From: Clostridiaceae bacterium BRH_c20a
GTDB lineage: Bacteria > Bacillota > Peptococcia > Peptococcales > BICA1-8
Assembly: GCA_000961765.1 (NCBI GenBank)
Contig: LADT01000055.1
Coordinates: 1-64,000 of the forward strand
Reading direction: 5' to 3'
DNA: 64,000 nt
Numbering within the stretch: position 1 is the stretch's first letter; every line of letters begins with the position of its first letter. Shown one piece after another: positions 1-64,000 of this stretch. A program made the position numbers and the translations under genes. Under the pieces are notes generated by a model that saw only the letters and a list, made by a program, of their open reading frames with translations, ran no database searches and was not told where the DNA came from.

Positions 1-4
1 CGAC

Positions 5-275
5 AAATAAAAAAACCCGCCCATAAAAGGGACGAGTTTAGACGCGGTACCACCCTAGTTAGACCACCATAATGGTCTCACTTAATCTGCCACCGATATA
101 TTGATATCAAAGGCTTTGCTCTATAACGGGAGCACCCGTTCCAGCCTACTCTTTGTTCAGCTTGCAACTCCAGGGCCCATTCAGTGAAAAGCGTCGGATA
201 AGGTTCCCAGCCATGACCTTACTCTCTGAACCTAGCTTAAATTCACTTACTATTCCCTTTCACAGTTTTTTTCAG
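5..275 (-). ncRNA. T-box leader riboswitch
   Basis: The minus strand carries the T-box hallmark AGGGTGGTACCGCG (rc of 43-56), followed by a terminator that competes with the antiterminator. Upstream are Stem I-like elements: AGAGAG near 230 and GGAG-TTGCAAG-CTGAAC near 160-178. T-boxes bind uncharged tRNA and let transcription continue when one amino acid is scarce. The regulated gene lies left of position 1. My best reading of the specifier triplet is TGC (Cys) just before AAG-CTGAAC; this is tentative, and GCA (Ala) is the main alternative. Confidence 0.93.
9..36 (-). terminator. T-box intrinsic terminator
   Basis: On the minus strand a short GC stem with one bulge (CGUCCC against GGGCG, arms near 29-34 and 16-22) is followed by a run of seven T (15-9). 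Its 5' arm continues the T-box antiterminator sequence, as expected for mutually exclusive structures. Confidence 0.8.
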
Positions 276-349
276 ATTAATGGAAGGGGACACACCTCTA
301 TTTAAGAACTTAATCTCAAGGTGGAGGAATGTCCCCAACAAATTGGGGG

Positions 350-386
350 CAAAAAAATAAAATCCAGAGCTTGAGAAGCTCTGGAT
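350..386 (-). terminator. Intrinsic terminator after the SWIM/SNF2 operon
   Basis: A perfect 11-bp inverted repeat (362-372 and 376-386) with a 3-nt loop is followed on the minus strand by an A/T tract (TTTTATTTTTTT). It is placed to end the leftward operon at 706-4589. The stretch 387-705 holds no gene that I can support. Confidence 0.8.
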
Positions 387-705
387 GTAGATACTCAAAT
401 AAAAGTAAGTAATATTACTCACTCATACGTATAAGCTAATCTCTACTGAACTCTCTCATCTCAACATTATTACTGTTGTCTACTATTCTAACTATTCTCA
501 ACTACTTATATAATTAGTATAAATTCCTTTTTTTACAAAGTCAAGTATATAAAATAAAATTATACCTTTCCATCTGGACCGGCACTAAATATGGCTCCGG
601 TAGCTTTGTTCTTCTCGACAAATAATAACTTTAAAGAGTTCAGCTTCTATAATCATTAATAAAATTAATTTTAATATAATATTTTAGTCGTGCATCTAAG
701 ACTTC

Positions 706-1422
706 CTACAGTCCAAATAGACCTGATATATCCTCATCTGCAATTTCTCGCTTGCTTTTCTTACCTGCATTTTTCAGCATGCTTTCGAGTTTTCGCTCCA
801 TTGATTTCCTGACAAGTTCTTGCCCATCTAAATCCCTGAGCTCGAAAAAGAGCATGGGATCCAGATCTAATCTGGCACCTATTCCATATAATACCGCGGC
901 AACATGTTTGCACATACTGGCCCAGTCAGGACAGCTACAATCAAAATGGATTTCTTTGGGTGATGGAAACATGCCGTACTTTCTCTCTGTAAATAAAACC
1001 TCTAATTCCTTGGGAAATTTCCCTTCGATCAGTTGTTCAAGTGAGTCGATTCTATGATTGCATAATGCTATGACCTGCTCCCATTTCTTACTGCTTAAAG
1101 CATCAATTCTAATCTTAACATCATAGGGTTTTGAACGGCTACCCTGAACTTTAGCCTCTACCGTTATTTTAGATATCTTTAAATCCAAAACGGTATTGTT
1201 GCGAACATAGCTTTTGCCCCTTGCGATGCGATTTCTATAGTCTGCATAACTTTCTAGATTTAAATTCCATGCCTTTCCCCACCAACTTTTTGCCAGGGTC
1301 CTCCCTTCTATGATTACAGGTTCAATCCCTGGATTTTTCTTTTTCAATTTTTCAAGAGCCTTGATCGCCTTTGCTTTTTTTTCTGCTACTGATTCATACT
1401 TTGGAAATCCATAATAACCCAT
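706..1422 (-). CDS. SWIM zinc-finger protein
   Basis: 238 aa. A SWIM domain lies near residues 160-175: C-S-C-P-D-W then C-K-H, the CxCx(n)CxH zinc pattern. SWIM domains bind DNA or protein partners and are often encoded beside SNF2 helicases; I recall the B. subtilis ywqB/ywqA pair as the model. The N-terminus (MGYYGFPKYESVAEKK) is typical of this bacterial group. The ATG overlaps the stop of the upstream SNF2 gene by one base (TAATG), so the two are translationally coupled. It probably targets or regulates the helicase in DNA repair or chromosome maintenance; this role is inferred. Confidence 0.88.
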   Translation of the reverse strand: MGYYGFPKYESVAEKKAKAIKALEKLKKKNPGIEPVIIEGRTLAKSWWGKAWNLNLESYADYRNRIARGKSYVRNNTVLDLKISKITVEAKVQGSRSKPYDVKIRIDALSSKKWEQVIALCNHRIDSLEQLIEGKFPKELEVLFTERKYGMFPSPKEIHFDCSCPDWASMCKHVAAVLYGIGARLDLDPMLFFELRDLDGQELVRKSMERKLESMLKNAGKKSKREIADEDISGLFGL

Positions 1423-4073
1423 TATACGTCACCGCCCAATGCAAACATTTTCATCAATTCTTCATTATTGTACTCTGTGATCCACTGTTCGCCACTGGTG
1501 CTTAAGATGTCTCCTGACAATTTTTGTTTTTCTTCAATAATAGCATCAATCTTTTCTTCTATGGTGCCTTTTGTAACAAATTTATGCACCATGACATTTT
1601 TTGTCTGTCCAATACGAAAGGCTCGGTCAGTTGCTTGATTTTCAACAGCCGGATTCCACCATCTGTCAAAATGTATGACATGGTTGGCCGCTGTCAGATT
1701 AAGTCCAACGCCACCTGCTTTAAGAGAGAGTACCATATAAGGAATATAATGCTCACTATTAAACTGCTCTACCATCTCACTTCGTTTCTTCACAGGCGTA
1801 CCACCGTGAAGCACAAATCCTTCCTTGGAAAATATGTCTCTCAAAAAATCTGAAAGGGGTTCCGTCATTTCCCTGAATTGTGTAAAAATAAGTACTCGTT
1901 CCCTTTTTTCGTGTATGACTTGGCATATTTCTCTCAACTGTTCAAACTTGCCACTATGTTCCGATTTATAATCCTCTCTGCCTAGATATTGATCAGGATG
2001 ATTACAGATTTGCTTGAATTTCATAATGCTGGATAAAACAAGTCCCTTTCGCTCAATCCCTTCAGCCTCTTTCAGTTTTTCAGAAATCTGTTCAATCAGC
2101 TGCTTATAGAGGACGATCTGTTTCTTAGACAATGTTGTATAGGCGTTCATTTCCATTTTGTCTGGCAGATCCGCTATAATATTTTTATCAGTTTTCAGTC
2201 TTCTCAATATGAAGGGCTGTATCATCTTGCGAAGCTTTGCATATCCGCTTGTGTTGTCATCAAGCCCTTTCGTAAAGTCAGTAAATTCTTTGGTTGTTCC
2301 CAGTAGCCCCTGATTCAGAAAATCAAATAATGACCACAGGTCACTTAATCGGTTTTCAATGGGTGTTCCGGTCAATGCAATTCGCATCCTAGCAGGAATC
2401 TCTTTGATGGCCTTTGTCTGCTTGGTTCCTGGATTCTTTATGGCTTGTGCTTCATCCAAAATCAAATAATCCCATTGTCTATTTTTAAGAGCCTCCAGCC
2501 TAACTGCCATACCATAAGTTGTGATATATAAAAATTTCCCATCCCTAATTTGGAGCGTTTCTGAGCTTTTTAAATCACTTTTATGAAGTATTTGATAGGG
2601 CAATTCAGGAGCAAATTTTTCGATTTCCTTCTGCCAGTTTCCAATCAGCGATGCAGGCAAGATAAGGAGCGCCGGCCCACTACTATTGGCTCTGCGATAT
2701 TCCAAAAAAGCAATCATCTGAACCGTTTTACCCAGTCCCATGTCATCCGCTAAACAAGCACCAAATTTAAATTGGGACATCTGGTTAAGCCAGTGATAAC
2801 CGGTTTCCTGATACGCTCGTAACGTTGCACGAAACGAAGCTACAGTGCCGATTTTTTCAATTCCAGCAGGATGAATCAAACTCTCCTTCATGGATCTAAG
2901 CCATTGACCATTAGATACCGATATATCAATCCCATCAGTTGGGATATTCAATAACTTATTCACATTTAATTCCAATCTCATTGCATCTCCAAGGGACAAG
3001 ACCTCATCTTTTGTTAGGTCCTTTACCTTGTCAAAGGCTAAAAGAACAGCTTCTAGTTTCTTTTTGTCAATTTCAACCCATTTTCCTTTATATTGAACCA
3101 GCCCCTCAGCCATGTCCAAAAACGCTTTTAAATCATGCTCTGTTATTACGTCGTCTCCTATATTTATAGATGGTAAAAAGTCCATTATAGCATCCAAACC
3201 AATCTTGGATGGCACTTTTTCTCCGACCGTGACCGAAAGTCGGATCGAATTGTTTCTTTTACGCCACCAATCTGGCACTCTGCACATAATTCCAGCTTCT
3301 TCATAAATCACTATTTCCTGCAAAACTATATACGCCTCTTCAGCTGTGAGTTTCAAAGGCGAGAACAGTTCACCACTTTCGAGTAATTCTGAAATGAAAG
3401 AGCTCTTCTCCGCCGCCTTGATGACCGTTGAAATGAGCGTTAGTAATTTTTTTTCGTCCCCATCAAATTCCGCTAATGCATTTTTCAAGGGTGTATGTAC
3501 TGCCCGCTTACTTTTAACTGGTTTTGTTGAATAGGTAGCCATAAAGGCAAATGGATACTTTTCTTCTTTATTTTCCACCAAATGAAAAAACACTCTTCCC
3601 ACCACATTGATATTTGCATTATGCTCGACAAAATATCTGGCAACTGTACCATCATAGTCTTTAATTTCCAACTTAAAAACATCAAGTAACGCTTCCCATA
3701 ACCTTCTAATCCAGCCATTATCAACATATTCCATACCTATTACAAAAGGGAGCTCTTCTTTAAGCTGATATAACTCGTCTTCCAGCAAATCAACCTGTAC
3801 AGCATCCCGATTAAATTCAATTTCTGATTGCTGACTTAATTTTTTGATCAACATTTCTGCAATATGGTGAAGATATTCAATTGAAGGTGAAAACCATTTC
3901 TCCTTTTTCAAAAATCCAAGATGAAATAAAGCCTTGTATTTATCAGCTTCAAACGCATCTATCCATGTTTTAATTGTATCAACAGGTTGATTTCCAACTT
4001 CATCAATAACAAAGGTTTCTGGTAAAAAATAGGCATTAAGTGTTTTTATTTCCTGCGTTTTCATACGTGTCAT
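1422..4073 (-). CDS. SNF2-family DEAD/DEAH helicase, SWIM-linked
   Basis: 883 aa. The C-terminal half is a complete Swi2/Snf2 ATPase: ADDMGLGKT (Walker A, about residue 440), LILDEAQAIKNP (motif II, about 540), ALTGTPIENR (motif III) and a helicase C lobe with GGVGLNLTAA and DRAFRIGQ (motifs V-VI). The N-terminal 400 residues match the helicase-associated region seen in bacterial SNF2 proteins. Such enzymes translocate on double-stranded DNA and remodel bound proteins. The gene begins 6 bp after the YkgJ gene, and its AGGAG lies inside that gene's last codons. It forms one operon with the SWIM protein. Confidence 0.93.
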   Translation of the reverse strand: MTRMKTQEIKTLNAYFLPETFVIDEVGNQPVDTIKTWIDAFEADKYKALFHLGFLKKEKWFSPSIEYLHHIAEMLIKKLSQQSEIEFNRDAVQVDLLEDELYQLKEELPFVIGMEYVDNGWIRRLWEALLDVFKLEIKDYDGTVARYFVEHNANINVVGRVFFHLVENKEEKYPFAFMATYSTKPVKSKRAVHTPLKNALAEFDGDEKKLLTLISTVIKAAEKSSFISELLESGELFSPLKLTAEEAYIVLQEIVIYEEAGIMCRVPDWWRKRNNSIRLSVTVGEKVPSKIGLDAIMDFLPSINIGDDVITEHDLKAFLDMAEGLVQYKGKWVEIDKKKLEAVLLAFDKVKDLTKDEVLSLGDAMRLELNVNKLLNIPTDGIDISVSNGQWLRSMKESLIHPAGIEKIGTVASFRATLRAYQETGYHWLNQMSQFKFGACLADDMGLGKTVQMIAFLEYRRANSSGPALLILPASLIGNWQKEIEKFAPELPYQILHKSDLKSSETLQIRDGKFLYITTYGMAVRLEALKNRQWDYLILDEAQAIKNPGTKQTKAIKEIPARMRIALTGTPIENRLSDLWSLFDFLNQGLLGTTKEFTDFTKGLDDNTSGYAKLRKMIQPFILRRLKTDKNIIADLPDKMEMNAYTTLSKKQIVLYKQLIEQISEKLKEAEGIERKGLVLSSIMKFKQICNHPDQYLGREDYKSEHSGKFEQLREICQVIHEKRERVLIFTQFREMTEPLSDFLRDIFSKEGFVLHGGTPVKKRSEMVEQFNSEHYIPYMVLSLKAGGVGLNLTAANHVIHFDRWWNPAVENQATDRAFRIGQTKNVMVHKFVTKGTIEEKIDAIIEEKQKLSGDILSTSGEQWITEYNNEELMKMFALGGDV

Positions 4074-4079
4074 TTACAT

Positions 4080-4589
4080 TTATCTCCTATTTCTTCTCTT
4101 GAATCTATACTCGTCCTTCAATCTTTCAAACATTTCAAATACAACTGGGCAAATACTCGTTGAATCAAGGATGCTTAGTAAACTAAATAACCTTTCTGGC
4201 TTATCAGTATAGGGATAGTCTCTACAGCTGTTAGGCTTACAAGTTTCAATTTCACATCCACCATCTTCTTTTAGAAAACAGCATGGCTTTACATTTAACT
4301 GATAATCTCCAAACTCTTCTTTTATATATTTTACAATAAAATCTTTTTCTGTCATCTTCAGAAAAGCCGAAACAGGGCCTAATTCATCTTCCTTGAAGCT
4401 TGCTGAATATTCCTTACAGCAATTTCTGCATATACTGCAATCATAATTTAAAAACAGTTCGTTGTGTAATTTTAAAAACTGCTCATCCAATTCATCCTCA
4501 TTTGCATGATTTTTCAAATATGCCCTGAAGGCATAATTTTCTGCTTCGATTCTATTAAACGCTTCTTTTACTTTTGATGGTTCTATCAC
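4080..4589 (-). CDS. YkgJ-type cysteine-cluster protein
   Basis: 169 aa. The cysteine pattern CSICRNCC (about residues 53-60), a CC pair near 102, GGCEIETCKPNSCRDYPY and a late Cys match the YkgJ/UPF0153 family, thought to chelate zinc or an Fe-S cluster. The start is GTG at 4589, with AGGAGG eight bases upstream. It is the first strong gene of the operon leading into the SNF2 helicase. Function in the cell is unknown; metal binding is inferred from the cysteines. Confidence 0.85.
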   Translation of the reverse strand: MIEPSKVKEAFNRIEAENYAFRAYLKNHANEDELDEQFLKLHNELFLNYDCSICRNCCKEYSASFKEDELGPVSAFLKMTEKDFIVKYIKEEFGDYQLNVKPCCFLKEDGGCEIETCKPNSCRDYPYTDKPERLFSLLSILDSTSICPVVFEMFERLKDEYRFKRRNRR

Positions 4590-4607
4590 TACACTTACCT
4601 CCTAAAA

Positions 4608-4865
4608 TCAAAATGGTATCTCATCATCAGAATCAATTGAAATATCTCGAATTTTTAATTCGTCATTAATCCCATCCTCTTCATCTATATATGTTCCGTA
4701 AGGTACACCATTTTCAGTAAACCCAGCTATGAATTCCATTCCATATATCCCTTTTATATATTCTTCATATTGTTCTTCTGTCCATACTTCAGCATTATTG
4801 AATTTATCTTTTTTTGATTTCTTTTTTTTACCCATACTATATTTACCGCTCTCCCTCTTCACCAT
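4608..4865 (-). CDS. Small hypothetical protein, lysine-rich then acidic
   Basis: 85 aa, not recognised. It has a lysine-rich N-terminus (MGKKKKSKKDK at residues 11-21) and an acidic C-terminus (DSDDEIPF). The proposed ATG overlaps the stop of the upstream fragment (ATGGTGA), which suggests coupling; an internal ATG 30 nt later is the alternative start and has only a distant GGGAG. No membrane segment or enzymatic motif is visible. Confidence 0.45.
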   Translation of the reverse strand: MVKRESGKYSMGKKKKSKKDKFNNAEVWTEEQYEEYIKGIYGMEFIAGFTENGVPYGTYIDEEDGINDELKIRDISIDSDDEIPF

Positions 4866-5098
4866 ATCTTCAGCCCTTTTGCAAACTTATCAAAGTCTGA
4901 TTCAAATAGTCGATCTTGAATGACACAATATTTTTCAAATTCACTTTCCGCAAAAGCTTTCGCAATTTCAGTCGTTACCTTCCCAGCATTATTCAAAATT
5001 TCATATTCAATGAATTGTAAAAATACAATAGATTGCTCGCCCAATCTTCTATAGTCATTGGAATTTTTCTTTTCCAATCGCCCAAAGCCTGACCTCAT
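4859..5098 (-). pseudogene. RhuM-family C-terminal remnant
   Basis: 79 aa. The segment GKVTTEIAKAFAESEFEKY and the following VIQDRLFESDFDKF look like the C-terminal end of RhuM-family proteins, which normally exceed 300 aa and are common on mobile elements. Only that tail is present, with a weak GAGA upstream of the ATG, so I call it a remnant, possibly still translated. It lies between a Fic gene and a hypothetical gene, in a region that looks rearranged. Confidence 0.6.
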
Positions 5099-5111
5099 TT
5101 TTTCTCTTTTA

Positions 5112-6032
5112 TCATTCTAATACTGATAACCAAAGTTTTTTCGACTCTATCACCTGTTCTGATACCAGCTTTATAAATGGCTCATAATTCATTGTTGTAT
5201 GTGCCAAGTCAAGGACATCATAGTATTTTGCCTGATCCTCTTTCTTGATAATAATCGGAGTATACCCATTCTTGATTAGTTCAAAGTTCAAAAGCAGTCT
5301 TGAAGTTCTTCCATTTCCATCTATGAATGGATGAATCTTCACAAACTCCCCATGGAGCAAGGTTGCTCTTACAATTGAATGAAGTTCCCCCCATTCATTC
5401 TGATATTCCGTAATAAGTCTTTGCATCAAATCTCCTACTTCATAATGCTTGGGCGGTATATGCTTGGCACCACTTATAACAACATTCTCCGTTCGGTATC
5501 TTCCGGCATTAATATTATCAATTTCCCTCTGTACTAGCGCGTGTATGTTCCTGATGCTCCATTCAGAAAGAGGTTCTTTATTAGAAACAAGATCTTCTAC
5601 AAAAAGTATTGCTTCACGATGATTAATGGTTTCTAAATGTTCAACCATACTTTTTCCACCAATGGTAATTCCCTCGAGAACAACTTTCGTCTCTGACAAC
5701 GTCAGAGTGTTCCCTTCTATGGCATTGCTGTTATATGTCCACTCGACAATCAATTTCTCATGAAGTGAATCTGTAAGTCTTTTTGAAAAAGGTCTATGTT
5801 GATTGATAGATTCTTTAAGGTAATCAATATAGCTAAAGTCAAATTCTAAGCCCAAATAGTTTTTCTTATTTCCTTCCCTTCCATCTACTGGTTTAATAGC
5901 GTCCGCCGGAATAGACCAGTTTCGTCCGATTTTTATTGCTCCTTCAATACGTCCTTCATTACAAAGAACTCGGATTCTACGGTCACCTATGCCCCAATTT
6001 TCGCTTGCTTCCTTCGTGCTTATATACTTCAA
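5112..6032 (-). CDS. Fic-domain protein with N-terminal HTH
   Basis: 306 aa. The catalytic Fic loop HPFIDGNGRTSR (about residue 235) and an inhibitory-helix motif SNAIEGN (about residue 103) mark a self-inhibited Fic protein that would transfer AMP or another group to a target. Residues 3-45 form an excisionase/MerR-like DNA-binding segment (STKEASENWGIGDRRIRVLCNEG), so it may bind its own operator. I choose the TTG at 6032 because AGGTGAT lies just before it; the GTG at 6041 adds three residues but lacks a ribosome site. An 18-bp palindrome covers its promoter. Confidence 0.9.
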   Translation of the reverse strand: MKYISTKEASENWGIGDRRIRVLCNEGRIEGAIKIGRNWSIPADAIKPVDGREGNKKNYLGLEFDFSYIDYLKESINQHRPFSKRLTDSLHEKLIVEWTYNSNAIEGNTLTLSETKVVLEGITIGGKSMVEHLETINHREAILFVEDLVSNKEPLSEWSIRNIHALVQREIDNINAGRYRTENVVISGAKHIPPKHYEVGDLMQRLITEYQNEWGELHSIVRATLLHGEFVKIHPFIDGNGRTSRLLLNFELIKNGYTPIIIKKEDQAKYYDVLDLAHTTMNYEPFIKLVSEQVIESKKLWLSVLE

Positions 6033-6051
6033 GATTATCACCTACAAACAC

Positions 6052-6101
6052 GTTATACCGTTATCGGAACAATGTCAATATTATTCCGATAACGGTATAA
6101 C
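6052..6101 (-). promoter_or_regulatory. Fic promoter inside an 18-bp palindromic operator
   Basis: Perfect 18-bp inverted repeats at 6052-6069 and 6084-6101 are separated by 14 bp. On the minus strand TTGACA (6078-6073) lies in the spacer and TATAAC (6057-6052) in the left arm, 15 bp apart. A dimer bound here would block the promoter. The repeat ends about 20 bp before the fic start. Confidence 0.75.
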
Positions 6102-6277
6102 ACAAATTAATTCTCTATTTCTGGAAATCAAGTTGTAATAGCTGATGAACATATTCGGAATCGCTCAATATAAACTCAGTCCCAATTTGATGATCCTAAA
6201 TATTAAACCGAGAAACTTTATAGAATCTTTAAAACTGCGGGGATCGTCCCCGGGTTAGTGCTACTGCGTGGTTAATA

Positions 6278-7650
6278 TTATCCCACTACCAACTTATTAG
6301 TCTTTTTCAAATACTTAGCGGGAATAGGCTTTTCCAGTCTCCATATAATATTCATCGGTCTGGAGCCATCGTGTTTTACATAGTCTGCAAGCCCCAGAAA
6401 TGTATAGGGAGCGGCACCGGCAACATCCTTTTTACTTTCACGTACAAACAGCAAAATATACGTTCCCTTTTCTTTATGCTGGATATATCTCTGTCCAGTT
6501 GGCGACTCCTCGGGAGTTGTGCTCTGGCTTTGCCAATGGAATAATCTCTCATTTATTGAATAATCATGATACATCGTTGTTGGAGAATAATCCTTGTCAG
6601 ATTTATTGAGTGTTACAAAGAAAATATCCGTTTTTTTGTCAGGTAAATACTTTACACCCTCTCGCACAGTAGACGGTTTCATAAAATCCATAGCTACTAA
6701 TATTTGATCACGGGAGTATGTGCAGTGAAGATCAAGGGGGCAATCAAAACCAAGGTCAATTTTTTGATCTAAAAAATCAATTCTGTCATAATTAAATCTA
6801 AGTAGCTCCAACAATTGCTCCATCATTATTGGGCACTATTTTATGATTTTTAAACCCTCAATGATACTATCAAAACCACTATCCTCAGCCGATTTTTGCC
6901 ACACGGTAAACTGAAACATCTGAAGCATCCGTATTTCTGCTTCAGATAGCATCCCTTCGCTGATTTCATCTGCAATAGGTAATATCTCCATCAAAAATTT
7001 CAGCCATCTGCGAGAATCGATGGCACATATTCTCGGAAATGCTTTTGTCAATATTTCTTCTATTGGCTCATCAAAATCAGCCCTGATTCCTGCATTTACA
7101 CAAAGACGCGAAAAGCTGGCTCTATTGTATATATTTCTGATATCAATGTGGTAATAATCTACAAAACTCGAAAGGGATATTGCCGGTCAGACTGATGGAC
7201 ATAATACCTTTTTCATTAAAATATTCAGCCATGAAATTTGCATGCTCTATGGATACGCAAAATCCCAAGCCTTTTACATCATCCATGTCAGTCACATATT
7301 TTACGGTTGACTGGATAATCTGATTTGCACGTCGTTCAGCAACTAAACGCTCCATAGTATAAAGGTTTGATAACTCTCTTCTGTCATATCCCCCACGGGA
7401 CCATCTTATGCTTTCAAGATCAGCGGTATCGGTAATACCAAAATACTGGAAAGGACACAGCAGTTTGCGATCTATTGCTTCCGGCAAACGAATCTCCGCT
7501 GCGATACGATGATCAAAGTATTCGAGAACGCTTTTCCCATCCATACGCTCTGGGGTTGCTGTAAGCCCCAATAGTATTTTAGGCTTGTAATATGTAAGTA
7601 GCTTTTGATACGTTGGTGCGGCTGCATGATGAAATTCATCAGCCTGTGTC
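6278..7650 (-). pseudogene. Broken DEAD/DEAH helicase with DUF3427 domain
   Basis: Fragments of one gene in different frames. 7143-7650 encodes DEFHHAAAPTYQKL and LLGLTATPERMDGK (helicase motifs II-III) up to SISLTGN. The frame then shifts into VDYYHIDIRNIYN, skipping about 150 residues that should hold the C-terminal helicase motifs. 6836-7051 (AFPRICAIDSRRW) and 6278-6826 (DUF3427-like tail) follow with another break near 6830. The N-terminal half, including Walker A, is missing because the sequence stops at about 7650 where the ICE begins. DUF3427 helicases often occur in restriction-like loci. This copy cannot make an active enzyme. Confidence 0.85.
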
Positions 7651-7658
7651 AAGTAAAA
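7638..7658. other. Probable left attachment junction of the ICE
   Basis: The minus-strand helicase frame is homologous to its family from the codons for ADEFHH onward (to the left), while the bases to the right (encoding FFSFYLTQ) are not helicase-like. The crossover therefore lies within a few bases of 7648. The core dinucleotide cannot be fixed without the right end or an empty site. Confidence 0.5.
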
Positions 7659-7663
7659 ACTAA

Positions 7664-7742
7664 AAAAATTGCTTAGTAATAGAAAAAGCAGATAGATGAG
7701 TGATTTTTGACAACACACATTTATCTGCTTTTTCTATTACTA
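7664..7742 (-). terminator. Terminator with a 21-bp stem after the HNH gene
   Basis: Perfect 21-bp inverted repeats (7674-7694 and 7722-7742) with a 27-nt spacer, followed on the minus strand by TTTTTTT (near 7669-7663). The stem begins with the HNH stop codon, and the frame reads three stops in succession (TAG TAA TAG). On the other side of the loop the same hairpin faces the attachment junction. Confidence 0.8.
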
Positions 7743-8987
7743 ATTACTTTTCTTAAATAGTTCTCTTGTTAATCTCGTTATCTTACTCTCAAAGTATGGT
7801 GCCGCAATTTGTTTGACACCATACTTTCTTATTCTTTCGTTTATTACTAGAGGATAAAGCTCAGCTTTTCCATCTTTTTCCCAATCAACTGTATATATTC
7901 TGAATTTTTGCATATCAATCATTTCTTCTGATTCTTCGTCTAAATCCATAGAATTTGCGGCATAGTAAAAATAGAAGTCTTTATATCTTCTACTAGACTC
8001 TTCTGCATTATCTTTCACAAAAATTGATGATTCAAAATTACAACTATACGTTTTACTATAAATCCAACGTTCCAAGTCAGTTACATATGATTTTTTCCTA
8101 ATTTTATTAAACGCCTCATTTTCAACACTTGATGCCATTTTTTCAAAGTTATATTCTTTATCAGTGCTTGTTTTGAGAGGTATTCCATACTGCATTGAAA
8201 TAATGTGTGCATCTTTATAATCCCAAATCTTAACACTCTGCCTAAGTGCATTCTCGTCAATTCGTCTCTTCGTTATTTCCTGACAATAATTATAGTACAG
8301 ATTGGCACCAGAATAACTTTCAGAAAGTATAACATAGTATTGAAATGTATTAAAAAGATCAATATAAGCGCAAAGAAAGTTATTCGCATTAAAAAGTATT
8401 ATGTAATGTGTCATATTAGCATCATCATGAATCTCTAACTGTTCATCAAAATGATTCATCGGAATAAAAGGAATTATTCCTTGTTTTTCATTGCTGAACT
8501 TTTTTTCAGTGAAATTGAATATTAGGTCTAATTCTTTAGGGTTAATTCCACAATGTATTGCATAATTGAACGCAATTTTTTTGAATCCCAGCACAAAATC
8601 ATTATTACTTATATTAAATTCAAGTTCTTGAAGTTTTAAATCCTCAATTTCAACAAATCTGTTCACATGTTTATTATTTTCATCAAACACATTCCAAATT
8701 TTATTACCTTTCATTTGGACTCTAAATGTTGTTCCTGTTTTATCTATTGCTTTTCCCCAATATTTTGCATCAGATTTGTTTCTGCTAGTTTTCATATCAA
8801 AGCTTTCAGTAATAGGTGCAAATATCTCTACAAATCTCGAATCTAGACTAGTTCCTAATTCAGAATTACACTTTTTACACAATATCTCCTCAGATTCAAG
8901 TAATCCTCCGATTGCGTGATGTATAATATGTTCACTACTTATATTTTCTCCCGTTAATGGTAAGTCACAAAACACACATTTTTTCAT
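7740..8987 (-). CDS. HNH endonuclease-like protein
   Basis: 415 aa. The N-terminus has CVFC (residues 4-7), SSEHIIHHAIGG (about 18-28) and CKKCNSELG (about 37-45): an HNH_5-like nuclease with the zinc-binding CxxC pairs in order. The remaining 350 residues are unrecognised and may bind a target or sense a signal. AAAGGAT precedes the ATG. It is the last gene of a three-gene set (kinase, response regulator, HNH), spaced by 3 and 27 bp, and so is a candidate effector nuclease of that module. Confidence 0.82.
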   Translation of the reverse strand: MKKCVFCDLPLTGENISSEHIIHHAIGGLLESEEILCKKCNSELGTSLDSRFVEIFAPITESFDMKTSRNKSDAKYWGKAIDKTGTTFRVQMKGNKIWNVFDENNKHVNRFVEIEDLKLQELEFNISNNDFVLGFKKIAFNYAIHCGINPKELDLIFNFTEKKFSNEKQGIIPFIPMNHFDEQLEIHDDANMTHYIILFNANNFLCAYIDLFNTFQYYVILSESYSGANLYYNYCQEITKRRIDENALRQSVKIWDYKDAHIISMQYGIPLKTSTDKEYNFEKMASSVENEAFNKIRKKSYVTDLERWIYSKTYSCNFESSIFVKDNAEESSRRYKDFYFYYAANSMDLDEESEEMIDMQKFRIYTVDWEKDGKAELYPLVINERIRKYGVKQIAAPYFESKITRLTRELFKKSN

Positions 8988-9014
8988 CTATTCATCCTTT
9001 ATTGCTGTATAGTT

Positions 9015-10094
9015 TTATTGATTGACCAATTGCTGAATTTTCTCCACTATCAATGCCGCCTCATCCTCAAACTTGAAATCAGGTTGTCCTTGTCGTGCGT
9101 AATATGAGGAAAATCTTCCCAAAATACTTTTAACAAAATATTCTTGAATCTTTATTATTGGTTTTTCATACTCTTCTTCAAGCGATTCCGGAGAATAAGA
9201 AAGGACTTTCCTAAAATTGATATAGCCTCCATTAAACAAAGAATTGCTTGGCAGCCAATGATAGTACTCCGAGTAATTATTATTTATAGTAGCCGCAATA
9301 CACTTTTCCATTTTTGAAGTTTTAGTCATTCCTTCAATAAGTTTTGTATTGATCAAATCATGATCATCTATTTCACATAGTAGTATCCTATCAGTTTTTA
9401 TTTTCCCATTGTGAACTGCCAAATCACAAGGTGGAGATAGAACAACACTACATAATCCATCACGCTTAGATTTTAATATAGATCCCGTCTTTATTGCTTC
9501 ATCTATAGGTGGCTTAATATACATCTCTTCAGTTACATAAGCTGGAATTTCATTGTCAATTAACTCTTGTATGTGGGCAATCGCATATCTAAGTAGAACT
9601 TTTTCTGTGTCAACTCCTTTATCACGTTGATGCTCCCACAGATGAATCTGAGGATAAAGATTTTTCCAGAAAATTTGATTCATTACTCTTTCAATTATCC
9701 CCTTGCCGCCAATTACATTAAACAATCCTGTCGATGTGGATTTAATTAACGAATTTACAATCTCTTCATAACTACTTTCACCCTTCTTATAAATACGAAT
9801 AGGTGAACTCTCTTCTAATTCTGTATCAGGAGTGCCCGTCATTACAGCAACTGGCACTCTATACTCATCAATTATTTTCCTTATAATTGCATTTCCACTG
9901 TTATCACCATCCAACTTTATATCAACAATAACACCGTGATAATCATTTTTTATCTCGCTCATAGCTCCTTCAAAAGTATCAGAAACATCAACCGTTATAT
10001 TTGTCTGACCAGATTGACGATTCATTCTTAGTATAGTATCTAAACATGCTTCAGCATCTTCTTTGTTGTCTTCTATAAGTAAAAATTTATACAT
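9015..10094 (-). CDS. Response regulator with unknown output domain
   Basis: 359 aa. Residues 1-115 are a receiver domain: acidic pair E8-D9, phospho-acceptor D58 in VIVDIKLDG, T86 in VMTGTPD and K103 or K104 in IYKKG, so all catalytic positions are present. Residues 130-359 show no DNA-binding domain. They carry the segment VVLSPPCDLAV (about 218-227), which may hold a metal or thiol site. AGAGG lies upstream of the ATG. The gene is 3 bp downstream of the kinase gene. It may link phosphorylation to the HNH protein. Confidence 0.85.
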   Translation of the reverse strand: MYKFLLIEDNKEDAEACLDTILRMNRQSGQTNITVDVSDTFEGAMSEIKNDYHGVIVDIKLDGDNSGNAIIRKIIDEYRVPVAVMTGTPDTELEESSPIRIYKKGESSYEEIVNSLIKSTSTGLFNVIGGKGIIERVMNQIFWKNLYPQIHLWEHQRDKGVDTEKVLLRYAIAHIQELIDNEIPAYVTEEMYIKPPIDEAIKTGSILKSKRDGLCSVVLSPPCDLAVHNGKIKTDRILLCEIDDHDLINTKLIEGMTKTSKMEKCIAATINNNYSEYYHWLPSNSLFNGGYINFRKVLSYSPESLEEEYEKPIIKIQEYFVKSILGRFSSYYARQGQPDFKFEDEAALIVEKIQQLVNQ

Positions 10095-10097
10095 TGC

Positions 10098-12248
10098 TTA
10101 ACCTCTCATCTCTGTAATTATTTGAAAGTGAGCTCCTTGATCATCCTGAATTGCGGTAAGTGATAGTCCATTCCTACTTGCAGCTTCACCAGCTATAGAC
10201 AACCCAAGTCCAGTCCCCTTTGGCTTTGTTGAAAACTGTGGTTCAAAAATAACCCCGCTTTCTAGCAGTTCAGAATTAATGCCTGGACCTGAATCTGTAT
10301 AATTAATCTCTAACACATCATTGGATATAGAAACAGACATATTTATTTCTCTTTTGGCACACATTTTTTCATCAATCCAAAAAATACTATTGTCAATTAG
10401 ATTGGTGAAAATAGTATAAAAGTCTTGCTTCCATCCAATAAATTTTAATTCTTCTGAACACTGAATACGGACCGTTATTTGCTTCTCTTTAAACTCATTT
10501 TCAAACACTGAAACTATGCCTTGTAGGGTTTCAGATAATTTGAATTCACTTTTTGTTTCTCTCCTCTTAGCGGACAAAGGATCAAGGCGACTGAATAGTG
10601 AAACAAACACGTTAGCATTTTCAGCAACTCCTTGTGTTAACGAACTAATTTTGCTAATTATTTCAGCTTCAGGTGCAGTTAGAAACTCTTCAGAATAAAA
10701 CTTCAAATTTGGAATCTGATTTTTAAAATAGTTCAGAGGTCGTCTTCCTTCATGCAGAATTATATTAACAATCTTGCCCAGAGTAGCTTGCCCTTGATAA
10801 ATTGCCACTGCCTTTTTAATTTCTTCAATAGCAATATTTTTCTGTGATTGTTCTTTTGAGATAATATCTCCTATTTCATCAATGACACTCTCTGAGAGCC
10901 CCGCTTTTTTTAATGATCCAGAAATATTCTCTTTTAGAGTACTATAATCAAATAATCCCTCTAAGTCTCGTTCTACTTTCTTTCCAGGATTAGAAAGGTT
11001 CATTTTCCTTCTAAAACCAAATCGTCTACCCTCTAATTCTGAGATAACTGATTTGGTAATATCTTTCAACCTATCATATGCAAGATTATTCTTCAGTCCG
11101 TCTCTAGCACTTTTCTCTTCTAAATTAGAAATTTCTTCAGGTTGAATATGAACATATCCAGCCACTTGGTTATTACCAATTCTCAATGATGGATTTTGAA
11201 TACGCTCTTCATTAAGTTTTAACCAGTCAAAGTCTGCATCTCCTAAAGGTCTAATTCTAAATCCATTTCTATAAACGCCGATTCCATTTACATTATTTAG
11301 GAGTTGTCTTGCTTGTAGGTTAGTTACATATTGCCCTGTTACATCGTCCTTTAACCCTCTGTGAATTAATTGCAAAATGGAATCTTTGTCACGATCGTAT
11401 ACTCTAATATCTAATGACAATTTTCCACAATGTGTTGAGCCAAAATTAAGCTTTATTGATTCCTTTGCGCCATTTTTTATTCTCTGATTCTCATAAGTTA
11501 AAATAGAATCCCCTTCAGAATTAATAACACCACTTATTCTATAATCAAAAAGATCCAGTATAGGATATGGTTTTATAATCTCATCAATATTCTTTTCAAC
11601 ATCTTCAAAAAAATTGTCGAAACATAATTTTATTTCGAAGCTGGAATCAAATGTATCATCTGCTTTGGGAGGAATTAATTTCTTCAATTCAAATCTGAGT
11701 TTATTTAATGCATCATCATTCCAATATTGAATCGCTTTTAATTCTGAGTGAATAGTAAGAATAGTTCCCGAATTCTCTGAAACAAAATCAGACTCAACTA
11801 AGATGTCTACCTGATCTAAAAAATCAAATTTGCTAAAATCCTCCCATACAACATACAATTTAGTCCTCAATCCGCTTTTATCAATTGATTCCATTAACAA
11901 ATCATTGCCTAAAATGCTAGCCGCATATCTTCCTATCCCCTTACGTCCTTGCATAATCCGTCCTTTTGGACTCACTCTTTTCACAAGTTTGTTGGATGTT
12001 GATGGTACTAACCATTTATTAACTACATCATCTGTAGACATGCCATGTCCATGATCTTCAATGCGTAATTCAAATAAATTCTCACTGTTATTTGCCTTAA
12101 AGCAAATAACAACATCTGGTGAATCTGCATCATATGCATTCTTTACCAATTCGACAATTGCTGCAAATTGATCTTGTATTAACTCTTCTCCTATTGTCAG
12201 GACGTGTCGTCCCGCAGGGCGGATTTTATATATATTCTTTTCGCTCAT
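10098..12248 (-). CDS. Histidine kinase with an additional Hsp90/MORC-like ATPase domain
   Basis: 716 aa with two GHKL ATPase modules. The N-terminal one has AAIVELVKNAYDAD (E33, N37, D40), IEDHGHGM and GRKGIGR, the Hsp90/MutL/MORC pattern. The C-terminal one has an H-box-like LHEGRRPL (His about 499), FTNLIDNSIFWID (N box), DSGPGIN and KGTGLGLSI. There is no transmembrane segment, so it is a cytosolic kinase. The N-terminal ATPase probably acts as sensor or clamp. GGAGG lies six bases before the ATG. Its partner is the response regulator immediately downstream. Confidence 0.88.
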   Translation of the reverse strand: MSEKNIYKIRPAGRHVLTIGEELIQDQFAAIVELVKNAYDADSPDVVICFKANNSENLFELRIEDHGHGMSTDDVVNKWLVPSTSNKLVKRVSPKGRIMQGRKGIGRYAASILGNDLLMESIDKSGLRTKLYVVWEDFSKFDFLDQVDILVESDFVSENSGTILTIHSELKAIQYWNDDALNKLRFELKKLIPPKADDTFDSSFEIKLCFDNFFEDVEKNIDEIIKPYPILDLFDYRISGVINSEGDSILTYENQRIKNGAKESIKLNFGSTHCGKLSLDIRVYDRDKDSILQLIHRGLKDDVTGQYVTNLQARQLLNNVNGIGVYRNGFRIRPLGDADFDWLKLNEERIQNPSLRIGNNQVAGYVHIQPEEISNLEEKSARDGLKNNLAYDRLKDITKSVISELEGRRFGFRRKMNLSNPGKKVERDLEGLFDYSTLKENISGSLKKAGLSESVIDEIGDIISKEQSQKNIAIEEIKKAVAIYQGQATLGKIVNIILHEGRRPLNYFKNQIPNLKFYSEEFLTAPEAEIISKISSLTQGVAENANVFVSLFSRLDPLSAKRRETKSEFKLSETLQGIVSVFENEFKEKQITVRIQCSEELKFIGWKQDFYTIFTNLIDNSIFWIDEKMCAKREINMSVSISNDVLEINYTDSGPGINSELLESGVIFEPQFSTKPKGTGLGLSIAGEAASRNGLSLTAIQDDQGAHFQIITEMRG

Positions 12249-12344
12249 TTTAAACCTCCGTTATATTATCTGTAGAACACTTCTAGGTATAAAAAACACA
12301 ATAACATAATTGCATCTAAGTTAATTCCAATTAGCCGTTTACTA

Positions 12345-12581
12345 TTAATATGCTTTTTTATATTTTTGTTGGCCAGATGATGTCTTCTCCATTACCAAAA
12401 TACACCCTTTTTCTCTATTTATATAGTTTAAAAATAGTGTTCCTAACAGCAATCTATCTTTTCGAGATATTCTATTCCACTCATAGCCTTTAAACAGATC
12501 CCTTAATAAGAAATCTTCATCCACATTTAGATTTTCAGTCTCTCTAATTGCTTTTTCTAATAGTTCGTTGACATCAAGCAT
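12345..12581 (-). CDS. DUF1413-like small protein
   Basis: 78 aa. The core LRDLFKGYEWNRISRKDRLLLGTLFLNYIN matches my memory of the DUF1413 pattern, a short family common on Clostridia mobile elements; its role is unknown and DNA binding is plausible. GGAGG precedes the ATG. A strongly symmetrical site lies 20-60 bp upstream, suggesting self-regulation or control by a neighbouring repressor. It lies upstream of the kinase operon in the same direction. Confidence 0.7.
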   Translation of the reverse strand: MLDVNELLEKAIRETENLNVDEDFLLRDLFKGYEWNRISRKDRLLLGTLFLNYINREKGCILVMEKTSSGQQKYKKAY

Positions 12582-12600
12582 AAAAAACCTCCGCCTGCTA

Positions 12601-12640
12601 ATATTAATATGGCTATCAATAACGTTGTTGATATTAATAT
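12601..12640. promoter_or_regulatory. Palindromic operator upstream of the DUF1413 gene
   Basis: A near-perfect 18-bp palindrome, ATCAATAAC-GTTGTTGAT (12615-12632, 8 of 9 pairs), is flanked by two copies of the self-complementary ATATTAATAT (12601-12610 and 12631-12640). Such layered symmetry fits a dimeric repressor site at the promoter of the small gene on its left. Confidence 0.55.
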
Positions 12641-12699
12641 ACTACTCCTCACTTCAATTGACAACTACTTATCTCCCCCTTTTTCACATATGCAATATG

Positions 12700-12743
12700 C
12701 AATAAAAAAGAAGCTAAGTTATTCTAAAAAAGAACACTTAGCT
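12700..12743 (-). terminator. Terminator of the serine recombinase operon
   Basis: Arms AGCTAAGT (12712-12719) and ACTTAGCT (12736-12743) pair over a 16-nt loop, followed on the minus strand by a T-rich run (12711-12701). It lies just after the last recombinase gene. Confidence 0.75.
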
Positions 12744-12753
12744 CCTGCATGAA

Positions 12754-14358
12754 TTATAACATTTCAACTACCTTCTCATAATCCTCCGCATACTTCCAAA
12801 CAATCTCAATCCGATTCTCATCAAACACATAAATCGAATCGACAAGTTCTGCAACCAATTCCCTGCTGAGTTCCTTAATCCTTTGCTTCCCCTTGAAATG
12901 ATCCACAAACTGATTGTCAGAGTCTTTTTTCTTCAAATTTTGAATTTCATACTCTGCTTCCATTTTGCTGACCTGTTTCGTTGCTTTTTCCATTTCAAGA
13001 CTAAGCTTCTCCTTTGCCTTTAGATAATTATCCTTACTCACTTTCCCATCAAGATATTTCTCGTATTCTTCAACCTTTAAAGCATTAAAGCGTTCAATAG
13101 CTTGTTGTGCTTTTCTGATCTCTTGTAAAATAGTTGCAATCTCCTTTTCTGACTTTGTTGCAGCTTTAGATACCAATTTCTCTACTTTATTAGCTAGGGC
13201 TGCCTGTTGATGTATTGAAACAAGCAAAACTTCCAAAACTTCAGCTTCATTGATTTTTCCTCGATAACAAAGGCACTGGTCATCATAGAGATATCGACTA
13301 CACTTATAATAAGGGGTTTTCCTTGGAAAACGCTGCAGGTTTTTATTACAAAACCCGCATTTCATCTGTCCATAAAGGACCCTTTCTGTATCAAGGGTAT
13401 AGCTTTTTCGTTTATCAATTTTTCTAATAGCACCTTGGGCTTTTTCAAAGAGTTCTTCACTCACAATAGCTTGATGGGTATTAGGCACAACTATCCATTG
13501 CTCACGTGGCACAGCCACTGTCTGTCGGCTATTAACATCCGGCGTTTCCCTCTTATGATTTAGTGTTTTACCAGTATACGTCTCATCCTTAAGAATCTTT
13601 AGGATAGCCATTGTCTGCCAGACTAAAGTGCTCTTTGTTTTGGACCACTTTTTATTCGTATTTTTTTCCTTAAAGTAAGCTCCAGGCGAAGGTATATTCT
13701 CAGAGTTAAGAATTTTAGCGATGGCACTTGTATTGTTACCCTCAGATGCCAACTTAAAGATCCGTTTAACAATCAAAGCAGCTTCATCATCTACAACAAT
13801 GACGTTCTTTTTTTCTTTTGACTTCAAATAACCATACGGAGCAAATGAACCAATATACTCACCTTTTTTCATCTTTACTGTTTTGGCTGTCTTCACCTTT
13901 TGGGAAAGATCTTTACTATACATGTCATAAATCAGATTTCTAAATCCAACATCAATACCGGCAGTTATTCCATGATTTTTCGCACTGTCATAGCCATCAT
14001 TGACAGATATAAACCTCACCCCTAGAAAAGGGAAAACCTGCTCCAAATAATCGCCAAGCTCTAAATAATTCCTTCCAAATCTTGAAAAGTCTTTAACAAC
14101 AATACAATCAATTTCTCTTCTTTTTACTTGTGCTAACAGTTTCTGAACTGAGGGCCTTTCAAAATTGGTTCCACTATAACCATCATCGCAGAATTCTAAT
14201 GTTTTCCCATCGGCGAGCTCTGAATGATTACTGATGAAGCTTGTAAGTAAGTTTCTTTGATTACCTATACTGTCACTCTCAGTTTTAATCGTACTTTTTG
14301 ACAAGTCTTTGTCTTCATCTGAAAGTCTGATATACATTGCCACGACCAACTTATTCAT
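12754..14358 (-). CDS. Large serine recombinase 1
   Basis: 534 aa. It has a resolvase domain (YIRLSDEDKD, catalytic-serine region SDSIGNQ, SRFGRNYLELGDYLEQ), a recombinase domain, a zinc ribbon (CGFCNKN then CSRY and CLCY) and a long C-terminal coiled coil (about 375-480). Large serine recombinases of the TnpX/TndX type cut and join attachment sites by a serine-linked intermediate. Its ATG lies 8 bp inside the end of recombinase 2, so the genes are coupled. The order R3-R2-R1 suggests that all three act together in integration and excision. Confidence 0.95.
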   Translation of the reverse strand: MNKLVVAMYIRLSDEDKDLSKSTIKTESDSIGNQRNLLTSFISNHSELADGKTLEFCDDGYSGTNFERPSVQKLLAQVKRREIDCIVVKDFSRFGRNYLELGDYLEQVFPFLGVRFISVNDGYDSAKNHGITAGIDVGFRNLIYDMYSKDLSQKVKTAKTVKMKKGEYIGSFAPYGYLKSKEKKNVIVVDDEAALIVKRIFKLASEGNNTSAIAKILNSENIPSPGAYFKEKNTNKKWSKTKSTLVWQTMAILKILKDETYTGKTLNHKRETPDVNSRQTVAVPREQWIVVPNTHQAIVSEELFEKAQGAIRKIDKRKSYTLDTERVLYGQMKCGFCNKNLQRFPRKTPYYKCSRYLYDDQCLCYRGKINEAEVLEVLLVSIHQQAALANKVEKLVSKAATKSEKEIATILQEIRKAQQAIERFNALKVEEYEKYLDGKVSKDNYLKAKEKLSLEMEKATKQVSKMEAEYEIQNLKKKDSDNQFVDHFKGKQRIKELSRELVAELVDSIYVFDENRIEIVWKYAEDYEKVVEML

Positions 14359-16060
14359 AAGACTTCACCTCAATTCCTTGAGCTTTAAAATGGACTCTTA
14401 GTTCTTCAAAGGTATCTTTGAATTTGAAGTTGATATGAATATGCTTGTCTGATTTAAGCTCAATGGAATGTACTAAAGCCGTCAACATTTCTCTACTTAA
14501 TTCTTGAGCATCCATAAACCTTCTAAATGCAGTTAAATACTTATTTTCGTGTGTATAGACTTCAGCAAATCTACTTTGCTCTAAGAAAAGTTCATCGAGT
14601 CGGTTTCTAAACTTTTCCTCTTTCTTGTCATAGTCATTCTTAGCATAAAGATATTCTTGTTCCGTCAACAATTGCTCCAAATAATCGTCAAATAGTGTCG
14701 TTCTAATTGCTTGCAACTTTTCTATTTCTATCTTCGTTTTTTTGATTTCTAATGCAATATTATTGCTTTGATTGCTGCGCTTATTCTCTGCCATTACCTT
14801 ATCAATAATTTTATCAATATCATTCACTAGCTCTATTTCGTTTTTAATGGTTTCGTAGACAGCAGCCTTCAGTTCATCCTCAAAGATGTATTTTCTAGAG
14901 CATTTGCAGCCATTGTTGCTTTCGAACGTGGTACACAAGAAGTAATAATACTCTATTTCACCTTTCTTAATATGCCTTCTTCTTACTAAATTGCTTTTAC
15001 AGTCGCCACATTTAGCAAGGTCTTTGAAAATATTCTCAGTATTCTCCAAATGCTTGTTTCTTTCAATTGCTTCATGGAATTCCTCATTAATCAGAACTCT
15101 CTTATTGTGAACAATATCAAAACTTTCTTGGTCAATTATTTGCTCATGATCGTTCTCGATTATTGTCCATTGATCTCTTGGCATTCTTGATTTTTTCTTT
15201 CCCTCATACAGGGAAGCTTGAATCTTGCCATAAATCTTATGCCCTAGATAAACTTCATTTTCTGTAATAGCTTTTATTGCTATACGTTGCCATACGCTTT
15301 CCTTATAACGATCACTTTTCCATTCGCCTTTATTAAGCTTATGTTTGCTTGGTGATGGAACGTTCATATCATTTAGTCGTCTGGCAATAACAGCATCACT
15401 TAATCCTTCAAGCTTCCATTTGTAGATTTGACGTATTACCACCGCAGCTTCCTCATCTACAACTAAGGTATAGCTTCCATCATTAGGTCTGGCATAACCA
15501 TAGGGCACGTGAGCTCCTAAGAACTCTCCCTTCGATTGCCGTTCCTTGAAGGAGGTAATAATTTTCTTTGAGATGTCTTTTGTATAAACGTCATTAAGTA
15601 AGTTTTTAAGAGATATAATCAAACCTTCATTTGTATTTTCGGGATTAAAACTATCATAATTATCATTAATGGAAATGAACCGTACTCCTAAAAACGGAAA
15701 AATCTTTTCAAGATAATTTCCAGTTTCAAGATAATCTCTTCCAAATCGAGATAGGTCTTTAACCACTATGCAATTTACTCTTCCACCTTTCACATCATCC
15801 ATCAATCGATTGAATTCTGGCCTATCAAAATTAGTTCCTTTTTCGCCATTATCAGTATAAATCGAATAGGTTTGTAGATATGGTCTTTCCTCCACGAACT
15901 GTTTTAGCATAGACGTCTGATTATGAATAGAGTCGCTATCTTTTCTATCCCGAATGTCCTCGATTGAAAGTCGAACGTAGATACCAACCTTAAAAGCTTT
16001 CTCTAATACAATGGTCTCTTGATTAGCAATAACAGATTGTCTTCTGCTTTTTCTAGCCAT
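14351..16060 (-). CDS. Large serine recombinase 2
   Basis: 569 aa. The N-terminal resolvase domain starts after about 25 extra residues (YVRLSIEDIRDRKDSDSIHNQ, then SRFGRDYLETGNYLEKIFPF). A recombinase domain and a zinc ribbon (CGDCKSN, later CTTF and GCKC) follow, then a coiled coil at about 430-500. It starts one base before the stop of recombinase 3 ends. The three proteins share the same layout but are clearly diverged, so the cluster is an old triplication rather than a recent duplication. No catalytic residue appears lost. Confidence 0.95.
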   Translation of the reverse strand: MARKSRRQSVIANQETIVLEKAFKVGIYVRLSIEDIRDRKDSDSIHNQTSMLKQFVEERPYLQTYSIYTDNGEKGTNFDRPEFNRLMDDVKGGRVNCIVVKDLSRFGRDYLETGNYLEKIFPFLGVRFISINDNYDSFNPENTNEGLIISLKNLLNDVYTKDISKKIITSFKERQSKGEFLGAHVPYGYARPNDGSYTLVVDEEAAVVIRQIYKWKLEGLSDAVIARRLNDMNVPSPSKHKLNKGEWKSDRYKESVWQRIAIKAITENEVYLGHKIYGKIQASLYEGKKKSRMPRDQWTIIENDHEQIIDQESFDIVHNKRVLINEEFHEAIERNKHLENTENIFKDLAKCGDCKSNLVRRRHIKKGEIEYYYFLCTTFESNNGCKCSRKYIFEDELKAAVYETIKNEIELVNDIDKIIDKVMAENKRSNQSNNIALEIKKTKIEIEKLQAIRTTLFDDYLEQLLTEQEYLYAKNDYDKKEEKFRNRLDELFLEQSRFAEVYTHENKYLTAFRRFMDAQELSREMLTALVHSIELKSDKHIHINFKFKDTFEELRVHFKAQGIEVKSYE

Positions 16061-17728
16061 TTATATCGCCTCCTTTAATACTGTTACATCAAAGGAATCC
16101 GATTTGCTTGCGCTCTCAATGAATCGAATAGCACTTTCATACTCACTAAGATACCTAAAATGAATATCAATCTTGCCGTTCTCATAGACATATATTTTTT
16201 TTATCAGTGATACAACAATTTTTCTAGTCAGCGTTTCGATATTTTGGTACTGCTTGAAATTCTGAATCCAAAGATTGATAGTGGTTTTATTGTTTACAAT
16301 ATCCTCAATTTCACAAGTTCTTTTTTGAATTAGATTTTCTGCCTTTTCTAGCTTTTCATTGTACCTACTGACATGGGCTTTATATTCTTCTTTTGTTATA
16401 AACTGATCCACATAGCTCTCGTAGGATTTCAGCTTATAGTTTTGAATTTTCTCAACTTCATCCATAGCCTTCTTTATTTGAGAATCCAGTTTAATAATCT
16501 CTTCTTGCTGGTAGGGCAATGATTCAATGTACGCCAATATTCTTTCCACATCTAAAACGCTTTGAATATGGGCATTCATAGCTGTAAGTACAGCTTCTGT
16601 AAAGCTTTTTTCGCTTATATTGTGCATTGTACAACTAGCTTTATCGTTTCTATTACTTGAACAGGCAAAGTAGTAATACTTCTTACCATTCGCAGGAACC
16701 GTCTTGCGAATCATGTTATCTTTACAATCTCCACATGCAACAATTCCTGAGAACATATATACTTTGTCCTCTTTAGGAGCAATTCTTGTATCATGGAGCA
16801 ACAACGCATTTACTATTGCAAAGAGCTCCATTGTAATAATGGGTTCATGAGCATTATCTACACGCACCCATTCTTCCTTTGGCCGATCTACTCTATTTTT
16901 AACTTTATAATTTGGTGTAGTGCGTTTACCTTGTTCCAATACACCTAGATAAAGTTCATTAGTCAATATCCGTCTTACCGCAACCGCAGACCAAAGGGCT
17001 TGCTGCTTCACCTTAAAGGTTGTTTTATATTTTTGGCCCAGTGAACGTTTATATTCTAAGGGCGATAAAATCCCTAACTCATTTAAACGAGTAGCAATTC
17101 CTTGTTGACTCATGCCTTCAAGCTTCCATTTAAAAATGTCACGCACTATGTCACCTGCATACTCATCAATAACCAATTTGTGCTTTTCATTTTCAGCTTT
17201 TCTATATCCATAAGCAGCAAAAGAGCCGATGAAATCACCCTTTTTACGTTTGATTTCAAGCTGGCTCCTTATTTTTATAGATGAATCACGGCAATATGAG
17301 TCGTTGATTAAATTTTTAAACGGAATCATGATGTTGTCTGTGATTGAAGATCCTTCCGCGCTATCATAATGATCGTTGATAGCAATAAAACGCACACCAA
17401 GAAAAGGGAATACCTTTTGAATGTATTTCCCTGCCTCAATATAATTTCTTCCAAAACGTGAAAGATCTTTAACAACAACACAATTAACCTTACCCGTCCT
17501 GATCTCTTCCATCATTTCTAGGAAAGCAGGTCGATTAAAGTCAACACCACTAAAGCCATCATCAACATGTACGGAAACAATCTGTACCTCTGATTTCGAC
17601 TTCAAATAATCCTTAATTAGTTCCTTTTGGTTAGAAATGCTGTCGCTTTCTTCTTTGTCACCATCATCTTTTGATAGTCTCACATAGATTGCAGCATTAC
17701 AAATCTTATCATCTTTTATAAATTCCAT
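16061..17728 (-). CDS. Large serine recombinase 3
   Basis: 555 aa. Resolvase domain with YVRLSKDDGDKEESDSISNQ and SRFGRNYIEAGKYIQKVFPF; recombinase domain with GISQQ-like and YKRSLGQKYK segments; zinc ribbon CGDCKDN then CSSN; C-terminal coiled coil. GGAGGC lies upstream of the ATG. It is the first gene of the recombinase operon. Serine-recombinase triplets are known on some streptococcal and clostridial ICEs, where they stand in for a single integrase; I infer the same here. Confidence 0.95.
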   Translation of the reverse strand: MEFIKDDKICNAAIYVRLSKDDGDKEESDSISNQKELIKDYLKSKSEVQIVSVHVDDGFSGVDFNRPAFLEMMEEIRTGKVNCVVVKDLSRFGRNYIEAGKYIQKVFPFLGVRFIAINDHYDSAEGSSITDNIMIPFKNLINDSYCRDSSIKIRSQLEIKRKKGDFIGSFAAYGYRKAENEKHKLVIDEYAGDIVRDIFKWKLEGMSQQGIATRLNELGILSPLEYKRSLGQKYKTTFKVKQQALWSAVAVRRILTNELYLGVLEQGKRTTPNYKVKNRVDRPKEEWVRVDNAHEPIITMELFAIVNALLLHDTRIAPKEDKVYMFSGIVACGDCKDNMIRKTVPANGKKYYYFACSSNRNDKASCTMHNISEKSFTEAVLTAMNAHIQSVLDVERILAYIESLPYQQEEIIKLDSQIKKAMDEVEKIQNYKLKSYESYVDQFITKEEYKAHVSRYNEKLEKAENLIQKRTCEIEDIVNNKTTINLWIQNFKQYQNIETLTRKIVVSLIKKIYVYENGKIDIHFRYLSEYESAIRFIESASKSDSFDVTVLKEAI

Positions 17729-17869
17729 TGCAAAGCCTCCTGTTATTTAAAGTATTAGCAAAACTTTAAACACATTAGGCTCCACTGAAATAGTCCATTT
17801 ATAGGATACCACAGAACTTATTCAGTGTCCAGATTAAAGGACGCTGATTCAAAGTTTTGCTCTACTGTT

Positions 17870-18115
17870 CTATAAGTTCCTAAAATAATTTTCTAGCTGA
17901 TCTTCAAGAGTTGCCGTTGTTTCAGCAAAGCTCATTTTTACAACAACCTTACCACACTTAAAGCAATAAGGATTTTTCACTTGCTTGATGTAATCTTTTT
18001 TTCGCTCATCTATTGGCAAATCTGTATTTATGGTTACGGTTTTAATATCTACCAAAGTTTCTGGATCAACAGTTCTAATATCTATTTCTTTCATTTCTCT
18101 TAAGGTCATAGGCAT
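17870..18115 (-). CDS. DUF6870-like small zinc protein
   Basis: 81 aa. The pattern IDIRTVDPETLVDI, then KNPYCFKCGKVVVKMSF and a TLEDQLENYF end agrees with my memory of the DUF6870 family, short proteins found next to serine recombinases on Clostridia ICEs. A single CxxC may bind zinc as a dimer. It is 141 bp upstream of recombinase 3. Its role is unknown; a part in control of excision or transfer is a guess from position. Confidence 0.7.
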   Translation of the reverse strand: MPMTLREMKEIDIRTVDPETLVDIKTVTINTDLPIDERKKDYIKQVKNPYCFKCGKVVVKMSFAETTATLEDQLENYFRNL

Positions 18116-18163
18116 GTCTATAAAATCCTCCTTTCACGAGGTGCTTTTTCACTCACACGTTTT

Positions 18164-20479
18164 TTATTTTGAATCATAGAAGTAATCTGTCGACTTGACT
18201 TGATGCAAAAACCTATTTATTTCATCCAGAGAATCAGTCGTACGGTAATCTGATAACGCCTTTAAAACTCTCCTTCGGTATTTCCCTTTAGTACTAATTC
18301 TAAAATCAAGAATTGCAACAACTCCTGTGTCAGTTTCAGATCGAAGCAGCCTTCCCATACCTTGTTTTAATTTAATGATCATTTCAGGAAAAACAATTTT
18401 ATCGATGAAGTACTTTATATCACCAAGTTCTTCTTTTTTGTGTTCAAGTATAGGCGTCGGCGTTGGAAATGGCATATTAACTATGATTAGCGAAGACAAT
18501 ATGTCTCCAGGGCAGTCAACACCTTCCCAAAACGATCCGGTAGCAAAAAGAACACCATTCCTACTTCTTTTGAAAGTTTCAACAATGTTCTTAACGCTCT
18601 TATCCATCTTAATGATAGGAAATTCAATTTGGTCTTTTATTAGTTCATAAATCTTAGAAAGTAATGTATATGATGTAAATAAGATTGCTGTATGCCCTGA
18701 AGTTGCTTTTACCAGCTTCAAGATTTCCTCAGCTAATGCTGCTATATAATCCGTACTTTGTTTATCTGGAAAAGGAACATTTTCGCTTACATATAACAAA
18801 GCATTGTTCCGATAATCAAAGGGTGATTTGCAACTTGTTTCTTTGATATAATCGTCTGATATCTTGTCAATTCCTGTAGTCTGTTTGAAGTAATCAAAGC
18901 CATTATCATCTGATAAGGTTCCAGAAGTTAATATCTTTGGTATCCCATTTCCCCAGAGTAAGCTGCGCATTTGCCGTTCTAGATCTGTTGGTATTGAGAA
19001 AACCGAAACGAACCTTTCGCTACTAGGATTCTCAAGCCAATAAATGATATTTTCATCACGATAGAAAACCTTAACTTGATCAGTAATTTCAGCAATCAAA
19101 ATCTCTAGATTTCTATTTTTAGCGATATCTATTACACAATAGGTTTTAATCTTCTCTATTTGATTAATTATCTTAAGTAACAGTTGCTTTTCATTGTGAC
19201 CAATTACAATTCCTATCTGGGAAGCTTCATCATCAATAGCTTCTGAATTAATTCTTGATGTTAAAGCAGTGAAAAATCTTGATTTGGTGGTTTCTAAGTC
19301 ATCTATCATCTTTTTTGCTGTAGCATAATAAACTTTGTTGCCTTTTAAACTGCTTTTTAATATATTCGCCATTGTATGGACACTCTCACTTGTAAAGCTT
19401 GTCCCTAAAATCTGAATAGCTGCTTCTGTCAGTTTATGCGCTTCATCAAAAATAACTAGTGCATGTTCTGGCAATAAGGTATGCTTTCCCTGGCCTCTCT
19501 TAACCGTATCTGCTAGATAGTAATTGTGATTGCACACTTGGAAGTCGTGAATAGTTGACCTTACATTATCCATGTGTGCAATGTATCTACAGTCTTTATA
19601 ATAAGGGCATGCAATTTCACAAGATTTTGGAACATTGATTTTTTGAGCAACATGGTTTTTTAGACCCTTATACTCATCAAGATCAATACTTCCTTCGAAA
19701 ATTCGCATACCTTTTAACTTTCTTAACAGCTCAATATCTATTTTCTTTTGACTGCTCTTCAAGTAATCCATCAGTCGATCATATCGCATTTGACAGAAAT
19801 AATGATCCTTTCCTTTTCTTAAGACAGCACTCAATGGTTTATCAATGATTCTTTGCTTAATCAAAAGGTCTGAAAGGATTGGCACATAAGTTTTAATTAT
19901 TGCATTTTGCAAATCTATACTTGAAGTCGATATGGCACAGGGAATATAACAGTCTTCCCAATCTAAATAGGTAAATTCTCTTGATTGAATACGCCTTTTT
20001 CTTTCATAGAGGACATATACTATACTAGCAACTAAATATGCAAAAGTCTTTCCAGTACCAACTTCAGCTTCGCAAATTGCAATATGGTTATTTTTTATGC
20101 CTTCATACATAGTTTTGGAAAGCTCAATTTGATTTTCTCTAATGACAAATCCTTTTTCCGTCATTAATTTCCTGAAAATATAATCAATCATTTCTTGAGG
20201 ACTTTCAGGAAGTGCAGCTTTATAATAGGTTGCCTCACTAAGTTTCTCAACAAGCTTATTCTGAATAATCTCGTTAAAGCCTTTTTTACTTCTTAAAACT
20301 GGTTCAATTGCAGCTGCTGAAATATCAATCACATAGTAACTACTAGTAGTCACGTTTTCTTTTATTGCAAAAATATACTTCTTCTCATAGGTAAATAGGT
20401 ACTTCAATTCGTATCTGCATCCACTCTTTTTTAGATACTGATGCATATTCACTTCATCTGTCTGGTTTATCTCAAACAT
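18164..20479 (-). CDS. DinG/XPD-type Fe-S helicase
   Basis: 771 aa. Walker A EVGTGKTFAYL (about residue 141), cysteines for an Fe-S cluster (CEIACPYYKDC and a later C in FQVCNHN), VIFDEAHKL (motif II) and LKQGMGRLLRSE (motif VI) define the DinG/XPD superfamily 2 helicase, 5'-3' on single-stranded DNA. The start is ATG 20479, preceded by GAGGAG; an upstream in-frame ATG at 20560 lacks a ribosome site. It probably serves element DNA processing. A roughly 500-bp untranslated leader precedes it. Confidence 0.9.
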   Translation of the reverse strand: MFEINQTDEVNMHQYLKKSGCRYELKYLFTYEKKYIFAIKENVTTSSYYVIDISAAAIEPVLRSKKGFNEIIQNKLVEKLSEATYYKAALPESPQEMIDYIFRKLMTEKGFVIRENQIELSKTMYEGIKNNHIAICEAEVGTGKTFAYLVASIVYVLYERKRRIQSREFTYLDWEDCYIPCAISTSSIDLQNAIIKTYVPILSDLLIKQRIIDKPLSAVLRKGKDHYFCQMRYDRLMDYLKSSQKKIDIELLRKLKGMRIFEGSIDLDEYKGLKNHVAQKINVPKSCEIACPYYKDCRYIAHMDNVRSTIHDFQVCNHNYYLADTVKRGQGKHTLLPEHALVIFDEAHKLTEAAIQILGTSFTSESVHTMANILKSSLKGNKVYYATAKKMIDDLETTKSRFFTALTSRINSEAIDDEASQIGIVIGHNEKQLLLKIINQIEKIKTYCVIDIAKNRNLEILIAEITDQVKVFYRDENIIYWLENPSSERFVSVFSIPTDLERQMRSLLWGNGIPKILTSGTLSDDNGFDYFKQTTGIDKISDDYIKETSCKSPFDYRNNALLYVSENVPFPDKQSTDYIAALAEEILKLVKATSGHTAILFTSYTLLSKIYELIKDQIEFPIIKMDKSVKNIVETFKRSRNGVLFATGSFWEGVDCPGDILSSLIIVNMPFPTPTPILEHKKEELGDIKYFIDKIVFPEMIIKLKQGMGRLLRSETDTGVVAILDFRISTKGKYRRRVLKALSDYRTTDSLDEINRFLHQVKSTDYFYDSK

Positions 20480-20974
20480 TCTTTTCTCTCCTCGTTTAAT
20501 ATTAAACTTGACAGCACAATGATACGGTGGCCTGCACCGACTGCTGGGAATTTTTATCAACCCACTAGAGCGCAGTCCACCGCATAGTTTCTGCTGTCAA
20601 GCATTTCGTTTGAACAGTAGTTTTTTGTATCAAATTTGTTCTCAACACCCCTGATACTAATAAGGGGATACATCAGGTTGCTTTTGGAAACATCATATAA
20701 GCTGACATGGCTATAAGTTCTCAAGCCAAATGAGCGTTATCCTGTCATTTATTGCAGGCTGCCCAATGCGGTAAGGCGTTCAAGGCAGAAGTATCATTAT
20801 TTATCCCTTTGCTAGTCATCGCAAGTAGCCTTTCCACAGGCTATTAAAAGCCGGATTTAGTCGCTCTCGTCAAAGACGGTCATGGCGCTCCGCTTAGGTT
20901 GCTTGCCTTTTAGGGGCTGCAAAGGTGGTTTTCCTGATATACCGGATATTCAGTTTTCAAGGATCATGAGAAGA
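20480..20974 (-). promoter_or_regulatory. Long leader upstream of the DinG-like gene
   Basis: About 495 bp without a normal-size gene between the sigma-like gene's terminator and the helicase. On the minus strand it holds a hairpin AGCC-N8-GGCT (near 20827-20843), a micro-ORF with ribosome site (20745-20819), a hairpin CCCCT-N10-AGGGG (near 20650-20672) and several short frames closed by stops. The mix of structure and micro-ORF suggests attenuation or another leader-based control; no promoter stands out. Confidence 0.45.
20745..20819 (-). CDS. Micro-ORF, possible 24-aa leader peptide
   Basis: 24 codons (MTSKGINNDTSALNALPHWA, then four more residues) with AAAGG nine bases before the ATG and a TGA stop. 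It sits in the helicase leader between two hairpins. Either a regulatory leader peptide or chance; no homology claim is made. Confidence 0.3.
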   Translation of the reverse strand: MTSKGINNDTSALNALPHWAACNK

Positions 20975-21017
20975 GAAAAAATCCCCCCTCACTTCTAAGC
21001 CGAAAAAGCGAGGGGGG
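20974..21017 (-). terminator. Strong terminator after the sigma-like gene
   Basis: Arms CCCCCCTC (20983-20990) and GAGGGGGG (21010-21017), followed on the minus strand by ATTTTTTC. It lies 24 bp beyond the stop of the sigma-like gene. Confidence 0.88.
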
Positions 21018-21040
21018 TGGCCAACTATTTTTATAGTTTT

Positions 21041-21457
21041 TTAAAAATATTTTTTCAACTTACTCAAAATCTTGTCTTTGCGATAACCAATTGTTGCTCT
21101 TGGAATACCTCTCTCTGCTGATAATTCACGTTCACTTTTTTCATTAAAAAAGAGCTGGATAATTAAATCCAACTCTTCATCTGATAATAGAACGAGGCAT
21201 TCTCGTAACCTTTCGATCATGATTTTTGTTGTAACAAGCTCACAAATATCCTCAACGATTGAGTCTACAAGAATATCTTCTCCTAGTACATCTTCGTAAA
21301 CATTATCCAGTGCTGAATACAGCACCTTCCCATTAACCAGATCTCGCTCTTCCAAGTAGCGCTCACGACGCTCCATCTTAAAATATTCTCTGTACACTTC
21401 TTCTGTAACTTCTTGAATTGAATCTCCAATACGAATACAAAACTTCTTCTTATCCAT
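21041..21457 (-). CDS. Sigma-70 region 4-like regulator
   Basis: 138 aa. The C-terminal third (SDEELDLIIQLFFNEKSERE, then SAERGIPRATIGYRKDKIL) is a region 4-like helix-turn-helix; region 2 is not evident. Similar short sigma-like proteins are found in Tn916-type and clostridial ICEs. The ATG at 21457 follows GGAGG by eight bases; the longer frame from 21499 has no ribosome site. It lies downstream of an ArpU-like gene and its iteron promoter, with two hairpin terminators between, so its expression may depend on read-through. Confidence 0.8.
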   Translation of the reverse strand: MDKKKFCIRIGDSIQEVTEEVYREYFKMERRERYLEERDLVNGKVLYSALDNVYEDVLGEDILVDSIVEDICELVTTKIMIERLRECLVLLSDEELDLIIQLFFNEKSERELSAERGIPRATIGYRKDKILSKLKKYF

Positions 21458-21575
21458 TTTTATAACCTCCAAATTTTGTTTTGTAATTAGTTCAAGCAAA
21501 TTTCGAAGATTATGGCGGATAACGTGCTAACTGGGCTTCCCATCTTTTCATTGGTTTTCTCCTATTTCTGGGCAT

Positions 21576-21609
21576 AGAAAAAGGCCGGAAGTGAAAATCA
21601 CCTCCGGCC
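21576..21609 (-). terminator. Terminator upstream of the sigma-like gene
   Basis: Arms at 21583-21592 and 21600-21609 (GGCCGGA core, G/C-rich) over a short loop, followed on the minus strand by TTTTTC. It is the second of two hairpins between promoter P1 and the sigma-like gene. Confidence 0.82.
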
Positions 21610-21647
21610 ATATCTGCCGTGTATTTATTTGCTATCTGAAAAAGGGC

Positions 21648-21684
21648 ATAAAAATAGCCCCAAAACCAAAATGGTCTTGAGGCT
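21648..21684 (-). terminator. Terminator about 50 nt after promoter P1
   Basis: On the minus strand AGCCTCAAGACC pairs with GGTTTTGGGGCT (arms at both ends of 21656-21684, including wobble pairs), followed by ATTTTTATG. It would stop transcripts from the promoter at 21735-21740 after roughly 75-80 nt. Confidence 0.75.
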
Positions 21685-21734
21685 GTCTCACAAAGTTATT
21701 CAATTATTTTAAGCCATAATTCACCAGCATAGAT

Positions 21735-21802
21735 AGTGTAACATGCTTTATGTCGGATAGCAGTACGGAAACAATCGGGTATTAATCGGGAAATTGTCGG
21801 GG
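21735..21802 (-). promoter_or_regulatory. Promoter P1 with helically phased CGG iterons
   Basis: On the plus strand CGG triplets begin at 21754, 21766, 21776, 21787 and 21798, spaced 12, 10, 11 and 11 bp, mostly inside TCGG(G). On the minus strand they lie just upstream of an extended -10, TG-T-TACACT (21743-21735), with no consensus -35. The same layout occurs at 25150-25227. An activator that binds successive helical turns is the natural reading; the ArpU-like protein encoded next to it is the candidate. Confidence 0.65.
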
Positions 21803-21806
21803 CAAT

Positions 21807-22370
21807 TTATGCCTTGAAAAAGCATGGAATATCAACTTCATTTCCTGTCGTTTCAAACATTCCTCTCATTGAGGGAATAGTATATCCCCACATACATATT
21901 GCAAATAAATCAATCGCTTCTCTTTTCTTATCATAATAAGTACTTCTCTCCATATTCAGTAGTTCCAACATCTGTCTCTCATTATAATTATCGCTTGTTA
22001 AAAACTGCTTGCTTAAAATTTCATAATAGAGCTTCCCATTTTCAGGATAGTCATGTATTTTGCTCATAGCGGATTCAATCAAAGAAATCAGCCATTGTGT
22101 TTCAAATAATGATCTAACCTGTACAGAAAACTTCTCTTGCTCAATGTCTGGTGCAAAGTTAGCCAAATACTCAAGCGCCTCCTCCATTTTTTTACCACTA
22201 TAATATTCAGCGCTTTCACATACCTCTTTCGCACGATTTGATACAGACCATACCACAGGACGGTACATCATCAGAAGCATTTTACTTTTATGTAGGACCG
22301 CTGTGCGATCAATCTTAAGGCCTTGATACATAAATGTACATTGTTTATTAACTTTGCTCTCTTTTCGCAT
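21807..22370 (-). CDS. ArpU-like transcription regulator, copy 1
   Basis: 187 aa. The C-terminal part (NERQMLELLNMERSTYYDKK, then REAIDLFAICMWGYTIPSM) resembles the helix-turn-helix of ArpU-type phage regulators. It is a paralogue of the 25232-25798 protein over its full length. The ATG at 22370 follows AAGGAAAGG; homology with copy 2 (MRKES) supports it over the frame's earlier ATG. Iterons of promoter P1 begin five bases after its stop. A conserved leader hairpin lies about 100 nt upstream of it. Confidence 0.75.
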   Translation of the reverse strand: MRKESKVNKQCTFMYQGLKIDRTAVLHKSKMLLMMYRPVVWSVSNRAKEVCESAEYYSGKKMEEALEYLANFAPDIEQEKFSVQVRSLFETQWLISLIESAMSKIHDYPENGKLYYEILSKQFLTSDNYNERQMLELLNMERSTYYDKKREAIDLFAICMWGYTIPSMRGMFETTGNEVDIPCFFKA

Positions 22371-22460
22371 GATCCCTTTCCTTTCTGTATTTATACAATC
22401 CAAGTAAGCAAGTTTAAAGTATTATTCACAAATGTCTAAATTTCGACCTTATCCGCAATA

Positions 22461-22645
22461 CAAAAAGTCCATAACTTTCCAATGTGAATAGGAAAGTTAT
22501 GGACCTAATAACACTAAACCAGATTGTTAAATTGGTTTACGATATATAGTCGAAACATTTTCTTACATTCAGCATAGGTCTTTTTTGAAGCGTGTGGCTT
22601 CATACTTCGATAGCTTTCATGGCTCATATTTAATTTTTGTGTTGA
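22461..22645 (-). promoter_or_regulatory. Leader element / direct repeat, left copy
   Basis: Left copy of a roughly 185-bp direct repeat that flanks the GTPase gene. A 14-bp perfect stem with a 10-nt loop (22467-22480, 22491-22504) is followed on the minus strand by TTTTTG. About 85 nt earlier on that strand is a 6-bp stem TGAAGC-N5-GCTTCA (22586-22602). A 37-codon frame (22514-22627) crosses it but has no ribosome site. It reads as a structured leader or attenuator before the ArpU-like gene, and also a terminator for the GTPase gene. Confidence 0.65.
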
Positions 22646-22661
22646 ATCAAGTAGCTTTTAT

Positions 22662-24758
22662 TTAAACGTATAAAACATGTAAATCTGCCGCTTTATTAAT
22701 TGCTAATGATAAAGTTTTGATAATTGCATCAATGTAGGCACCTTCATTGATTTCTGCCTTATTAAAATACGGATTACAATTGTTTAGAAATCTATTGAAT
22801 TTCATTCCAAAGCTAAATGAACCTTGGTTTTCAGCATCCATCAATGCTTTAAAATAGAGCATTTGAGCAACAAACTCCAAAGGATTAAAGTACCCACTGT
22901 TAATGATTATTTCGTTCAGGCGTTTATTTCCATCACTTACTTTAAACACTCCACCCTTATACTCTACAGCTGTATCTAATACTTTTGATATAAAATCCTT
23001 TGTTACAAAGTTTTTAAGATTGCCTGGAAAATTCACTGAGAATGACTTGCAATTATAAAAGTATTCTTCAATAATATTAGATGTATACCCATTACCATTC
23101 TTTAACCTCCTGCGTAGAGCATTATAAGCATTTCCATGTGGAGTTTTACCCACACTATCTGCTATATCACGAAGAGATGGTTCAAATACTTTTTTCTCGA
23201 TTTCTGGAAGAGCTAATGTATTCAAAACAAGCTTCTTTACAGCATCTTCATTAATACATGGTAAAATATTTGACTCTCCACTATTTGACAGAACAAATTT
23301 TATTTTCACAGCATTAGCTTGTAGGTGCTGTGTCATTTCTTCAACCATAGTTCTTATAGCATTAATAGCATTATACTCTACTAAAAGCTCCCTAGTCATA
23401 TTGTTATCCTTTTTCAGATAACACGGCAAAGACAGTATTTCAGAAGATTTCCTATTCTTATGCTGTGATTTCTGTAACTCTTCTCTAATAGTAGCCATTT
23501 TCTCATTAACTTTTTTCTTTATTTCATTAAAAGATAAAACTTCATTGGAAACTTCTATCGATAGCGGATCTTCACTACTGAGTTCTTTGTTCAACGCGTC
23601 TATAAAAAGGTCAACCTTATTATTCAGAATGAACACTGGTATTTGCTTATTGTATTTCTTCATAGAGTTAGAATAAAGTTCTCTCAGCTTTGCTTCATTG
23701 GTATCTCCTGTAAGTGGGCAGACTAGCATTAATGCATCATAATTGATACCATATAAAAGTTCAGTAAAATATTCAAAATTATCCTCGTCACCAGAATTAG
23801 TATGATATAGGCCTCTTGTATCATATATTCCAATTGCTATTTTTCCATCCTTGCCCATAAACACATTTTTTGTATTCTCTTTGGATTTAATCATCTCTGC
23901 AATTTTTTCATGTATTGGTGTATACATCACTATTTCAGAACAAAGCACCTCAATTGATAGCCTGTCCCCTTTTCGCAAGTCATTTGAGGTAAACATTGCA
24001 TCAACAAATTCACTACTAGACTCTTGTTCATCTAGATTAATCACATAATAATAATACCCATCGTTTGAGATATCATCATTTTGGAAGTAATTGAAAAACA
24101 AAGACTTCAAAGAGTGGTTTACACTATTCCATATATCCCATAATTGATCTAGAATATTTTTATCTAGCTGATCAAACGATTTTTCTACTTCACTCCTTAT
24201 TGCTCCGAACAATTTTGCAGAGTTGTCCTTCACTTCTATATTTCCCAAGTTGTTCTTAGCTGTGTTGTAGATAGAATAGCTGTTTTTATAAAAATCATTA
24301 TTTTCTAACACATTTGAAACTTCCATCGCCAACTTGTCAATTTCATCCTCAGTAAGAAATGAAAGTATTGCTCTCGAATTAACTTTTGTTGTTATCTCAG
24401 CTAGCAAAAAAGTAATAAAATCCTCATTTGCCTTACCTGAAACATAAGCTACAATTTTCCCATTGTCACGCACCACTTTTGACATAGATACAACAATAAG
24501 ATCGATAAAATCTTGTCTTTCAAAGATGTCATCTCTTAATTTAACCGCAACAATTATTTCATTAACTAGAGCTTCTGAATAAACCACTACCCGTTCCTTT
24601 AATGTAGAATTTGTCTCTCCAACACTTTTGCCAATGATTTTCTTTGCTCTTGGTGATGCAAATGTACTAGTGATTTCACTTTTACCATCACCAGTCCCTC
24701 CAGCAACACCGATTGTTCTAACATTTGGTGTTAAATTCACATGATTCAAATTTCCCAT
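22662..24758 (-). CDS. Large P-loop GTPase of unknown role
   Basis: 698 aa. Walker A GGTGDGKS (residues 20-27), a DTRG motif at about 312 (G3, in IGIYDTRGLY) and NKVD at about 381 (G4) define a GTPase with an unusually long, mostly helical insertion between G1 and G3. The C-terminal 300 residues are unrecognised. No transmembrane segment is visible. AAGGAG precedes the ATG. It is transcribed with the two ArpU-like genes and enclosed by direct repeats. A dynamin-like or other switch function is possible, but I do not recognise the family. Confidence 0.7.
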   Translation of the reverse strand: MGNLNHVNLTPNVRTIGVAGGTGDGKSEITSTFASPRAKKIIGKSVGETNSTLKERVVVYSEALVNEIIVAVKLRDDIFERQDFIDLIVVSMSKVVRDNGKIVAYVSGKANEDFITFLLAEITTKVNSRAILSFLTEDEIDKLAMEVSNVLENNDFYKNSYSIYNTAKNNLGNIEVKDNSAKLFGAIRSEVEKSFDQLDKNILDQLWDIWNSVNHSLKSLFFNYFQNDDISNDGYYYYVINLDEQESSSEFVDAMFTSNDLRKGDRLSIEVLCSEIVMYTPIHEKIAEMIKSKENTKNVFMGKDGKIAIGIYDTRGLYHTNSGDEDNFEYFTELLYGINYDALMLVCPLTGDTNEAKLRELYSNSMKKYNKQIPVFILNNKVDLFIDALNKELSSEDPLSIEVSNEVLSFNEIKKKVNEKMATIREELQKSQHKNRKSSEILSLPCYLKKDNNMTRELLVEYNAINAIRTMVEEMTQHLQANAVKIKFVLSNSGESNILPCINEDAVKKLVLNTLALPEIEKKVFEPSLRDIADSVGKTPHGNAYNALRRRLKNGNGYTSNIIEEYFYNCKSFSVNFPGNLKNFVTKDFISKVLDTAVEYKGGVFKVSDGNKRLNEIIINSGYFNPLEFVAQMLYFKALMDAENQGSFSFGMKFNRFLNNCNPYFNKAEINEGAYIDAIIKTLSLAINKAADLHVLYV

Positions 24759-24789
24759 AACAATATCTCCTTTTTTTGTTTTATTTACA

Positions 24790-24975
24790 AAACAAAAAGT
24801 CCGCAGATTCCCTATGTGAATAGGAAAGCTACGGACATATATTTATAGACAAATTCTCAGTAAAGAGAAATTCATTAATATCGTCGCAACACTTTCAAAC
24901 CTTCAGCATAGTTCTTTTTGAAGCGGGTAGCTTCATACTTCGACTGCTTTTTATTTTGTATATTTTAATTTACCA
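24790..24975 (-). promoter_or_regulatory. Leader element / direct repeat, right copy
   Basis: Right copy of the repeat at 22461-22645. The stem is at 24799-24812 and 24823-24836 with loop TATGTGAATA; 9 of 10 loop bases equal the left copy while the stem differs by paired changes. TTTTTG follows on the minus strand. The second stem TGAAGC-N5-GCTTCA is at 24919-24935. A minus-strand remnant frame here reads KKQSKYEATRFKKNYAEGLK and then VLRRY-stop, with no start codon; the left copy carries a one-base shift in the same place. It is the leader of the GTPase gene. Confidence 0.65.
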
Positions 24976-25149
24976 TAAATATGAATGCCTGTAAATGGTT
25001 TTATGCAAATACTTTAGAAGACTACATCCCATTACTATTGCATATGGTCAATTTCAGCTTCTCAACAGACAATAGAATCTGACTTCCTATCCATCGCAAT
25101 CATCATCCCATTATTCAATAAGTGATAGCTATAATTCACCAGTATAGAT

Positions 25150-25227
25150 AGTGTAACATGTCGTTTGTCCGAAAGCAGTAGGGATTCAGTCGGAACTTTA
25201 TCGGGTTATAGTCGGGAAATAGTCGGG
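25150..25227 (-). promoter_or_regulatory. Promoter P2 with helically phased CGG iterons
   Basis: CGG triplets begin at 25191, 25202, 25213 and 25224, exactly 11 bp apart, with degenerate units near 25170 and 25181. The minus-strand extended -10 TG-T-TACACT lies at 25158-25150, with surrounding sequence nearly identical to promoter P1. It would drive the leader and GTPase gene to its left. About 390 bp separate it from the GTPase start; apart from the leader element I see no gene there. Confidence 0.65.
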
Positions 25228-25231
25228 GCAT

Positions 25232-25798
25232 TTATAACTTGAAAAAGTTTGGTATTTCTATAGACTCTCCGGCTGCTATTCCAAATAATCCTCTCATTGA
25301 TGGAATTGTATAACCCCAAAGGCAAACTGCAAATAAATCAATCGCTTCTTTCTTTTTGTCATAATAAGAACTTCGCTCCATGTTGAGCACTTCAAGCATT
25401 TCTTGCTCAGTATATTTATAAACGGTTAAATACTGTTTGCTAAGTATTTCATGATATATTTTCCCGTTATCAGGATACTCATAAATTTTGTTCATTGTGC
25501 TGTCAACCAATGAAATCAGCCACTGTGTTTCGAATAAGGATCTAACTTTCTCTGAAAACTTTTCCTGTTCTGTATCTGGCGCGTAGTTAGCCAAATACTC
25601 CAGCGCTTCCTCCATCTGCTTACTACAATAGATTTCAGCGCTCTCACAGACCTCAAGAACTCGGTTTGAAGCTGACCAAACCACTGGCCTATATATTTTC
25701 ATAAGTAGCTTAGTTTTATGTAAAACCATATCTCGATCTATATTCAGACCTTTATACATTAACGCACATTGTTTCATTACCCGACTCTCTTTTCTCAT
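25232..25798 (-). CDS. ArpU-like transcription regulator, copy 2
   Basis: 188 aa, paralogue of the 21807-22370 protein; the two share MRKES, the YRPVVWS-S-NR core and the STYY/SSYYDKKKEAIDLFA helix-turn-helix segment. GGAAGG precedes the ATG. A consensus promoter (TTGACA, 18 bp, TATAAT) reads into it from the divergent control region. It is the first gene of the leftward early operon, so it is probably made when the ImmR-like repressor is lost and then activates the iteron promoters. Confidence 0.75.
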   Translation of the reverse strand: MRKESRVMKQCALMYKGLNIDRDMVLHKTKLLMKIYRPVVWSASNRVLEVCESAEIYCSKQMEEALEYLANYAPDTEQEKFSEKVRSLFETQWLISLVDSTMNKIYEYPDNGKIYHEILSKQYLTVYKYTEQEMLEVLNMERSSYYDKKKEAIDLFAVCLWGYTIPSMRGLFGIAAGESIEIPNFFKL

Positions 25799-25860
25799 TG
25801 TATCTACCTTCCTTATATTTCATGTTGACTATAGGCAACAAGTAGTGGTATATTGATTAC

Positions 25861-25939
25861 GAACGAAGTTGCACGTTCTGTATTCAAATTATACACGAAC
25901 ATACTTTCGCTTGTCAATCGAAATATTATGAACTATGTT
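25861..25939. promoter_or_regulatory. Divergent promoters with shared -35, and operator
   Basis: Leftward: TTGACA (25917-25912), 18-bp spacer, TATAAT (25893-25888). Rightward: TTGTCA (25911-25916), 17 bp, TATGTT (25934-25939). The two -35 boxes overlap back to back. An inverted repeat GAACG-N8-CGTTC (25861-25878) and a CGAAC half-site (25896-25900) are likely operators for the ImmR-like protein, downstream of and within the leftward promoter. Confidence 0.8.
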
Positions 25940-25977
25940 GCATGAATAATGCATCAAAATAGGAAGGAGTCAAAATC

Positions 25978-26400
25978 ATGTTGTTTGGTGATAAAATTAA
26001 AGAACTCAGGAATTTGGCAGAAATGAGTCAGCAGGAGTTAGCTAATAAGACAGGTCTTTCATTGCGTTCAATTCAGAACTACGAAAGCAATCAGCGATAT
26101 CCAAAAGATGTCGCCATACTGAATATGCTGTGTATAGCTTTAAGCACAACTATAGAAGAACTCATGAAAGAAGAAGACAATTTTATCCAAGAAGCAACTT
26201 CTAAATATGGTACCCGTGGTAAAAAAGATGCGAAAATACTTGTTGAAGAGCTTAGTGGTTTATTTGCAGGAGGCGAATTAAACGAAGAAGATAAAGACAA
26301 AGTATTTAGAGCCATTACAGATATGTATTGGAAGGCAAAAGATAACAATAAAAAATATACCCCTAATAAATACAAAAAGAACAGCGAGTCAAATGAATAG
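25978..26400 (+). CDS. XRE-family repressor (ImmR-like)
   Basis: 140 aa. An N-terminal helix-turn-helix (LRNLAEMSQQELANKTGLSL, then RSIQNYESNQRYP) is of the Cro/C1 type; the C-terminal part is charged. GGAAGGAG precedes the ATG. It is followed by an ImmA-like metalloprotease gene and faces the leftward early operon, the arrangement of ImmR/ImmA in ICEBs1. It probably keeps ICE genes silent until cleaved; this is inferred by analogy. Confidence 0.88.
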   Translation: MLFGDKIKELRNLAEMSQQELANKTGLSLRSIQNYESNQRYPKDVAILNMLCIALSTTIEELMKEEDNFIQEATSKYGTRGKKDAKILVEELSGLFAGGELNEEDKDKVFRAITDMYWKAKDNNKKYTPNKYKKNSESNE

Positions 26401-26465
26401 CCACTGTCCGTTTTTCGGGATAGTCTATTTGTTATACTTATTATGTTGGGGGAGGTGAACTTTTC

Positions 26466-26978
26466 ATGCCAAATAGAGAATATATTCAAAATGTCGCCAA
26501 TGAGCTAATCAAGAAATTCGACACACGTGATCCTTTTCAACTATGCCAAGCAATCGGTGTAGAGGTCTTCTACGCTGATCTTGGCAGCCTGAAAGGTATG
26601 TACAAATATCTCAAGAAAAACCGGTTTGCAGTCATAAATGAAAATCTTGATTCATTCACTAAGACTCTTGTTTGTGCCCATGAGCTTGGCCATGATATTT
26701 TGCACCAGAATCTAGCCAGAACGGTTTGCCTGCAGGAATTCATCCTCTATGATATGAAGAGTCGCCCGGAATATGAGGCCAACCTTTTTGCCTCGGAGAT
26801 TCTTCTTCCTGACGATATCATCTTAAGTTTAGCCCGTGACGGCTATGATATCGAGCAGATTTCAAAAGAGCTTTGTACCGATATAAATCTGATTGCTCTT
26901 AAGGTATCGTCAATGAATACGAGGGGATATCGGTTCAACAACACAATAGATGCTAGATCTGATTTCCTACGCAAATAA
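26466..26978 (+). CDS. ImmA/IrrE-type metalloprotease
   Basis: 170 aa. HELGH (residues 72-76) with a downstream acidic segment EYEANLFASEILLP is the ImmA/IrrE zinc protease signature. Members cleave an XRE-type repressor, relieving repression after DNA damage or a quorum signal. GGGGGAGG lies before the ATG. It is 65 bp after the ImmR-like gene on the same strand. Confidence 0.92.
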   Translation: MPNREYIQNVANELIKKFDTRDPFQLCQAIGVEVFYADLGSLKGMYKYLKKNRFAVINENLDSFTKTLVCAHELGHDILHQNLARTVCLQEFILYDMKSRPEYEANLFASEILLPDDIILSLARDGYDIEQISKELCTDINLIALKVSSMNTRGYRFNNTIDARSDFLRK

Positions 26979-27012
26979 AGAGCCTTCTGTGAAGAAGAGC
27001 TCTTTTTCTTTG
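26978..27012 (+). terminator. Terminator after the ImmA-like gene
   Basis: Outer arms AAGAGC (26978-26983) and GCTCTT (26999-27004) with an inner CTTC/GAAG pairing, then TTTCTTT on the plus strand. The stem starts at the last base of the stop codon. Confidence 0.7.
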
Positions 27013-27014
27013 AG

Positions 27015-27248
27015 TTAAATTAGCATTATAGTTGTGCCAAACCTTGTGTCCTCAATGTCTTGAACAATCTTTTCAAACACATTCCCAAAGTTCATCCATT
27101 CATTATCCGCAACAACTATGCACTTGTTTCCGGCTATGAAATGACCAAGCTGTGACTCTTTCATATACTCTATAAGCTTTTTAAAGCTTCCAGATTCATA
27201 GTTTACGCTGTCGGGCATCGTAACTTTGTAGTCATTTGGTCCATTCAT
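27015..27248 (-). CDS. Small hypothetical protein
   Basis: 77 aa, not recognised. It mixes hydrophobic and acidic stretches (FIAGNKCIVVADNEW, then DTRFGTTIMLI) without a clear motif. The ribosome site is weak and ATGAATG offers two starts. It could be a fragment of a longer gene. It ends near the terminator of the ImmA-like gene and is separated from the GIY-YIG gene by about 120 bp. Confidence 0.35.
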   Translation of the reverse strand: MNGPNDYKVTMPDSVNYESGSFKKLIEYMKESQLGHFIAGNKCIVVADNEWMNFGNVFEKIVQDIEDTRFGTTIMLI

Positions 27249-27366
27249 TCATAAAGGGCATGGATGATATGCTAATTGACAAGAATAGTGGAACCCTTGG
27301 TTGTCCTGAAAAATTACAGTTAAGCACAGTTCATTGATATCTTTGCTTTTCATAAACCTCTACTTT

Positions 27367-27885
27367 CTACTTTCTCAAACTTTTTAACTTCTCTCGAAAG
27401 TCTCTATTTATAGGCGATTTGTTCTTTGCAAGATTAAGCGGGGGACTCATCTCATTGATAAGCACATTTTCTATTTCACCAATATTTTCATCTACCAACC
27501 AATAAAGAATCATAAGATTTCTTCTCATCCAAGATGATAGTTTTTCTTCACATGTATCATTAAATTTGTATTTCCCATCTCGAAAATAAACCCTCATATC
27601 TCGCCATTCATGTAGAGCACCCAAGCTTTTGCGTAGTGTCGACTGTCTTGCAGTGCCTTTGAAATGGTTTTTATAATCTCGATCTCTCAACCCTTGGCTT
27701 TCCGAAATCCCAATGTATAAAGCGTGATATCCGTTAAACATCAGAACCTCGGCGTTGATAAACAAAGGTTTTATGCAATCTGCATTTCTTGCAATTATCA
27801 TGTATATGCCTTTAGCTGAAGGCAATTGTGAAACTTCATCATTTAACGGATCAAATAGACTGGGATTATTTCGGTCAAAATCCAC
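27367..27885 (-). CDS. GIY-YIG nuclease-like protein
   Basis: 172 aa. GIY at residues 26-28 and YIG at 57-59 are followed by basic residues in GLRDRDYKNHFKG (Arg near 67-69), a late Glu in INEMSPPLNL and its Asn, the order of catalytic positions in GIY-YIG nucleases. A roughly 30-residue insertion separates the two hallmark motifs. It is 41 bp downstream of the helicase and the last gene of the HD-to-GIY operon, so it may be the nuclease effector or processing enzyme of that system. Confidence 0.75.
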   Translation of the reverse strand: MDFDRNNPSLFDPLNDEVSQLPSAKGIYMIIARNADCIKPLFINAEVLMFNGYHALYIGISESQGLRDRDYKNHFKGTARQSTLRKSLGALHEWRDMRVYFRDGKYKFNDTCEEKLSSWMRRNLMILYWLVDENIGEIENVLINEMSPPLNLAKNKSPINRDFREKLKSLRK

Positions 27886-27926
27886 TTCAAATCACCTCAC
27901 TCTTGTTCTATTGATTAACCTATAAT

Positions 27927-30872
27927 TTACTTGTAATAAGGGCTTAAGTTCATAAAAAGTTGACTATCGATTTGTCCAGCAATTTCTCGATTGATTATCT
28001 CAATTAACTCCTCTTGTCTTGGTTGCCCTAAAGTTAGTCGATATAAGGATAACACTTTAATTAATCGATTGTATCTCAAACGATCTTGGCTTAATGGATA
28101 CATTGGAACAATGCGCTCAATTTTTACTTTTGCTTCATCGCCATCCGTTAAACACCAATATGGTACAAGGTCTGGATGCTCACCCTTTTCTGTATGTACC
28201 GCTTTTTCAAACATAGCATCCCAAGTCTTTTCATAATAATACTTGTATGCGATGTTTTGACGTACAGCATGACACTTATATCTGTTGATACGTCCTTCCC
28301 TTTGTTCTAGATCTATAGGATTTGATGGTAAATTCCAGTGCATAATTTTACGACAATAAAAATGGAAATCTAGCCCCTCTTGACCAATTGAAGTTGTAGC
28401 TAATACAAATGGACGGAACGGTGAATTAAACGCCTGCCTGATTTTTTCAGTTCTCTGAACATTTTCATTCGTAACACGAGCATTAAAATATCCAACTGCA
28501 AAATGTGTTCTTAGGCGTGCCTTTTCTTTGTCCACTCCCGTAAAATATTCCTGTGTGTCTATTTGTAACGATGCGGTATCTGAAAAAGCGTCAATCATTG
28601 CATCTGCCAAATCTTCTCTACTTTCACCTAAGATATGAGCATATTCATCCAAAATCGCTTGAAGATTACCATCAACACAGTACCGAAAAACATTTTCATA
28701 ATATGAGTCGTCTCCTTTGCTGCCGTAAAGCAAGTCAAGTACAGCTGAACTTTCTGCCTTATTAAACAGACTTACAAAGACTTTTTTCGCGACCTCCTTC
28801 GCAAGCACCTCGCTTGAATTAAAAAGTCTATAGGCACAAATGGCAGGAGAGCCTATTGCCATATTAATCAGAGTACCTACCACTCCAGCAGGTATTGTTG
28901 TCGGTACTGCTGATACATTATGATCAAGAGCTTTGACAATCTCTATCATTGCCTTTGCACCTGCAGTCCCACTTTCAGAAAGTTTGTATTTCCCCTTGAT
29001 AGCATCTACTTTGGGTTGAAGCTTTTCAGCCAATTCTTTTCTGATTAGTTTGATATCCTTACCTATGTTTTCTTCCGGTTTATACAGTCTTGCTAGTGTT
29101 CCAGATACTAAACATATAATATCTTCAGTTTCATTTTTAAGTCTTGAAATTCCAAAACGGCGTTCTTCTTTTGACGCAAAATATCCTCTACCACGCTTGA
29201 TTTTCACATTATGAAATAACTTACCTATTGTAAGTCTTTCTGCTTCATATGAAAGCATGACCGAAATCATTCGCGGCACCATCTCCCATGATGAAAACAC
29301 TAGTACCTTGGAGTAATCTTTATTTTTTTCAAAAATGCTGCCTGTTTTATAATAAGGTTTAGACGAAGGTATCCACAGAAGATTTTCAGCCCCATTCTTA
29401 CCACCTTGAAATACAACTTCCTTAAGCTTTTCCAAACGGGCATTATTTGCTGCTATTGGCTGATAATTGTGAAACGTGCTTTTCTTCAGAAGTAGCCTCT
29501 TAGCACTTGCGTTTTTTACTAAATCAAAATCCTTATGTCTTAAAAAGAATTCAGTAATTTGCTTCTTCAGATGATAGCTTTCCATAAACGAAAGAAGGTA
29601 GGGTGAAGATTTTACATAATCCATGGGCACATTACGATATCTTAAAGGACGTTTACTTCGTGAGCTGATTTCGTCTAAGAGTGACTGTATCTCACTGAAT
29701 GATAAAATATCTCCTTCAGAGATTTCAACCTCTTTTGCTTGGCTATCATCAATAATTCCAGTATTAAAACGTTCCGTTCTGCAAATGCTTTTATATAATG
29801 CATCTTCAGCAGTGTTCTTTCTGACAAGAAGTATCGTCAAATCGCCCTTCGAAATTTCACTCAGAGAGTTTGAGTAATCTCTCCACACTTGGTGGAAACT
29901 TTTTTTCACATCCTCATCATAAAAGAGAAAGCCCATGACCTCCATAAATTCTTTATAATGCTCAGCATTTTCATCGGTACTGATTTCTTCTAAAGTAGAA
30001 TACGGTTTATATGGCGTTGCAGATAGCAACAATACTTTTGTTTCAGTATTACTTAGAAACTGACGAGTAAGTAATTCTTGCTCATCATCACTATGTGTTA
30101 TTAGGTCACGGAATCGCTGAAATTCATCCATAATAACAAGATCCGGTTCCAATTTATCTAGACTGATTTGTGCAAAAATTTTTCTTATTGAATTGATCAA
30201 AGGCCTGCTATCAGATTTTCTTGATGGACTTTTGGCATTGCAATTTTCAATTATGCTTTCAACAAGTCCATCACTTTCATCAAGTCTTCTTGAAAGCTCC
30301 TTACCGATCTCAGAGATATAGTTGCTGCCATTGGAATCACACTCAAGTACTTTACCTTCATATGAATCAACATACCATCTCCAGTACTTTTCAGCATCGT
30401 AAGCCAAAAATATTGATAATTTATCGGTATGCTTCTCAAATTCAGGTAGCCTTTTAAGATGTGCATACATCAAAGCTCGTTCTTCTTGGTTACCACATCC
30501 GGACGTCATAGAAAATGATGTCGCTGGAGTTAATGGAATGAGCTGCTCATAACTATGATTATTACCTCTATTTTGGTAAATTTTTAGATGCTGCATCGAT
30601 AGCCGGCTCTCAGACACATTCATCAAGTCCTTAATGCCAAGTTTTCTTGCGTTTTGATTAGCAATATTAATATTGGAGCAAATATAAATCACTTTAAAAT
30701 GATTGTCGTTCATTTCAAGCTTATGCCAGTTTGAAACTTGCCTGATAACATCTCTGGCAATAATTGTTTTACCAAGACCAACCTCATCAGCAAGTAGTAT
30801 TCTGTTCTGACCACCTCGAAAAACCTCAAGTATTCTATTAGCAGTGGCCTTTTGAAAATCCTTTGGAATCAT
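27927..30872 (-). CDS. Large SF2 helicase
   Basis: 981 aa. LADEVGLGKT (Walker A, residues 28-37), VIMDEFQRFRDL (motif II, about 247), LLLSATPYKP (motif III), and C-terminal TTSIGQEGLDFHFYCRKIMH and EQREGRINRY (motifs V-VI). The middle is an unusually long insertion. It is a DNA translocase of the SNF2-like type found in defence loci. Its start overlaps the PLD gene's end by four bases (ATGA-type), so they are coupled and probably form a helicase-nuclease complex. Confidence 0.9.
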   Translation of the reverse strand: MIPKDFQKATANRILEVFRGGQNRILLADEVGLGKTIIARDVIRQVSNWHKLEMNDNHFKVIYICSNINIANQNARKLGIKDLMNVSESRLSMQHLKIYQNRGNNHSYEQLIPLTPATSFSMTSGCGNQEERALMYAHLKRLPEFEKHTDKLSIFLAYDAEKYWRWYVDSYEGKVLECDSNGSNYISEIGKELSRRLDESDGLVESIIENCNAKSPSRKSDSRPLINSIRKIFAQISLDKLEPDLVIMDEFQRFRDLITHSDDEQELLTRQFLSNTETKVLLLSATPYKPYSTLEEISTDENAEHYKEFMEVMGFLFYDEDVKKSFHQVWRDYSNSLSEISKGDLTILLVRKNTAEDALYKSICRTERFNTGIIDDSQAKEVEISEGDILSFSEIQSLLDEISSRSKRPLRYRNVPMDYVKSSPYLLSFMESYHLKKQITEFFLRHKDFDLVKNASAKRLLLKKSTFHNYQPIAANNARLEKLKEVVFQGGKNGAENLLWIPSSKPYYKTGSIFEKNKDYSKVLVFSSWEMVPRMISVMLSYEAERLTIGKLFHNVKIKRGRGYFASKEERRFGISRLKNETEDIICLVSGTLARLYKPEENIGKDIKLIRKELAEKLQPKVDAIKGKYKLSESGTAGAKAMIEIVKALDHNVSAVPTTIPAGVVGTLINMAIGSPAICAYRLFNSSEVLAKEVAKKVFVSLFNKAESSAVLDLLYGSKGDDSYYENVFRYCVDGNLQAILDEYAHILGESREDLADAMIDAFSDTASLQIDTQEYFTGVDKEKARLRTHFAVGYFNARVTNENVQRTEKIRQAFNSPFRPFVLATTSIGQEGLDFHFYCRKIMHWNLPSNPIDLEQREGRINRYKCHAVRQNIAYKYYYEKTWDAMFEKAVHTEKGEHPDLVPYWCLTDGDEAKVKIERIVPMYPLSQDRLRYNRLIKVLSLYRLTLGQPRQEELIEIINREIAGQIDSQLFMNLSPYYK

Positions 30873-32581
30873 CTGCTCAGCCTCCTTGCTGCAAGCTCAA
30901 ATTGCTTATACATGTCTAAGAAATCACTTCCAATAATTTTTTCATCTAACCGTCTGATAATATCTGCTATCTCTTTAAGTTTGGCTGGATTTTGATGAAC
31001 TGCTTTTAGCATTTTTTCGTAGATCGCAGCAAAAACAGGTGCATCGTCTGAATCTTTTTCATTTCCATTCATCATCCTCAAATATTCCGCTTCTTCTAAA
31101 GCCCCAGCTGCATACTCTTCAGACAGCATAAAGGATACATATGATAAGAACTTCGTCTTTGAGTTGATGATGTTTTTGTAAATTGCATCGTCTCTATCAG
31201 AAGGTATTCCTTTAGTTTGAATCTTAATAATAATCTTTTGACCCTGAATCGACAAAATGTAAAATTCACTTAGATCTTTAAGAAGCATGCCTTTAAAATC
31301 TGATTGAGTCTGTAATTGCTGAAGTAAATCCTGCCTTTGCATCGGTGCAATTTTTATAACTTCTTTTGTTTTTATAACCTTTGATTCAACTCTGACATCG
31401 TAAAAGTCACCATTTATAACAACCTTTGCACCTTTTAGGGAATAAATAGCTTCCTTAAATGCTTTATCTATCGCATCCTGTTCTTCATTCAAAGGTTCTT
31501 TTTCTGGTGTCGATTCAATGACTTCATATGGGCAGTTTTCTTCAGGGATAAAATCATTAAAAAAGGTTTTGAACCCAACGCAATTAGGCTTGTATTTAAG
31601 TTTCAGCAAGAATTCAACATTCTTGTAGAATGCATTATGCGAAGCATTTGCCGAGCCTATGTAGAGAAAATTCCCTTCATTTGTCACTGTAAAGTATAGT
31701 TTCGCATGTATATCTTGCTTTACACCAAACTCATTATCATTCAAAATATCTTTCGTTATGTAAACACAATTAAAGCTGTTGATTGCTGATGGAGTTACTG
31801 ATGCCTTTCTGGTTACCAAAATCTTATTATATGGGCATTTTGTAATTTCATTTATAACATCATCACTTAAAAAAGGCGAGACGACAAATACATCATATTT
31901 GCTATTGAATAGCTTTGTATTTTCCATTTTATGTCCATTGATACCAAGTGGCAAAAATTCATAATCCTCAAATGGGTGTTCGATGTCGAAAGTTTTAACA
32001 TGCAAAATATCATTGGCAAGCTCCAATATTCTCTGCCTTTTAACCTTATCTGCGTACTCTGAAACAAATGCAAGCATGTCTGCTAAAGGTTGATTCTTAT
32101 TGCGCTTTACACGTGTGATTTCTCCCTGCATTGCAACACACAAATCAATGCTATTGTCAAAAGTCATATTTCGGCTAAGCACAAGCAGTTTTATGTAGGA
32201 TTTTCCATCATCGTTCTTGTATTTTATAAACCACAGCTTAGGATGAAAGTTCTGTCGATTTGAAAGTTTAATTTCAAAAACACTATTTTCTAAAAGTGAA
32301 TACACACTTTGAATTTTTTGAGGTAAAGAAATGCCCCCAGCATTACAAAAGATAGCAATGTTATCACTACTTTTTCGAATTGCCTCCAGTAAGTAGAAAG
32401 GACTTCTCATAAGTTCAGAATCAACTTCATCCAATAATCCTAAAGACACCGGTATTCCTAGTAATGCCTCAAGATCAAGCGAATAGGTTAGCCCTACTGC
32501 AAAGTCAAGTTTATATCCTGTTTCTGGTTGCAGCAGTTCGCTATAGCTTAATCGATTATGAGCTGTATCAAACATTGCCAT
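30869..32581 (-). CDS. Phospholipase D-like nuclease
   Basis: 570 aa. Two HKD-type half-sites: FHPKLWFIK with SRNMTFD (about residues 113-137) and IHAKLYF with GSANASHNAF (about 302-325). PLD nucleases cut DNA by pairing two such motifs; here both lie in one chain. The C-terminal 230 residues are helical and unrecognised. It is directly between a DUF6361-like gene and the helicase, and overlaps the helicase start. Confidence 0.85.
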   Translation of the reverse strand: MAMFDTAHNRLSYSELLQPETGYKLDFAVGLTYSLDLEALLGIPVSLGLLDEVDSELMRSPFYLLEAIRKSSDNIAIFCNAGGISLPQKIQSVYSLLENSVFEIKLSNRQNFHPKLWFIKYKNDDGKSYIKLLVLSRNMTFDNSIDLCVAMQGEITRVKRNKNQPLADMLAFVSEYADKVKRQRILELANDILHVKTFDIEHPFEDYEFLPLGINGHKMENTKLFNSKYDVFVVSPFLSDDVINEITKCPYNKILVTRKASVTPSAINSFNCVYITKDILNDNEFGVKQDIHAKLYFTVTNEGNFLYIGSANASHNAFYKNVEFLLKLKYKPNCVGFKTFFNDFIPEENCPYEVIESTPEKEPLNEEQDAIDKAFKEAIYSLKGAKVVINGDFYDVRVESKVIKTKEVIKIAPMQRQDLLQQLQTQSDFKGMLLKDLSEFYILSIQGQKIIIKIQTKGIPSDRDDAIYKNIINSKTKFLSYVSFMLSEEYAAGALEEAEYLRMMNGNEKDSDDAPVFAAIYEKMLKAVHQNPAKLKEIADIIRRLDEKIIGSDFLDMYKQFELAARRLSR

Positions 32582-32583
32582 CC

Positions 32584-33750
32584 CTATCCCTCCAATCCTT
32601 TGATGATATCATCTATAATAATTTTGGCTGTTCCAAATCTATAATCAAGCCTATAAAAATGTACTGGTCTGTCATAATTATATTGGTACTCCTTTGGTTT
32701 ACAGAGTTTGGCTCTATCACCCTTAACCGCTTTTTCTCTTGCTATAATTAATTCATCCATTGCTTTAAAATCACTCTTATAGACCGATCCTAGAAATTCC
32801 TCGCAAAATTTTGAAGTTGAATAATTACACGAAATTCTGCCCAATATACTATCAAGCTTGAATTCGCCATCTATAAAGCCATCTTTCCACAGATTAAATT
32901 CATTAATCATTTCCTCATCTTCATAGTTGGAGAAAATAATATTATAGCGAATGTGTGCACCTATGATAAAATCCGAAAAAGTCTTTGCCAATTGATAGTC
33001 AATCCTCATTCCATCTTGTAAAACATTCGAAGGAATTTCATCAAAGCTATTGCAGTTGAGTCTGTTTTCAATTAAGAATGCCAAAAGTGTATCCTTAGAT
33101 AATGAAGCTTTCAGAATTCTATTTTCTAGGAATTCGGCTTCTTTGTGCGTAAGCGAAATCGATGCAGTCTTTTCAAAATCATAGTCAGCTTTAAAAGGAG
33201 AAAAAAGGAGAAGATTTCCTTGCCCTGCTGAGGAATCATCAAAAGAATCGCCATCAGTCTTAATCTCCGTCTCATGTTTTTTTCGTGCTAAAGACCACGC
33301 AATATTACAGGCTGCGCTAAGGGAAATCCCCGGATTCCTTAAGATTTCAAAAGTTCTCATACCATTCCAATATATGCTTGATGGCTTCATCTTTACGGTT
33401 CGCTTTTGTTTTAATGCGTTCTTTCCAATAATCCCTGTTTCCTCGCTATCGCTATTCCTTACAAGGGTATCTACCAACTTATCTTCATTCGTGTTTAACC
33501 ATTTATAAAACTCTCTCCCACTTGAAAGATTCTGATTTGCGGCTCTCTCAAATAGGTATGGAATAAGCACAAAATATTTAGCTCTTGTTTGGATTGTTGA
33601 AATTCCAGGGAAAAGAATATCAGCATAAGCATCACGAATTACACCGATTCCAAGCTCATCCAATGCGGTTTGCGCCCCAAGTAACTTCAAGGTAGCTAGT
33701 ATTTTATTCCTTTCATCTTTAGAAAAATCTATAAATCCGATTTGCATCAA
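32584..33750 (-). CDS. DUF6361-like protein
   Basis: 388 aa. The opening MMQIGFIDFSKDERNKILATL and the segment PGISTIQTRAKYFVLIPYLF match what I recall of DUF6361, a family found beside PLD and helicase genes. Enzyme motifs are not visible; it is alpha-helical, soluble, and ends in a basic tail (LDYRFGTAK). It is 2 bp upstream of the PLD gene and may be the target recognition or scaffold subunit; that role is inferred from constancy of the neighbourhood. Confidence 0.7.
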   Translation of the reverse strand: MMQIGFIDFSKDERNKILATLKLLGAQTALDELGIGVIRDAYADILFPGISTIQTRAKYFVLIPYLFERAANQNLSSGREFYKWLNTNEDKLVDTLVRNSDSEETGIIGKNALKQKRTVKMKPSSIYWNGMRTFEILRNPGISLSAACNIAWSLARKKHETEIKTDGDSFDDSSAGQGNLLLFSPFKADYDFEKTASISLTHKEAEFLENRILKASLSKDTLLAFLIENRLNCNSFDEIPSNVLQDGMRIDYQLAKTFSDFIIGAHIRYNIIFSNYEDEEMINEFNLWKDGFIDGEFKLDSILGRISCNYSTSKFCEEFLGSVYKSDFKAMDELIIAREKAVKGDRAKLCKPKEYQYNYDRPVHFYRLDYRFGTAKIIIDDIIKGLEG

Positions 33751-33758
33751 ACTTTACC

Positions 33759-34388
33759 TCATATTAGTTCCGGGTATTCTCTTAGCCAGCTAATACCACC
33801 AAAATTATCGATTTGTTGTACAATCTTCTGAACATACACTGATGCTGCATCCTCAGATGCAAACCAAACATTTGCTTGTCCAAAGCCGTAAGAACGTGTT
33901 TTGTTTTTCCTTGGAACCTGCCAAATATGAACATTTCTTTCGCCCTCAGTTAGAAGAACACAGTCTTTAGCCACCGCTTCTATATTGAAATGCTGTGTGT
34001 AATAAGTTCCATCATCTTGAGACACTTCGACACTATCGTAATATCTATACACCGTAGCATTCTTATACCACCCTACAATTACGGTTCGATTATCATGGTA
34101 CTTGGCACACCAAATGACTAGCACGTTTTCTGCAAAATCGTCATTTCTTGATATACCTTCAATTTTTTCAATGTGAAGTTGATTTGAATCTTTCCCATTT
34201 GTACTCTTTGTCTCAAAAAAGCCAAAACACATCTCCCCATTATCGGTTTCATAAGGAGAAAAATTATATTTTTCATGGGCATCACCAGTTCTTAGTACAT
34301 ATTCGCCACCGAATCTTGGCTCATCCACGTTCTTAATAATTCCTTTGTAATATTTCATATAGGCAATATTACAAAATAAAACCCTCAT
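33759..34388 (-). CDS. Unknown protein, FCNIAYMKYYKG type
   Basis: 209 aa. The N-terminus MRVLFCNIAYMKYYKGI and a middle block VIWCAKYHDNRTVIVGWYKN, then ATVYRYY, recur in my memory of uncharacterised bacterial proteins, some fused to nucleases. Aromatic residues are dense, as in PUA/EVE-like readers of modified bases, but I cannot assign the fold. GAGGAG precedes the ATG. It lies between the HD and DUF6361-like genes and is probably part of the same operon. Confidence 0.55.
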   Translation of the reverse strand: MRVLFCNIAYMKYYKGIIKNVDEPRFGGEYVLRTGDAHEKYNFSPYETDNGEMCFGFFETKSTNGKDSNQLHIEKIEGISRNDDFAENVLVIWCAKYHDNRTVIVGWYKNATVYRYYDSVEVSQDDGTYYTQHFNIEAVAKDCVLLTEGERNVHIWQVPRKNKTRSYGFGQANVWFASEDAASVYVQKIVQQIDNFGGISWLREYPELI

Positions 34389-34432
34389 TCTTTCATCTCC
34401 TCGTTATAATTTAGTGTTAGTTTGATCCATCA

Positions 34433-35014
34433 CTAAATCTGTTTTTCTACCACAAACCCACTCCAACTATCAGCATATTGCAGAAGCAATGTCAAAGGCT
34501 CTTCATGTGTTGCTACCGATCGATTGTCATCAACATATTGCCCGTCATGATAAACGATTGCTTGTACCTCTTGCTCTGATAAATCAATATACTTTGAAGC
34601 CAAATAAAGACTCCGTATAGGAACACTTAAATATGTGAGTTCTTTATTAAACCTATATGGTGCATCAGGCTTATATCCGTACTTTTGCTGCTTTTCAGAT
34701 AGTTCATTTATTAAATATTGTGGGCTTCCGGGCATACCCACTTTACCTAAATCATGAACCAGAGAAACAATGATGCAGCTTTCCACATTGATATCTGGAG
34801 CCAATGCTGCTCTAATTTTCAACATAGATTCTGCAACATTGACACAATGCTCAAGCAATCCGCTCTCTTTGCAAAGATGGTATTTTGTACTCGCTGGAGC
34901 TATAAGCCATGCAGTTTCGTTTTCCATAAAGCTTATTAACCTGTCAAACTGTGATTTCCTAGTTACTACATGCATTTTCAAAGCTTCGTATCTATTTCTA
35001 ATGCTATCTTCCAT
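34433..35014 (-). CDS. HD-domain phosphohydrolase
   Basis: 193 aa. H56 (LLEHCVNVAES), H87-D88 (LVHDLGKVG) and a late Asp (LLQYADSWSG, about 184) give the HD metal-binding set. HD enzymes hydrolyse nucleotides or cyclic nucleotides. AAGGAT precedes the ATG. An inverted repeat flanks its promoter region. It is the first gene of the operon that ends with the GIY-YIG gene, so it could act as nucleotide-depleting or signal-degrading subunit, which is a guess. Confidence 0.8.
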   Translation of the reverse strand: MEDSIRNRYEALKMHVVTRKSQFDRLISFMENETAWLIAPASTKYHLCKESGLLEHCVNVAESMLKIRAALAPDINVESCIIVSLVHDLGKVGMPGSPQYLINELSEKQQKYGYKPDAPYRFNKELTYLSVPIRSLYLASKYIDLSEQEVQAIVYHDGQYVDDNRSVATHEEPLTLLLQYADSWSGFVVEKQI

Positions 35015-35015
35015 A

Positions 35016-35076
35016 ACTCACTATCCTTCCATATAAATCGTACTCTTGCTTATACATATTCTATCAGATAGTGAGT
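35016..35076 (-). promoter_or_regulatory. Inverted-repeat operator before the HD gene
   Basis: Perfect 9-bp arms ACTCACTAT (35016-35024) and ATAGTGAGT (35068-35076) enclose a candidate minus-strand -10 (TATGTATAA, near 35058-35050). The left arm also touches the ribosome binding site. A looping or dimeric repressor is possible. Confidence 0.45.
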
Positions 35077-35155
35077 ACGATAAAACGGACAGTGCCACTA
35101 TGATTATTATCCGAGCTACAACCAAGCTACAATATCATAACAAACAACACTTCTT

Positions 35156-35365
35156 TCAATTATCCTCAATCAATCTTGCCACTGCTTCGCCACACTTTTT
35201 ACATTTCCCTTGAAGCAGGATTCCGAGTTGATCATCTAACATACTGTAATCAACAATAGTCGTCACACCGCATTTACCGCAAAATACATTATCTATGAGT
35301 TTCTCTTGTATATCTTTAGGAATCTTGTTCCATTTTTGAGCTGCTTTTAAATCGACGATAGCCAT
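35156..35365 (-). CDS. Small zinc-ribbon protein
   Basis: 69 aa. Two CxxC pairs (C29/C32 in FCGKCG and C55/C58 in GKCKKCG) form a single zinc ribbon. The N-terminal helix is basic. The ATG at 35365 follows GGAGG by six bases; a TTG two codons earlier overlaps that site and is rejected. It lies 20 bp after the 508-aa gene and could be an adaptor for it. Confidence 0.6.
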   Translation of the reverse strand: MAIVDLKAAQKWNKIPKDIQEKLIDNVFCGKCGVTTIVDYSMLDDQLGILLQGKCKKCGEAVARLIEDN

Positions 35366-35385
35366 TCTCAACCTCCATATTATCC

Positions 35386-36912
35386 CTAGATTTCATCCAC
35401 ACTACATTTTCGAATGATATGTTTCACCTTAGCGACCGGATACGGCACATTTTCTTCTGCAAAGTAATCTATCTTCACGATTCTTACAATCGCCGTATGC
35501 CCATCACTGCCAGATGGTACAAAAACAAAATCTCCAACCTCATAATCATCCGCATCTGCAATATAATAATAATCTTTTCCATTCTTTTCGAAGGTTGCAC
35601 TACAGAAGATATAATCACCGTTTCTTCTCTTGATTTTTCCGTATTTGGCTGGATTTAGAGCTTCTCCTTGACCATAAAAGTTTATAAAAGACACTATCTC
35701 TTCTGCAAACTCCGGCCAGTCTTCCGGGAGCCCATTTTTATCGAAACTTCCTGTTCTCACACGTTGTGAACCCTTCTTAAAATCTACCGTGATAACATAG
35801 CTTTTTTCTTCATCAAGGTTTTCAACGGCATCTTCTGAATTCCCTTCTGTATAATCAAATAAAGAGTCTGCATCCATGTTATCAAGAAAATCAACAATAC
35901 CATCTTTTACTTGATATTCCCGGGTTATCTTGCAGTCACTTCCTACATTTTGAATGTAGGTCAATTTTTCAGTTGCTCTATCGATGACAATATGTTCAGA
36001 ATAATCCCAAATGATATGATCCAATGCTTCATTTAACGGTGCACTGCTCTTAATCCGAGAATGTCTTTTATAATCAATCTTAATACGATTCACTTCATCT
36101 GGTTTGTCATTACCATCAAAGACAAATAAGTTTTCAATGCCAATTTCTTCTCGTAGTAGATCCGAAAGATCCACGCCATCTATTTCATATCCCGCACAAA
36201 GAGAACCGCTAAATGAAACCTTTCTGTCTTCTTCATTGGTTATGGTCATTTCCCATGTTCCAATATCGGTTGCAAAAACTTCATCAACTTCACCACTGAA
36301 AAATCGACTGAAGGCTGAAAAAATGGTATCTGCCTTTTCTTTATCTAATTTGAATTGCAGATGACGACCTCTAACATAATGATCAAAATCATAGGCAAAA
36401 TTATAGCCCGAAAACCAGACACGGCCATCATTGCTCAATGTCAGTCGTTGTTCTACTTCTTCATCTGGTTCTGGAGGAGGTCCATAACTCACATTATTTG
36501 ATTTAATTTGAATTTTCTTTGCTTTCCCTTGGAGAACAAAAGGTCTGTCACTATCTACTTCCGTCAATAGGACAAGCCGTTCAAACGCTGCAATGAACCA
36601 AGGCCGATTACTTTCAGATAACAAACTCTCACAATATGACCAATGGGTTATGCCTCTCCATTTTGAGAAGATGGCAGCACCCAATAATTTGATGTCATTG
36701 ATCTGACCAACAAAAGCATTGAACTGGATATGTTCATTAAGGAGATTTCTTCCAGGATAAGTTTCTTCTAGAGAATTTCCACAATCCATTTCAAACCCAA
36801 TGGCAAAGCATTCATCTGCAAAGTTTTCTTCGACTTCTCTATCTATTGTTTTCGGATCCTGATATTTTTCAAGCCACTTAATTGCAAATTCATGAATCTG
36901 TTGTTTGTTCAA
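35386..36912 (-). CDS. Unknown 508-aa protein, WYL-linked
   Basis: 508 aa, not recognised. The start is TTG at 36912, with AGGAGG nine bases upstream; the earlier ATG at 36939 overlaps that ribosome site. Mostly acidic and soluble. The last about 90 residues (YYYIADADDYEVGDFVFVPS, then GHTAIVRIVKI) look like a small beta barrel seen in nucleic acid-handling proteins. It lies between a WYL regulator and a zinc-ribbon gene in one direction, 39 bp from the former, and is likely controlled by it. Confidence 0.6.
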   Translation of the reverse strand: MNKQQIHEFAIKWLEKYQDPKTIDREVEENFADECFAIGFEMDCGNSLEETYPGRNLLNEHIQFNAFVGQINDIKLLGAAIFSKWRGITHWSYCESLLSESNRPWFIAAFERLVLLTEVDSDRPFVLQGKAKKIQIKSNNVSYGPPPEPDEEVEQRLTLSNDGRVWFSGYNFAYDFDHYVRGRHLQFKLDKEKADTIFSAFSRFFSGEVDEVFATDIGTWEMTITNEEDRKVSFSGSLCAGYEIDGVDLSDLLREEIGIENLFVFDGNDKPDEVNRIKIDYKRHSRIKSSAPLNEALDHIIWDYSEHIVIDRATEKLTYIQNVGSDCKITREYQVKDGIVDFLDNMDADSLFDYTEGNSEDAVENLDEEKSYVITVDFKKGSQRVRTGSFDKNGLPEDWPEFAEEIVSFINFYGQGEALNPAKYGKIKRRNGDYIFCSATFEKNGKDYYYIADADDYEVGDFVFVPSGSDGHTAIVRIVKIDYFAEENVPYPVAKVKHIIRKCSVDEI

Positions 36913-36951
36913 AAAATTCTCCCTCCTATTCTCAATCATTAAGTCATATAG

Positions 36952-37941
36952 TTAGTCTCCATATTGAGCAAGGACTTCTTTTAGATGGTTTGTATACTGT
37001 TCAATCACAGGCTGAGGTGAAAGGATCTTTATGTTATTTCCAAACTGTGAAATCCAAGCAAAAAACGTCTGACTTACAGCCACTTTAATCCAAACATAAA
37101 AGTTACTATCATCTATCCTGCCAATTACAACATCTTTCCCAAAGCGATCAATTACTGCATTCACTAATGAATTGTCAAGTTGAAGTTGTACTAGCACTTC
37201 TTCGCCACCAAACATATTAAAAACCTTCTTTGTATACTCAGCAATATCAAAATGCTTTTTTTCTGGCAGTGGATCTCTTTCCTCATCAATTAGATCAATA
37301 TCTGTCATTCTATCAACTCTATAATGAGTAAAATCATTATATTTGCTTGAAAATGTAATTAAGTAATAATTCTCATCATCCCAAGACAACCCATAAGGAC
37401 TAACCGAATATTTTTCTCCACTTTTACGAAAAACCTTTTCTTTCTTTACATCATAATCAAAATATTTAAAGGACACCTTTTTGTTTTCCGCAATTGCAGC
37501 ATGAAGCCTGTCCACATTGTAATAAATACTTTCATTAATCGTCTTGACTCTGTTAGAAACATAAACTTGCCTTTGCAAAGACTGAGCTTGCCTATAGCTC
37601 GCTAAACTTTCAATCTTCTTTATAAGATCATTACTTTTTTTGTGTGTGACAAATTTCGAGCATTGGACTGCATCGACCAGAAGCTTAAGCTCTGGGAGCT
37701 CAAATAATCTACTTGCAACATAATATTCAGTTGTCTTTGATTTTTTAGATGCAATATCAAGTCCATAATGCTTTAAAGCTTCCAGATCGTCATAGATTGA
37801 CTTTCTTTCAGCTGATACACCGTATCTTTCAAGTTCACCAATCATTGTATTTATTGACATTGCATTTTCTTCATCAGTATTCTCTTCGAGCATTTTTAAG
37901 AGATACAATAACTTGAGTTTTTGATTTGAGCTCTTCGCCAT
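36952..37941 (-). CDS. WYL-domain transcription regulator
   Basis: 329 aa. An N-terminal winged helix (TMIGELERYGVSAERKSIYD), a WYL domain (about 145-205; KVSFKYFDYDV, then SVSPYGLSWDDENYYL) and a C-terminal WCX-like extension. WYL regulators of the BrxR/CapW type repress defence islands and sense nucleic acids or nucleotides. GAGGTGATG precedes the ATG. A 9-bp inverted repeat spans its own promoter. It is the first gene of a leftward operon. Confidence 0.88.
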   Translation of the reverse strand: MAKSSNQKLKLLYLLKMLEENTDEENAMSINTMIGELERYGVSAERKSIYDDLEALKHYGLDIASKKSKTTEYYVASRLFELPELKLLVDAVQCSKFVTHKKSNDLIKKIESLASYRQAQSLQRQVYVSNRVKTINESIYYNVDRLHAAIAENKKVSFKYFDYDVKKEKVFRKSGEKYSVSPYGLSWDDENYYLITFSSKYNDFTHYRVDRMTDIDLIDEERDPLPEKKHFDIAEYTKKVFNMFGGEEVLVQLQLDNSLVNAVIDRFGKDVVIGRIDDSNFYVWIKVAVSQTFFAWISQFGNNIKILSPQPVIEQYTNHLKEVLAQYGD

Positions 37942-37973
37942 AACATCACCTCATAGATTGATTCCAAATAATT

Positions 37974-38009
37974 ACACCTCTTATAATAACATAATATCAC
38001 AAGAGGTGT
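37974..38009 (-). promoter_or_regulatory. Operator of the WYL regulator
   Basis: Perfect 9-bp arms ACACCTCTT (37974-37982) and AAGAGGTGT (38001-38009) with an 18-bp spacer. On the minus strand a candidate TTGGAC (-35) abuts the first arm and TATTAT lies between the arms, so binding would block the promoter: autoregulation, as described for BrxR/CapW. The remaining 38010-38261 is promoter space for the divergent gene. Confidence 0.6.
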
Positions 38010-38261
38010 CCAATAAAACGGATAATGATTCAACAAGTATACGATTTCGATTTTCAACTCTGTTTTTGTATTGTTCTGATTGTTCCCCCTTTTCCCTTAA
38101 GGTTCAGCTCACCCGAATCTCGACCTCATCACAAATAGCAACCATAAATATCTTGGACAGATACTTTATTGAAAAATAATTTTGGGACTTTATTAGTACC
38201 ATTTATCAGAAGGTTGTTGTATGATTACTATATAATTCTCTCAGACAAGGAGGTACTCTTT

Positions 38262-39737
38262 ATGCGTTCAAAAGAATTACAAGATAAACAAATACTTATC
38301 CACGAACGAAGTTTAGTCATTTCCAAAGAAGAAAAGAGTTTTTCGCAATTCATTAAGGAAAAAAGGAAATTAGAAAAAGGTCAATCAAATAACAAGAATA
38401 TCACCACACGAGAGCTCGCTTCTAGGCTTAGTATTGATTATGAGATGTTCCGTAAAATTCTCAATATGAATAAGCCAACCAAAAAACGAGATTGTATAAT
38501 TGCAATCTGTGCAGCACTAAGACTGGATTCCGAGGAGACTAATGAAGCACTTCTATTGTACCAGTATATGCCAACTTTGGACACAAACAATCCTCGCGAT
38601 GATTTGCTAATCGAAATACTAGAAGAACAATTAAGTAATCCATTAAGAATAGAAGACATCAATCAGAGGCTAATTCGTAACGGCTATCCAGAATTAGACA
38701 TTATCGATCATCGCCCAATAGAAAAAGCTGCTTCGGAAAGAAAGGACTCGCCTCTTAAACTCATTAAGAAACAAGTCCGTACATTCTCTGATGATTTATT
38801 CTTTGGCAATCAATATGAGTCTCTTGATACACAATATGATACCTTAAGATATAGATGTGTAGCTGATATGTGGCTTGAAGATGAATTCAATAAGAAGAGT
38901 TATAACCTTTCTACCGGAACAGATGGAAGCTATTCTCATTATACTTATTCCAAAGAAGAAGGAATCAATGATATTAAGACTTATAAAACACCATATGAAT
39001 CAAGCATTTTTAAGGATTACTTTCTTGAGTTAGAAGCCATGTCCAAACGTGAACACAAAAAAATGTTGTCCATTCTAAATGATACAAAAAATTATCAAGT
39101 ACGAATAGGCGCTAATATATTAAACGATAAACTTCATGTTTTTGTAGAAACATATAATTACACAGTTCCAGAATTAAATGAATATTATTTTTTTGAGTAT
39201 ATAGATAATAATTACAGGCTTTCAGTATTTAATCGTAGTGTGTTTATGAACAGCTATCTTTCTCCAGAAAAATATACTGAATTATATGGTTCCAATACAA
39301 CCACACCTTTAATAGTCTATTCCTCATTAGGGGAAATCGAGAAACTTAAGGCTAATTCCAACCACGATAGTATTCACCTGCTTCGCTATCGAAATCATAT
39401 GTTTAAACGACTTCAAAACCAAGTAGATACCCTTCTTACTGACTTACGAGAAAGAAGAGTTTTCGTTAGAAACTTAGACTATATATATGATGATCGGGAT
39501 AGAGTCTGCTCATACTTTGGCGTGGAGAATGAATTTCAATGTATATCAGATAGCGAATATGGAGATATGATGTCCGCTGGTATTGACCATTTTGATTTTG
39601 CTCTGCCGGATCAAAGCCTAGTGACAATTACATTAGATGATTTATATTATGCATTTGAACTAGGCTTTAACAATATCGATGATATTTGCAGGGTCAAAAA
39701 ATGTTTAGGATCTATCCAATCAATTATTCCGAAATAA
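38262..39737 (+). CDS. HTH protein, first gene of the plus-strand trio
   Basis: 491 aa. An N-terminal region (about residues 20-85; ITTRELASRLSIDYEMFRKI, then a cluster with DSEETNEALLLYQ) is a helix-turn-helix of XRE type. The rest (about 350 aa) is charged and unrecognised, with an aspartate/tyrosine-rich C-terminal part. AAGGAGG precedes the ATG at 38262; the frame extends further up but has no ribosome site. It is oriented opposite to both flanking operons. It could be the sensor/regulator of the trio. Confidence 0.65.
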   Translation: MRSKELQDKQILIHERSLVISKEEKSFSQFIKEKRKLEKGQSNNKNITTRELASRLSIDYEMFRKILNMNKPTKKRDCIIAICAALRLDSEETNEALLLYQYMPTLDTNNPRDDLLIEILEEQLSNPLRIEDINQRLIRNGYPELDIIDHRPIEKAASERKDSPLKLIKKQVRTFSDDLFFGNQYESLDTQYDTLRYRCVADMWLEDEFNKKSYNLSTGTDGSYSHYTYSKEEGINDIKTYKTPYESSIFKDYFLELEAMSKREHKKMLSILNDTKNYQVRIGANILNDKLHVFVETYNYTVPELNEYYFFEYIDNNYRLSVFNRSVFMNSYLSPEKYTELYGSNTTTPLIVYSSLGEIEKLKANSNHDSIHLLRYRNHMFKRLQNQVDTLLTDLRERRVFVRNLDYIYDDRDRVCSYFGVENEFQCISDSEYGDMMSAGIDHFDFALPDQSLVTITLDDLYYAFELGFNNIDDICRVKKCLGSIQSIIPK

Positions 39738-39747
39738 TTTTAAAAAT

Positions 39748-39772
39748 GGGACTTTTATAGTCCCGTTTTTTT
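39748..39772 (+). terminator. Terminator between the HTH and Smr-like genes
   Basis: GGGACT (39748-39753) pairs with AGTCCC (39759-39764) over a 5-nt loop, followed by GTTTTTTT. It makes the HTH gene partly or wholly a separate transcription unit. A possible promoter for the next two genes lies at 39780-39800. Confidence 0.82.
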
Positions 39773-39837
39773 ATGCCCGAAATTTATTTATAGTATACTC
39801 ATCTTGTAAACAACAAATAGAACAAGAGGAGGTACCC

Positions 39838-40146
39838 ATGATTAACACCACATTAAGAATGATATTCACTGAAGACGAAATACATAGACTCACGATTACG
39901 GAGTATAAAAACAAAAAAGCCCATATCATTGTCGATGTACATGGAATGAAATGCTCACAAGTAAGACGGTTCATCAACAATATTATCAATTCTGTCCGCA
40001 CAGCTTTTCAGTTAATGATTATTCATGGTTACAATCACGGGACTGCGATTAAAGAAATGTTGGCTGACAATTTCAATAATTCTAATATTATTGAAAAGTA
40101 CCAAGATGCTATTAACTATGGAATCACTCATATTCTTGTTGGATGA
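39838..40146 (+). CDS. Smr-domain-like small protein
   Basis: 102 aa. DVHGMKCSQVRRFINNIINS and LMIIHGYNHGTAIKEML match the two Smr motifs (DLHG and HGxGxG), the latter altered to HGYNHGTAIK. Smr domains of MutS2 and related proteins nick DNA or cleave RNA on stalled ribosomes. GAGGAGG precedes the ATG. It lies 42 bp before the nuclease-like gene. Whether the altered loop is active is unclear. Confidence 0.75.
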   Translation: MINTTLRMIFTEDEIHRLTITEYKNKKAHIIVDVHGMKCSQVRRFINNIINSVRTAFQLMIIHGYNHGTAIKEMLADNFNNSNIIEKYQDAINYGITHILVG

Positions 40147-40188
40147 ATCACTAATATCTAATATCATTTGAAGAAAGGATTTACACTT

Positions 40189-41412
40189 ATGGAAAAGAAA
40201 AAAATCATTACAACAACAAAAGATCAAACCTCAGCTATAATCACAGACACACTAAACCAAATTAGATCAAACCGACTATGCAAGGATATAAAAAATATTG
40301 ATATCGATTACAATAATTCTTGTTGCGAGCTTCGATCTGGATTAGATTCTATAAAACAAGTTATAGAATCTAACAGAGGTGGGGAAAAAGGCATGCATGG
40401 CTTTATCGGAGAACGTGCTCAGGTTCACATCTCAAATTCTAATGCTCTTGTTAAAGGTGAGAAGCCACAGTACACTCTTATCGATGATAACGGACCAACC
40501 GATTACTTGCGTGGAAATACACTTATTCAGCAAAAATCCTGCCGTTCTGGGGGAACGCTGGGTCTTGACCATCTGCAAAATCATGCTAAGGCATATCCTT
40601 TTTATATAACCCTAGGTGGTGTTTATCAAATCCCAAGGGATTTTTATGAAACGTATTATAAGCTACTTCTCAAACCCGAACACATTGCAAAAAAGATGCG
40701 TAATGAAGATTATAGACTTTGGTTGAAAATCCAGTCCTTTGCACTAGAAAATCCTGATATAACTATTGAGCCCATGATTGTTACTTATGCTGAAATTCAA
40801 GCAGGAACTATCGAAGAAACTCTATCTCAAGTTTCTAAAGCTCATAAACAAATCCACAAAGATAGAACACTTGAAGCCATTAAGCTACACAAAGCCAACA
40901 TTAAAGAATGTGTTCGTGTGACCATTTGCTCCTCTGTAATCGAAGCTTCAGTCGACGGTGCTATCTGCTTCATTGATAAAATCCAAGATGGCAAAAAAAT
41001 CTCAGAGTTTGATTGCATAGATTATAAAGAAATCGTAATTGAAACAGCCAAAGGCGCTGGAAAAGGTGCTCTTCGAGGAGCAACTGTTTACACCCTAACC
41101 AATACACTAGGCGTGCCTGCCCCTGTTGCTACTGCATCTTTTACAGCAGCTTATGAGATTACAGGAGAAATCATAAAATATTCGAAAGGTGAGACAACTA
41201 GAAAAGAATTTGCTATGAATTCATCATGGCATTGTCTCGATGTAACAGTAAGTGCTGTCTCTTCTATGATTGGTGCTAAATATATTACCAAGCTTCTCCC
41301 TGCCAAATACAGATCCTATGCTATCCTAGGCTCTCTAATCGGAAATGGCGTAGGCATGTTTGTATATAGCTTTGCCAAATCTGAAATCAACAAGCACCAA
41401 CTAAGCCAGTAA
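40189..41412 (+). CDS. Nuclease-like protein with glycine-rich hydrophobic tail
   Basis: 407 aa. DNGPTDYLRGNTLIQQKSC (about residues 97-115) resembles a PD-(D/E)xK core (D-x(n)-QxK). A block rich in HLQNHAKAYP and KYxIPxDxYE-like residues follows. The last 130 residues have GAGKGALRGATVYTLTN, SSMIGAKYITKLL and LIGNGVGMF: glycine-zipper segments that could insert in membrane. The start is ATG 40189, with AAAGGA before it. A toxin or effector that cuts DNA or damages membranes is possible. I do not recognise a named family. Confidence 0.6.
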   Translation: MEKKKIITTTKDQTSAIITDTLNQIRSNRLCKDIKNIDIDYNNSCCELRSGLDSIKQVIESNRGGEKGMHGFIGERAQVHISNSNALVKGEKPQYTLIDDNGPTDYLRGNTLIQQKSCRSGGTLGLDHLQNHAKAYPFYITLGGVYQIPRDFYETYYKLLLKPEHIAKKMRNEDYRLWLKIQSFALENPDITIEPMIVTYAEIQAGTIEETLSQVSKAHKQIHKDRTLEAIKLHKANIKECVRVTICSSVIEASVDGAICFIDKIQDGKKISEFDCIDYKEIVIETAKGAGKGALRGATVYTLTNTLGVPAPVATASFTAAYEITGEIIKYSKGETTRKEFAMNSSWHCLDVTVSAVSSMIGAKYITKLLPAKYRSYAILGSLIGNGVGMFVYSFAKSEINKHQLSQ

Positions 41413-41458
41413 TTTGCTCATCAACAATAAGCTTTTGTTACCAACTCGTCTTCATAAA

Positions 41459-41520
41459 AGGCTCTGAAAAGTTTACCTACAGTACTTAGTTCATAGGCTA
41501 ACTCTAAAGAGCCGTTTTAT
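41459..41520 (+). terminator. Terminator after the plus-strand trio
   Basis: GGCTCT near 41460 and AGAGCC near 41510 pair over a long internal loop, followed by GTTTTATT on the plus strand. It sits about 50 bp past the last gene of the trio. The rest of the gap to 41676 has no gene that I can support. Confidence 0.5.
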
Positions 41521-41676
41521 TGAAATGCATTATTTACCGACTATTAAATGAACATATCTTCCAGAAAAAACACCTTTTACAACAGGTATATTTAGAGTTG
41601 CTAATAACTAAACAATTCACGGAGTGATCTTGACATGCCAAAAACCTAAAAGCAGATACAAAATTGTCCACTTAAC

Positions 41677-44600
41677 TTACCAAATACCATTTGGTTTTCT
41701 TTGCTCAATCTTTCTCTTCTCTTCTAACACTTTCATTACAGGATATGCCTTGTTCTTATCTGGAAGTATTGGATTATCGTCTGGAACTATAGCATTCATT
41801 AGAAATAAATCATTCTTTTCAATTTCATGTGCTTCACACACCACAATGCTGCTACTTCTTTTAAGAATTGAAACTCCATCTAGCACGTCAGGAAAGTCGC
41901 TCTTTGGATTTATTACAGCCGGCATCAATTGAAATACAGGATATTTTTTCAACTCACTCAAGAACATATCAACATTCTTATGACTTTCCGCTTCCATTGT
42001 GTGTAAGCGATTTATATTTTGAAATAGTATCAATTCCTTATTGCCTGTTTTGGGTACTCTATCTGAGCCTACAATAACCCTGTACCAAAAAGGTTTGTCT
42101 TTTCTTATCCCTTTAATAATCCCAATTTTGATCCTATCTTCAACATCCTTATTCCCAATATCTTTTATCCATTCAGCAAATATGTCTTTACCAGTAATAT
42201 TTGTGTATACAAACGTCAAAATTGGAGGATACTTTGGGTCTGGAATACAGATATACGCATTCCCTTTCCATGCTGCTTTATCCCATAGCTTAAAATTAAT
42301 AACTGAATCGATAAAAATACTGTCTTGCGACACATTATCAAAATTAAGATGCTCCGGTTTTTCTCCGTAATGGAGTTCTTTTATTTCATTATCCCAGGTC
42401 ACTTTCTCTTCTGCGGCATCAAAATTATTCAACAGCTTACATTTAGGTCTAGTATCATATCGATTATCTTCATCGACAACTCTTGAAAAAGAAAAAACAT
42501 CCGTACCAAGGGCTTCAGCTGAGTGAAATAAATTATTAGAAAATGCATACGCTCTTCCCAAAGCATTCTCGTTCTTGATCATCTCTTCTATTGATGCATG
42601 AACAATATTGAAAGGAAAAACTATTGATGTGAAGTGACCGAGTATGCTAATTAAACTATCATGCAATATATCCTGTGCCTCATTTATCTCATTTGCTTCA
42701 TAGTTACAGCAGGTAATTTCAATATGATTATTTTCCGAATTACATTTGATTTCGAAAGGCAATGCATCAACAAAAGTAATGTTAATTGTAACTTTAGGAG
42801 TAATAGCCATTACGCCATTTCTAAGGCCTGTAACAAAGAAACTTTCTAAACTCGCAAGTACTGTAGCGCCCATTTCAACAGCTAAGAAATTTTGATCTGC
42901 GCTAACTTCAACTTCACAACCGCAGATCTTAGATCTCAATATACACTTATCCTCAAAACCCCAAAATATCATTTCAGAATCAATCAATAAATCTTGATGA
43001 TCATGCCATTTTTGCATAAAATCATCGTACCTAGATTTATCACCTGCGAAACCACCCAAAATTTCCTCATCATAATTATCAAAGAAATAATCATAAGCAA
43101 CTTGAGCTAGATCTAATCCCAAATTATTAAAATATGACCGGAAGCCATTAATTTCGCTTAGCTTCTTATTGTTTGTCCTCAAAATTCTATGTCCTAGAAC
43201 ATAATTAAATGCCTCCGACTCTTTTTCATCAGGCCACATATCACAAATACGGCAAATTATCATTTGTAACCGATGAAACTCACTCGCATATAATATACGC
43301 CCCATATCTGCTTCAATTCTTTTCAAATAGTTTACAGAGAACCTTAATGCAGGGTGAATATCGCCAAACTTCAAGTATTGGTTTGTTGCTAAGCCAAAAG
43401 CATACAAAAAGAAATTCCTAGCAGCCCAAATACAGCCTACCTGACCCATATTAATACCAATATTTATCAAGCTATGAAGCAATTCATTCTTTGTTTCTTC
43501 TTTAAGTAATAATGTCAAAGCTCTACTGTTAAAAATCAATGCATCATATGGACTTTCCATAAGCTCTTGAGCTCTAACCATTAACATTTTTGCCTTCTTG
43601 ATATCTGTTGACCTTTTGCCCATTACATCTAATAATATTTCAAATAACTGATCATATTTTTTTGCTTCATGAAGTAAAGGAATATCTGTAACTATTTTTT
43701 CAATTGTAGTTACTTTTAAGTTTAGTTTCCCATCAGAATTTTTAAGAATATCAATATATTCATCGACTATTTCATTCACATCTTCAAGTAAGGTCATCCT
43801 TATCATTTGATAACTTGCTCTTGCTTCAATTGATGCGTTAGGCTTCGATTTATCTGCAATGTATTTCCTATGTTCATCGACGATTATTTTTGTATGCTTC
43901 TCAATATCTATATCACTTCTCTTAGAATTAGACAGGACATAAACATTAACCCACAATGTAGCAAGATTTTTCAGATATTCAACTTCATTTTGCTTTATAG
44001 CTATATTTTCGTATTCCTTATACTTTTCATAATAGAGTTTTTGGTTATCGTACCACCAGTATAAAGTCCATGCCGAATTATATATTGCCTCTGAATAATC
44101 AAGAATTGTTCCTTTTTCTTTTGAAATTCTTTCTGCTCGCTCTAGTAAATTGAGCATTCTATCCTCTGGTACTTCAAGTTCTCGGTTTATGACAATACTT
44201 TCATTAACAAGTTCAATTAATTCGACATTTGAAATATCAAGTTTTGTTGTCAATATCTCATCAATCTCTTTTATGCGTGTTTTCCTCTTTAAATCTTCAG
44301 GACCTATCCTATACTCATCTTGAAATTCAGAAGAAAATCCAAATATCTCAATTGCAATTTTCTTATTTTCACCTTTAAAAACTTCATTTAGAATCCAATT
44401 TCGATCAAGTATCCTCACATCAATGCCAAACTCTTGTCTTAAATTATCTTCAGAATCTGATCTTTTCTTATCAGATATATATTGGTTTGATATAAAAAAT
44501 ACTTTAACGTAGCCACGGCCTTTTTCATCATTAACGCCGATAATTTTATTAACATCTGATTTTACTTTTGATTTCCAGTCCTTTTTTGCACTAATAGCAA

Positions 44601-44922
44601 AAGCCCATCTTTCCTGAGAACTTATATTACCTGTACCGTAGTACCATTTATCAGATATTTCGCTTGAGACAGGGTAAGTCTCACTGTCAACTTTGCTATC
44701 ACCACCACCTGTTGGACCTGTTTGAGGCAATAAATTGGGGCAAATCACTACTTCCACTAACTTCCGGCAAAAATCTTCAAATTCCTTTTCTTTGCTCTTG
44801 CTAGTCAATGTTTCTAGGTAGAAATCGAAGAAATCTTTATCTAATTTCCCTACTCGTTCAATCTTTGAATCCGAAAATTGATCTGGATGTATCGATTTAA
44901 AAAACTCTTTTCGTGTATTCAT
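41677..44922 (-). CDS. Large protein with restriction-endonuclease-like N-terminus
   Basis: 1081 aa. Residues about 45-180 form a PD-(D/E)xK-like module: CRKLVEVVICPNLLPQTGP, GGGDSKVD (catalytic Asp) and FAISAKKDWKSKV (Lys; the usual Glu replaced by Ser). Then residues 215-1081 are mostly helical, with weak repeat character (400-650), and a beta-rich C-terminal third. Homologous N-termini accompany anti-phage loci as I remember them. It is 78 bp downstream of the PLD-like drmC gene, last in the DISARM-like operon. Probably a nuclease with a sensing or scaffold part. Confidence 0.7.
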   Translation of the reverse strand: MNTRKEFFKSIHPDQFSDSKIERVGKLDKDFFDFYLETLTSKSKEKEFEDFCRKLVEVVICPNLLPQTGPTGGGDSKVDSETYPVSSEISDKWYYGTGNISSQERWAFAISAKKDWKSKVKSDVNKIIGVNDEKGRGYVKVFFISNQYISDKKRSDSEDNLRQEFGIDVRILDRNWILNEVFKGENKKIAIEIFGFSSEFQDEYRIGPEDLKRKTRIKEIDEILTTKLDISNVELIELVNESIVINRELEVPEDRMLNLLERAERISKEKGTILDYSEAIYNSAWTLYWWYDNQKLYYEKYKEYENIAIKQNEVEYLKNLATLWVNVYVLSNSKRSDIDIEKHTKIIVDEHRKYIADKSKPNASIEARASYQMIRMTLLEDVNEIVDEYIDILKNSDGKLNLKVTTIEKIVTDIPLLHEAKKYDQLFEILLDVMGKRSTDIKKAKMLMVRAQELMESPYDALIFNSRALTLLLKEETKNELLHSLINIGINMGQVGCIWAARNFFLYAFGLATNQYLKFGDIHPALRFSVNYLKRIEADMGRILYASEFHRLQMIICRICDMWPDEKESEAFNYVLGHRILRTNNKKLSEINGFRSYFNNLGLDLAQVAYDYFFDNYDEEILGGFAGDKSRYDDFMQKWHDHQDLLIDSEMIFWGFEDKCILRSKICGCEVEVSADQNFLAVEMGATVLASLESFFVTGLRNGVMAITPKVTINITFVDALPFEIKCNSENNHIEITCCNYEANEINEAQDILHDSLISILGHFTSIVFPFNIVHASIEEMIKNENALGRAYAFSNNLFHSAEALGTDVFSFSRVVDEDNRYDTRPKCKLLNNFDAAEEKVTWDNEIKELHYGEKPEHLNFDNVSQDSIFIDSVINFKLWDKAAWKGNAYICIPDPKYPPILTFVYTNITGKDIFAEWIKDIGNKDVEDRIKIGIIKGIRKDKPFWYRVIVGSDRVPKTGNKELILFQNINRLHTMEAESHKNVDMFLSELKKYPVFQLMPAVINPKSDFPDVLDGVSILKRSSSIVVCEAHEIEKNDLFLMNAIVPDDNPILPDKNKAYPVMKVLEEKRKIEQRKPNGIW

Positions 44923-45000
44923 AGTTCAATTCACCCCCACTCTAAATACCTTTTAATCATCAATTGCCCTTGAAGATGCTAAGCAGAACAGATTATAAAC

Positions 45001-45690
45001 TTATAACTTTGTAAACACCTTTTGTGTCCTCAACTGTTTAAACAACTCTTCAACGTTGCAAGCTTTCTTGTTGGAATTGATCAGTACCCCCATTTCAATA
45101 TTGCCTTCTAACCCATGGTAAGAAAGATTTGATGAGGAGATAAAGGTTTTATGCCCATCTACTACGATTATTTTTGCATGGAGTGCTGCCATTTTGTCAG
45201 CCCCTTTATTGTAGTCGTAAATGTTCAAAAATCTCCCTTTATATACTTCTAACTTATCTAGCTGCTCCTGTTTGCCTGCGAAGTCATTTACATATAGATT
45301 TACATATACACCTTTTCGACTTTTATCTAGAAGCTCTTCCAAAAGCTCAGCAAAATAATCTGAGATCGAATAGCCCGTCAAAGTAATGCTCTTCTGTGCA
45401 TTGTTTATAAGTTCATGCACAACAATGCTTGTCTTGAGTGCTTTCAATTTAAAACTATTAGGCGCTGTTATAACCATTTCAACATTCTCTTGAACTTTGT
45501 AATTATATAGGCTAATAGCCATTTGAATTACATTATATATCTCATCCTCCGACAACGATGGGAACTTATCTTTGATCGAAAGATATGACTTTTTAAAAAC
45601 TTGAACATCGAAATTTAATTCGCCAAAACGTTCAATCTCAGTCACCAATGTTTCTACAATTATTGCAATCCCTATATTTCCATCCCGCAT
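45001..45690 (-). CDS. drmC: DrmC-like phospholipase D protein
   Basis: 229 aa. LHAKIIVVDG (about 171-180) and SSSNLSYHGLEGN (about 186-198) give one HKD motif, so it should dimerise as single-motif PLD nucleases do. The size and position after DrmB match DrmC of DISARM. In the system it is dispensable for some phages, as I recall. The gene starts 19 bp inside the end of drmB. Confidence 0.82.
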   Translation of the reverse strand: MRDGNIGIAIIVETLVTEIERFGELNFDVQVFKKSYLSIKDKFPSLSEDEIYNVIQMAISLYNYKVQENVEMVITAPNSFKLKALKTSIVVHELINNAQKSITLTGYSISDYFAELLEELLDKSRKGVYVNLYVNDFAGKQEQLDKLEVYKGRFLNIYDYNKGADKMAALHAKIIVVDGHKTFISSSNLSYHGLEGNIEMGVLINSNKKACNVEELFKQLRTQKVFTKL

Positions 45691-47438
45691 AGCTCATTCA
45701 CCAACTCTCTAAAGTAAGCGCTCTCCTCTTTTGATGGTAGTGGAACCACAAGCGACCGATCCAGTAATCTATTACCGCTCTCACATGCGGTTTCAGCTAT
45801 CATTACACAAGAGTGACAAGCAACTCCATTTAGATCTTCTGAGGAAGGCTCGCTCATCATACATTCTGGGTCAGTAGTACAGAGCATTGCATTTTCAAGA
45901 GCTTGCTTCAATACTATGAGCAACTTGCTCATTTCTCCAATTTCTACAAGACCTCCTAAAGACCCTTCTTTATCCGCGCTACCGGTATATAGAAGAATGC
46001 CACACATATTCTCGCTGCTATAAATTCTTTCTTTTATCGCAGAAGATGAATACCCTGATTGCATTGCCATCTCTTTGATCATTAAATGGGCAAATGTATG
46101 TAGTAAAACATATTCCGCATTGCGTTCTTTAAATTTAGTCCAACCTCTTGAATTACAAAAATCATCATAGAATCTCTTGTACTGATCGGATAATTGACCT
46201 GTTCTTAATACAGTATTCCACTTTGAAATAGTTTCTTTGTTGAACTCAATGAAAATACCTTCACCATTGATTTCTACTCCAGGTAACCAAGATTCGCCTG
46301 TTTTATTTTTTGTCAGGTAAACTATGTTTTTAGCATCTTCAACTTCCGGTTCCGGAGAATCCATTCTCATAAATCCTAACAAAACCATTACTTCTCTTAA
46401 TCTATGAACCTTTATTACTCTGGAAAAATATTTACTTAAATATGCAGGTATCGGTTCTTCCTCAGCCTTAAAATACTTCACATCTGTCTGATAAAGCAAA
46501 TCATTGTGATGGGTAATAGCTGCATATTCCATCTCTTTAATTTCAATAAACTCTTTGACCTTTTCATCCCGTTTTTTAACTGCTTCAACAAACTCTTCTT
46601 GTGAACAAATCGATGTAAAATGCTTTTCATAGATTTTTATAATCGCTTCTTCGCCAATATACTCCCTTAAATTGAGAATATCTCTGTAGTGTTCATCAAT
46701 CATTGAGTTTAATGGATTAATCCATGGTGGAATTGAAATAGCACTTCTAATAACTGGAAAGTAGACATTCGATGCACCTCTTTGTGATGGGATTACATCC
46801 TTATCACATTTCGAATATGTTCCATTGGATTTCTTGGACATCCTTGGATTGTGAGGATGCCTTCCACTACATTTTAGACCAGCAAAATTCTCTGATTGTG
46901 TAGATCCACTCATGGTTCTTGATGCACCGCACTCACATTTGACAATTATCTCAGCAAGTGAGGATGTATTCCCTGTCGATACAAGTTTTAAATCTCTTTT
47001 ACAGGATGACTCACCATGATGCACCCACCATCTCCAAGGGAAATCATCTAAATGACCATCCACACAAGACATGATAAATCTTGCTGGGTACGCTTTAAAT
47101 CCACAAATTGGACAAGTCGGACCATTTTGCAAATACTTGTCCACGTCAAAATTCTCGCTAATATCAAACAAGTTATTGCAGGTACTTTTTTTACATATAT
47201 GATAATTCGGGAATGAAACTACTGGAATATCTCCTTGCCAAGAAGTTTTTGGCGTTTTAAAATTATCAACGCCTAAATAAGATGCTAACCTAGCATCATA
47301 AATTGTCTTCCCATATCTGTCCCAATAATTAATATCAAGTACCGTTACGGAATCTTCGACTACATCCATTATTGCACCAGGGCCAAAGGTAGTGATTAAT
47401 TGGTTAGGTCTTAATTCCCCTAATTTATTGATTTTCAT
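45672..47438 (-). CDS. drmB: DrmB-like protein (DUF1998)
   Basis: 588 aa. The N-terminus RPNQLITTFGPGAIMDVVED, zinc-binding Cys pairs (CPICG and C-G-CG), the DUF1998 core YVLLHTFAHLMIKEMA (about 447) and a C-terminal CHSC pair (about 543) match DrmB. It partners DrmA, and the DrmAB complex is the core of DISARM, recognising and loading on foreign DNA. It is 1 bp downstream of drmA. Confidence 0.9.
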   Translation of the reverse strand: MKINKLGELRPNQLITTFGPGAIMDVVEDSVTVLDINYWDRYGKTIYDARLASYLGVDNFKTPKTSWQGDIPVVSFPNYHICKKSTCNNLFDISENFDVDKYLQNGPTCPICGFKAYPARFIMSCVDGHLDDFPWRWWVHHGESSCKRDLKLVSTGNTSSLAEIIVKCECGASRTMSGSTQSENFAGLKCSGRHPHNPRMSKKSNGTYSKCDKDVIPSQRGASNVYFPVIRSAISIPPWINPLNSMIDEHYRDILNLREYIGEEAIIKIYEKHFTSICSQEEFVEAVKKRDEKVKEFIEIKEMEYAAITHHNDLLYQTDVKYFKAEEEPIPAYLSKYFSRVIKVHRLREVMVLLGFMRMDSPEPEVEDAKNIVYLTKNKTGESWLPGVEINGEGIFIEFNKETISKWNTVLRTGQLSDQYKRFYDDFCNSRGWTKFKERNAEYVLLHTFAHLMIKEMAMQSGYSSSAIKERIYSSENMCGILLYTGSADKEGSLGGLVEIGEMSKLLIVLKQALENAMLCTTDPECMMSEPSSEDLNGVACHSCVMIAETACESGNRLLDRSLVVPLPSKEESAYFRELVNELCGMEI

Positions 47439-47439
47439 C

Positions 47440-50400
47440 CTAACGAGCCCCCTCTGTGTAATAATATAGTGAAGATGTACTTTCGACCTCTCTCATTGAA
47501 TTAAGTGTAGGCTTCTCTTTAGGCGTACAGAATTCATTGTAAAAATTCAGTAACCGATTGTAGTTCTCGGTGTTCTTAATATAATAGAAAAGCCTTTTTT
47601 CGCCATTGCTAAGGTGCTTCCATTCATCAATAAAGATATCCATTTCTCTAGTCGTGTCTGCACTCGCTTTTGCTGCAACAATCGATACTCTTTCTAAAAT
47701 TATGTCTTTAGCTTCCTGAATGACACGGTCTGCTGTTTCATTAATTCTTCCAGCACCTTCATTAACGGCCAGTTCTTCGTTTTTAAGTCTTAACAGGGCT
47801 ACCAGCAAGGCATGCAATACCCTATCCCTTGCTCTTGCAGAGAAAGGTGTCGCTGTAGTGCCTTCAACATAACGGTACATATGCGAATGGAAGCCTGTAA
47901 AGTTTTCATAATGCGATAAGTCTCTTGGTCTATAGGGATTGTAAATCGTTACAACAAGTCCAGGGAACTTTCTACCGATACGACTTGTGGCTTGTATATA
48001 CTCCGAATTTTGCTTGGGTTGGCCTGTAACCGACATTAATCCTAGACGATCGACATCCATCCCAACTGCAATCATGTTAGTTGCAATTGCAACGTCCAAA
48101 CACTCATCGCTGCTCTTTTCAATTGTCAACTCATCAAGCAATTGAGCTATTTTATACGAAGATACACGAGAAGTTATTTCCTTTGTTCTTCTTAAATACC
48201 TTGTAGAGCTGTACTCATATTTTTTAACAATTCTCTTAATACGGGCAGGAATGTCATCTTGCAACAGTCTTACCGTACCGCCAAGCTCTCGAATACTATT
48301 GAAATACCCAACTAAAGTGTAATATGGGTCTACATAGTCTTTGTATTCATCAATCTTTGAAAGTTCTAAGGTTTGTTGCAATAGGACGGCATATACCCTT
48401 AATATAGTTGTCTTCATAGATTTACCGGTAGCGCATATACCACAGTATTTTCTGAATGGTTTATCGCTAAGCGGTATCTCTTTTATAAAGTAACTATCGC
48501 TGATATCAAATCCACTTGGAGGGAACTGAGAAAAATTATCTCTTCCATACAAACATCTTATTTGAGCATCTGCATTTTTTATCGTCGCTGTGGATACGAT
48601 ATACTTAGGCAGCAACCTTTCTCCATCCTTATCAATAGCACACATATCCTCAACAACGGTTTCATATGCACCATAGATTGTGCCAAGTGGTCCAGTTATT
48701 AAGTGCAACTCATCTTGAACAATCAGCTCCGGTGGATAGAACGGTTTTGTGCCAACAGTTTGTGAAGCTGGCAATGTTTTTGATTTGTTATGCCTATTCG
48801 CATGATCTTCACCAACTGCAATATATCCATGACGTTCACAATACCTATCAGTTTTACCAAACAGTAACCCCATCTTCTCATCCCAAGGCAACCTTGCAAA
48901 TTTATCAACTGTTGATATGATTACTGTTGGACATTTTCTGTATATTTCCTCATCCACTAGATAGACAGGGATACTTGCTCCTTTAAACTTATAAAACTGG
49001 CATTTTGAATCAGGGCAGTGGATTTTGACTTCGCATTTGTTGGTATCAATATCATAATTCTCTTTTTTGATTGGAGTACCGCACATAGGGCAAACAATAA
49101 CCTGTTTTGTCAACTTATTAATAGCTTGCGGGCCTTTTTCTGCATCGTCTAACTCTTTGAAATTATTGGGAGTTACACCGCTACCTACCCAGAAGCCTAT
49201 AGAAATTCTCTGGTTACCATATAAACTTGGATTTTTTGCTCGGATCATTTCTGCAGCACAAATCATTTTAGTTAATCTGTCACGTTGTTGCGTGGTTAAT
49301 AGACGTAATGTGTACCTAAGAAATACAGTTACGCCACCATCTTTTTCGTATTCAGTTTCTTTAGAAGCTGTCAGCCTCCTAAATCCAATGACAAATGCAA
49401 TTAGGCCTAAGTAGGCCTCTGTCTTACCTCCACCAGTAGGGAAGTATAAGAGATCAACATTGTCTCTATATTCATCTCCTGCATTAGCACAACTTGCAAT
49501 ATTCAATAATATGAAAGCAATTTGGAACGGTCTCCAAGTACTATGGTCTTCTTTATTGAAGTCACCTAGGCTACATTCAATTCCTTTTCCATACTTATTA
49601 GCAAATTGTGATATGCTTCTTTGTAAGTACATGGATTGATTCATGAAGCAGAAAGCGCTAAACACATCTTCATCCGACTCAAGAAGATGTATGCCTTGTG
49701 CTATTCTATTGGACGCCTTTCTGCATTCACCAATAATTTGATTCCCTCTAGACAAAAATGAAGTTTCATTCATTTTCTCATTTTTGCCTAAATCATCTAT
49801 CCACTCATCGTACTCTTCTCTCAAAGCTTTTAGTCTATTTATCGTTTCGATTTTATTTTTCGGATGAGACATAAACCTCATTGAAAACTGATTACCACCG
49901 AAGTTCTTTAACTCAGGACTTACAGCATTTATTTCATGTGAGGGAATAAATGCTGTCTTGATTTCACATGCATTCTTACCATCATTGTAACTCCAGCTTA
50001 CTGCACAACCATGACCTCTTGAATATATGGGACGTTTCTCATAATAAAATTCATCAGCAATTTCTTTTTCACGGCATTTATGCTCAGGTAAAAATATCGA
50101 ATCTCCATCAATCGCCTTAACAGTTAGTTCCGTCTGAAACATGACATTTTCAAAATCTCTATCTTGTCCTGTCTGTTTCCCGTTATATAGATAAACTGAA
50201 ACCAACTTATGCTTGTTGTTAAGCCTAAATTGAATAATCCGTAACTTTATTGAAGGATCGCACACTAGCGGAATATCTTGAGTCTTATCAAAGCTTTTAA
50301 GATCCACAGCAATGACTTCCGATTTTTGTTCTCGAACATACATCGTTTTTTTACTTTTCTTTTTACCAGCTTCAAGATCTTCTTCTGTCTCAATCTTATC

Positions 50401-50748
50401 CTTTGTATATTCTCCCCACCTTGCAATGGCTTCGAAACAACTCATATCTTCAGATATATAGAAGCTTAAACCAATAGAAGATTGTTGTTTGAACTTTGAT
50501 ACAACTTTATCTTCATAGTCCTCTTCCAAAGTATCTTTTTCATCCTCAATTGTATCGCTAATGAAATCATTGTCTTCCAATTCTGATTCACTTGAAGCCT
50601 GAGTTTTAAGTGGATAAAGCATGCCCGAGATATAGGTACTCAAAGGAGATTCATCCAGCATTTCTTCCACTTCTATCGGACCAATCAGATCTGTGTTTAA
50701 TGCTTCAATAATTCTTTCACGAACTTTAGCATATACATGATCACTCAT
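47440..50748 (-). CDS. drmA: DrmA-like helicase
   Basis: 1102 aa. FPTGGGKTEAY (Walker A, about 438), VQDELHLITGPLG (motif II, about 680) and a helicase C domain with ATNMIAVGMDVDRLGLM and QATSRIGR. The long N-terminal part (about 400 aa) is DISARM-specific in my memory. DrmA with DrmB senses DNA ends or unmodified DNA. Its start overlaps the Res gene stop by 8 bp, which ties DISARM and the type III gene into one transcript. Confidence 0.9.
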   Translation of the reverse strand: MSDHVYAKVRERIIEALNTDLIGPIEVEEMLDESPLSTYISGMLYPLKTQASSESELEDNDFISDTIEDEKDTLEEDYEDKVVSKFKQQSSIGLSFYISEDMSCFEAIARWGEYTKDKIETEEDLEAGKKKSKKTMYVREQKSEVIAVDLKSFDKTQDIPLVCDPSIKLRIIQFRLNNKHKLVSVYLYNGKQTGQDRDFENVMFQTELTVKAIDGDSIFLPEHKCREKEIADEFYYEKRPIYSRGHGCAVSWSYNDGKNACEIKTAFIPSHEINAVSPELKNFGGNQFSMRFMSHPKNKIETINRLKALREEYDEWIDDLGKNEKMNETSFLSRGNQIIGECRKASNRIAQGIHLLESDEDVFSAFCFMNQSMYLQRSISQFANKYGKGIECSLGDFNKEDHSTWRPFQIAFILLNIASCANAGDEYRDNVDLLYFPTGGGKTEAYLGLIAFVIGFRRLTASKETEYEKDGGVTVFLRYTLRLLTTQQRDRLTKMICAAEMIRAKNPSLYGNQRISIGFWVGSGVTPNNFKELDDAEKGPQAINKLTKQVIVCPMCGTPIKKENYDIDTNKCEVKIHCPDSKCQFYKFKGASIPVYLVDEEIYRKCPTVIISTVDKFARLPWDEKMGLLFGKTDRYCERHGYIAVGEDHANRHNKSKTLPASQTVGTKPFYPPELIVQDELHLITGPLGTIYGAYETVVEDMCAIDKDGERLLPKYIVSTATIKNADAQIRCLYGRDNFSQFPPSGFDISDSYFIKEIPLSDKPFRKYCGICATGKSMKTTILRVYAVLLQQTLELSKIDEYKDYVDPYYTLVGYFNSIRELGGTVRLLQDDIPARIKRIVKKYEYSSTRYLRRTKEITSRVSSYKIAQLLDELTIEKSSDECLDVAIATNMIAVGMDVDRLGLMSVTGQPKQNSEYIQATSRIGRKFPGLVVTIYNPYRPRDLSHYENFTGFHSHMYRYVEGTTATPFSARARDRVLHALLVALLRLKNEELAVNEGAGRINETADRVIQEAKDIILERVSIVAAKASADTTREMDIFIDEWKHLSNGEKRLFYYIKNTENYNRLLNFYNEFCTPKEKPTLNSMREVESTSSLYYYTEGAR

Positions 50749-53395
50749 TCATTAGCCCCTCCAAATTCTCGCTCATCCCCATGATGTATTTGAAATTGTT
50801 GCCAATCGCGATATTTTGTCCTGCAATAAGTCTAAATTTCCATTCTTTTTTATCTGCATCAACACCAGTAGCACATTCGCACCACTTTATTGCAGCCCTT
50901 GCTTTATCTATAACATCCTCATCTTTGGTCATATTACTTGCTTTCACTTCAACTAAATATTTTGATGTCGCTGTTTCCACTATAAAATCAGGGTTATACT
51001 GGTGACCTGCTTTATAGAATAATCCTAATTGATTAAGCGGTGGCTTGATCCAACGTACAACGTCAGAATCTTCTTCAAGTATTACCGCCAAACGTCTCTC
51101 ATCATCACTATCAAACCCATTTTCTGGGTAATAAGACTTCTTATATCCAGTAAACAAATACTGCCTGATATTTTTCTTATCAGTTATATCCTTCTTGAAA
51201 TCAACCTTCCCATCTGGCTTAACATTTTTTACGAACTTACCAAATAGAATCAAGTCCTTTTCAACGTTATATATGAATTCGGTATGCTCATCCTTTGATG
51301 CATAAACCTGTTTTCTTACATCATCGATAATTACAGTAGCATATCTTCTTACTATCTTTTTCTTATCTTCAAAGCTTCCTTCGATCAGATTGAGGTACTG
51401 TTCAACAACGTCAATAATATAATCGGCGTCATTGGAATCGAACTCATCAATAGAGTCCAACAGCATACATGCCAATTCATTTACCGGATCTTCCGTTTCA
51501 AGAGCAACTGCTTCTACAGACATTAACAGCTTCTCATTGATGACATCATATCTTTCAATAAAGGAAGTTGCAGTATCAAAGTCAACAATGTTTCTTTTAA
51601 TCGTTACTGGCTTAAAAGTTATCGTTGAACTATATCCTATACTTATCCTCGGAACACTTACTGATCTTTGAGCAACTTTTTTGATCTTTTCAATGAACTC
51701 TTCTTTTTTCATTATTGGTGTTTTAGGTTTCTGCTTCGGATTTTTGGATTCATCCCCTTGATACGCAGCTGTATCTTCAGCCACCTTTTGAGCAAATACT
51801 TCTAAGTCAAACAGTGACATTTGATCAACTGATTTATCATCTTTTGCAGGCTTAGTATCTTTAGCAAAGGCTTTTAGATACCCCTTGTATAATTCTTCTT
51901 GAACCTTCAAGTCATTTATATCCTGGAATGACTTAATAGCTGTCGTTTCAACTGTTTGCTGGAAAAGTGCCATCTGTCCGTCGTTGAATTCAGCAACAAC
52001 ATCGACCGCCTTAGTCTGAGGAACATCATTTTCATCAAGGTTTCTAGTCTTGAATATTGGATTGGATTTTACATCGTCAATCAATTCCCTATAATGATCA
52101 TGGGCAACGATATCTAATGTATCTAGCTCATCTTGTCCTGTGATTTGTCCAAATGGCAAGCGGAGTCCACGACCAATTGTTTGCAATGCCAATATTTCAC
52201 TTTTAGCTGCATTCAACGGAACGATGGTGAAGAGATTGTTAACATCCCATCCTTCTTTAAGCTTGTACACATGAAGAACAATCTCAATAGGGTTCGTGTT
52301 TTCTTCTATTGTGAGAAGTTTTCTTATGTTATCATCCGATTCGACACCGGTTGTGCCTGAATGAATCTCAACAACTTTACCTTTATATTTACCTTCAAAG
52401 AAGGCATCCGAGTCAATTTTTTCTCTTACTTCTTTTGCATGGCTAGTATCTTTACATGAAATCAGAACAATGGGTTTAACCTGCGGTAAATTGTTTTCTG
52501 TGCAATATTTATAAACAACCATTTTACGTTGTTCATGCAACTTTATCCCATCTTTTATTTTCATTTCTTCAATATCTGCATCGTTAAATCCAGCCGTATT
52601 GGTTCTACCCATTACAACTGGTATTTTAAGGTACTTGCCAGAACCTTTTGCTAAATCAAAGCTATAAATGATATTTTTATTCTCAGGTTTTGGTGTTGCA
52701 GTAAACTCAAGACCCAATATCGGATTCAAGTAGTCAATAGCTTTTTTAGATGCTGGCGCATAGTATCTATGAGCTTCGTCCATACAGATAACTAGATCAT
52801 CAAAACTCTTCAAGACATCTGCAAATGAACCGCCAAGACATTCCTTAAAATCATGAAAATTAAACTGAACATCTCCACGTTGAAAGATTTTCCCGATGTT
52901 AAATATAAAAATTTGTATCTCTGATGTTTTCTCAACCTGTAATTCATATTGTGTAAATTTAGCGGGATAGTTCAGATAATTCTCACCATCATATACCTTC
53001 GGCCTTCCCATCTCAGCCTCAAGACCTTTAAACATGTATTTGGGATGATGGGGCATCGTTTCTTTTCTAAGCTTATCGTAAATGGTGTTTCCAGGTGCTA
53101 AAATGAAGAAATGCTTGTATCCCTTAGTTTTATAAAGGTAATATATGCCAGCTCCCATCAATCTTGTCTTCCCGATACCCGTCGCCATTTCAAAGCAGAA
53201 GGACGGAAAATTGAAATCTTTATCAATCTTAATCTTTCTATTTTCCTCACAGTTTTCTTGTGCAATCCTCTCTGCTTCTTCTTTGGTACATACCTTGTAA
53301 TCCAACTTTGAACTTATGGCATCAAGATAAGATAATGCCTCTAATTGAGGTTCTCTCAGACTCATAGCCCAGTTAATCTTGTTAACAATACTCAT
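50741..53395 (-). CDS. Type III restriction Res-like helicase-nuclease
   Basis: 884 aa. ATGIGKTRL (Walker A, about 72), CMDEAHRY (motif II, about 206) and a C-terminal nuclease PD-(D/E)xK: NPDF (about 800) with EVKA (about 812). This is the layout of type III Res, which cuts after ATP hydrolysis when two unmethylated sites meet. ATG 53395 follows GAGGGG; the earlier frame start lies inside the Mod gene. Mod (upstream) and Res form a complete pair. Confidence 0.9.
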   Translation of the reverse strand: MSIVNKINWAMSLREPQLEALSYLDAISSKLDYKVCTKEEAERIAQENCEENRKIKIDKDFNFPSFCFEMATGIGKTRLMGAGIYYLYKTKGYKHFFILAPGNTIYDKLRKETMPHHPKYMFKGLEAEMGRPKVYDGENYLNYPAKFTQYELQVEKTSEIQIFIFNIGKIFQRGDVQFNFHDFKECLGGSFADVLKSFDDLVICMDEAHRYYAPASKKAIDYLNPILGLEFTATPKPENKNIIYSFDLAKGSGKYLKIPVVMGRTNTAGFNDADIEEMKIKDGIKLHEQRKMVVYKYCTENNLPQVKPIVLISCKDTSHAKEVREKIDSDAFFEGKYKGKVVEIHSGTTGVESDDNIRKLLTIEENTNPIEIVLHVYKLKEGWDVNNLFTIVPLNAAKSEILALQTIGRGLRLPFGQITGQDELDTLDIVAHDHYRELIDDVKSNPIFKTRNLDENDVPQTKAVDVVAEFNDGQMALFQQTVETTAIKSFQDINDLKVQEELYKGYLKAFAKDTKPAKDDKSVDQMSLFDLEVFAQKVAEDTAAYQGDESKNPKQKPKTPIMKKEEFIEKIKKVAQRSVSVPRISIGYSSTITFKPVTIKRNIVDFDTATSFIERYDVINEKLLMSVEAVALETEDPVNELACMLLDSIDEFDSNDADYIIDVVEQYLNLIEGSFEDKKKIVRRYATVIIDDVRKQVYASKDEHTEFIYNVEKDLILFGKFVKNVKPDGKVDFKKDITDKKNIRQYLFTGYKKSYYPENGFDSDDERRLAVILEEDSDVVRWIKPPLNQLGLFYKAGHQYNPDFIVETATSKYLVEVKASNMTKDEDVIDKARAAIKWCECATGVDADKKEWKFRLIAGQNIAIGNNFKYIMGMSENLEGLMNE

Positions 53396-53396
53396 C

Positions 53397-54917
53397 TTAC
53401 ATCCCCTCACTTTCAAAGTCGCATTTAGATAATAAGTCCTTGGGAATCCCCTTTATCTCTATGTTTTCTGGTAGAACTATACCTGATTGCTTTTTTGTGC
53501 AATATATTAATAGCGACTGTTTTTTGCTTAAATGCTTCGATATTGAAACAACATAGCTGCTGTTTACAAAATCATTAGTTATATGGATGAATCTATTCTC
53601 TGTAGAGAAACCATGATACTCTCCAGTAGGATTATACTTAAAGCCTTCTAACTTACATATAGCTTCTGCCATCATTTCAAAAGTGTACTCTGGATTTACT
53701 TGATAAATTGGCAATTTCGCATTTTTTACAAGAAGTGGTTTCGCAAGTTCATAAAACTTAAATCCACCACCACCATTCCAGTTAACATTTGTTGAAATTC
53801 CACCCTGTTCACCATTAACAACCGATCTTAGTCTTGGCACTACATGAGTATAGCAATGATTACCCAGTTCAATACCAATCCACTTTCTATTCAACTTATG
53901 AGCTACTGCTGCAGTAGTACCTGATCCTAAGAAAGAGTCTAGTACGTAATCTCCTTCATTTGTTGCTATATTTATTATTTTGTGTATTAATTTTTCTGGC
54001 TTAGGTGTAGAAAAAAGTTCGTTTTTATTCAACTCAGGGAATAGCTTTTTCTGTTCATATTTTGCTTGTCTGTTATGTCCCGTATCATTTAAATCAGCCC
54101 ATAAAGTTGAAGGTGGAATATCCTTTTGTTCATACAGATAAGTTCTTCTTTTGATGTTAGTATAGTTTGCATTAAACCTAATCTCACCAGATAACATTTT
54201 TTCTTCCAATGTTTCCTTTGACCATCTCCATCCATTTAAAGGTGGCTTAATCACATTCCCATTAGGTGCAATAATATCATATGTCAAATTAGGACGAGGA
54301 TTTGGTGATCCCACTGGGTTTCCATCAAACCAAGGACCCCTTGGATCATTGTCTGGGTTTGAATAGTGTTTTCTCTGCTCCTCATTCCTTTCTACTTTAT
54401 TAGTAATCCACCCAGGTGTTTTTGAGTAAACAAGAGTATAATTGTGATCTAAAGAAAATTGCTTGGAGTCATTATTACTATTGTCACTTGATCGCCATAT
54501 TACTGATGCAACAAAATTCGATCTACCAAAAACCTCATCGCACAAAACCTTCAGATAGTGCACCTCATTATCATCGATACTTATCCATAAACTTCCATCT
54601 TCTGTTAGCAATTCTTTAATTATTTCTAATCTTGGCTTCATCATACTAAGCCATAAGGAATGTTCTATTCCATCATCATATTCATCAAACGCTGAACCAG
54701 TGTTATAGGGTGGATCAATGTATACACATTTAATTTTACCTGCAAAATCTTGTTCCAAAGCTTTAAGAGCTATTAAATTATCTCCATGAATCAGCATATT
54801 TTCAGAATTTGTGTCACCATATGACTTATCCGTATCCTCGACCAATATCCTAGGCTCGACTTTCTTTTCCTCATACTTTCCAACCCAGGTTAATTCTAAT
54901 TTTCCTTGTTTATTCAT
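53397..54917 (-). CDS. Type III Mod-like N6-adenine methyltransferase
   Basis: 506 aa. IDPPYNTG (about 68-75, motif IV) precedes FLGSGTTAAVA (about 329, motif I), the order of beta-class N6/N4 methyltransferases such as type III Mod. WISIDDNEVHYLK follows motif IV. The middle part would be the target recognition domain. At 506 aa it is on the short side for Mod. Its stop lies one base before the Res start, and it is 12 bp after the SNF2 gene. In class 1 DISARM the adenine methylase is of another family as I recall. Confidence 0.88.
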   Translation of the reverse strand: MNKQGKLELTWVGKYEEKKVEPRILVEDTDKSYGDTNSENMLIHGDNLIALKALEQDFAGKIKCVYIDPPYNTGSAFDEYDDGIEHSLWLSMMKPRLEIIKELLTEDGSLWISIDDNEVHYLKVLCDEVFGRSNFVASVIWRSSDNSNNDSKQFSLDHNYTLVYSKTPGWITNKVERNEEQRKHYSNPDNDPRGPWFDGNPVGSPNPRPNLTYDIIAPNGNVIKPPLNGWRWSKETLEEKMLSGEIRFNANYTNIKRRTYLYEQKDIPPSTLWADLNDTGHNRQAKYEQKKLFPELNKNELFSTPKPEKLIHKIINIATNEGDYVLDSFLGSGTTAAVAHKLNRKWIGIELGNHCYTHVVPRLRSVVNGEQGGISTNVNWNGGGGFKFYELAKPLLVKNAKLPIYQVNPEYTFEMMAEAICKLEGFKYNPTGEYHGFSTENRFIHITNDFVNSSYVVSISKHLSKKQSLLIYCTKKQSGIVLPENIEIKGIPKDLLSKCDFESEGM

Positions 54918-54929
54918 CCACTCTTCCTC

Positions 54930-57539
54930 CTAGAATTTAACCACTACTCTTGCAAAGAGTACCGGATTAATTTCAAATTGATTTTCAAAAGCTTTCATAA
55001 ATAGCTTTGCTTCTTCATCAATATTTGCTATAGACTGATGAAATTTTATAATCATCTCGTCTCGTTCTTTTTCTTTAGCTTCTGCTTGCTTCTTCAAGTC
55101 AATTTTTTCCTTGAAGTTCTTTGTTGCTAAAGCTTGATCTTTGATCTCAGCGATATCTTTTTCAACCTCACCAATTTCAAGATTAAAATAATCTTTACGC
55201 AACATCGCCCAATTATCAACTTTGGCTTTATTATAATCAATGGCTGCTTTGTTAGCAGAATAGTACTTCACTAACAATTCACTATAGATACATTCACCGC
55301 ATTGTTTTAAATCGCTATCTTGTATTGTAGTGGGAGTGATTTCCGACTCCTCAATATTCTCCATAATTTCTATTATCTCAGCTTCTTTCAATTCATACTT
55401 GCTGCCATTCTCATCAAACATATATAAAAACGGAAGCAAAAACTCTTGGTTATCATATAAACCGCCCATTAGTATGAAACCATGATTAAGTCCATATGTT
55501 TCTTTGTTTCGTATGTTCACTTTGTAAGCTGCCGGATATTTTTGCCCCTTTTGAGGTGGCTTTACGGACTTCCATTTTTTCAACTCATCTAAGAAGTTCA
55601 TAGTTACAACGAGACTTCGCTTATAATGATCTGAATGATGCTCATTCTCATCACTCAAAAGGTTTTTAAGCTCTTGGAATTTAACATTCCTTTTTCTTTC
55701 AAATTCCTTCTCTAACGCCTTGAACTCTTTGTTGAACTCCCCGATGCTATTACATGACTGATATATTGTCAGCACTCTCTTTTCAAAGTCAATTCCTGAC
55801 TCCAAAAGACCAAGTGCTTGATCCGAAGCACCAAAAACACCTTCAAACAGTTCAAATTTCTCTGATAGAATCTCATAAACTCTTCTATCCGCCACATTTT
55901 CTGTATTTAGCAAGTTGATTACAATCGTATCATTCATTTGTCCATATCTATGGCATCTTCCAATTCTTTGCTCAATCTTTTGTGGATTCCAAGGAAGATC
56001 GTAATTAATGACCGTATTACAGAACTGAAGATTCAGTCCTTCCGATCCCGCATCTGTTACCAACAAAATCTTACAATTATATTTGAAATAGTCTACAATA
56101 GCATGCTTAACTTCAACATTCCTACTGCCAAATGTTTTGCCATAGTTCTTTGCTTTCCATGCCCTATATATTTCAGCAGTAGTTTTATCAGATGGATTTC
56201 CGTTAAAAAGGAGAACCTCACCTGCATAACCTTTGCTTGTAAGTTCTTTGTAAAGGAATTCTTGAGTACGAATCGACTCGGTAAAAACAACTGCCTTTTC
56301 ATTGATTCCAGTTTCCTTTTGCTTATCAAATGCTATCGATAACGCACTCATTAAAGCTTTGGCCTTCTCATTTGCCAATATACTTGTAGCTAGTTTGATA
56401 ATACTTTCAACTTCATCTATCTCGTGTTGAATAAAGTCATTTACCTTATCTCTTCCGTATAATTCCGATGCAATTGATGAGTTAGCGTCATCTTCTTCAT
56501 AGTCATCATCCAAAAAATCAAAAAAGTAATCCAGTCCCTTCTCAACACTTTCAAGATGAGTACTTTCTTTTAAAACAAATAATCTGTCTTTTAGAACCTC
56601 AAAAGTGGCCGCAACTGCATGACTCGAAGATGCTAATAACTTTCGGATGATCACTGTTATCAATGTTCTATTCGATGAAGGTATCGCATAGATGATATCT
56701 TTCTTTAGATATTCATTTACCATTACATATAAAGCCGCTTCTTGTGGAGATAGTTTAAAATCAATTGTAATACATACCCTTTGTTTAAAAGAGATGTAAT
56801 CAGCAACGTCTCTTCTAAGTGTTCTCTGCAATACCGGCCTTACATGAGACTTTAAATCAGCAAAATCCTTTGTTTTTATATATCGATTAGCAAAAAGTCT
56901 TTTATCAAAAAAAATCTTCTCATCAATGAAATAGGTAAGTCCATATAGATCCAAAAGATTGTTCTGTAACGGCGTTGCTGTGAGTAAAATCTTAGGAATC
57001 CCCTTTGTTATCTCATAAATACTTTTCGCAGTTTTTACACCTGATTTATGTACATTTCTCAACTTATGCGCTTCATCGAATACAATAAAGTCCCAATCTA
57101 TTCTAGAAAACATCTCTGCTTTTTTTGATGCATAAGTGTAAGAACAAATAACAATCGCTGAATTTCTATTATCTCTAGATACCTTCTCATGGTAATCATC
57201 CAAATTGAAGCTATCCACCACCGTTGTCTCAATATCAAATTTCTCTTCTAATTCTATCTGCCACTGTTTCCTTAGATTCGATGGCAAAATGAGTAAAATT
57301 CGTTTGGCGCCGCTTTGAAGAACATATTTTATTATCAACCCTGCCTCTATTGTTTTACCTAGTCCAACTTCATCCGCTAGAATCATTCCACCCGATTTCA
57401 ACGAAGCCACCGCAGCACAAAACGCCTCAACTTGATGAGGGTTAATGTCAATGTCCGAACCACTTAAGCAATAGTATGGGCTCTTCTTTAATTCAGTTCT
57501 TTTTATCTGTCCATATTCTTGGATAAGTAAGTTTGCCAT
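54930..57539 (-). CDS. SNF2 helicase, DrmD-like
   Basis: 869 aa. ADEVGLGKTIEAGL (Walker A, about 60), VFDEAHKLRN (about 157), LLTATPLQNNLLDLYGL and, in the C lobe, TDAGSEGLNLQFC with EQRIGRCHRYGQ (about 526). The C-terminal 250 residues are a coiled coil and helical extension. It is the size and family of DrmD, the SNF2 partner in class 1 DISARM. DrmD identity is inferred from position and family, not from a profile search. Confidence 0.85.
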   Translation of the reverse strand: MANLLIQEYGQIKRTELKKSPYYCLSGSDIDINPHQVEAFCAAVASLKSGGMILADEVGLGKTIEAGLIIKYVLQSGAKRILLILPSNLRKQWQIELEEKFDIETTVVDSFNLDDYHEKVSRDNRNSAIVICSYTYASKKAEMFSRIDWDFIVFDEAHKLRNVHKSGVKTAKSIYEITKGIPKILLTATPLQNNLLDLYGLTYFIDEKIFFDKRLFANRYIKTKDFADLKSHVRPVLQRTLRRDVADYISFKQRVCITIDFKLSPQEAALYVMVNEYLKKDIIYAIPSSNRTLITVIIRKLLASSSHAVAATFEVLKDRLFVLKESTHLESVEKGLDYFFDFLDDDYEEDDANSSIASELYGRDKVNDFIQHEIDEVESIIKLATSILANEKAKALMSALSIAFDKQKETGINEKAVVFTESIRTQEFLYKELTSKGYAGEVLLFNGNPSDKTTAEIYRAWKAKNYGKTFGSRNVEVKHAIVDYFKYNCKILLVTDAGSEGLNLQFCNTVINYDLPWNPQKIEQRIGRCHRYGQMNDTIVINLLNTENVADRRVYEILSEKFELFEGVFGASDQALGLLESGIDFEKRVLTIYQSCNSIGEFNKEFKALEKEFERKRNVKFQELKNLLSDENEHHSDHYKRSLVVTMNFLDELKKWKSVKPPQKGQKYPAAYKVNIRNKETYGLNHGFILMGGLYDNQEFLLPFLYMFDENGSKYELKEAEIIEIMENIEESEITPTTIQDSDLKQCGECIYSELLVKYYSANKAAIDYNKAKVDNWAMLRKDYFNLEIGEVEKDIAEIKDQALATKNFKEKIDLKKQAEAKEKERDEMIIKFHQSIANIDEEAKLFMKAFENQFEINPVLFARVVVKF

Positions 57540-57554
57540 TTTCCTCTCCCCTCA

Positions 57555-58805
57555 TCAAAGATTCTCTATAATTTGTCTGATGCCTTGTGCTAACCCCTTC
57601 GCCATCAAAGGTGGTACTGCATTTCCTATTTGTACAAACTTCGCTGCTCTAGGACCTTCAAAGAAGTAATTGTCAGGAAAAGACTGAACTCTTGCTGCTT
57701 CTCTAACTGATAATGATCTCCCTTGTTCTAAATCAGGATGAATAAAATAATGTCCATCTTTAGATATATGCGCAACCATAGTATGAGAACATTGCAAGTC
57801 CGCAGCAACCACCTTGTATCTGTCTAAAAAAGCACTTCGGTTTTTGTGAGTACATAATTCCTCTGGTAAATCAGTATACCGCAATCTTCTATGTCCATCA
57901 TTCCAAGCAGTAATAACTCGTCTATATATTTCAACATCTCTTGGATTGTGGAAACGACATTCATGATGCGTTAGTATATCATCATGGCATCTTATTCCGC
58001 TCTCAATCAAATAGTTATTGGGTTCTAAAACATACGTATTATTTACCGTTGCTCTTTCAAGCGGTACTAAATCTTCTAGGATATCATTAACCGTTGCATG
58101 GAATTCAACACGTTCAAACTCCGGATATCTCAGCTGCAGGTGATTCTGCCATCCGACAATGATAACCCTTTTCCTTCGTTGCAACACACCAAAATCTGAG
58201 GCATCAATGATTCTATGCTCAACTGTATAACCAGCTTCATTAAACTCCCTAATAATATTTCTAAACGTCTCTCCGTTACCAGCCGTCAAAATACCTGGTA
58301 CATTCTCAAATATGAACATCCTTGGTCGATAATGAGTTAAAAACCTGATGTATTGTCTATATAAAAAATTCCTAGGATCATTGCGCATATTGTCAGGATC
58401 TTTTGCTCTTCCTATCAGTGAATACGCCTGACATGGTGGACCACCTATTATGATATCAACATTCTGGATATTTGCATTTTGTAATATCCCATCGATCGAG
58501 TTGAATATCTCATTTGTTGTTTCATCTGAAATTTCTCTATTGATGACCGTATCAAGCATGCCAACTGGCATTCTAGCAAATAACTCATCCCGAGTAATTT
58601 CGCCCCTAATATAGCTCCGGTACTCTTCGAGTCTATTATTCTCTCTCAAGTAGTAATAACACGTTCTCGTTTTAAGTGTCATTGCAGCATGAGGATTCAT
58701 TTCAACATGTGCAACAGGAATAAACCCTTCATTGGCAACAAAACCTTCTGAAAGGCCACCCGCACCTGCAAATAAGTCAATAAATGTGAAATCTCTATCG
58801 TTCAT
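57555..58805 (-). CDS. C5-cytosine DNA methyltransferase
   Basis: 416 aa. FIDLFAGAGGLSEGF (motif I, residues 7-21), GGPPCQAYS (motif IV with the catalytic Cys, about 121), FENVPG (motif VI, about 165) and QIGNAVPP (motif X, about 397). ATG 58805 follows GGGATGGTG; the longer frame is not supported. It methylates host DNA, as DrmMII does in class 2 DISARM. It is the first gene after the small XRE gene. Confidence 0.92.
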   Translation of the reverse strand: MNDRDFTFIDLFAGAGGLSEGFVANEGFIPVAHVEMNPHAAMTLKTRTCYYYLRENNRLEEYRSYIRGEITRDELFARMPVGMLDTVINREISDETTNEIFNSIDGILQNANIQNVDIIIGGPPCQAYSLIGRAKDPDNMRNDPRNFLYRQYIRFLTHYRPRMFIFENVPGILTAGNGETFRNIIREFNEAGYTVEHRIIDASDFGVLQRRKRVIIVGWQNHLQLRYPEFERVEFHATVNDILEDLVPLERATVNNTYVLEPNNYLIESGIRCHDDILTHHECRFHNPRDVEIYRRVITAWNDGHRRLRYTDLPEELCTHKNRSAFLDRYKVVAADLQCSHTMVAHISKDGHYFIHPDLEQGRSLSVREAARVQSFPDNYFFEGPRAAKFVQIGNAVPPLMAKGLAQGIRQIIENL

Positions 58806-58847
58806 AACACCATCCCATTTCCATGTCCCAATAGGACAATGCACTTC

Positions 58848-59057
58848 TTAGTTTTCTTCGTAATACTCGATAATGTCGCCAATGCTACATTCAAACAGCT
58901 TGCACAACTTATCCAAAGTGTCGTAATCAATTCTTTGAGTCTTATCATGATACAAACTGGCAATTGTGCTTCGAGCAAGTCCAGTTTTTTCATATACATC
59001 TTGTATGTTGTATCTCTTAACACCCATCAAAATAGATAATTTGCTCCTAATTGCCAT
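58848..59057 (-). CDS. Small XRE-type regulator of the defence operon
   Basis: 69 aa. A bare Cro/C1 helix-turn-helix (VYEKTGLARSTIASLYHDKT, then LDKLCKLFECSIGDIIEY). GAGGTG lies before the ATG. It is 42 bp upstream of the methyltransferase and is probably the controller of the whole operon, like C proteins of restriction systems. Its promoter contains an inverted repeat that covers both the -35 box and the ribosome site. Confidence 0.85.
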   Translation of the reverse strand: MAIRSKLSILMGVKRYNIQDVYEKTGLARSTIASLYHDKTQRIDYDTLDKLCKLFECSIGDIIEYYEEN

Positions 59058-59058
59058 G

Positions 59059-59140
59059 TTTACACCTCACCAACTTCAGGGTACACTTTCACAACTACAA
59101 GAGTAACACATTTTGCTGCAGGTGTAAAGCATATACACTT
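59059..59140 (-). promoter_or_regulatory. Promoter and operators of the XRE gene
   Basis: Perfect 9-bp arms TTTACACCT (59059-59067) and AGGTGTAAA (59120-59128). The right arm supplies the minus-strand -35 TTTACA (59128-59123), and TACTCT (59105-59100) is a -10 with 17-bp spacing. The left arm overlaps the ribosome site and start. Further TACACT half-sites lie at 59082 and 59134. Confidence 0.65.
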
Positions 59141-59209
59141 CATTTAGTGCTTTATTTAATCTAAATTACTTTCTTTTTCATTTATACATCTATAGTTCAA
59201 ATGTACATT

Positions 59210-59740
59210 TCAAGGGGATGCACCTTTGGGCTCCTCCCCAGCCCATATAAAGTTGTAAGTAGGATAAGACCTTTCTATTTTTTCACATCTCTGATTTTGA
59301 CAATAATCATCCAGGGCTACCCCCAGCTCATAATTATCATTTGTCTTTTCTACAGCAGTCTTATCTTCAATATCATCAGCCTTCTCCTCTTTAGATTCTG
59401 TTACATTATCCATAACTTGTTTTTCAGCCATAACAGGCTTTTCTTTTTGATTGTCCTTTGACTGCACTATATTAAGCGTGTAAAGGTTTGAAGTCTGTCC
59501 TCCATGTTTTCTCTCAGTATCAAATCTTGCTTCTTTGACTACAAAACCCGCTTCAACGAGATCATCCAATGCTCTTTTAATTGTATTCACACTGTACCCG
59601 CATTCCTTTGCAATTGTCTTAATTGACGGAAAGCATTGTCCTTCTTTATTACTATGAAGAGCAAGACAGTGAAGCACCAGCCTTGCTCTCGGTTTCAAAT
59701 CAGATTGAAATGCGTTTGTCATGTATTCTATTTTCGCCAT
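59210..59740 (-). CDS. Winged-helix (HTH_36-type) protein
   Basis: 176 aa. Residues 10-75 form a winged helix (ARLVLHCLALHSNKEGQCFP, then SIKTIAKECGYSVNTIKRAL) as in replication initiator and plasmid regulator N-termini. The rest is acidic and low-complexity (about 95-140). On ICEs such genes sit near conjugation operons and probably act in DNA replication or transcription. It is 25 bp after the CpaE-like gene and ends the operon. Confidence 0.7.
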   Translation of the reverse strand: MAKIEYMTNAFQSDLKPRARLVLHCLALHSNKEGQCFPSIKTIAKECGYSVNTIKRALDDLVEAGFVVKEARFDTERKHGGQTSNLYTLNIVQSKDNQKEKPVMAEKQVMDNVTESKEEKADDIEDKTAVEKTNDNYELGVALDDYCQNQRCEKIERSYPTYNFIWAGEEPKGASP

Positions 59741-59765
59741 CTTGCTCCCCCTTCATATAAGTCAC

Positions 59766-60824
59766 TTATAATCTTCTTTCTGGAATGATATAGCTATTAA
59801 TCATTGGATAGTAAATATGTCCATTACAATTGTCATTAAACAAGTCATGTGAAGCTTCTGCAATCAATAAGTCTTCTCCAAATATCGCTTTACAGTCTAC
59901 TTGAAATTCTTCAGGGACTTTCAAAGCCATTTTAAATGCAGCAATCCCATCACATTGATGTAACAACTTTGAATACTTTGGCTCTTCATATGGAAGAAGG
60001 CTACCACACAACAATCTTATTTCCGATTCATAAAAGACACTTGGCATTTCATCACCTGAATCTAGATCATAAATAATGAAGTTATAGTCTTTGTCAATTT
60101 CATTAGTTAAAAAGCAATCCACATCACCGACAGGATAATGTTCACCTATTTTCTCAACTGTGAATCTCTCGATTAAGAAACGCAAATGCCTGTTCATATT
60201 CATTTCCACATAGCAAGCTGTTGCTCCTCTAGCTATCAACCAGTTGGCAAAGTTAAAAGCCGTCACTGTAACCCCACTCCTTCTACTTGCACCGACAATT
60301 GCAATCTTCACATTTTTAGCATTCCACTTATATTTGGGTATTTGAACTACTTCGGGATTCACAATGCTTTGTTTTACAGTCTTAATACCAAGTTTAGCGG
60401 CTTCTTTCTTAGGCTTATATCTCTCCATACCATCTTTAGACAAGCACTCTAGAACTTCTTCCTGCAATTCTGTCTTTGTTGTGGCTGTTATTAATTCAGT
60501 GACACCCGTTTCAATAAGTCTATCCATGTAGCTGGATTCATTCCTAATTCCAGAAAGCACTACAATAATTCTTGCATTAAACATCATTTGAAAGGATTTT
60601 ATGGCAATGATAAAATCTTCAAGAGAATCCTCAATACAACTGAGATCTACAACGAAAAACCTACACGCTAAATAATTTCTCATATCCTTTACGACAAACT
60701 GTTTCAGTGTAAATCGTCCTACAAGCTTTTTCATCATGAGTTCTGTTTTCTTCGGATCTATTTTCTGTTCTTTTATGAAATCAAGCAAATCACTTTTCCC
60801 ATTACTTGAGAGATATAATAGCAT
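59766..60824 (-). CDS. CpaE/MinD-like ATPase with receiver-like N-terminus
   Basis: 352 aa. The N-terminal 150 residues (VVDLSCIEDSLEDFIIAIKS) resemble a receiver fold without the phosphorylation residues; the C-terminal part has IVGASRRSGVTVTAFNFANW (deviant Walker A, about 183) and IIYDLDSGD (Walker B-like). This two-part build is that of CpaE, which places secretion machines in the cell. ATG 60824 follows GGAGGTG; the TTG at 60839 lies in the ribosome site itself. It is likely a positioning factor for the conjugation apparatus. Confidence 0.75.
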   Translation of the reverse strand: MLLYLSSNGKSDLLDFIKEQKIDPKKTELMMKKLVGRFTLKQFVVKDMRNYLACRFFVVDLSCIEDSLEDFIIAIKSFQMMFNARIIVVLSGIRNESSYMDRLIETGVTELITATTKTELQEEVLECLSKDGMERYKPKKEAAKLGIKTVKQSIVNPEVVQIPKYKWNAKNVKIAIVGASRRSGVTVTAFNFANWLIARGATACYVEMNMNRHLRFLIERFTVEKIGEHYPVGDVDCFLTNEIDKDYNFIIYDLDSGDEMPSVFYESEIRLLCGSLLPYEEPKYSKLLHQCDGIAAFKMALKVPEEFQVDCKAIFGEDLLIAEASHDLFNDNCNGHIYYPMINSYIIPERRL

Positions 60825-60954
60825 TCTGTCCACCTCCAATCTTAAAACCTAAATCTTTGTTCTTATTATCAAGTGGCTTAGCCAAAAGCATAGCTATACC
60901 AATAACAACAATGACAACGTAAATGATCAGCTCTATTATCAATTTCTTCCGCAT
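60802..60954 (-). CDS. Tiny membrane protein
   Basis: 50 aa, below usual ORF limits. One transmembrane segment (LIIELIIYVVIVVIGIAMLL), positive at the N-terminus (MRKK), then a polar tail. A GGAGG-type site precedes the ATG. It overlaps the CpaE-like gene by 23 bp, and the ribosome site of that gene lies inside it, so the two are coupled. Probably a subunit of the conjugation machine or anchor for the ATPase. Confidence 0.7.
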   Translation of the reverse strand: MRKKLIIELIIYVVIVVIGIAMLLAKPLDNKNKDLGFKIGGGQNAIISLK

Positions 60955-60966
60955 TCTAACCCTCCA

Positions 60967-61800
60967 TTATTTCTTCCCAATTATCCAAAATGGGCCTCCT
61001 GATCCTGCCTTCTTACTCGCTTCATTTAAAATAATTGAAAGCTCCCATTCTTGTTCGCTTCGTTTCTTACTTGCAGGATCTGCAACTAAAATTTTACCGT
61101 CTTCTGTCACTCCCCTGAGAACAATAAAATGGCCACTTGATGTAAAATGTCCTTTTGCCATAATAGCCACAACGAATTTCCCAGAGGTTATTGCCGTTAT
61201 AATGCTATCTGCTTCACTAGTTGAACAACCTTCTACAGTTAAACCAAAAGACTTCGCCGCACTAGGTATCAAGGAATGATAAGAGCCACTCCCCTTACAC
61301 CAGTAACCCTTTTCATAGGCCCACTGTGACATTTGAACAGGATCGATAAGAGTATTTGTAAGACTAGATATCACCATGGCCATTGACGTTGGACCACAAG
61401 CATAACCTCCAATATTATCAGTTCCATAGGCACTATCCGCCCATCTGCTATCCAATTGGTTATAGTAGACAACAGGTGTCTCACCTGCTTTATTAATAGT
61501 GACACCTTCATAACTGATACCATAGCTATCTGTATAATCAGAATCAGTTTGAGGAATACCTTGATACATTCCAAAATCACTTTGAAGCTGCTCAACTGAA
61601 CTAAGTGTTTGACTATCAAAGAACTGATCTAAAAAATCCAAAGGATGAGTCAGAATATAGAAGAACATTGACATAATTAGCAACACCGACAGTACAGGTG
61701 TTAAAATAAGTAATAGCATTTTCTTTCTTGTTTCTTCATCTGTAGCCACTTTCACGGCTAAATGCGTTAAAGCCTTCGCAATTAATGGATCAACCGCCAT
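60967..61800 (-). CDS. Membrane-anchored C39-like peptidase
   Basis: 277 aa. One membrane segment (about 28-50; LILTPVLSVLLIMSMFFYIL) followed by an extracytoplasmic papain-like domain: YACGPTSMAM (Cys about 137), SSGHFIVLRG (His about 227), VADPASKK (Asp about 240). On Clostridia ICEs such proteins accompany VirB4 and are thought to open the cell wall or process conjugation parts. ATG 61800 follows AGGAGG; the GTG three codons earlier overlaps it. Confidence 0.8.
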   Translation of the reverse strand: MAVDPLIAKALTHLAVKVATDEETRKKMLLLILTPVLSVLLIMSMFFYILTHPLDFLDQFFDSQTLSSVEQLQSDFGMYQGIPQTDSDYTDSYGISYEGVTINKAGETPVVYYNQLDSRWADSAYGTDNIGGYACGPTSMAMVISSLTNTLIDPVQMSQWAYEKGYWCKGSGSYHSLIPSAAKSFGLTVEGCSTSEADSIITAITSGKFVVAIMAKGHFTSSGHFIVLRGVTEDGKILVADPASKKRSEQEWELSIILNEASKKAGSGGPFWIIGKK

Positions 61801-61825
61801 ATACCCCACCTCCTTAAATTAAATT

Positions 61826-61855
61826 AAGGTGCAAGCAAAGGACAGCTTACACCTT
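61826..61855 (-). other. Intergenic hairpin between VirB4-like and C39-like genes
   Basis: 11-bp arms (61826-61836 and 61845-61855) with one wobble and an 8-nt loop. The minus strand continues AATTTAATTT rather than a T run, so it is a weak terminator or an mRNA-processing hairpin that sets the ratio of the two proteins. Confidence 0.5.
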
Positions 61856-61860
61856 GATTT

Positions 61861-63699
61861 TTACCTGCCGCCTGCTTTTCCCATATAATTGAATTTATAA
61901 TCGGGAATCTCAAAATTTACATGCAAGCGCTTTGAACCGATTATAAACAAGGCATGTCCCCTACGTTTACTTTCAAGCAACTCTTCCTCTGCTTCAGTCA
62001 AATTGTAGAGCTCCTTTGTTTCTTTCAAATTCTGACCATCACAGCCCATAATTAGCTTTATACAGGGAATATCTAGTAGTGCCTGTCCATACATTTTGAT
62101 TTCTGGCGATAGAAAATCTACTACACTGTGTGAGATTATAATTAAGCCAGCTTCATACTTTCTAGCACGTTTCTCAACGTTCCTTAGAAAAACAAGACTT
62201 TGAGGCACTAGTGGGTCAATCATCAGATACGCTTCATCACAGATAAGAAGTACACGTTCTGACCGGTCTTTGCTCATCTGTTCCCAACACCATCCTAGAA
62301 GGTTAAAATACTGCGTTCTTTTTAGGTTCTCGCTTGTGTTTTGTAAACTGTGTGTATCAAGACAGATACATCGTGTATGCGTTTCAATCGTGCTGTATCC
62401 ATTCCACAAGAAGCTATCACTACCATTAGCTACATCGTAGAAGAGTAAAGCTAAGTTTCTATATTCACTATCACCATCATTTGATTTTGCCTTCTCATCA
62501 ATTAACTTATATAGCTCACTGAAAGTCGGGAACTTTTCGTTCCCAAATGCAGAAATGTCTGTATCCCAATCAATTCCGAAGCGTTGATACAATTCAATGA
62601 CACTTTGTTTAAGGACAGCTTTTTGCATATCGCTGAGACTAGGCAAATACAATTGAAAGAAAATTTCAAGGTTCTTAACATGGAGTGCCATGTCACTCAT
62701 CCCCTCAACATCACCATATAACTTGCCTCCTTTTTCCTCTGGTTCTTCATCACTGTCTCTTGGAGCAGGTCTAATTTGAAGTGGATTAATCTTGCCATTC
62801 ACCCCTCCACCTGCATTAATCCAATCCCCATCAAGGTTATGACACAGATCCTTATACTCTGATTCCGGATCAATAATGATTATCTTAGTACCCTTCATGT
62901 ATTCTGAAAGAATGATGTGCTTCACTGCGGTAGACTTACCGACGCCTGCCACACCCATGACTACCATGTTGGAATTAGTTCTGTCGTTACCTCTTTTCCA
63001 GGAATCTACAATAACAAGTCCCCCATTATTGTCCTTCGCAAAGTAATAACCACTGCCATCATTGAAACCGGAACTTGCGAATGGGAAGCCCCCCACAAAT
63101 GTACTCATTGGAATAATTCTTTGAACAATATTTTCTATAACAGGACTTGTTGGATATGTCGGTGATAGGTTCTGTAAACCGTCCTTCTGCAAATTGGCAA
63201 GGGTTCTTACCTTACCTTTCATAACGCTAACTACGCTTTCTACCCGCCTACTCACTTTTGCAAATTGTTTTTCATCAAAAGCCAGTGGCATGATGGTAAG
63301 ACTCATAAGCGCAACTGTTTCACCCTTCTGATCAATTTGCAGCATGATTCGTTCACCATCTTCTGCTGCTTTCTCTGCTCTTTGACGCGCCAAAGGATCT
63401 TTGGCACTATCAGCAGCCCCACGATTTTGAATGATACTTTTACTTATGGCTGAAATTAAAGCACCATTGTCCACTGGCTTAATGCCAATTGAAACAATGG
63501 TGCTTGGAATATTCGTTATTTTTGAAAGCCAACCAACATCAACCTTTTGAGGATATCTGACAACACCATAGACCTTCCCTGTGTTTTCACCTATGACTAA
63601 GCTGTTACGTTTCACTTCCAAGCCCATTGGCGTAATCACATTGAGAAGTGCTTCATTAACAGGAACAAAATCAGTTTTTCCTTTTTTCTCTCTCATCAT
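61861..63699 (-). CDS. VirB4/TraE-like conjugation ATPase
   Basis: 612 aa. MGVAGVGKST (Walker A, about 253), IIIIDPESEYKDL, LLICDEAYLM (Walker B, about 490) and ISHSVVDFLSPE identify a VirB4-type ATPase that powers type IV secretion. The N-terminal 200 residues are the region that contacts the membrane channel. It is shorter than the roughly 800 aa of some relatives. It overlaps the preceding partial gene by 4 bp. Confidence 0.88.
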   Translation of the reverse strand: MMREKKGKTDFVPVNEALLNVITPMGLEVKRNSLVIGENTGKVYGVVRYPQKVDVGWLSKITNIPSTIVSIGIKPVDNGALISAISKSIIQNRGAADSAKDPLARQRAEKAAEDGERIMLQIDQKGETVALMSLTIMPLAFDEKQFAKVSRRVESVVSVMKGKVRTLANLQKDGLQNLSPTYPTSPVIENIVQRIIPMSTFVGGFPFASSGFNDGSGYYFAKDNNGGLVIVDSWKRGNDRTNSNMVVMGVAGVGKSTAVKHIILSEYMKGTKIIIIDPESEYKDLCHNLDGDWINAGGGVNGKINPLQIRPAPRDSDEEPEEKGGKLYGDVEGMSDMALHVKNLEIFFQLYLPSLSDMQKAVLKQSVIELYQRFGIDWDTDISAFGNEKFPTFSELYKLIDEKAKSNDGDSEYRNLALLFYDVANGSDSFLWNGYSTIETHTRCICLDTHSLQNTSENLKRTQYFNLLGWCWEQMSKDRSERVLLICDEAYLMIDPLVPQSLVFLRNVEKRARKYEAGLIIISHSVVDFLSPEIKMYGQALLDIPCIKLIMGCDGQNLKETKELYNLTEAEEELLESKRRGHALFIIGSKRLHVNFEIPDYKFNYMGKAGGR

Positions 63700-64000
63700 T
63701 TCACAGTTCCCCCTTTCAGTAGTGGCATATTTGCTTCAAAGTCCGTATCCTCTATATGAATATAAGCAGGATTATTAACTAGGTTGCATAATCTGACGAT
63801 GTCTTGCTGCTCTAGCAACTCACAACCTACACCGTTATCTGTAAAATTACCGGAAAACTCTTTTGCTTTGACTAATAATTCCTTTTCCATCCCTTCGCAG
63901 GATTTGTCCCACAAAACAACATAGAATTGTCGTTCAACAACCTCTCCTGACAATGCAAAAGAGGTCATTTCAACCATCTCTTGCTTTAATAGTTCCTTTT
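63696..64000 (-). CDS. Partial conjugation gene (C-terminal part only)
   Basis: The frame is open to the window's right edge (KELLKQE before MVEMTSF), so this is the C-terminal 100 residues of a longer protein. It contains FYVVLWDKSCEGMEKELLVK and IVRLCNLVNNPAYIH. The upstream start is outside the window. It overlaps the VirB4-like gene by 4 bp and is probably a type IV secretion component; it may correspond to an N-terminal part that other VirB4 proteins carry in one chain. Confidence 0.65.
   Translation of the reverse strand, partial: KELLKQEMVEMTSFALSGEVVERQFYVVLWDKSCEGMEKELLVKAKEFSGNFTDNGVGCELLEQQDIVRLCNLVNNPAYIHIEDTDFEANMPLLKGGTVK

Follow-up and report, generated by a model that had tools for sequence, protein, structure and literature searches.

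In the stretch of DNA analysed here, 64,000 nucleotides of contig LADT01000055.1 of Clostridiaceae bacterium BRH_c20a (hereafter the window), the gene for a GTPase-like protein stands between two similar elements, E1 and E2, each of which ends in a hairpin. The locus raises the question of whether these elements mark the insertion of the gene or are kept for an RNA that they encode, and of what such an RNA would do. The features discussed are listed in Table 1.

Table 1. Features of the GTPase locus, with positions in the window.
Feature	Position	Strand	Remarks
Tandem intrinsic terminators after T1	21583..21684	-	Position conserved in seven related-island loci; missing after T2
Block T1	21696..21801	-	Iteron-promoter block as T2; after P1, upstream of sigma-like gene
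Regulator copy P1	21807..22370	-	Weak DUF1492 match; homology to related islands starts ~25 nt 5' of ATG
Promoter-like site of P1	22438-22411
Element E1	22455..22640	-	5' block with dyad, variable linker, intrinsic terminator; pairwise alignment, blastn, covariance-model match
E1 terminator hairpin	22467..22504	-	38 nt, 14 bp, loop TATTCACATT, then TTTTTG
Possible E1 linker hairpin	22515..22539	-	TAAACC/GGTTTA; sequence unrelated to that of E2; P 0.14, alone not significant
E1 dyad/hairpin	22586..22602	-	TGAAGC-N5-GCTTCA
GTPase-like protein	22662..24758	-	698 aa; GGTGDGKS, DTRG, NKVD motifs; no Pfam family
Element E2	24784..24975	-	Layout as E1; end 25 nt 5' of GTPase start codon; pairwise alignment, blastn, covariance-model match
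E2 terminator hairpin	24799..24836	-	38 nt, 13/14 pairs, loop TATTCACATA, then TTTTTG
Possible E2 linker hairpin	24851..24872	-	AATTTCTC/GAGAATTT; P 0.08, alone not significant
E2 dyad/hairpin	24919..24935	-	TGAAGC-N5-GCTTCA
Promoter-like site just upstream of E2	24967..24995	-	TTTACA-17-TAAATT; consensus match only
Block T2	25111..25226	-	CCGAC/T iterons, 11-bp spacing, and promoter-like TATACTGG; 3' of P2, 5' of E2 and GTPase
Regulator copy P2	25232..25798	-	Weak ArpU-family match; nearer than P1 to the regulator of related islands

Layout and segment-wise constraint of the elements

An earlier note on this DNA had described 185-bp elements at 22461 and 24790 sharing layout and blocks, and these are present as stated. 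The identity between E1 and E2 is ~72%, and a blastn comparison of the region with the window aligned 22449-22636 to 24781-24971 (72% over 194 columns, E ~1e-23). In the minus sense each element runs from an AT-rich lead through a 75-nt block containing the dyad and a linker of ~40 nt to a 14-bp hairpin and TTTTTG. The genes of the GTPase unit lie on the minus strand, which is the strand on which the terminators of the elements carry their U-run.

The identity between the copies differs from segment to segment. The 5' block is 82% identical and the tail 83%; within the terminator hairpin the values are 86% for the 5' arm, 90% for the loop and 64% for the 3' arm. The linkers are 35% identical against 32.5% expected for unrelated sequence of the same composition. 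As the linker is saturated, the copies must be old, and the 5' block and terminator have therefore been kept; by these identities E1 and E2 are old, diverged paralogues. That the 5' block and terminator are conserved although the linker between them has drifted to random indicates that both copies were maintained and that two separate parts were selected. In our view, this segment-wise constraint is the strongest single evidence that both elements work. A coding remnant was considered, as a peptide (SKYEATRFKK) is shared in one frame. It was ruled out by a 1-nt indel that breaks the frame after the peptide, and because this indel lies inside the 5' block a conserved reading frame is disfavoured.

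The arms of the dyad are invariant between the copies and two of the five spacer bases differ, in agreement with the second 6-bp stem of varying loop noted earlier; the exact dyad occurs nowhere else in the 4.5-Mb genome. Possible linker hairpins occupy the same place in E1 and E2 with different sequence. Inspection by eye and folding gave no convincing antiterminator in which the 5' block pairs with the terminator.

The terminator stem, read in the minus sense, is fully paired in E1 (GTCCATAACTTTCC/GGAAAGTTATGGAC, 14/14) and has 13 of 14 pairs in E2 (GTCCGTAGCTTTCC/GGGAATCTGCGGAC). Positions 5 and 8 are A-U in E1 and G-C in E2, with both sides changed. Positions 6 and 12 are U-A in E1 and U-G in E2; on the plus strand these would be C.A, so that they are paired only in the minus RNA. 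Position 9 is C-G in E1 and C.U in E2, a broken pair. The earlier account of five differing left-arm positions, comprising two double changes and two U-G pairs in the minus RNA, with nine of ten loop bases identical, was confirmed but left the broken pair unmentioned. Simulations that placed two substitutions at random on one arm and five on the opposite one gave 13 or more pairs together with two or more double changes at P = 0.0012 to 0.0058, a range which reflects the transition bias in a post hoc test on two sequences. The loop identity is not striking when compared with ~80% in the surrounding conserved blocks, and by itself the loop proves little.

Both hairpins are stable, contain G+C and run directly into the U-run (GGAC-TTTTTG on the minus strand), as intrinsic terminators do. 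The fold z-scores of the two elements (-4.1 and -3.7) are due to the terminator, and the elements without it fold no better than shuffled sequences (P 0.2-0.34). The earlier note took the covarying stem and conserved loop as a sign of selected RNA structure. As far as two copies can show, this stands: the linker is saturated, its neighbours on both sides have been retained, and the changed stem pairs better in the minus RNA. Selection on E at the RNA level is likely, but an ordinary intrinsic terminator would give the same compensatory pattern.

Insertion of the GTPase unit and regulator duplication

The GTPase unit is flanked by the regulator copies P1 and P2 (~73% identical in DNA and 71% in protein), each of which is followed by a T block. 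P2 shares 70-81% identity with the regulators of related islands and P1 64-72%; as P2 is the closer of the two, P1 probably arrived with the cassette. Two related loci, L019 (Pseudobacteroides cellulosolvens) and L020, represent the empty site, in which a repressor-like gene is followed by one regulator, one T block and the sigma-like gene, without the GTPase gene, E or a second regulator. In two others, L015 and L021, the cargo is a different one of 1.3 kb; it is bounded on one side by the complete regulator gene and on the other by a 134-bp duplicate of the 5' end of that gene. These loci have their breakpoint ~27 nt 5' of the regulator ATG, near the point where P1 loses homology, which suggests that the regulator 5' end is possibly a hotspot of cargo entry. 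The cargo together with the 134-bp duplicate (90% identical) spans 3514-5107 in L015 and 6514-8107 in L021.

The earlier suggestion that the GTPase gene is an inserted cassette thus agrees with the empty sites and with the second cargo, but its premise that the E repeats mark the insertion does not hold, as these are old paralogues; judged from the compared loci, the insertion mark is the regulator duplication, not E. The note had proposed to look for a single repeat in islands lacking the GTPase gene; L019 and L020 are such islands and contain zero copies of E.

These comparisons bear on whether E1 and E2 are DNA sites, either cassette boundaries for recombination or operators built on the TGAAGC-N5-GCTTCA dyad. 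The elements do flank an inserted gene, and the dyad keeps its arms while its spacer varies, as is seen at protein-binding sites. However, the divergence of the repeats is more than recent insertion marks would show, neither copy contains paired integron core sites (GTTRRRY/RYYYAAC, as in attC) on one strand, the dyad is confined to E1 and E2 genome-wide, and the changes in the stem prefer one RNA strand. Of the readings weighed here, this is the one to which we give least credence.

The GTPase, its island and the search for a third copy

The GTPase-like protein matched no family in Pfam, NCBIfam or PADLOC, and its structure prediction has a mean pLDDT of 32. The sole homologue found is encoded on a Paenibacillus plasmid (30% identical over 95%), where a dynamin-family gene and a putative phage abortive infection gene lie nearby. 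No homologue was found in 150 relatives, 398 genomes of the phylum, 390 genomes around Pseudobacteroides, phages or viral contigs. The full GTPase gene of the Paenibacillus plasmid is immediately preceded by a truncated copy of its N-terminal part (L017 7306-8144). The island in the window also contains helicase and methylase genes, three consecutive large serine recombinase genes (12754-17728, minus strand) and, by PADLOC models, a ZacA/ZacB/ZacC defence operon (27927-33750, minus strand), which adjoins a gene for a GIY-YIG protein (27367-27885). The GTPase probably has a role in defence.

Two known RNAs were identified elsewhere in the window, both on the minus strand: a dinG RNA (RF03082, 63.4 bits, 20697-20798) upstream of a DinG-type helicase gene and a T-box leader (RF00230, 129.6 bits, 25-272) at the window edge. 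The Pfam scan, which covered some of the window's ORFs, identified no conjugation genes (relaxase, mating-pair formation) other than one for a TraG/HerA-like ATPase at 61861-63699, and the island may continue past the window. Because no conjugation machinery was identified in the scanned set, the label of integrative and conjugative element (ICE) used earlier for this island, with its three large serine recombinases, is not supported.

The neighbourhood of the GTPase gene invites comparison with type III toxin-antitoxin systems such as ToxIN and AbiQ, in which an RNA gene, a terminator and a protein gene follow one another and the antitoxin RNA consists of tandem 34-36-nt repeats (PMC5086642). 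On this model E would be a small RNA that acts on the GTPase protein itself and holds it in check, the order being promoter, RNA, terminator and protein gene, with a second copy of the RNA after the gene. The order of RNA, terminator and protein gene is the same at the E locus (PMC5086642), the plasmid homologue lies near dynamin-family and putative phage abortive infection genes, and the island carries ZacABC. Unlike in type III loci, E has no tandem short repeats of 34-36 nt, and the protein carries GTPase motifs with no match to ToxN-type endoribonucleases or any other RNase family; moreover, a search upstream of the Paenibacillus homologue with a covariance model built from E1 and E2 (R1) found no E. 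We regard direct restraint of the protein by E as improbable.

The genome itself contains two copies of E. No homologue was found by blastn and R1 in 150 relatives, nor by covariance model in four genomes carrying related islands or in ~675 further genomes (~820 genomes by model overall). Exact patterns retrieved nothing related to E from one genome per species across 84,980 species or from viral contigs; more distant relatives would escape such patterns, and stricter filters were applied wherever a search took in more than 40 genomes. Two weak covariance-model matches were rejected: that in genome G101 lies upstream of a gene resembling infC (IF3) and reads as the terminator-ended leader of that gene, and that in G940 looks like a long terminator unrelated to E. 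Fifteen viral contigs with the dyad pattern were likewise unrelated. Several of them (L033, L034, L037, L039, L040 and L042) share a GTATGAAGCAGTAGGCTTCAAA hairpin just 5' of the start of one phage gene (ATGGCACAATTTAC); this hairpin is conserved, lies in the 5' UTR and has no relation to E. In Rfam no family scored above its gathering cut-off for E, and a permissive threshold gave chance-level matches only, mostly to eukaryotic families.

The covariance-model search of related islands that the earlier note had proposed had no loop or stem to compare, the homologous islands being without E altogether. As no third copy was found, E is plausible as a small regulatory RNA but is not a proven new class. 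A bolder version would make E1 and E2 the first two known copies of a novel structured RNA directly controlling a new family of defence GTPases, in which a terminator-gated unit yields excess RNA and the GTPase is released or expressed when a phage upsets transcription; we consider this quite improbable.

Conserved terminators and the possible role of E2

The T blocks combine their iterons with a promoter-like motif, TAT[AG]CTGG. Seven loci of related islands (L014-L016 and L019-L022, several of them near-identical), together with the P1 copy, have two terminators between this motif and the next gene, at 41-48 and 106-165 nt from the -10-like box. The sequences of these tandem terminators vary between islands while the hairpins persist. 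After P2 they are missing, and no strong terminator precedes the one in E2, at 310 nt; 136 bp of unexplained sequence lie between T2 and E2. The module is conserved over 21583-21830 of the window, where an ArpU-like regulator, 11-bp CCGAC iterons, a promoter and two tandem terminators precede the sigma-like gene or next operon.

The order of regulator, iterons, promoter and terminators in the island family suggests, by analogy, antitermination control. In phage lambda, Q acts at pR' and tR', where a regulator gene, its sites at the promoter and terminators just downstream precede the late operon. The island module resembles this arrangement in having a regulator gene, presumed sites at a promoter, terminators and then an operon; unlike Q, the island regulator is ArpU/DUF1492-like by weak match only, and antitermination would be an inference here. 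Among Gram-positive mobile elements, Tn916 uses terminators and the canT antiterminator RNA, which is ~450 nt long, cis-acting and directed at the conjugation genes (PMC11658703). The likeness lies in a mobile element that keeps genes off by terminators, which Tn916 turns on by readthrough, whereas an antiterminator at E is conjectural and that of Tn916 acts on conjugation genes (PMC11658703).

We tentatively favour the reading, on which we remain almost evenly divided, that E2 is a terminator-ended leader gating the GTPase gene and that E1 is an older paralogue or second copy between the GTPase gene and P1. From the layout we infer that transcription would enter E2 from a promoter-like site belonging to it (24995-24967), from the T2 promoter (~25140) or from both, that most of it would stop at the E2 terminator to give a structured RNA of ~170 nt, and that only readthrough would get to the ribosome-binding site just 5' of the GTPase start codon. 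A protein, another RNA or the polymerase would recognise the conserved 75-nt 5' block and so allow readthrough. E1 would end the GTPase transcripts and may gate P1 likewise, and E2 would stand where related islands have two tandem terminators after the regulator-promoter module. The distance from the E2 hairpin to the GTPase ATG is only ~40 nt, and a promoter scan of the minus strand found none between them. The strand of the terminators, the retention of two separate parts in both copies and the stem changes that pair only in the minus RNA also speak for a leader. In its structured 5' part, linker, intrinsic terminator and short gap to the ribosome-binding site, E is like the terminator-attenuated leaders of Gram-positive bacteria; unlike these, it has no Rfam match, no clear antiterminator and two copies around one gene. 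Leaders and riboswitches have a conserved sensor part upstream of a terminator before a gene; the 5' block of E, conserved in two copies, may be such a part. Against a leader stand the failure of all searches to find a third homologue, the lack of a convincing antiterminator, and folding no better than shuffled sequences once the terminator is removed; moreover, E1 is not directly 5' of a ribosome-binding site, and P1 has a promoter-like site of its own.

The main rival to a leader is that both elements are ordinary 3' intrinsic terminators, E1 ending the GTPase unit and E2 an earlier cargo gene that is now lost, with the 5' block as leftover 3' UTR. E1 starts 21 nt past the GTPase stop codon, compensatory changes are found in any terminator, and the unexplained sequence between T2 and E2 would accord with a lost gene. 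However, a 75-nt block that is 82% identical beside a saturated linker goes beyond the need of a bare terminator, and E2 ends shortly 5' of the start codon, the interval having no further predicted promoter on the minus strand. We consider plain terminators unlikely, although a serious alternative. E might also act in trans as a small RNA: its terminator arm with CUUUCCU, together with the loop, would base-pair with ribosome-binding sites, for instance the AGGAAAG before P1. Within the terminator, conservation is highest in the 5' arm and the loop, and AGAAAGGAAAGGG precedes the P1 ATG, but when duplexes were ranked over the initiation regions of the window, P1, P2 and the GTPase gene fell outside the best six for every probe, and pairing in trans is very unlikely.

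If E2 is indeed a leader, a duplicated leader that kept two functional parts while its spacer was randomised would be a small, testable case of termination gating in a mobile defence island, where cargo must be silent until needed. The comparison also revealed a wider rule of the island family, in which regulator, 11-bp iterons, promoter and two tandem terminators are ordered before the downstream operon.
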